A stretch of DNA of 20,626 nucleotides. It comes from an uncultured Lactobacillus sp. (GTDB lineage Bacteria > Bacillota > Bacilli > Lactobacillales > Lactobacillaceae). The position numbers and the translations under genes are program-made. Shown here in pieces: positions 1 to 20,626 of this stretch. How positions within the stretch are numbered: the first letter of the stretch is position 1; each line of letters opens with the position of its first letter. The stretch lies in assembly GCA_945281075.1 (NCBI GenBank), contig CALYQE010000020.1, positions 1 through 20,626 on the forward strand, given 5' to 3'. The notes beneath the pieces were generated by a model that saw only the letters and a list, made by a program, of their open reading frames with translations, did not search any database and had not been told where the DNA came from.

Positions 1-140
1 GGCACCCGTTAGCTGCAAGTGGGACAAGAATAGTTACAACTGCCATTAATGCCCTCAATCACATTGATGGTAAAAAAGCGCTGGTCACATTGTGCATCGG
101 TGGTGGACAAGCAATTGCCTGCGAATTGATCAGAGCATAA
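1..140 (+). CDS. Acetyl-CoA acetyltransferase (thiolase), C-terminal end only
   Basis: The last 45 codons of a thiolase run off the left edge of the window; whole codons start at base 3 and TAA is at 138-140. The fragment opens with HPLAASGTR, which holds the active-site His of thiolases, and ends with LCIGGGQ, which holds the second active-site Cys. Thiolases condense two acetyl-CoA into acetoacetyl-CoA, the first step of the mevalonate pathway. The stop lies six bases before the mvaA start, so the thiolase, mvaA and mvaS very likely form one operon. In enterococci thiolase and HMG-CoA reductase are fused (MvaE); here they are separate. The N-terminal part is outside the window. Confidence 0.93.
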   Translation, partial: HPLAASGTRIVTTAINALNHIDGKKALVTLCIGGGQAIACELIRA

Positions 141-146
141 TAAATC

Positions 147-1373
147 ATGAAGTTTTATGAGTTAGCGCCTGAACAAAGAAGGGCGCTCTTAATAAGTCAG
201 GGGATTGAACTGAATAAAATTGATGACGCCGTCCTGCGTGAACTCGACCAACTAAGCGAAAATGTGGTGGGCGAACTGCGCTTTCCCGTTGGAGTGGTGC
301 AAAACGTGCTTGTCAACGGCAAAAAGTACTTGGTTCCGCTGGCCACTGAAGAACCATCGGTTGTTGCGGCGGCCAATCATGGCGCCGGGATTTTCGCTAA
401 AAGCGGCGGCGTGTCTGCTTCAAGTCAACGTCAGGGCATTTATGGCCAAATTATTTTGCAGGTCGATAAGTCTTTTGCTGAAGCGCAATTGACGGCGGCC
501 TTTCCCGCTTTAATTAAACAGACTAATGACGAATTTGCCAGTTTAGTTAAGCATGGCGGAGGAGTGAAGAAGATCAACCTTAAACAGGTAAATGAACTAG
601 TTTACTTAAAAGTTTTAGTTGATCCTGCCGAAGCAATGGGTGCAAACAAGGTAAATTCAATTTTAGAATTTATGGCTGATAAATTTATTAATTTTCCCGG
701 GATCACCACCAAATTATTTGCGATTTTGTCTAATTATCCCAGTCAAATTACCACTGCCGAAGTTAAGCTAGCAGTGGCAAACGTTGGCGGAATGGCGATC
801 GCTAAACGCATTGCCTTATTAAGTGAAATTGGGCAGACAGACCCTTATCGTGCTGTGACCAACAACAAAGGAATTATGAACGGCGTTGATGGCGTGTTAA
901 TGGCCACTGGCAATGATACCAGAGCTGTTGAAGCGGCCTGTGGCGTGTGGGCGAATCAATCTGGCCAATATAGCAGTTTCAGCAAGTGGTCGGTCAAAAA
1001 TGAGCAATTAATTGGCCAATTGACATTGCCGCTTGCCATTGGCACAGTCGGCGGCTCAATCAATTCTCGCCCCGATGTGCAAGAAAGCTATCGTCTTCTT
1101 GGCGGGCAGATTACCAGTCAGGAACTGGCTAATGTTATCATTGCCATTGGCTTGGCAAACAATTTGGCGGCACTCTTGGCGATTGCAACAACGGGCATTC
1201 AAAAGGGCCATATGAAACTGCAAGCCAAAAACATCGTGGCCGCGCTGGATGCGACCGCAGCTGAAAAAGAGCAGGTTCGCCAAAAAATGATTGCAGAAGA
1301 GACGTACACACAAGAGAGTGCAGAAATTTATTTAAAGGAAATGAGAGAAAATAATCATGCAAGCAGGAATTGA
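147..1373 (+). CDS. mvaA: Hydroxymethylglutaryl-CoA reductase, class II
   Basis: Makes mevalonate from HMG-CoA using NAD(P)H, in the cytosol. The 408 residues match the length and layout of class II bacterial HMG-CoA reductases. The ENVVG motif at 38-42 carries the catalytic Glu. It is followed by the GVVQNV substrate segment, an EAMGAN cofactor-binding motif at 162-167, NNKGIMNG with the catalytic Lys (K241), ATGND with the catalytic Asp (D257), GTVGG at 299-303, and GHMKLQA with the catalytic His (H355). There is no strong ribosome binding site before ATG 147 and only 6 bases separate it from the thiolase stop, so translation may be coupled. Its last 17 bases overlap the start of mvaS. The product is soluble, with no membrane anchor. 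Confidence 0.96.
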   Translation: MKFYELAPEQRRALLISQGIELNKIDDAVLRELDQLSENVVGELRFPVGVVQNVLVNGKKYLVPLATEEPSVVAAANHGAGIFAKSGGVSASSQRQGIYGQIILQVDKSFAEAQLTAAFPALIKQTNDEFASLVKHGGGVKKINLKQVNELVYLKVLVDPAEAMGANKVNSILEFMADKFINFPGITTKLFAILSNYPSQITTAEVKLAVANVGGMAIAKRIALLSEIGQTDPYRAVTNNKGIMNGVDGVLMATGNDTRAVEAACGVWANQSGQYSSFSKWSVKNEQLIGQLTLPLAIGTVGGSINSRPDVQESYRLLGGQITSQELANVIIAIGLANNLAALLAIATTGIQKGHMKLQAKNIVAALDATAAEKEQVRQKMIAEETYTQESAEIYLKEMRENNHASRN

Positions 1374-2520
1374 CCAGATTGGTTTTTATACCCCGAATAA
1401 ATACCTTGACATTGTAGATTTGGCGTATGCACGCAACCAAGATCCCAATAAGTTTCTGATCGGCATTGGTCAGAGCAAAATGAGCGTTGCGGATCAAACG
1501 CAAGATGCAGTTTCAATGGGAATTAATGCCACTTTGAGTTATTTGGATAAAATTGACCGGGCAAAAGTTGGCTTACTGATTATCGGCACAGAAAGCGGTG
1601 TTGATCAATCAAAATCGGCTTCATTATTTATCAAGAGTGCACTTAAACTTGCTCCTGATGTTAGAACTTTTGAAATCAAAGAGGCCTGTTTCGGAATGAC
1701 GGCAGGCATCATGGTTGCGCGTGACTATGTCCGTCTGCACCCACACCATAGCGCAATTGTCATCGGAAGCGACATTGCCCGTTATAGCGTTAACACGGGC
1801 GGCGAGGTAACCCAAGGAGCGGGCAGCGTCAGCATGCTGATTAAGGCCGAGCCGAGCATTCTCGCCTTAAGCAATGGTCATAGTGCTTATAGCGCCGATA
1901 TTAACGACTTTTGGCGTCCGAACGATTCCGCAGTTGCGCTAGTCAATGGTAAATATTCAAAAGAAGTGTACCTTGACTTTTTCAAGCGGACTTTTACCGA
2001 CTATCAGAACAAAACAGACCTTGAAACCAGTGACTTCTCTGCCTTGCTTTACCATCTTCCTTTTGTAAAAATGGGCTTTAAAGCTAATCAACTGGCAATT
2101 GAAGGGCAAACTGAAGCAACTGCCAAGCGCTTAGAAACTAATTTCACGGCTTCCGCTCAATATAGCCGCGAAGTAGGGAACATTTACACGGCCTCACTTT
2201 ATTTGGGCTTACTTAGCTTGCTTGAAAATGGTGCTTTGACTCCGGGTGCTTTGATTGGACTCTTTTCATATGGCTCCGGAGCAATGGGCGAATTTTACGC
2301 TGGCGAAGTGGTTGCTGATTATGAAAAAGTCCTTGATCGGCGCGCAGATGAAAAAATGATTACCCGCAGACAAAAGCTGACTGTAACTGAATATGAAGAG
2401 ATCTTCAATGAAGCGCTCAAATTGCCTCAAGATAATTTGGAGTTAAAGAGTGATGAAGAAACGGGTTACTGGTATTTTGCCGGTACCAAAGACCACGTTC
2501 GCCAATATAAGCAAAAATAA
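1357..2520 (+). CDS. mvaS: Hydroxymethylglutaryl-CoA synthase
   Basis: Condenses acetoacetyl-CoA with acetyl-CoA to HMG-CoA, the substrate of the mvaA product encoded just upstream. The protein has 387 residues, normal for bacterial HMG-CoA synthases. The catalytic triad is clear: E79 in GTESGVD, C111 in KEACFGMTAG (the acylated cysteine) and H233 in YHLPF. The same three positions are used in the Enterococcus enzyme. A glycine-rich SYGSGAMGEF segment lies near residue 305. ATG 1357 overlaps the end of mvaA by 17 bases, and AAAGGAAA/GAGAGAAA inside mvaA serves as ribosome binding site. The gene ends at a strong terminator, so it closes the mevalonate operon. Confidence 0.96.
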   Translation: MQAGIDQIGFYTPNKYLDIVDLAYARNQDPNKFLIGIGQSKMSVADQTQDAVSMGINATLSYLDKIDRAKVGLLIIGTESGVDQSKSASLFIKSALKLAPDVRTFEIKEACFGMTAGIMVARDYVRLHPHHSAIVIGSDIARYSVNTGGEVTQGAGSVSMLIKAEPSILALSNGHSAYSADINDFWRPNDSAVALVNGKYSKEVYLDFFKRTFTDYQNKTDLETSDFSALLYHLPFVKMGFKANQLAIEGQTEATAKRLETNFTASAQYSREVGNIYTASLYLGLLSLLENGALTPGALIGLFSYGSGAMGEFYAGEVVADYEKVLDRRADEKMITRRQKLTVTEYEEIFNEALKLPQDNLELKSDEETGYWYFAGTKDHVRQYKQK

Positions 2521-2546
2521 AAAATCCCCACATTGGGGATTTTTTC
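2519..2546 (+). terminator. Rho-independent terminator after mvaS
   Basis: A 12-bp perfect stem (left arm 2519-2530, right arm 2534-2545) with a 3-base loop and a run of six T lies directly on the mvaS stop codon. The AAAAAATCCCCA arm gives A-rich flanks on both sides, so it could also act on minus-strand transcripts coming from the 94-residue gene. Confidence 0.92.
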
Positions 2547-2594
2547 ATGTTCTTTTTCTTGATTTTGCGTCGCAGTGACATCTAAAGCCCGCTC

Positions 2595-2879
2595 TTAAGT
2601 AAGTCTGAGCGAATTCTGCTCAGGAATTATTTGGACGCCATAAACGGGGATTTTGGTGTTTTCGCTGACGATATAGACGGGAATGTTGCGACCATGCAAG
2701 TTTTTAACTAAGTGAATAAGTTTTGCTTTCGTCATTGGACTTGTCCCAGCAAACAACAGGCACTCAGTGCTTGATATTTGCAGTTTCGTTAAGGGATAAG
2801 TCTTTTTCTGAATGGTTAAAAAAATGCTAGTTTCATTACTCAAGTCATTGGTCATCTGTAACAAGTCTGTCAGTCGCAT
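2595..2879 (-). CDS. Uncharacterised 94-residue protein
   Basis: I do not recognise this family. The 94-residue product has no transmembrane segment and no signal peptide. It shows alternating strand/helix character: an N-terminal helix (about 1-13), a strand FLTIQKK, the hydrophobic strand ECLLFAG, a basic helix KAKLIHLVKNL, then two strands around PVYIVSE and VYGVQIIPE, which suggests a small alpha/beta fold. The ATG at 2877-2879 is preceded by AGGAAT about 7 bases upstream, an acceptable ribosome binding site. It stands alone, divergent from the hydrolase gene. Base composition and codon use look like its neighbours, so it is probably a real lineage-specific gene. Confidence 0.7.
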   Translation of the reverse strand: MRLTDLLQMTNDLSNETSIFLTIQKKTYPLTKLQISSTECLLFAGTSPMTKAKLIHLVKNLHGRNIPVYIVSENTKIPVYGVQIIPEQNSLRLT

Positions 2880-2962
2880 GCTAATTATTCCTATACAAAT
2901 TTAAAATGTTATACTATTGATATGATTTTAAACATCAATTTTAAAAAAAGGTGGCTTTACTG

Positions 2963-3919
2963 TTGAAGAAACTAAAGCATAAGAAGCTGTGGCTAACCAT
3001 AGCAGTTATGGTGGTGTTAATTTGTGGGGCATTTGTTGGTGCGGGAACTTATTTCTTTAAAATGGCCTGCGTTCCGGGCCCCAAAAGTTTTTTGAGTTCT
3101 TCGAGCGATAAACTTAAAAAATCTGATCCACTGTACAAGGAAAAAATTTGGTTCAAGAAAGCTACCAAGCACAAATGGTATATCCAGTCTGCTGATAACA
3201 AGTATAAACTAGTTGCAAATTACCTTCCAAGTCATAACGCGAAAAAATCGGCGATCATTTTACCCGGCTATATGGATACGAAGGAAGACATGGCCGAATA
3301 TGATGCGTTATTTCATCAACTGGGCTATAACACTTTAACACCGGATCCGCGCGCACAGGGGAAAAGTGAGGGTAAGTATATTGGCTATGGCTGGCCTGAA
3401 AAAGATGACGTCAAAAAGTGGCTTGATCTTTTGCTAAAACGAAATGGTTCTGACCAGCAAATCGTGATTTACGGCTTAAGCATGGGTGCGTCGACAGCCA
3501 TGATGGTCAGTGGCCTCAAACTTCCGCGGCAAGTAAAAGCATTTGTAGAAGATTGTGGCTATACAAATGTCAAAACTGAAATTGAGCATGAAGCTAAAGC
3601 ATTATACAATATGCCAGCTTTTCCGCGTTTTCCACTTGTTGAAATCCTGAGTGGCATTAACAAACTTAAAGTTGGCTACTTTTTAAATGATGGCTCAAGC
3701 GTGACCCAGTTGCGTAAAAACCATCGCCCAATGCTGTTCATTCATGGCGATCACGACACTTTTGTGCCAACCAAGATGGTCTATCAGAATTATCGGGCCA
3801 GTCAGGGACCAAAAGAATTGTGGGTAACTTCGAACTCCAAACATGCCAAGTCGTATGCGGATCATCCGTGGCAATATCGGTGCCGGATTGCAAACTTCTT
3901 AGCCAAATATGTCAAATAG
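2963..3919 (+). CDS. Membrane-anchored alpha/beta-hydrolase
   Basis: A serine hydrolase of the alpha/beta-hydrolase fold, probably an extracytoplasmic esterase or peptidase-like enzyme held by an N-terminal anchor (hydrophobic stretch LWLTIAVMVVLICGAFVGAG). Counted from the longest in-frame start (GTG 2951), the triad is S177 in GLSMGAS, D269 in HGDHDTFVP and H298 in SKHAKSY; the oxyanion region is LPGYMDT (104-110). I place the start at TTG 2963, not GTG 2951, because the AAAGGTGG ribosome binding site lies about 8 bases before TTG 2963 and itself contains GTG 2951; this gives 318 residues. The nearest general relatives are the FrsA/YqkD-like hydrolases. The substrate is unknown. Confidence 0.85.
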   Translation: MKKLKHKKLWLTIAVMVVLICGAFVGAGTYFFKMACVPGPKSFLSSSSDKLKKSDPLYKEKIWFKKATKHKWYIQSADNKYKLVANYLPSHNAKKSAIILPGYMDTKEDMAEYDALFHQLGYNTLTPDPRAQGKSEGKYIGYGWPEKDDVKKWLDLLLKRNGSDQQIVIYGLSMGASTAMMVSGLKLPRQVKAFVEDCGYTNVKTEIEHEAKALYNMPAFPRFPLVEILSGINKLKVGYFLNDGSSVTQLRKNHRPMLFIHGDHDTFVPTKMVYQNYRASQGPKELWVTSNSKHAKSYADHPWQYRCRIANFLAKYVK

Positions 3920-4176
3920 TAGCCGAAGGCTTTGCAAACGTTTGCATAAACTGTTAAGATAAAGACGTGGTTAGGGATGATTTCGTAAATAAGGTTTTAT
4001 TTCCATAATGTATGTTGTTAAAGTAAAGTAAGCATAACGATATAAAGTTGGTTTTTCTATTCCTAAGAATAATATCTCTTTAAAATTTAAAGGCTGATAG
4101 TGCTAGTACATTTTTCTTCTTTGCAACCTTTAATTATCTGTCTTAATAGTAAAATACCTCCTTATCCACTAATCAA
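3920..4176. other. Gene-free stretch between hydrolase and rlmD
   Basis: No open frame longer than about 13 codons begins here on either strand. The stretch holds a 14-bp palindromic operator over a promoter (3932-3960), two small inverted repeats (AAATAA-N4-TTATTT near 3990-4004 and TATTC-N4-GAATA near 4058-4071) and a consensus-like Shine-Dalgarno sequence on the minus strand (4155-4165) with no start codon behind it. It ends at a bidirectional terminator. It may be the relic of a lost sugar gene or the template of a small RNA; nothing decides between these. Confidence 0.6.
3932..3960 (+). promoter_or_regulatory. LacI-family operator overlapping a sigma-A-like promoter
   Basis: TGCAAACGTTTGCA at 3933-3946 is a perfect 14-bp palindrome with the central CG typical of LacI-family operators (MalR-like; it also matches 12 of 14 positions of the CcpA cre consensus). 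A -35-like TTGCAA (3932-3937) and a -10-like TAAGAT (3955-3960) are spaced 17 bases apart, so the operator covers the -35 and part of the spacer, the place for repression. No gene follows on this strand before the terminator at 4177. Confidence 0.6.
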
Positions 4177-4210
4177 AAAAATAGTTGCCGTCATGCCGGC
4201 AACTATTTTT
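4177..4210 (-). terminator. Bidirectional terminator after rlmD
   Basis: A 14-bp perfect stem (4177-4190 pairing with 4197-4210) has a 6-base loop. On the minus strand, just past the rlmD stop, it ends in a run of T; on the plus strand it also ends in T-rich sequence, so it would stop any transcript coming from the operator-promoter at 3932. Confidence 0.92.
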
Positions 4211-4215
4211 GATTT

Positions 4216-5592
4216 TTAACGAAGGGTCAACTTAACGACGCATTCGCACCGCGGTGTTTGTGGTAACATGTCTACATTCTCAATCAGGCGAACATTATAG
4301 ACCTCACTGAGCAGAACGAGGTCTTGCGCAAGCGTTGACGGGTTACAGGAAATATAAACAAAAGTCTTCGGTTTAATTTTCAGCAGGGTTTTGATCAGGC
4401 TCTTAGCCAAACCAGTTCTGGGCGGGTCAACAATCAAAGCATCAATTGGCACGCCATTTTGTTCCAGCTCAGGCAGAACCTTTTCAACGCTTCCTTGAAT
4501 GTAATTCGCGTTTTTCAGTCTGTTCAACTGGACATTGTGCTGCGCATCCGCAACTGCTTCGGGGATTGTCTCAATGCCGATTACTTGTTTGACCTGATCA
4601 GCGGCCAAAATTCCGAGCGTACCGACGCCGCTGTATGCGTCAATCAAAGTGTCGTCAGGTTTCAGATCCAAGAACTGAAGCGCCTTGGAATAGAGGGTAG
4701 CGGTTTGGACTGGATTTAACTGGAAAAATGCGCGCGGTGACAACGCAAATTTTTTCCCTAAAATTTCATCAGTAATCTGATTTTTCCCAACCAATTTGGT
4801 GGTTTTATTGCCCCAAACCTGAGGGTTGCGCCAGTCCGTTTCGTTTTGGTAAACACTCACCACATTTGGCAGTTTACTGATTTCTTGACTGAGTTCAAGC
4901 AAATTTTTAATCGTATGACCAACTGTAATCAAGGTCACCTGAATTTCTTTCGTTGCTTGGGCTTGCCGCACAACGATTGTCTTCAAGCCATTGAGCTGGC
5001 GATAAGGGTCGGCGATTTTGACGTGCAAGCGATCAACTAGGTCTTTAATTTGACGCTCTGTTTTTTGAGTCGCCTCATTTTGCGTTGGCATCACGGGTAA
5101 ATCATAAAGCTGATGAGAATTGGGAGCAAAGAGGCCCAATTTAGTTTGTTTGTTATCGCGCTCAATCTGATATTGAGCCTTGTTGCGGTAGTGCCAAGCA
5201 TCAGGCGCCGGAATTGTTCGTTTAACTTTATAGTGACGATAATCGCGTGGATGATATTTCTTTAATGCTTCTAAAACATTATCCCGCTTGAAAACAAGCT
5301 GTTTTTCATAAGTTAAATGCGCCAATTCAAGCCCGCCGATTGCCGGGTCAACTCCTTTAGGGTAAGGAACTCGATCTGGACTTTTTTCTTTGATGCGAAT
5401 TAATTCGCCATCAATGTAATGCGGATATTCTTTAACGATTTTGGCGACCACTACCTCGTTTGGCAATGCGCCGGGGATGAAAATGATCTTTTTGCGGTAA
5501 TAACCGATCCCTTCACCATTAATTCCCAGTCGTTTAATGGTGATAATCACGTCTTTTTCTTTGGTTTCTTTTTGTTTAAATTTTTCGTACAT
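4216..5592 (-). CDS. rlmD: 23S rRNA (uracil-C5)-methyltransferase, RlmD/RlmCD type
   Basis: S-adenosylmethionine-dependent methyltransferase of the TrmA/RlmC/RlmD family, which makes 5-methyluridine in 23S rRNA. The 458 residues have an N-terminal TRAM domain (about 14-69), a central RNA-binding part and a C-terminal Rossmann methyltransferase. The SAM site is DAYSGVGTLG (318-327), followed by VDPPRTGL (388-395) and ISCNPST with the nucleophile C416; E450 in the RCECVV end is the usual base. The iron-sulfur cysteines that many members carry just after the TRAM domain are absent: the equivalent stretch reads VDPAIGGLELAHL without cysteine. It is transcribed alone, with a promoter at 5636-5665 and a terminator at 4177. 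Whether it modifies one or two rRNA sites, or tRNA, cannot be told. Confidence 0.88.
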   Translation of the reverse strand: MYEKFKQKETKEKDVIITIKRLGINGEGIGYYRKKIIFIPGALPNEVVVAKIVKEYPHYIDGELIRIKEKSPDRVPYPKGVDPAIGGLELAHLTYEKQLVFKRDNVLEALKKYHPRDYRHYKVKRTIPAPDAWHYRNKAQYQIERDNKQTKLGLFAPNSHQLYDLPVMPTQNEATQKTERQIKDLVDRLHVKIADPYRQLNGLKTIVVRQAQATKEIQVTLITVGHTIKNLLELSQEISKLPNVVSVYQNETDWRNPQVWGNKTTKLVGKNQITDEILGKKFALSPRAFFQLNPVQTATLYSKALQFLDLKPDDTLIDAYSGVGTLGILAADQVKQVIGIETIPEAVADAQHNVQLNRLKNANYIQGSVEKVLPELEQNGVPIDALIVDPPRTGLAKSLIKTLLKIKPKTFVYISCNPSTLAQDLVLLSEVYNVRLIENVDMLPQTPRCECVVKLTLR

Positions 5593-5635
5593 GCTTTTTC
5601 TTTCTACAATTAAAACGTTAAAATGATAACAATTT

Positions 5636-5665
5636 ATTGTACTACCTAAGAAAAGTTTTTAGCAA
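5636..5665 (-). promoter_or_regulatory. Probable promoter of rlmD
   Basis: Read on the minus strand: TTGCTA (5665-5660), an 18-base spacer, then TACAAT (5641-5636), about 45 bases before the rlmD start. Four of six bases match the -35 consensus and five of six the -10 consensus. Confidence 0.45.
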
Positions 5666-5718
5666 GAATGAAAGAAATTTGCTAGCATGTAAGTAGACGA
5701 TGGGAAAGGTGAAATGAC

Positions 5719-6534
5719 ATGCCAATAATTAGTAAGGTAAGTAGTCAAAAACGACCAGGACGCTACAACATTTTTTTGGATGGCAAGTATGCTTTTTCGG
5801 CTAGTGAGCAGACGGTGGCAGAGTATGTGCTGCTAAAAGGGCAGGAGCTGACTGAAGAAAAGGTCGCCGAAGTTAAACAGTTTGATGAAGATGCGAAGGC
5901 AACTAATTTAGCTTCAAGCTATTTAAACTATGCGCCCCGCACTGTCTTTGAAGTTTTACAATATCTCAAAGACCATGAAATTGATAACGAGCCTGCGCAA
6001 AATGCAGTGGCGCAGCTGTCTGAAATGGGCTTTCTAGATGATCAAAAGTATGCCGAAACCATGATAAGACAGAATCTGCGCACTGGAACGGATGGACCAC
6101 TAAGTTTGAGCACTAAACTGGCAAACAAAGGCATTGATCCGGAAACAATCCAGCTTAAATTGGAACAAGTAGCCGATGAAGAGTGGCTAGCTGCCGGCAA
6201 GCGTGTGTTAAAATCGATGAACCGCCAAGTCGGTAAAATGTCGCAGCGCGAACTGGAACGGAAAATGCAGTCTAAACTGCTCAGTCATGGCTTTTCTGGT
6301 GCAATTGCACAAGCAATTATTGCTGAACTTGAATTAGACCAGACTGAAGATGAACAATTAGAAGCGCTAAAAAAGCAGGGCATTAAAGCGTATAAAAGAT
6401 TTCGCCGGCTGAGTGAGAACGAGCGGGCGACCAAAATGCGCAATTACCTATTTGCGCACGGCTTTTCCAGCAATGAAATTGACGCTTTCTTAGCTGGTGA
6501 GGTTGTACCCCTTGATGAATTAGCTGAATATTAG
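5719..6534 (+). CDS. recX: Regulatory protein RecX
   Basis: RecX binds RecA filaments and restrains recombination. The 271-residue size is usual for Lactobacillales and Bacillus, longer than the roughly 166 residues of the E. coli protein. The N-terminal region (MPIISKVSSQKRPGRYNIFL) is a beta-rich extension seen in Firmicute RecX. After it come repeated three-helix units, with recognisable pieces such as SYLNYAPRTVFEVLQYL (about 67-83), the aromatic-acidic segment GFLDDQKYAETMIRQ (108-122) and a C-terminal repeat ending RNYLFAHGFSSNEID. AAAGGTGA sits about 6 bases before ATG 5719. The next gene follows nine bases after the stop. recA is not next to it here. Confidence 0.9.
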   Translation: MPIISKVSSQKRPGRYNIFLDGKYAFSASEQTVAEYVLLKGQELTEEKVAEVKQFDEDAKATNLASSYLNYAPRTVFEVLQYLKDHEIDNEPAQNAVAQLSEMGFLDDQKYAETMIRQNLRTGTDGPLSLSTKLANKGIDPETIQLKLEQVADEEWLAAGKRVLKSMNRQVGKMSQRELERKMQSKLLSHGFSGAIAQAIIAELELDQTEDEQLEALKKQGIKAYKRFRRLSENERATKMRNYLFAHGFSSNEIDAFLAGEVVPLDELAEY

Positions 6535-6543
6535 GAGTTATTA

Positions 6544-7023
6544 ATGAAAAAAATACAAGATCAAATTACCTTTGTGGGCCTCCCATTTTCAGATCAACTG
6601 ATTGATGAGCAGAAGTCTTTTCAAACATGCAATCTTCAAATGGAGCAGGATCCGCAATTTCAGGCCTTTTTAGCGGACAACCAGTTGACTGATCAAAGGA
6701 GCAGCATGGTTGTCTTTGGCCCTGAAAATTTCATGTACTGGTACGGCGTGCTGGCAGCAGCTGAAGTGAAAGTGCCGTCAGGCTTAATGAAGTTTGTTTT
6801 GCCTAAGGCAGAAGTGGCGCTAGAGGAGCTTCCTGACCAAAACTTAGCTTACTTTAGTCAACCGTTGAACCTGATCATTCCGAAATTTTTAGCACAGGTC
6901 GCGCAGGCAGGTATCCAAACTTATGAAAATCCCGGCGACAGTATGACGCCCTATTTTGTGCAAGACTTGAATTTAAGTACAAAAAAACTGACCCGGTTTT
7001 TATACCTCGAGGTCAGTGATTAA
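6544..7023 (+). CDS. Uncharacterised 159-residue protein, co-transcribed with recX
   Basis: I do not recognise a family. The product is soluble-looking and slightly acidic, without signal peptide, membrane segment or cysteine pair (one Cys only). Features seen are an aromatic patch FMYWYGVLAAAEV (about 63-75), a proline/hydrophobic central part (VPSGLMKFVLPKAEVALEELP) and a C-terminal GDSMTPYFVQDLN stretch. It starts nine bases after the recX stop with a good ribosome binding site (TTAGGAG, 6 bases ahead of ATG), so it is almost certainly co-transcribed with recX. Its TAA is immediately followed by the stop codon of the convergent membrane-protein gene, with no space for a terminator between them. 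Confidence 0.75.
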   Translation: MKKIQDQITFVGLPFSDQLIDEQKSFQTCNLQMEQDPQFQAFLADNQLTDQRSSMVVFGPENFMYWYGVLAAAEVKVPSGLMKFVLPKAEVALEELPDQNLAYFSQPLNLIIPKFLAQVAQAGIQTYENPGDSMTPYFVQDLNLSTKKLTRFLYLEVSD

Positions 7024-7485
7024 TTAATGTTGCTTTGGGTCAATTGATAAGTTGTCATACTCAACATAAGCGCCCAGACAAGTTGATAACAGCATCACTA
7101 AAAAGACAATGCCCACTGATTTGCCAACGATTTGATCAAGCGTCAAGAATTCGCGAACCACAAAGGTTGCCGTAAAGCAAAGAACAAAATCTAAAACCAT
7201 GTTGGCCACCTGAATGAGCGGGCGCCTTCTGATACTGAAAAAGCGCAGAAGCTGCTTGAGTAAACCGTCGTTTACATCAACTGCCAGCAGGTCGACCGGT
7301 CTTTGAATGGTGGCTTTGATGGCAAACATGATTAATGCGCCAACTAGGGCACCAATAGAGGTTCTAAAGAGATCACCCGAGTGCAAAACTAGTGCATTGT
7401 AGCCAATGCCAATAATTGTCAGACTGCACAGATAGGGAATTAGTAATAAAAACGTAAACACAAGGATAACGTGACTTTTTTTCAT
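7024..7485 (-). CDS. Small integral membrane protein, unknown function
   Basis: The 153-residue product is strongly hydrophobic with four likely membrane spans: about 6-27, 41-58, 90-112 and 120-139. A positively charged loop (RFFSIRRRPLI, about 81-91) between spans 2 and 3 should face the cytoplasm, as should the KK-bearing N-terminus. I know no catalytic motif in it and cannot name the family. The start at 7485 is supported by GAGGT eight bases upstream on the minus strand. It is transcribed alone, divergent from the CorC-like gene and convergent with the recX-linked gene. Confidence 0.75.
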   Translation of the reverse strand: MKKSHVILVFTFLLLIPYLCSLTIIGIGYNALVLHSGDLFRTSIGALVGALIMFAIKATIQRPVDLLAVDVNDGLLKQLLRFFSIRRRPLIQVANMVLDFVLCFTATFVVREFLTLDQIVGKSVGIVFLVMLLSTCLGAYVEYDNLSIDPKQH

Positions 7486-7514
7486 TGGTAAAACCTCATT
7501 TCTTACGTGCTATT

Positions 7515-7544
7515 CTAACATATCATTGCAGTCCATGATATAAT
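7515..7544 (+). promoter_or_regulatory. Promoter of the corC-like/prfC operon
   Basis: TGATATAAT at 7536-7544 is a perfect -10 hexamer with the extended TG element. The -35 is poor (CTAACA, 7515-7520, 18-base spacing), which is common for extended -10 promoters. It lies about 40 bases before ATG 7586. Confidence 0.65.
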
Positions 7545-7585
7545 GTTATTACTAAAATTGTTATTTAAAGAAAGAGAGAAAAAAT

Positions 7586-8455
7586 ATGACTAGCGACCCT
7601 GACAAGGGGAATTTATTTAATCTACTAAAAAATAAATTTTCCCCTGCAAGTGATGAAGAGACGAAAGAACATTTAACTGAGGAAATCAAGGCCCTACACG
7701 AGACAAAAAAAGTCAGTGATACCGAGTTTTTGATGTTAAATAATGTTTTGGACTTCCAGGGACGAATGGTTCGTGAAGTAATGGTGCCCCGCATCGATGC
7801 CTTCATGGTTGACTGTGAGGATAGCCTGCAGGAAAATTTGGAAGAAATTTTACGGGAACCATATTCACGAATCCCTGTTTATCAACAGGATAAAGATAAA
7901 ATTGTGGGCGTCATCCACATCAGAACGGTTTTGCGCAAGGCTTGGGAAAAAGGTTTTGCCAAGATTGACTATGACGATGTCATGAATCCGCCGCTTTTTG
8001 CACCAGAAACCACCGACTTAAGCGAATTGCTGGTTGAAATGCAGAAAACGCAGCAGCAACTGGCAGTTTTGACCGATGAATATGGCGGCGTTGTGGGGCT
8101 GGCCACGATCGAGGATTTAATTGAGGAAATCGTTGGTAATATTGATGATGAGGTCGATCACACCGAAGTCTTGTCTGAACAAATTGCTCCCAATAAATAT
8201 GTCATTTACGGCAAAATGCCATTAGACGAATTTAATGAGCAGTTTGGCACTGACCTTGAGATGGAAGACGTCGATACAATCGCTGGTTACATGATCACCA
8301 AATTGGGCATCATCCCTGCTAAAGGTGAAAAACTCTCGGTTAAATTGGACAACGGCATGGTATTAACTACGCGAAGAATGATGAGATCTAGACTGCTCAC
8401 TGTTTTACTGACAATACCAGAAAAGGGACAAAAGGAAGAAGAGCAGAAGAATTAA
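7586..8455 (+). CDS. CorC/HlyC-type CBS-domain protein
   Basis: The 289-residue protein resembles the CorC/hemolysin-related family linked to divalent-cation (Mg/Co) handling. It has a first CBS motif (about 62-127, [15 protein letters not shown] to GVIHIR), a second CBS motif (about 130-187, ending [21 protein letters not shown]) and the C-terminal CorC_HlyC domain (about 203-279). It lacks the DUF21/CNNM membrane domain found at the N-terminus of the long family members, so it is the short cytosolic form, like E. coli CorC in size. The start follows GAAAGAGAG about 8 bases upstream. Its last base is the first base of the prfC start codon (TAATG), indicating translational coupling. Ion specificity cannot be told. 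Confidence 0.82.
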
Positions 8456-10026
8456 TGAGTGAAAAACTGTTAGACAAAGTTAAGAAAAGAAGAACATTTG
8501 CGATTATTTCTCACCCCGATGCGGGTAAAACAACAATCACTGAACAAATGCTCCTTTTTGGTGGAGTCATTCGTAGTGCTGGTACCGTTAAAGCTCGTAA
8601 GACTGGGCATTATGCCACTAGCGACTGGATGGAAATCGAAAAGCAGCGTGGTATTTCGGTAACCAGTTCAGTTATGCAGTTCGAATATGATGGTAAAAGA
8701 ATCAATATTTTAGATACCCCAGGACATGAGGATTTTTCTGAAGATACCTATCGAACTTTAATGGCCGTCGATTCAGCAGTCATGGTAATTGACTCAGCAA
8801 AAGGAATTGAACCGCAAACTAAGAAGCTCTTTAAGGTGGTAAAGCAGCGCGGCATTCCAATTTTTACCTTTATGAACAAGCTTGATCGTGACGGGCGTCC
8901 GCCGCTTGATTTAATTGCCGAGCTTGAGGATTTATTAGGCATTGAGGGCGTGGCGATGAACTGGCCGATCGGTTCTGGTCAAACTTTGCAAGGACTTTAT
9001 GATTTGGCCAATAACCAAGTGGAACTTTATCGTCAAGACGATGATGATCGGTTTTTACCTTTAGATAAGGACGGCAATTTGCCCGCTAGCGAGCCGCTAA
9101 GTCAGAATCCGCAGTTCCAAGAAACGCTTGGTGAAATTGAACTGATCAAAGAAGCGGGTAATACTTTTGACCTTGATAAGATTATCGCTGGGACACAGAC
9201 ACCAGTGTTTTTCGGTTCTGCCCTGACTAATTTTGGGGTTGAAACTTTCTTAAAGAGTTTTGTTAAGCTAGCACCTTGTCCACAGGAGCACGTGGTTAAC
9301 GATGACCAAAAATTAGCACCCGAAAATGAAGACTTTTCCGGTTTTGTTTTCAAGATTCAAGCTAATATGAATCCAAATCACCGCGATCGGATTGCTTTTA
9401 TCAGAATCGGCAGTGGAGAATTTGAAAAGGGGCTAGACGTAACGTTGGCCCGCACAGGCAAAGCGATTCGTTTAAATAATGCAACTGAATTCATATCAAG
9501 TGAGCGGGTGCAAGTTTCAGATGCCGTCGCGGGTGACATAGTTGGTTTATATGATACCGGTAATTTTCAAATTGGAGATAGCCTCTATGCAGGTAAGCAT
9601 AAAATTGTTTATCCACCATTGCCGGAATTTACTCCTGAACTGTTTGTGCGTGTCACTGCCAAGAATGTCATGAAGCAAAAGTCATTCCACAAAGGAATGA
9701 CGCAACTTGTTCAAGAAGGGGCGATTCAGCTGTATCGCAACTACCAAACAGACGATTATATTCTTGGTGCAGTAGGGCAATTACAGTTTGAAGTATTCAA
9801 GTTTCGCATGAAAAATGAATATAATTCAGAGGTAGAACTAACTAGTTTAGGTCACCGGGTGGCGCGCTGGATTGAGCCTGATCAACTTGATCCGGCAATG
9901 GCCAGCAGTCGTAATCTGCTAGTGAAGGATCGTTATGATCAGCCACTATTTTTATTTGAAAATCAATTTGCGGAACGTTTCTTTCAAGATAAATATCCGG
10001 ACGTGAAATTAACTGAAAAATTGTAA
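8455..10026 (+). CDS. prfC: Peptide chain release factor 3
   Basis: RF3 is a translational GTPase that recycles RF1/RF2 from the ribosome after peptide release. The 523 residues match the family. GTPase motifs are intact: G1 HPDAGKTT (20-27), the switch I threonine in RGISVTSS (near 70), G3 DTPGH (87-91) and G4 NKLD (141-144). Domain II and III sequences follow, such as [20 protein letters not shown] and [12 protein letters not shown] 8455 overlaps the stop of the CorC-like gene by one base, so translation is probably coupled. The operon closes with the terminator at 10030-10057. RF3 is optional in bacteria; nothing suggests loss of function here. Confidence 0.97.
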
Positions 10027-10029
10027 AAA

Positions 10030-10057
10030 AAAAAGAGAGACATTCGTCTCTCTTTTT
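10030..10057. terminator. Shared terminator between prfC and the DUF1827 gene
   Basis: AAAAAGAGAGAC pairs with GTCTCTCTTTTT (12-bp stem, 4-base loop ATTC). It begins just after the prfC stop and has a T-run on both strands; its right end overlaps the stop codon of the convergent DUF1827 gene, so it can serve both transcripts. Confidence 0.93.
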
Positions 10058-10337
10058 ATTTATCAATATGAATTTCAATTAAGTGTTGGCTTTTGTCAAA
10101 TGTTACCACATAGGAAGGATCAGGCTCCTTAATCAGTCTTTTGATAACAAATTCTGCTTCTTCCTTACGAATACGACGGTCATGGTTTTCCAAAGCAATC
10201 CCGACTGCTTCATTACTTTCGGTATAGATGACTGAAGTATTGCCTAACGAATAGACTTTAACGTAATTGATATTAGTTGAATTTAATTGACTATGAACTA
10301 GTTCCTTATAACTATTGGTTACATCTATTAAGTGCAT
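10056..10337 (-). CDS. DUF1827 family protein
   Basis: Small soluble protein whose sequence (HLIDVTNSYKELV start, VKVYSLGNTSVIYTE centre) fits DUF1827, a family of lactic acid bacteria with no known function. I choose the ATG at 10337, giving 93 residues, over GTG 10346: GGGTGA lies five bases before the ATG and overlaps the GTG codon, and family members begin at the equivalent Met. A basic patch (HDRRIRKEEAEFVIKRL) occupies about residues 52-68. It lies downstream of clpE on the same strand, but a 120-bp gap with its own -10-like TATACT (10379-10384 region) argues for a separate promoter. Confidence 0.82.
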   Translation of the reverse strand: MHLIDVTNSYKELVHSQLNSTNINYVKVYSLGNTSVIYTESNEAVGIALENHDRRIRKEEAEFVIKRLIKEPDPSYVVTFDKSQHLIEIHIDK

Positions 10338-10381
10338 GGATTTCACCCGTTTCTTCTAGTTTGCTTTTTATATTAAGTATA

Positions 10382-10435
10382 CCGCTTTTTTGACATTTTT
10401 CTTTAATGAAAATAAATATTTTTTTCATTAAGCGG
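10382..10435 (-). other. AT-rich inverted repeat between clpE and the DUF1827 gene
   Basis: TTAATGAAAA near 10403-10412 pairs with TTTTCATTAA near 10422-10431, and CCGCTT/AAGCGG (10382-10387 and 10430-10435) frame a larger folding. It follows the clpE stop on the minus strand and could end clpE transcription, but the T-run after the stem is poor, so read-through into the DUF1827 gene is possible. Confidence 0.4.
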
Positions 10436-10460
10436 AATTCACCTAAGAATGCTAAAGCGC

Positions 10461-12653
10461 TTAATCATGCTCAACTGCAGTTGCCGCCTGTTCTTCTTGC
10501 TCACTAATAACAATCCGGTGATCGTTAACGCTGGCTAGCAACTTTTTAGCAGCTGGGTGATCAAGTTTATAATCAGCAACCTTGTCTTCAATTTCTTCTT
10601 GAATGGTTCTGCGTAGCGGACGAGCACCCATTGCCGGATTATAGCCGTCTTCAACTAGCTTTTCTTTCGCCTCATCGGTTACTTCAATTTGCATGCCTTG
10701 AACCTTAACCATGTCATTAATTTCGTTGAGCATTAAGTTAACAATCCTAACCAAATCTTCTTTGCTAAGTTCGTTAAACTCAATCACTTCGTCCAAACGG
10801 TTTAAAAACTCTGGTTTAAAGAATTGACTCATTGAGCTTCTTGCGGAATCAGGCTCATTAGCTGAATTTTCTGCTGCAAAACCGACACTGGTGGTCTTAA
10901 TTCCTTGGCCAGCATTTGAGGTCATGATGATGATCGTGTCCTTAAAGGAAACTGTTCTGCCTTGAGAATCAGTTAAGCGGCCATCGTCCAAAATCTGGAG
11001 AAATAGGTTCATGACGGAAGGATCTGCTTTTTCAATTTCGTCAAGCAAAATCAAGCTATATGGGTTGCGCCGCACTCTTTCCGTTAATTGACCAGCTTCT
11101 TCGTAGCCGACATAGCCGGGAGCTGAGCCAATTAGTTTCGAAACGGAATATGATTCCATAAATTCGGACATATCGAACCTAATCATGGCTTCTTCAGAAC
11201 CAAACATTTGCTTGGCCAGTTGTTTAGCCAGCTCAGTCTTACCAACTCCGGTCGGTCCAACGAATAAGAATGAACCAATCGGGCGACCAGACTTGTTGAA
11301 ACCGATCCGGTTTCTCCTGATTGCACGGGCAACTTTGTCAACGGCCTTATCTTGGCCAATCACTTCAGCTTTTAGATTTGTAGCTAAATTCTGCAGTTGG
11401 CTTTCTTCTTGCTGTTGAAGCTCACCAACGGGGATACCGGTTTTTTCTTCAACAATCTTGTCCATTATTTTGCTGGTAATCACAGGAGATTTGTCAGGAT
11501 CAACTTTTTGATCTTTCATCTTATTATATTTTTCGATCTGGTCACGATAATAAGCAGCCTTTTCGTAGTCTTCATTTTTTAATGAGTCCTGTTTCAATTG
11601 TTGGGCTGCTTCAATTCGTTCCTTCATCTTATCCTTATCAACATAAGGAATCGTCAGATTCATGCGTGAACCGGCTTCATCAAGCAGGTCAATCGCCTTA
11701 TCTGGTAAAAAACGATCTTGGATATAGCGTTCAGAAAGTTCAGCTGCAGCTTTTATTGCATCATCCGTGTAATGAACGTGATGGTAGTCTTCATAACGTT
11801 TTTGAATACCCTTTAAGATTTGAATGGTTTCAGAAACTGAAGGCTCTTTGACATCAACTGGTTGGAAACGTCTTGCCAAAGCGGAGTCTTTTTCGATTTC
11901 ACGATATTCGTTCAAAGTTGTTGCACCAACTAGCTGCAAGTCGCCTCGAGCTAAAGCAGGTTTGATAATGTTACCGGCGTCCATGCCGCCTTCAGCATTG
12001 CCGGCACCTACTATTTCGTGAATTTCGTCAATGAATAGAATAATATTGTCTTGATCTTGCAGCTCTTTAATTAATTGTTGCATACGTTGCTCAAATTGGC
12101 CTCGAATTCCGGTTCCTTGAACGAGTGAAACGACATTAAGCGAAATAATTCGCTTATCCTGCAATTTAGCCGGAACCGAACCGTCAACGATTTGCTGAGC
12201 TAAGCCTTCGACAACAGCTGTTTTACCAACACCGGCCTCACCGATTAAGACCGGATTGTTCTTAGTGCGCCGGTTAAGAATTTCAATGACGCGTGCAATT
12301 TCTTTATCACGGCCAATAACCGGATCAATCTTTCCTTTCTTGGCCAGGGCAGTTAAGTCTGTCCCGTATTGATCAAGCAGTGAGCGCCCATTGCCACCGT
12401 TACCAGCACTGTTAGGATTATTGTTATTCATTCCCGGATTATTCGGATTGCCACTTGCTCCGTTATTATTGAAGTTAAAGAAATCATTAAAGTCGCCAAA
12501 TAACCCATTATTATCGTTACTCATGTTAATATTTCCTTGTTGTTGCAGTTCTTGATAACACTGCTGACACAAATTAATTTCGCGGCTTTGCCCATTCACC
12601 TTTGCGAAGAAGTGAATTGAGGCTGGTCGTTTTTGACAGTTTTGACAAAGCAT
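10461..12653 (-). CDS. clpE: ClpE, AAA+ ATPase subunit of Clp protease
   Basis: Unfoldase that feeds substrates to ClpP under heat and protein stress. ClpE is identified by the N-terminal zinc finger C3-x2-C6 ... C29-x2-C32, followed by an Asn/Gly-rich linker (about 44-90) instead of the ClpC N-domain. AAA1 has Walker A GEAGVGKT (138-145) and Walker B ILFIDE (to 210). A UVR-like coiled segment lies at about 358-378. AAA2 has GPTGVGKT (466-473) and LILLDE (to 539). A VGF tripeptide (590-592) is in the place of the ClpP-contact loop. The protein has 730 residues. AGGCGG lies 7 bases before the ATG. Expression should be heat-inducible through HrcA, since a CIRCE element overlaps its promoter; I see no CtsR box. 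Confidence 0.96.
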
Positions 12654-12683
12654 TAAAATACCGCCTTTCTTCTCAATGATTAA

Positions 12684-12719
12684 ATTATATAATTAGCACT
12701 CGGAATAATCAAGTGCTAA
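12684..12719 (-). promoter_or_regulatory. clpE promoter with overlapping CIRCE (HrcA) operator
   Basis: The plus strand reads TTAGCACTC, nine bases, AAGTGCTAA at 12693-12719: the CIRCE element with one mismatch (the ninth base of one arm). On the minus strand TTGATT (12712-12707), a 17-base spacer and a perfect TATAAT (12689-12684) form a sigma-A promoter pointing to clpE. The CIRCE covers the -35 and most of the spacer, so bound HrcA should block RNA polymerase. Confidence 0.93.
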
Positions 12720-12730
12720 AACTTGCCGTT

Positions 12731-12759
12731 TTTTGGTCTGAATCATCGTGTGCTAAAAT
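12731..12759 (+). promoter_or_regulatory. Probable promoter of the 63-residue gene
   Basis: TGCTAAAAT (12751-12759) is an extended -10; TTTTGG (12731-12736) at 17-base spacing is a weak -35. It is divergent from, and about 20 bases away from, the clpE -35/CIRCE region, so HrcA bound at CIRCE could affect it as well. Confidence 0.45.
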
Positions 12760-12811
12760 ATATTTTGCAAAAACAAAAAGTTGTTGTAATAGCATTTGTA
12801 ATCAGGAAACG

Positions 12812-13003
12812 GTGAGCTATTTGGATTATCAAAAAATATTGGAGCAGTTGGCTAGTGGTGAATTAGAACAATATCAAGTCAAACCTGAAGAAGCATTTGC
12901 CTTTCAAGCCGCTTTAAGACAGTTTGGCAAAAGGCAAAATATCAGCGGCAAGGCCTTACGTGGTGGTGAAATAATATACACGCAGTCAAAGAATGAACTT
13001 TAA
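12812..13003 (+). CDS. Uncharacterised 63-residue protein
   Basis: I do not recognise the family. An upstream in-frame GTG (12713) lies inside the CIRCE element and the codons after it look noncoding, so I place the start at GTG 12812, with AGGA a few bases ahead; TTG 12821, with GGTGA 5 bases ahead, is as likely and gives 60 residues. The product is small, soluble and mixed in charge: a helix YQKILEQLASGEL, then VKPEEAFAFQAALRQFGKR, a basic turn, and GKALRGGEIIYTQ. It sits between clpE (divergent) and ptsH with no terminator before ptsH, so partial co-transcription with ptsHI is possible. Confidence 0.6.
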   Translation: MSYLDYQKILEQLASGELEQYQVKPEEAFAFQAALRQFGKRQNISGKALRGGEIIYTQSKNEL

Positions 13004-13006
13004 TGA

Positions 13007-13020
13007 TGTAAACTGTTACA
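13007..13020 (+). promoter_or_regulatory. cre-like box upstream of ptsH
   Basis: TGTAAACTGTTACA matches the CcpA consensus TGWAANCGNTNWCA at all but one position (T for the central G). It lies just after the 63-residue gene and a few bases upstream of a -35-like TTGTCT (13027-13032), where CcpA usually activates rather than represses. ptsHI is a known CcpA target in related lactic acid bacteria. Confidence 0.5.
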
Positions 13021-13115
13021 TTTATGTTGTCTAAATAACAAAAAAATGTTAGTCTAATACAGGAATAGGTATTTACTACCGGTTTGATTTTTTCAATTCA
13101 AAGGAGATATTTATA

Positions 13116-13382
13116 ATGGAAAAACGCGATTTTCATGTCATTGCAGAAACAGGTATTCATGCTCGTCCAGCAACTTTGTTAGTACAAGCCGCTTCAAAGT
13201 TTGGCTCTGACATCAACTTGGAATACAATGGCAAGTCAGTCAACTTAAAGTCAATCATGGGTGTCATGTCACTTGGCGTTGGTAAAAATGCTGATGTCAC
13301 AATTAGTGCCGATGGTGACGATGAAAAAGATGCAATTGAAGCTATTTCAGAAACAATGAAAAAAGAAGGCTTAGCTGAATAA
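13116..13382 (+). CDS. ptsH: Phosphocarrier protein HPr
   Basis: Carries phosphate from enzyme I to the sugar-specific EIIA proteins of the phosphotransferase system. The 88 residues match the family. H15 in [12 protein letters not shown] is the residue phosphorylated by enzyme I. S46 in [10 protein letters not shown] is the site phosphorylated by HPr kinase, which makes HPr the CcpA corepressor in Firmicutes. AAAGGAGA lies about 7 bases before ATG 13116, a strong ribosome binding site suited to an abundant protein. The stop overlaps the ptsI start by one base (TAATG), so the two genes are translated as a pair. Confidence 0.98.
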
Positions 13383-15115
13383 TGACCAAGACTTTAAAAG
13401 GAATTGCTGCAAGTGATGGTATCGCTGTAGCACCAGCATATCTCTTGGTTGAACCTGATCTTTCATTCTCAAAAACGACTGTTAGTGACGTTGATAGCGA
13501 ATTAGCGCGCTTTAAAAGGGCAATTGAAGTTTCAACTGCTGAAGTTGAGAAAATTCGTGACGATGCGAAGAAGAGTTTAGGAGAAGAAGAAGCTCAGGTT
13601 TTTGAAGCTCACTTGATGATTTTAATGGACCCTGAATTTACAGGTGCAATTGAGAACGAAATCAAGGAGCAAAAAATCAACAGTGAAGCTGCTTTAGACG
13701 AAACTGCTCAAAAGTTTATAACGATTTTTGAGGGTATGACTGATAATGCGTACATGCAGCAACGTGCTGCAGATGTGCGTGATGTTTCGAAACGAATCAT
13801 GGCGCACTTGCTTGGTAAGGAATTACCAAACCCTGCATCAATTGATCATGAAGTAATTGTTGTTGCTCATGACCTTACTCCGAGTGATACCGCACAACTT
13901 AACAAAAAATACGTTAAAGGTTTTATCACTGATATTGGTGGTCGGACTGCTCACTCAGCAATCATGGCACGTTCGCTTGAATTGCCAGCAGTAGTCGGAA
14001 CCGATTCGATTACTAAGGATGTTGAAAACGGTCAGTCTGTAGTTGTTGATGGTTTAAACGGCGATGCCGTGATTGAACCGACAGAAGCTCAAGTTGCCGA
14101 CTACCAAAAGAAGAGTGAAGCCTTCTTAAAGCAGAAAGCTGAATGGGAAAAACTAAAGAATGAACCTTCAGTAACTGCTGATGGCAAGAAGTTTACGATT
14201 GCTGCTAATATTGGTACGCCAAATGACATGCAAGGTGTTAAAGACAATGGTGCTGAAGCAGTTGGTTTGTATCGGACAGAATTTTTATACATGGATTCCA
14301 AGGACTTTCCAACTGAAGAAGACCAGTTTAAGGCCTACAAAGAAGTTATTGAAGGAATGAATGGCAAGCAAGTTATCATCAGAACCATGGATATTGGTGG
14401 TGACAAGCACTTGGATTACTGGGATTTGCCAGAAGAAATGAATCCTTTCTTGGGCGTTCGTGCAATTAGATTATCCCTGCAAAACGAAGAGATTTTCCGT
14501 ACCCAATTAAGAGCACTTTTACGCGCATCTGCTTACGGCAAGCTTGGCATTATGTTCCCAATGATTGGTACTTTATACGAACTGCGCAAGGCTAAGAGCA
14601 TTTTAGCTGAAGAAAAAGAAAAATTGACTGCCAAGGGCATTAAAGTTGGCGATAACCTAGAAGTCGGAATGATGATTGAAGTTCCTGCGGCGGCGGTTTT
14701 AGCTGACCAATTCGCTAAGGAAGTTGATTTCTTCTCAATTGGTACGAATGACTTAATCCAGTACACAATGGCGGCAGACCGTGGTAATGACAATGTTTCG
14801 TATCTTTACCAACCTGCTAACCCGTCAGTTTTGCGCTTGATTAAGCACACTATTGATGCAGCACATGAAAACGGCATTTGGTGTGGCATGTGTGGTGAAG
14901 CCGCTGGCGACAACACAATGTTCCCAATTCTGCTTTCAATGGGACTTGACGAGTACTCAATGAGTGCAACCTCAATTCTCAGAATCAGAAGCTTGATGAA
15001 GAAGTTAAGCACTGAAGACATTAAAGAATTAGCTAATAAAGCATGCTTTGTTTCAGAAACAGCTGAAGAAAATGAAAAATTAGTTGACGACTTAATGAAA
15101 AAGGTTAATAATTAA
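13382..15115 (+). CDS. ptsI: Phosphoenolpyruvate-protein phosphotransferase (enzyme I)
   Basis: Takes phosphate from phosphoenolpyruvate and passes it to HPr, the first step of all PTS sugar uptake. The 577 residues match the family. The N-terminal HPr-binding helical domain is followed by the phospho-His domain with [13 protein letters not shown] (H191 is the phosphorylated residue). The C-terminal PEP-binding barrel has [10 protein letters not shown] (294-303), RTMDIGGDK (334-342), [11 protein letters not shown] (452-462) and GMCGE with the catalytic C504. The gene starts on the last base of ptsH and ends just before a strong terminator, giving a ptsH-ptsI operon. Confidence 0.98.
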
Positions 15116-15120
15116 CACGC

Positions 15121-15158
15121 TAAAAGAACACATTAATAATTGTTAATGTGTTCTTTTA
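15121..15158 (+). terminator. Terminator after ptsI
   Basis: A 16-bp perfect stem (15121-15136 with 15143-15158) has a six-base loop and ends in a T-rich run, starting five bases after the ptsI stop. Confidence 0.93.
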
Positions 15159-15239
15159 TTTCTTTACTTTTTCTTGAAGAAAAAGTCACAATTTATTCAC
15201 TATTACAAATTATCATAAAAATAGGAATTATCTACACTA

Positions 15240-15268
15240 CTTACAAAAAAGAAGTAATGTGGTATAAT
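15240..15268 (+). promoter_or_regulatory. Promoter of spx
   Basis: A perfect TATAAT (15263-15268) lies 44 bases before the spx start; CTTACA (15240-15245) at 17-base spacing is a moderate -35. The surrounding 150 bases are very AT-rich, and I see no clear PerR or CtsR box. Confidence 0.65.
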
Positions 15269-15312
15269 TGAAAAGACGATTTATAACTAGTGTATAAAGG
15301 AGCGTGGATCAT

Positions 15313-15711
15313 ATGGTAGATTTATACATATCTCCAAGTTGTACCTCGTGTCGGAAAGCTAAAGCTTGGCTAAAGAAGCATAATATTGATTTTAAAGAAA
15401 GAAATATTTTCTCAGAACCTTTAACTAAAGAAGAACTTATCCAGATTTTACGAATGACTGAGAACGGTACAGAAGAAATTATTTCTACGCGTTCCCGAGC
15501 TTTTCAACAGCTAAAAATTAATTTGGATGAATTGTCGATTGATAAGTTGCTGGACTTGGTCGAAAAGAATCCAAGTCTGTTAAGACGGCCGATTATTATG
15601 GACGATCGCCGTTTGCAGGTTGGCTATAATGAAGATGAAATCAGACGCTTCCTGCCGCGGAAGGTTAGACGACTTGAACTTGAAGAAATGCAAAAGATTG
15701 CTGATCTTTAA
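15313..15711 (+). CDS. spx: Spx, redox-sensing RNA polymerase regulator
   Basis: Spx binds the alpha subunit C-terminal domain of RNA polymerase and redirects transcription under thiol stress; it belongs to the ArsC-like thioredoxin-fold family. With the ATG at 15313 the protein has 132 residues, the usual Spx size, and begins [13 protein letters not shown], placing the redox pair at C10-x-x-C13 exactly as in Bacillus. I reject GTG 15304, which would start one base after the AAGGAG ribosome binding site. [29 protein letters not shown] near the end is typical. mecA, and a SpxH-like adaptor a little further on, are encoded nearby, as often in Firmicutes. Confidence 0.95.
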
Positions 15712-15724
15712 TGTGTGATTTTTC

Positions 15725-15761
15725 AATAAAAGCGTTAGTTTTTTGAACTAACGCTTTTATT
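15725..15761 (+). terminator. Terminator after spx
   Basis: A 16-bp perfect stem (15725-15740 with 15746-15761) with a five-base loop and T-rich end lies 13 bases after the spx stop. It separates spx from mecA, so mecA needs its own promoter; TACAAT at 15779-15784 is a candidate -10. Confidence 0.93.
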
Positions 15762-15816
15762 TTATTCCCAAAGTACGCTACAATAAAACAAAGGATCTGA
15801 CGGAGGTGAAAAACTC

Positions 15817-16527
15817 ATGCAAGTAGAACACATTAACGAAAACACTATCCGTGTCAGAATTGATAAAACGGAATTAGCTAAGCGCGGCTTAAAAGTTCTT
15901 GATTTGCTGGGCGACAAGGATAGGATCCAACAATTCTTTTATTCAATTTTGGATGAAATTGATACAGATCATTCATTCAGTCAGGATGCACCGGTTACTT
16001 TTCAAGTAATGCCCAATAATGGTGGACTTGATTTACTGATCACTAAAACTACTGAAAAAGATCGCGACAATCTTGCTAAGCTATTCGATAACGATTTATC
16101 GGAAATCAAGCGCGAAAATGAGGCTGATTCGCGGAAGTCATTTTTGGATTTAGAAGATGATGATTTTTCAGGGCAAGAAGAAAACGGCGTCAAGCCGAAA
16201 GTTAAAAAACCGCTCTGGAAGTTTCAGAAAAAGCAAGCATACAGTTTCACCGACTTTAACGATGTAACCGAGCTGGCCGAGAGTTTAGTTACCGCCGACC
16301 TGTCTTCTAGTCTTTATTTTGAACGTGGTCAATTCTATCTGGATCTTACTTTTCCTGATGAAAACTATTCGGAATTAAAGCCTGCTGATGCTTGGACAAT
16401 TGCCAATGAATATGGCTCAAAGGTGAAGCCTTTGGCAATGGGGAGAGTGCGTACGACGGGAAAATGTCTGATGGAAAGCAATGCATTAGAACAGCTTCGT
16501 CATTATTTCGGAAATATCAAGCATTAA
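15817..16527 (+). CDS. mecA: Adaptor protein MecA
   Basis: MecA brings substrates (ComK/ComS in Bacillus, ComX/ComW-linked factors in streptococci) to the ClpC unfoldase for degradation. The 236 residues show the two-part family layout: an N-terminal substrate-binding domain opening MQVEHINENTIRVRI and an acidic hinge (about 95-125, DSRKSFLDLEDDDFSG). The C-terminal Clp-binding domain begins near KKQAYSFTDFNDVTELAESL, continues through SSLYFERGQFYLDLTF and ends HYFGNIKH. GGAGGTGA lies about 7 bases before the ATG. It is followed by its own terminator and then the coiA remnant, the usual mecA-coiA order. No Clp gene other than clpE is in this window. Confidence 0.94.
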   Translation: MQVEHINENTIRVRIDKTELAKRGLKVLDLLGDKDRIQQFFYSILDEIDTDHSFSQDAPVTFQVMPNNGGLDLLITKTTEKDRDNLAKLFDNDLSEIKRENEADSRKSFLDLEDDDFSGQEENGVKPKVKKPLWKFQKKQAYSFTDFNDVTELAESLVTADLSSSLYFERGQFYLDLTFPDENYSELKPADAWTIANEYGSKVKPLAMGRVRTTGKCLMESNALEQLRHYFGNIKH

Positions 16528-16542
16528 CTGAATAAATTTGAT

Positions 16543-16570
16543 AAAAGGCAAACGTAGGCTTGCCTTTTTT
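16543..16570 (+). terminator. Terminator after mecA
   Basis: AAAAGGCAA (16543-16551) pairs with TTGCCTTTT (16560-16568) around an eight-base loop, followed by T. It starts 15 bases after the mecA stop and ends 28 bases before the coiA start. Confidence 0.85.
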
Positions 16571-16597
16571 GCGTATTTAAAACTAGGTGATGGTTTT

Positions 16598-17446
16598 ATG
16601 TATGCTGCATTTTTAAATAATTAATTAGTTTCTGCAATTAGCCAGATTAAGGTAAATGAGCAGGATTCGCGCAAAATAACTAAAGCGCATTATTTTTGTC
16701 CGCATTGTCAGCAGGAAGTTTGGCTGGTCACTAAAAAGCAAACAGCTTATTTTAAACATGTGCCAAGGATCAGCAACTTAACAAATGAGAAAAAAGAACA
16801 CGCTTTGGGTAAAAAACTTTTAAAGCAGGCGCTAATCGATGCTAAATTTCCAGCCCGAACAGAGGTCTCATTAGCTAATGGTCAATTAAGAGCTGACGTC
16901 TTGGCTAGCTCAACTTTAGCATTTGAGGTGCAGTGCGCACCTTTAAATAAATCTGAATTTAGACATCGTCATCATTTGTATCAGCAAATTGGAATAAAAG
17001 ATGTTTGGGTAGTGGGGAGACGTCATTTTTTGGTGCATAATCTCAAAAAAACACAACTTATTTTCTTTCGCGAAAATAAGTTGTGGGGTGATTATTATTT
17101 AGAAATAGATCCGGCCCAGGCGCTTTTACGTTTGAAATATCACGTTTTGCTTGAGCCGATTACGAGTCGGGTGCACTATCAAAGTGCTAATTTTAAGCTG
17201 AATAGTCAAGGTTTAGCAACTTTATGGCATTTTCATCCGCATTTTAAAATTTATCAAGTTAATCCGCTTGTGCAAAAAGATTTTTTACAAGTACAACTGG
17301 CACAAAAAACGGCTTTGGGACTGAAAATCGGTGCTGAACTTTATGATCATCATCTAGCTAGCACCGATTTGCCTGAGTGGGTGTTTGAGCGTTTTCGCCG
17401 CGTTGACAGCGAAGATAGCGCTTCAACGTTTTTACATCAAGCGTAA
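16598..17446 (+). pseudogene. coiA: coiA (competence protein CoiA), interrupted by a nonsense codon
   Basis: CoiA promotes recombination of incoming DNA in streptococcal competence and carries a PD-(D/E)XK nuclease-like domain. The natural start is ATG 16598, preceded by AGGTGATGG, but the ninth codon is TAA (16622-16624). The same frame is then open to 17446 and encodes the family's expected parts: a zinc-finger segment YFCPHCQQEVWLVTKK ending in YFKH (16691-16759), a long helix, then the nuclease core RADVLASSTLAFEVQ with its Asp and Glu-x-Gln. No ATG, GTG or TTG lies in frame between the TAA and GTG 16760. Restart there would give 228 residues without the zinc finger and has no good ribosome binding site. 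The gene is probably inactive unless the TAA is an assembly error. Confidence 0.82.
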
Positions 17447-18061
17447 ATGTCTGGAAGAAGGCTGATAGTCTTCATTTTCTACAAGCGGTTTTTGACCAAT
17501 GGTGCTTTTAAACAGGCGGACAAGTTTATCTTGGGAAATGATACCTTCCAATAAAATACCACTGTGATTATTGTTGTCGTTAAAAATGACGGAAGTAGGA
17601 ATATTATGGACATTAAATTGTCGTACCAGTTCTTTATCTTGCTTAATTGATTTATCAATATATTGACTGATCTTCGAATTGCAAATCCGTTGATATTCGA
17701 GCCCTAGGTCAACTGCTACTTGTTCCGGAAGGTACTGCGAATAAACGCTAAAATCTTTACAGATGGCTTTTTGTAATTTAACGAGATAACAACGTGCTTT
17801 TTGATTACCGTACACAAATTTGATTGCATGGTAATTGCGCAAAGCCTGAAATGAAGCCATGGTATATTCCGGAATATCATTAATAATCTGACCATTGGTT
17901 TTTCTTCTAACGATATCCTCTTTAATGACCTTCGAATTGGTGACGGGAATAAAATGAAAGCGTGACTTTACATCCAGCTCGTCAATTGTTTTTTTAATTA
18001 AGACCTCGGTGTCATAGCAATACATGCCAATTGGGTTGACAAAAAGAAATAACTCAAACAT
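17432..18061 (-). CDS. spxH: SpxH/YjbH-like protein (DsbA-fold adaptor)
   Basis: In Bacillus and Staphylococcus this family helps ClpXP degrade Spx. The 209 residues show the DsbA-like fold with a helical insert: NPIGMYCYDTE near the start (residues 9-19), a long helical middle (SFQALRNYHAIKFVYGNQKARCYLVKLQKAI) and the late thioredoxin segment VHNIPTSVIF with a cis-Pro. The C-x-x-C of many relatives is reduced to G-M-Y-C, so no disulfide can form there. GGAGGA lies eight bases before ATG 18061. The CYTH gene is upstream on the same strand, 91 bases away. Its 3' end overlaps the coiA frame by 15 bases, tail to tail. The family call rests on fold motifs and gene context. Confidence 0.78.
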   Translation of the reverse strand: MFELFLFVNPIGMYCYDTEVLIKKTIDELDVKSRFHFIPVTNSKVIKEDIVRRKTNGQIINDIPEYTMASFQALRNYHAIKFVYGNQKARCYLVKLQKAICKDFSVYSQYLPEQVAVDLGLEYQRICNSKISQYIDKSIKQDKELVRQFNVHNIPTSVIFNDNNNHSGILLEGIISQDKLVRLFKSTIGQKPLVENEDYQPSSRHLRLM

Positions 18062-18152
18062 GATCAGGCTCCTCCATAACTTGATTAATCTTGAAATTAA
18101 TTTTATATAACTTTAACAAATATCTATACCTATACCCAAAATATACTTACCA

Positions 18153-18776
18153 TTAAATTCTATCACGATGGCTGAAAGCGCGTGCAGTTTTTGCTTGATT
18201 TGTGTTAGCAGAAGTTTGGACAATGTGATATTTTTCTTTTAATTTAGCAAGAACATTTTTTATCAAGTGGGGGTCAGAATTTTCAATTTCTAGTTCAAAA
18301 TCTTCATATTGATCCGGATAGTGATTGTCATCAAAGGTTAGTTCACAATCTTGTGGGCCGTTAGCTAAAATTCGATGCGTCTGACTAAATGTCTGCAGAT
18401 AAAAGGCGCAGTCGCAATTAAAGTGCTGTTTGATAAAAATACCTACGCTACCGGTAAAAACAACTTGCTGCTTTTTGGTCGCTGATGCTAACAGGTCTTT
18501 TGCTTCGTCCAAAGTCAAAGCATCGTTAATCTCGGTTGCCTCATGATATTTTTCCTGAATCGGATTTTCATGTGGAACCTTGAGTGTTTGTTCGGCTCGG
18601 TCGTCAAATAGTCTGATGCGACAACTAATTTTGTTTTTTTGCAAAAGGCCATTATTAGTATCAAAGTAGTAGTTAGTTTGATTAAAGCTGCTTTTAGCTT
18701 TAAAATCCGCGCATAATGCTTGATAAGTCTGCTGTGATAATAATATTTTAGCTTCGATTTCGTTGTTTTCCGACAT
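18153..18776 (-). CDS. CYTH-domain protein (YjbK-like)
   Basis: Member of the CYTH/triphosphate tunnel metalloenzyme superfamily, which acts on triphosphate-containing substrates with divalent metal. The signature E6-x-E8-x-K10 opens the protein (NNEIEAKILL). Typical strands follow: NYYFDTNNGLLQKNKISCRIRLFDD, EQTLKVP and a late acidic strand DFELEIENSD. The 207 residues are the usual size for the single-domain bacterial form. Genes of this type lie beside SpxH, RelQ and NAD kinase genes in Bacillus as well. ATG 18776 has only a weak ribosome binding site (GAGTG). The true substrate is unknown; inorganic triphosphatase is the best-supported activity in relatives. Confidence 0.85.
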   Translation of the reverse strand: MSENNEIEAKILLSQQTYQALCADFKAKSSFNQTNYYFDTNNGLLQKNKISCRIRLFDDRAEQTLKVPHENPIQEKYHEATEINDALTLDEAKDLLASATKKQQVVFTGSVGIFIKQHFNCDCAFYLQTFSQTHRILANGPQDCELTFDDNHYPDQYEDFELEIENSDPHLIKNVLAKLKEKYHIVQTSANTNQAKTARAFSHRDRI

Positions 18777-19186
18777 TTGATTGACACTCGTTTTCTAAAA
18801 ATTTAAATAAAAAAACATGGGAAAATGACCCAAAGCAAAAATCTTTATACTTTTGCACCAATGTTATTATTTTGTACTATTTCTACCCTTTTAGTCAAAG
18901 ATTTAGGTGCAAAAAATGTAAGTTTAACTTAATTAGTGGTTCTTTTAGCAAAAACACGCCCGTTTGATTTTGACTTTGAAATGTTATTTGTGATCAAATT
19001 ATTTAAAATAATCATAATTTTAAAACTGCTTAAATTTGACCTGCTTGATCATTGGTAAAATCTGCCATAGCAGCAGTTGCAGTTAGAGACGCCGTCAAAG
19101 CAATAATTAAGGCATCAGCATTAATGAAATTGCTATCATTTGTTTTATGTTAAAATGGGTATGCTGTGAAGAAAGGAAATATTTTT
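18777..19186. other. 410-bp gene-free region between the CYTH gene and relQ
   Basis: The region is very AT-rich and divergent. It holds an inverted repeat TTTTGCACC (18851-18859) / GGTGCAAAA (18906-18914), a small TGGG-N7-CCCA hairpin near 18818-18835, and an extended -10 (TGTTAAAAT, 19148-19156) for relQ. No open frame has both a start codon and a ribosome binding site; the longest open stretch (19030-19149, minus, 39 codons) lacks an ATG at its head. I see no RNA gene I can name. Confidence 0.5.
19148..19156 (+). promoter_or_regulatory. Extended -10 element of relQ
   Basis: TGTTAAAAT combines the TG extension with TAAAAT, 30 bases before ATG 19187. The -35 is not clear; TTGCTA (19130-19135) would be only 15 bases away. 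Confidence 0.5.
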
Positions 19187-19816
19187 ATGAATATTGACTG
19201 GGACAATTTTTTGTGGCCTTATAATGAGGCAGTTAGAGAATTAAAAGTAAAGTTTCGCTCTCTTAGACAAAGTTTTTTGACTAAGGGTGAGCATTCACCG
19301 ATTGAATTTGTGGTTGGCCGGGTGAAAACGGTCGATTCAATTAAAGAAAAAATGACTCGTAGAGTAATCAGTCCCGAGGTCATTGAAACCGATATGCAAG
19401 ATATTGCTGGAATTAGAATCGTTTGTCAGTTTGTCGATGACATCTACAAAGTTGTTGACCTGATTCATGCTCGTGATGACATGGAAGTATTGGAAGAACG
19501 TGACTACGTTCAAAATGCTAAACCTTCTGGCTATCGCTCTTATCATATGGTAATTTCTTATATGGTCTATTTGCCAGAAGGATCAAAGAAGTTATTGGCG
19601 GAGATTCAAATTCGAACATTAGCAATGAACTTTTGGGCAACGGTTGAACATACTCTAAACTATAAATATCAGGGTTCTTATCCGGAAGACATTTCGAAGC
19701 GCTTAAAATCAACAGCTGAAACCGCGTATAAGCTTGATGAGGAAATGTCGCTAATCAAGGATGAAGTTCAGGAAGCACAGAAAGTTTTTACCAAAAACAA
19801 AGGTAAGGAAAAATAA
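19187..19816 (+). CDS. relQ: Small alarmone synthetase RelQ (GTP pyrophosphokinase)
   Basis: Makes (p)ppGpp from ATP and GDP/GTP; a single-domain synthetase without hydrolase or TGS/ACT parts. I start at ATG 19187 (AAAGGA about 10 bases ahead), giving 209 residues, close to the 211 of Bacillus YjbM/RelQ; GTG 19166 has no ribosome binding site and would lie within 10 bases of the -10. Motifs: GRVKTVDSIKEKM (44-56), DIAGIRIVCQF (72-82), NAKPSGYRSYHMVI (110-123) and EIQIRTLAMNFWATVEH, whose E139 is the catalytic Glu of Bacillus RelQ. The stop overlaps the nadK start by one base. Confidence 0.95.
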   Translation: MNIDWDNFLWPYNEAVRELKVKFRSLRQSFLTKGEHSPIEFVVGRVKTVDSIKEKMTRRVISPEVIETDMQDIAGIRIVCQFVDDIYKVVDLIHARDDMEVLEERDYVQNAKPSGYRSYHMVISYMVYLPEGSKKLLAEIQIRTLAMNFWATVEHTLNYKYQGSYPEDISKRLKSTAETAYKLDEEMSLIKDEVQEAQKVFTKNKGKEK

Positions 19817-20622
19817 TGAGAATAACAATTGCTCATAACACTGATGATGCAACGCTTAAGGTTGTAGAGCATTTGAAGAAAAGACTCGAGCAGAAAAAAG
19901 ATGTTGTCTTTGATGCTAAGTATCCTGACGTCGTGATCACAGTAGGGGGCGATGGTACTTTAATCAACGCTTTTCACCGCTATGAAAATCAAATCAGCTC
20001 AATTCGGTTTATTGGCGTTCACACGGGACACCTCGGCTTTTATACTGATTGGCAGGTCAAGGATATTGACAAAATGGTTGACGCGCTTTTTTTGCGCGAA
20101 CCAGAATCAGCTAGGTATCCCTTGCTGGAGGTTGAACTGGTAACTGAAGCAAATGAAAAAATGCACTATTTGGCACTGAATGAATCTGCCGTTAAGCGCA
20201 TTTCGCATACTTTGGAAGCTAATGTATATATTGACGACAATTTGTTTGAAAACTTTCGTGGTGACGGCTTGTGCGTATCGACGCCGACCGGTTCAACTGC
20301 TTACAATAAGTCGCTTGGCGGCGCGGTAATTCATCCTCGGCTGAAGGCCTTGCAAATGACGGAAATCGCTTCGATTAACAATCGTGTTTTCAGATCACTT
20401 TCTTCGCCGATTGTTATTGCTCCTGACCAGTGGATCACAATTGTTCCTAATTCGGATCATTTCGTGATGACGATCGACGGTAACCGAATCGATCTGCAAA
20501 ATGCCAAGATGATTAATTATCGTATCTCCAGCCGCGAAATTCGCTTTGATCGGTTCGGACACACGCATTTTTGGTCACGTGTTCAAGATGCCTTTATTGG
20601 TGGTAAAGATGACTTTATTTAA
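19816..20622 (+). CDS. nadK: NAD kinase
   Basis: Phosphorylates NAD to NADP using ATP (or polyphosphate in some relatives). The 268 residues match the family. GGDGTLINAFH (44-54) carries the catalytic Asp and nucleotide loop, followed by ALNESAV and GDGLCVSTPTGSTAYNKSLGG, the NAD-binding core. ATG 19816 uses the last base of the relQ stop (TAATG), so the two are translated together, the same relQ-nadK pairing as in Bacillus. An RluD-like pseudouridine synthase gene often follows in this cluster, but the window ends four bases after the stop. Confidence 0.97.
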   Translation: MRITIAHNTDDATLKVVEHLKKRLEQKKDVVFDAKYPDVVITVGGDGTLINAFHRYENQISSIRFIGVHTGHLGFYTDWQVKDIDKMVDALFLREPESARYPLLEVELVTEANEKMHYLALNESAVKRISHTLEANVYIDDNLFENFRGDGLCVSTPTGSTAYNKSLGGAVIHPRLKALQMTEIASINNRVFRSLSSPIVIAPDQWITIVPNSDHFVMTIDGNRIDLQNAKMINYRISSREIRFDRFGHTHFWSRVQDAFIGGKDDFI

Positions 20623-20626
20623 GCTA

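Follow-up and report, generated by a model that had tools for sequence, protein, structure and literature searches.

The coiA gene of an uncultured Lactobacillus sp. is interrupted by a TAA stop at its ninth codon, in a frame that is otherwise open and conserved. The gene lies on a contig of 20,626 nucleotides, whose whole length we refer to as the window. We consider it probable that the stop is a real nonsense allele of recent origin, present in one strain. The frame and the features that define it are these:

16598 to 17446, forward strand: coiA frame, broken at codon 9 (reading of the sequence, Pfam and relatives)
16585 to 16590, forward strand: putative coiA ribosome-binding site, AGGTGA (direct reading)
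16622 to 16624, forward strand: premature TAA, codon 9; a stop here in 0 of 67 assessable relatives
16697 to 16708, forward strand: CPHC, a CxxC motif 3' of the stop; both cysteines in 67 of 67 relatives
16787 to 17224, forward strand: CoiA nuclease-like domain, PF06054 (CoiA_nuc); Pfam match after the stop

Direct reading of the frame places the start at ATG 16598-16600 and the terminal TAA at 17444-17446. Between the premature stop and the terminal one lie 273 sense codons (16625-17443), and an open run of this length would be expected by chance with a probability of about 1e-8 at the base composition of the window. The first-pass annotation had described an ATG at 16598 with a good ribosome binding site, a TAA at 16622 as codon 9, and then more than 270 open codons that include the nuclease core of CoiA. 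These coordinates and the codon number are correct, AGGTGA does precede the ATG, and the stretch after the stop matches PF06054 with an E value of 5.9e-17 (62.7 bits, against a cut-off of 20.3). GG-rich sites like AGGTGA are also visible ahead of the coiA start in relatives, as seen in a listing rather than counted. The N-terminal CxxC region, CoiA_N (PF25164), scored 20.6 bits in the DNA after the stop, which is below its cut-off of 26.3. The CPHC at 16697-16708 is presumably the first half of the zinc-finger-like motif of CoiA. Besides the PF06054 match, a nearly identical intact protein from another assembly (P0001, described below) supports its identity as coiA. The curated NCBIfam models gave no families for the coiA piece of the window, and they gave none for the intact P0001 either, so this blank says nothing about the break. 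A frameshift or a switch to an alternative frame at the stop was ruled out: both sides of it read in one frame, and neither of the other two forward frames is open there. With TAA at codon 9, the product is not full length.

A search of the genus found coiA in 70 of 75 Lactobacillus genomes, including the genome of the window. We kept one locus per genome, and L001, which is the same as the Lactobacillus apis locus L003, was left out of all counts; this one relative, L. apis, came from a scan of genome contigs. The N-terminus could be assessed in 67 of the 69 relatives, the other two being cut by contig ends. All 67 share the same start position, as ATG in 43 and TTG in 24, so the normal start of coiA lies upstream of the stop. 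Judged by this alignment, ATG 16598 is the true start, and the idea that members of this family normally begin downstream is ruled out. Column 9 holds a sense codon in all 67, with K, Q, E, T, V, N, R, and I all occurring there. The comparison with relatives at codon 9 came out in favor of the annotated break.

The conservation of the gene continues on both sides of the stop. Tyr2, Ala4, Val11, and Ala13 are invariant in the relatives whose N-terminus is present; Y32, C34, P35, C37, F52, and H54 are invariant in 67 to 68 relatives; and D100, E110, and Q112 are invariant in the nuclease-like domain. The coiA DNA of the window keeps C34, C37, and H54. Of the 50 columns that are at least 97% conserved in the relatives, residue 63 is the one at which the window departs, as does the intact P0001.

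As a side observation, the CoiA of L. xylocopicola (P0052, 242 amino acids) is listed from an internal start; upstream of it, a TTG frame is open and encodes the usual N-terminus in L008, a locus whose contig is equally long. With 24 of 67 relatives starting at TTG, short CoiA annotations like P0052 may be common.

The region upstream of coiA is also kept. In 64 of 70 loci, including the window, mecA lies upstream of coiA on the same strand, and in the window the two genes are separated by a hairpin and a promoter-like box:

15817 to 16527, forward strand: mecA, negative regulator of competence, intact (PF05389, E 2e-46)
16543 to 16577, forward strand: hairpin and T-run after mecA, running into a competence-type box, TTTTTTGCGTATT, at 16565-16577

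Within the box, the TTTTGCGTA part begins about 30 nt ahead of the coiA start in the window, and the box begins 27 to 34 nt before the start in 58 of the 68 loci, one of them the window. The short box by itself is common by chance, at about 6 per window, so the evidence is its fixed place. In 60 of the 68 loci, that of the window among them, no more than 6 nt separate the end of the hairpin from the CGTA-like core of the box, as compared to 0.24 expected from shuffled upstream bases; the core pattern in this count is permissive, and the genomes are related, so that the loci are not independent. This arrangement suggests that across most of the genus, the terminator of mecA and a competence promoter of coiA share one T-run, and we infer that the box is read by a sigma factor of the ComX/SigH type. 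By eye, similar boxes precede comEA, comGA, and dprA in the window's own genome (G000), and comEA, comGA, and comFA in G006. In Streptococcus mitis, TTTTT is described directly before TACGAATA, 22 nt ahead of the ATG of coiA (PMC6001120), and SigH-dependent promoters are described for the coiA, comG, and comE operons of Listeria monocytogenes (PMC4754846). A promoter and terminator scan found no sigma-70 promoter before coiA. The same scan missed the mecA hairpin, probably because part of the T-run is assigned to the stem under its rules. Rfam had no matches in the window at gathering thresholds, and in the literature searched, no title or opening of an abstract reported this arrangement of mecA hairpin and coiA box.

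A protein database contains an intact version of the gene. P0001 is a full-length CoiA of 282 amino acids that is 99% identical to the stretch in the window. At the protein level, at which the two were compared, they differ at three residues: codon 9 (glutamine in P0001, stop in the window), codon 42 (R in P0001, W in the window), and codon 71 (S in P0001, G in the window). P0001, whose cluster has 6 member sequences, is found on one contig of 13,008 bp, which is therefore different from the 20,626-bp contig of the window. The neighboring genes were compared as well. MecA P0135 is one residue off the MecA of the window and is found on 2 contigs, the longest of 13,008 bp; given the equal size, this and the contig of P0001 are probably the same one. 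On the other side of coiA is a convergent gene whose 3' end overlaps that of coiA:

17432 to 18061, reverse strand: gene for a DsbA/YjbH-like thioredoxin-fold protein, intact (PF13743, E 5.7e-21)

P0112 is identical to this protein; of the 3 contigs that carry it, the longest has the size of the window, 20,626 bp. Given the 99% identity and the neighboring proteins, the assembly with P0001 very probably belongs to the same species as the window. With P0001 intact in a second assembly, the stop is one of at least two states of coiA in this species.

It had been proposed that coiA was lost recently, through a single C-to-T change from CAA to TAA. The recent loss gained support from the start shared by all 67 relatives and from P0001. 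The single change, if the base call is right, is compatible with the data, since the reading frame continues unshifted across the stop and P0001 has glutamine at this codon. The near-invariant residues and the competence-type promoter that the gene has kept imply either that the change is very recent or that the consensus is wrong.

The main alternative is that the stop is an error of consensus or assembly, arising from low coverage or a mixture of strains, and that the coiA of the organism is intact. We consider this possible, though clearly less likely than a real allele. The window belongs to a fragmented draft that looks metagenome-derived (188 contigs, 76% complete, 3.25% contamination), in which comEC is split between contigs, and an intact allele, P0001, does exist in another assembly. 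Also, the three differences from P0001 all fall in the first 71 codons of coiA, and at every one of them it is the window that is atypical: besides the stop, its W42 is seen in none of 68 relatives and its G71 in 5 of them. A bad patch of consensus or mixed strains could give such a cluster. However, the stop is not an indel, since the reading frame runs on unbroken before and after it. In addition, 15 other genes of the window have open frames that match Pfam, as do com genes located on other contigs. The single difference in MecA is ambiguous as evidence on whether the window holds a natural haplotype or an error. The three nearest relatives of this protein (P0136 to P0138) carry K at residue 85, in agreement with P0135 from the other assembly, but the N85 of the window is the commonest residue, in 102 of the best 119 of 416 relatives, many of which are nearly identical to each other. 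Finally, another species of the genus, with a genome in a single contig (G021), has an independent nonsense codon in coiA, a TAA at codon 57 (L062), just past the CxxC/FxH region, so losses of this kind do occur. We therefore still favor a real, recent nonsense allele in one strain. If the loss is real, it has left no other trace in the gene, except perhaps W42 and G71. A second copy would be another matter, and only one match to coiA was found in G000, a draft that is 76% complete.

The first-pass annotation had also allowed that translation might restart after the stop or read through it. We consider it very unlikely that a shortened CoiA is still made by restart, or that the stop is read through. 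The first in-frame ATG, GTG, or TTG past the stop is GTG 16760, at codon 55, and a restart there would give a product of 228 residues that has the nuclease-like domain, with PF06054 wholly inside it, and lacks the CxxC region. One fusion of MecA and CoiA without the CoiA N-terminus (P0091) does exist, but it is one sequence on one contig. No ribosome-binding site was seen in the 20 bases before GTG 16760, neither restart nor read-through has support, and the residues that a restart would give up are constrained, including the six invariant ones from Y32 to H54. The 477 amino acids of P0091 join MecA in frame to a CoiA that starts at about residue 50, and the fusion is either a deletion between the neighboring genes or an assembly artefact.

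The remaining competence genes of G000 were examined for further breaks. The genes comEA, comGA, comGB, and dprA, and those of two pilin-like comG proteins, have open frames with Pfam matches, and the frame that holds a prepilin peptidase domain is open as well. The comFC gene is open, with family matches that fall short of the curated cut-offs, which holds for each of the 10 genomes tried. Three smaller comG frames were named by their position against L. apis only. The comEC gene is open across two contigs: it runs to the end of C84, and its last 108 codons are on C157. Of comFA, the draft contains the final 66 codons only, at a contig edge. As far as could be tested, a general loss of competence in this genome is ruled out: the com genes that could be judged are open, and comFA is too partial to judge.

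One oddity of the second comEC contig (L088, on C157) is that the 3' end of comEC is duplicated, at 1349-1433 and 3636-3720 (85 nt, 93% alike). The duplicates flank a protease-like gene of 655 amino acids (Pro-kuma_activ, E 1.7e-12), which lies between comEC and a DNA polymerase III delta gene.

Across the genus, 60 genomes reach a completeness of 90% or more with contamination of 5% or less, and coiA, comEC, and dprA were each found in all 60. Breaks in coiA could be judged in 67 of the 70 loci (two are cut by contig ends and one has a run of N), and three are broken: the window, G021, and G002. The remaining 64 are unbroken in the sense that the aligned part has no stop or frame break; in some loci the alignment ends 8 to 25 residues early. 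The stops at G051 and G055 are the normal ends of coiA. In G002 (L069), the break is a frameshift at about codon 150, near a lysine-rich, A-rich stretch, and the rest of the gene continues in another frame. For comEC, which had matches in 74 of 75 genomes (several of them partial at contig edges), the main match has one apparent TAG in G027 and one apparent TAA in G058. The main match to dprA is free of stops in 73 of 75 genomes; G018 and G067 each give two separate matches instead of one, and a stop lies in an additional dprA fragment of G073. Loss of coiA in the genus is recurrent but rare. That coiA is lost more often than other com genes is suggestive only, as the counts are too low for a comparison. 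The annotation had linked the stop to the rarity of transformation in lactobacilli; with coiA unbroken in 64 of 67 judged loci, its bearing on this question is weak.

CoiA is described as essential for recombination during transformation in pneumococcus, with its exact role unknown (PMC9352194), and in Bacillus subtilis it is described as gathering at one pole together with the uptake machinery (PMC2727465); a further source describes coiA as present (PMC3640971). The gene in the window resembles the CoiA (PF06054/PF25164) of Streptococcus and of Bacillus (YjbF) in its nuclease-like D100, E110, and Q112, its CxxC cysteines, and its competence-type box, but unlike theirs, its frame ends early, at the TAA of codon 9. 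Another parallel is Streptococcus dysgalactiae, for which some isolates are described with disrupted coiA, comEC, dprA, or other genes (PMC11288034). There, as here, one com gene is broken while others of the species are intact; in contrast, our case is a Lactobacillus draft with one nonsense codon and no panel of isolates. The loss of single com genes in some strains is thus already known, and the window is another example. In a study of the SigH regulon of Lactobacillus sakei, the com genes were present and inducible and transformation was undetected (PMC3364868); in the available text of that paper, coiA does not occur, and conditions and strain dependence are spoken of instead. No coiA nonsense allele in Lactobacillus was found by title or opening of abstract, which says little, with subscription papers mostly outside the search.

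In the reading that we favor, the gene is a true ortholog of coiA whose ninth codon was recently turned into a stop by a point change in one strain, while the species elsewhere keeps coiA whole. Translation would end after 8 residues, so that neither the CxxC region nor the nuclease-like domain would be made. Cells that still express the uptake machinery would be expected to take DNA in and recombine it poorly, as is described for pneumococcus without CoiA, and the gene would be too newly broken to have decayed. More speculatively, strains with coiA on and coiA off might coexist, and those with the stop might run DNA uptake for food or nucleotides without recombination, so that one codon would uncouple uptake from transformation; we consider this improbable.

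For annotation, the case is a caution: the sole genome of this species in the genus set would label the species as coiA-negative, despite an intact allele. For the biology of the organism, if the base is right, this would be a natural loss of a late step of transformation while the genes for uptake stay whole.
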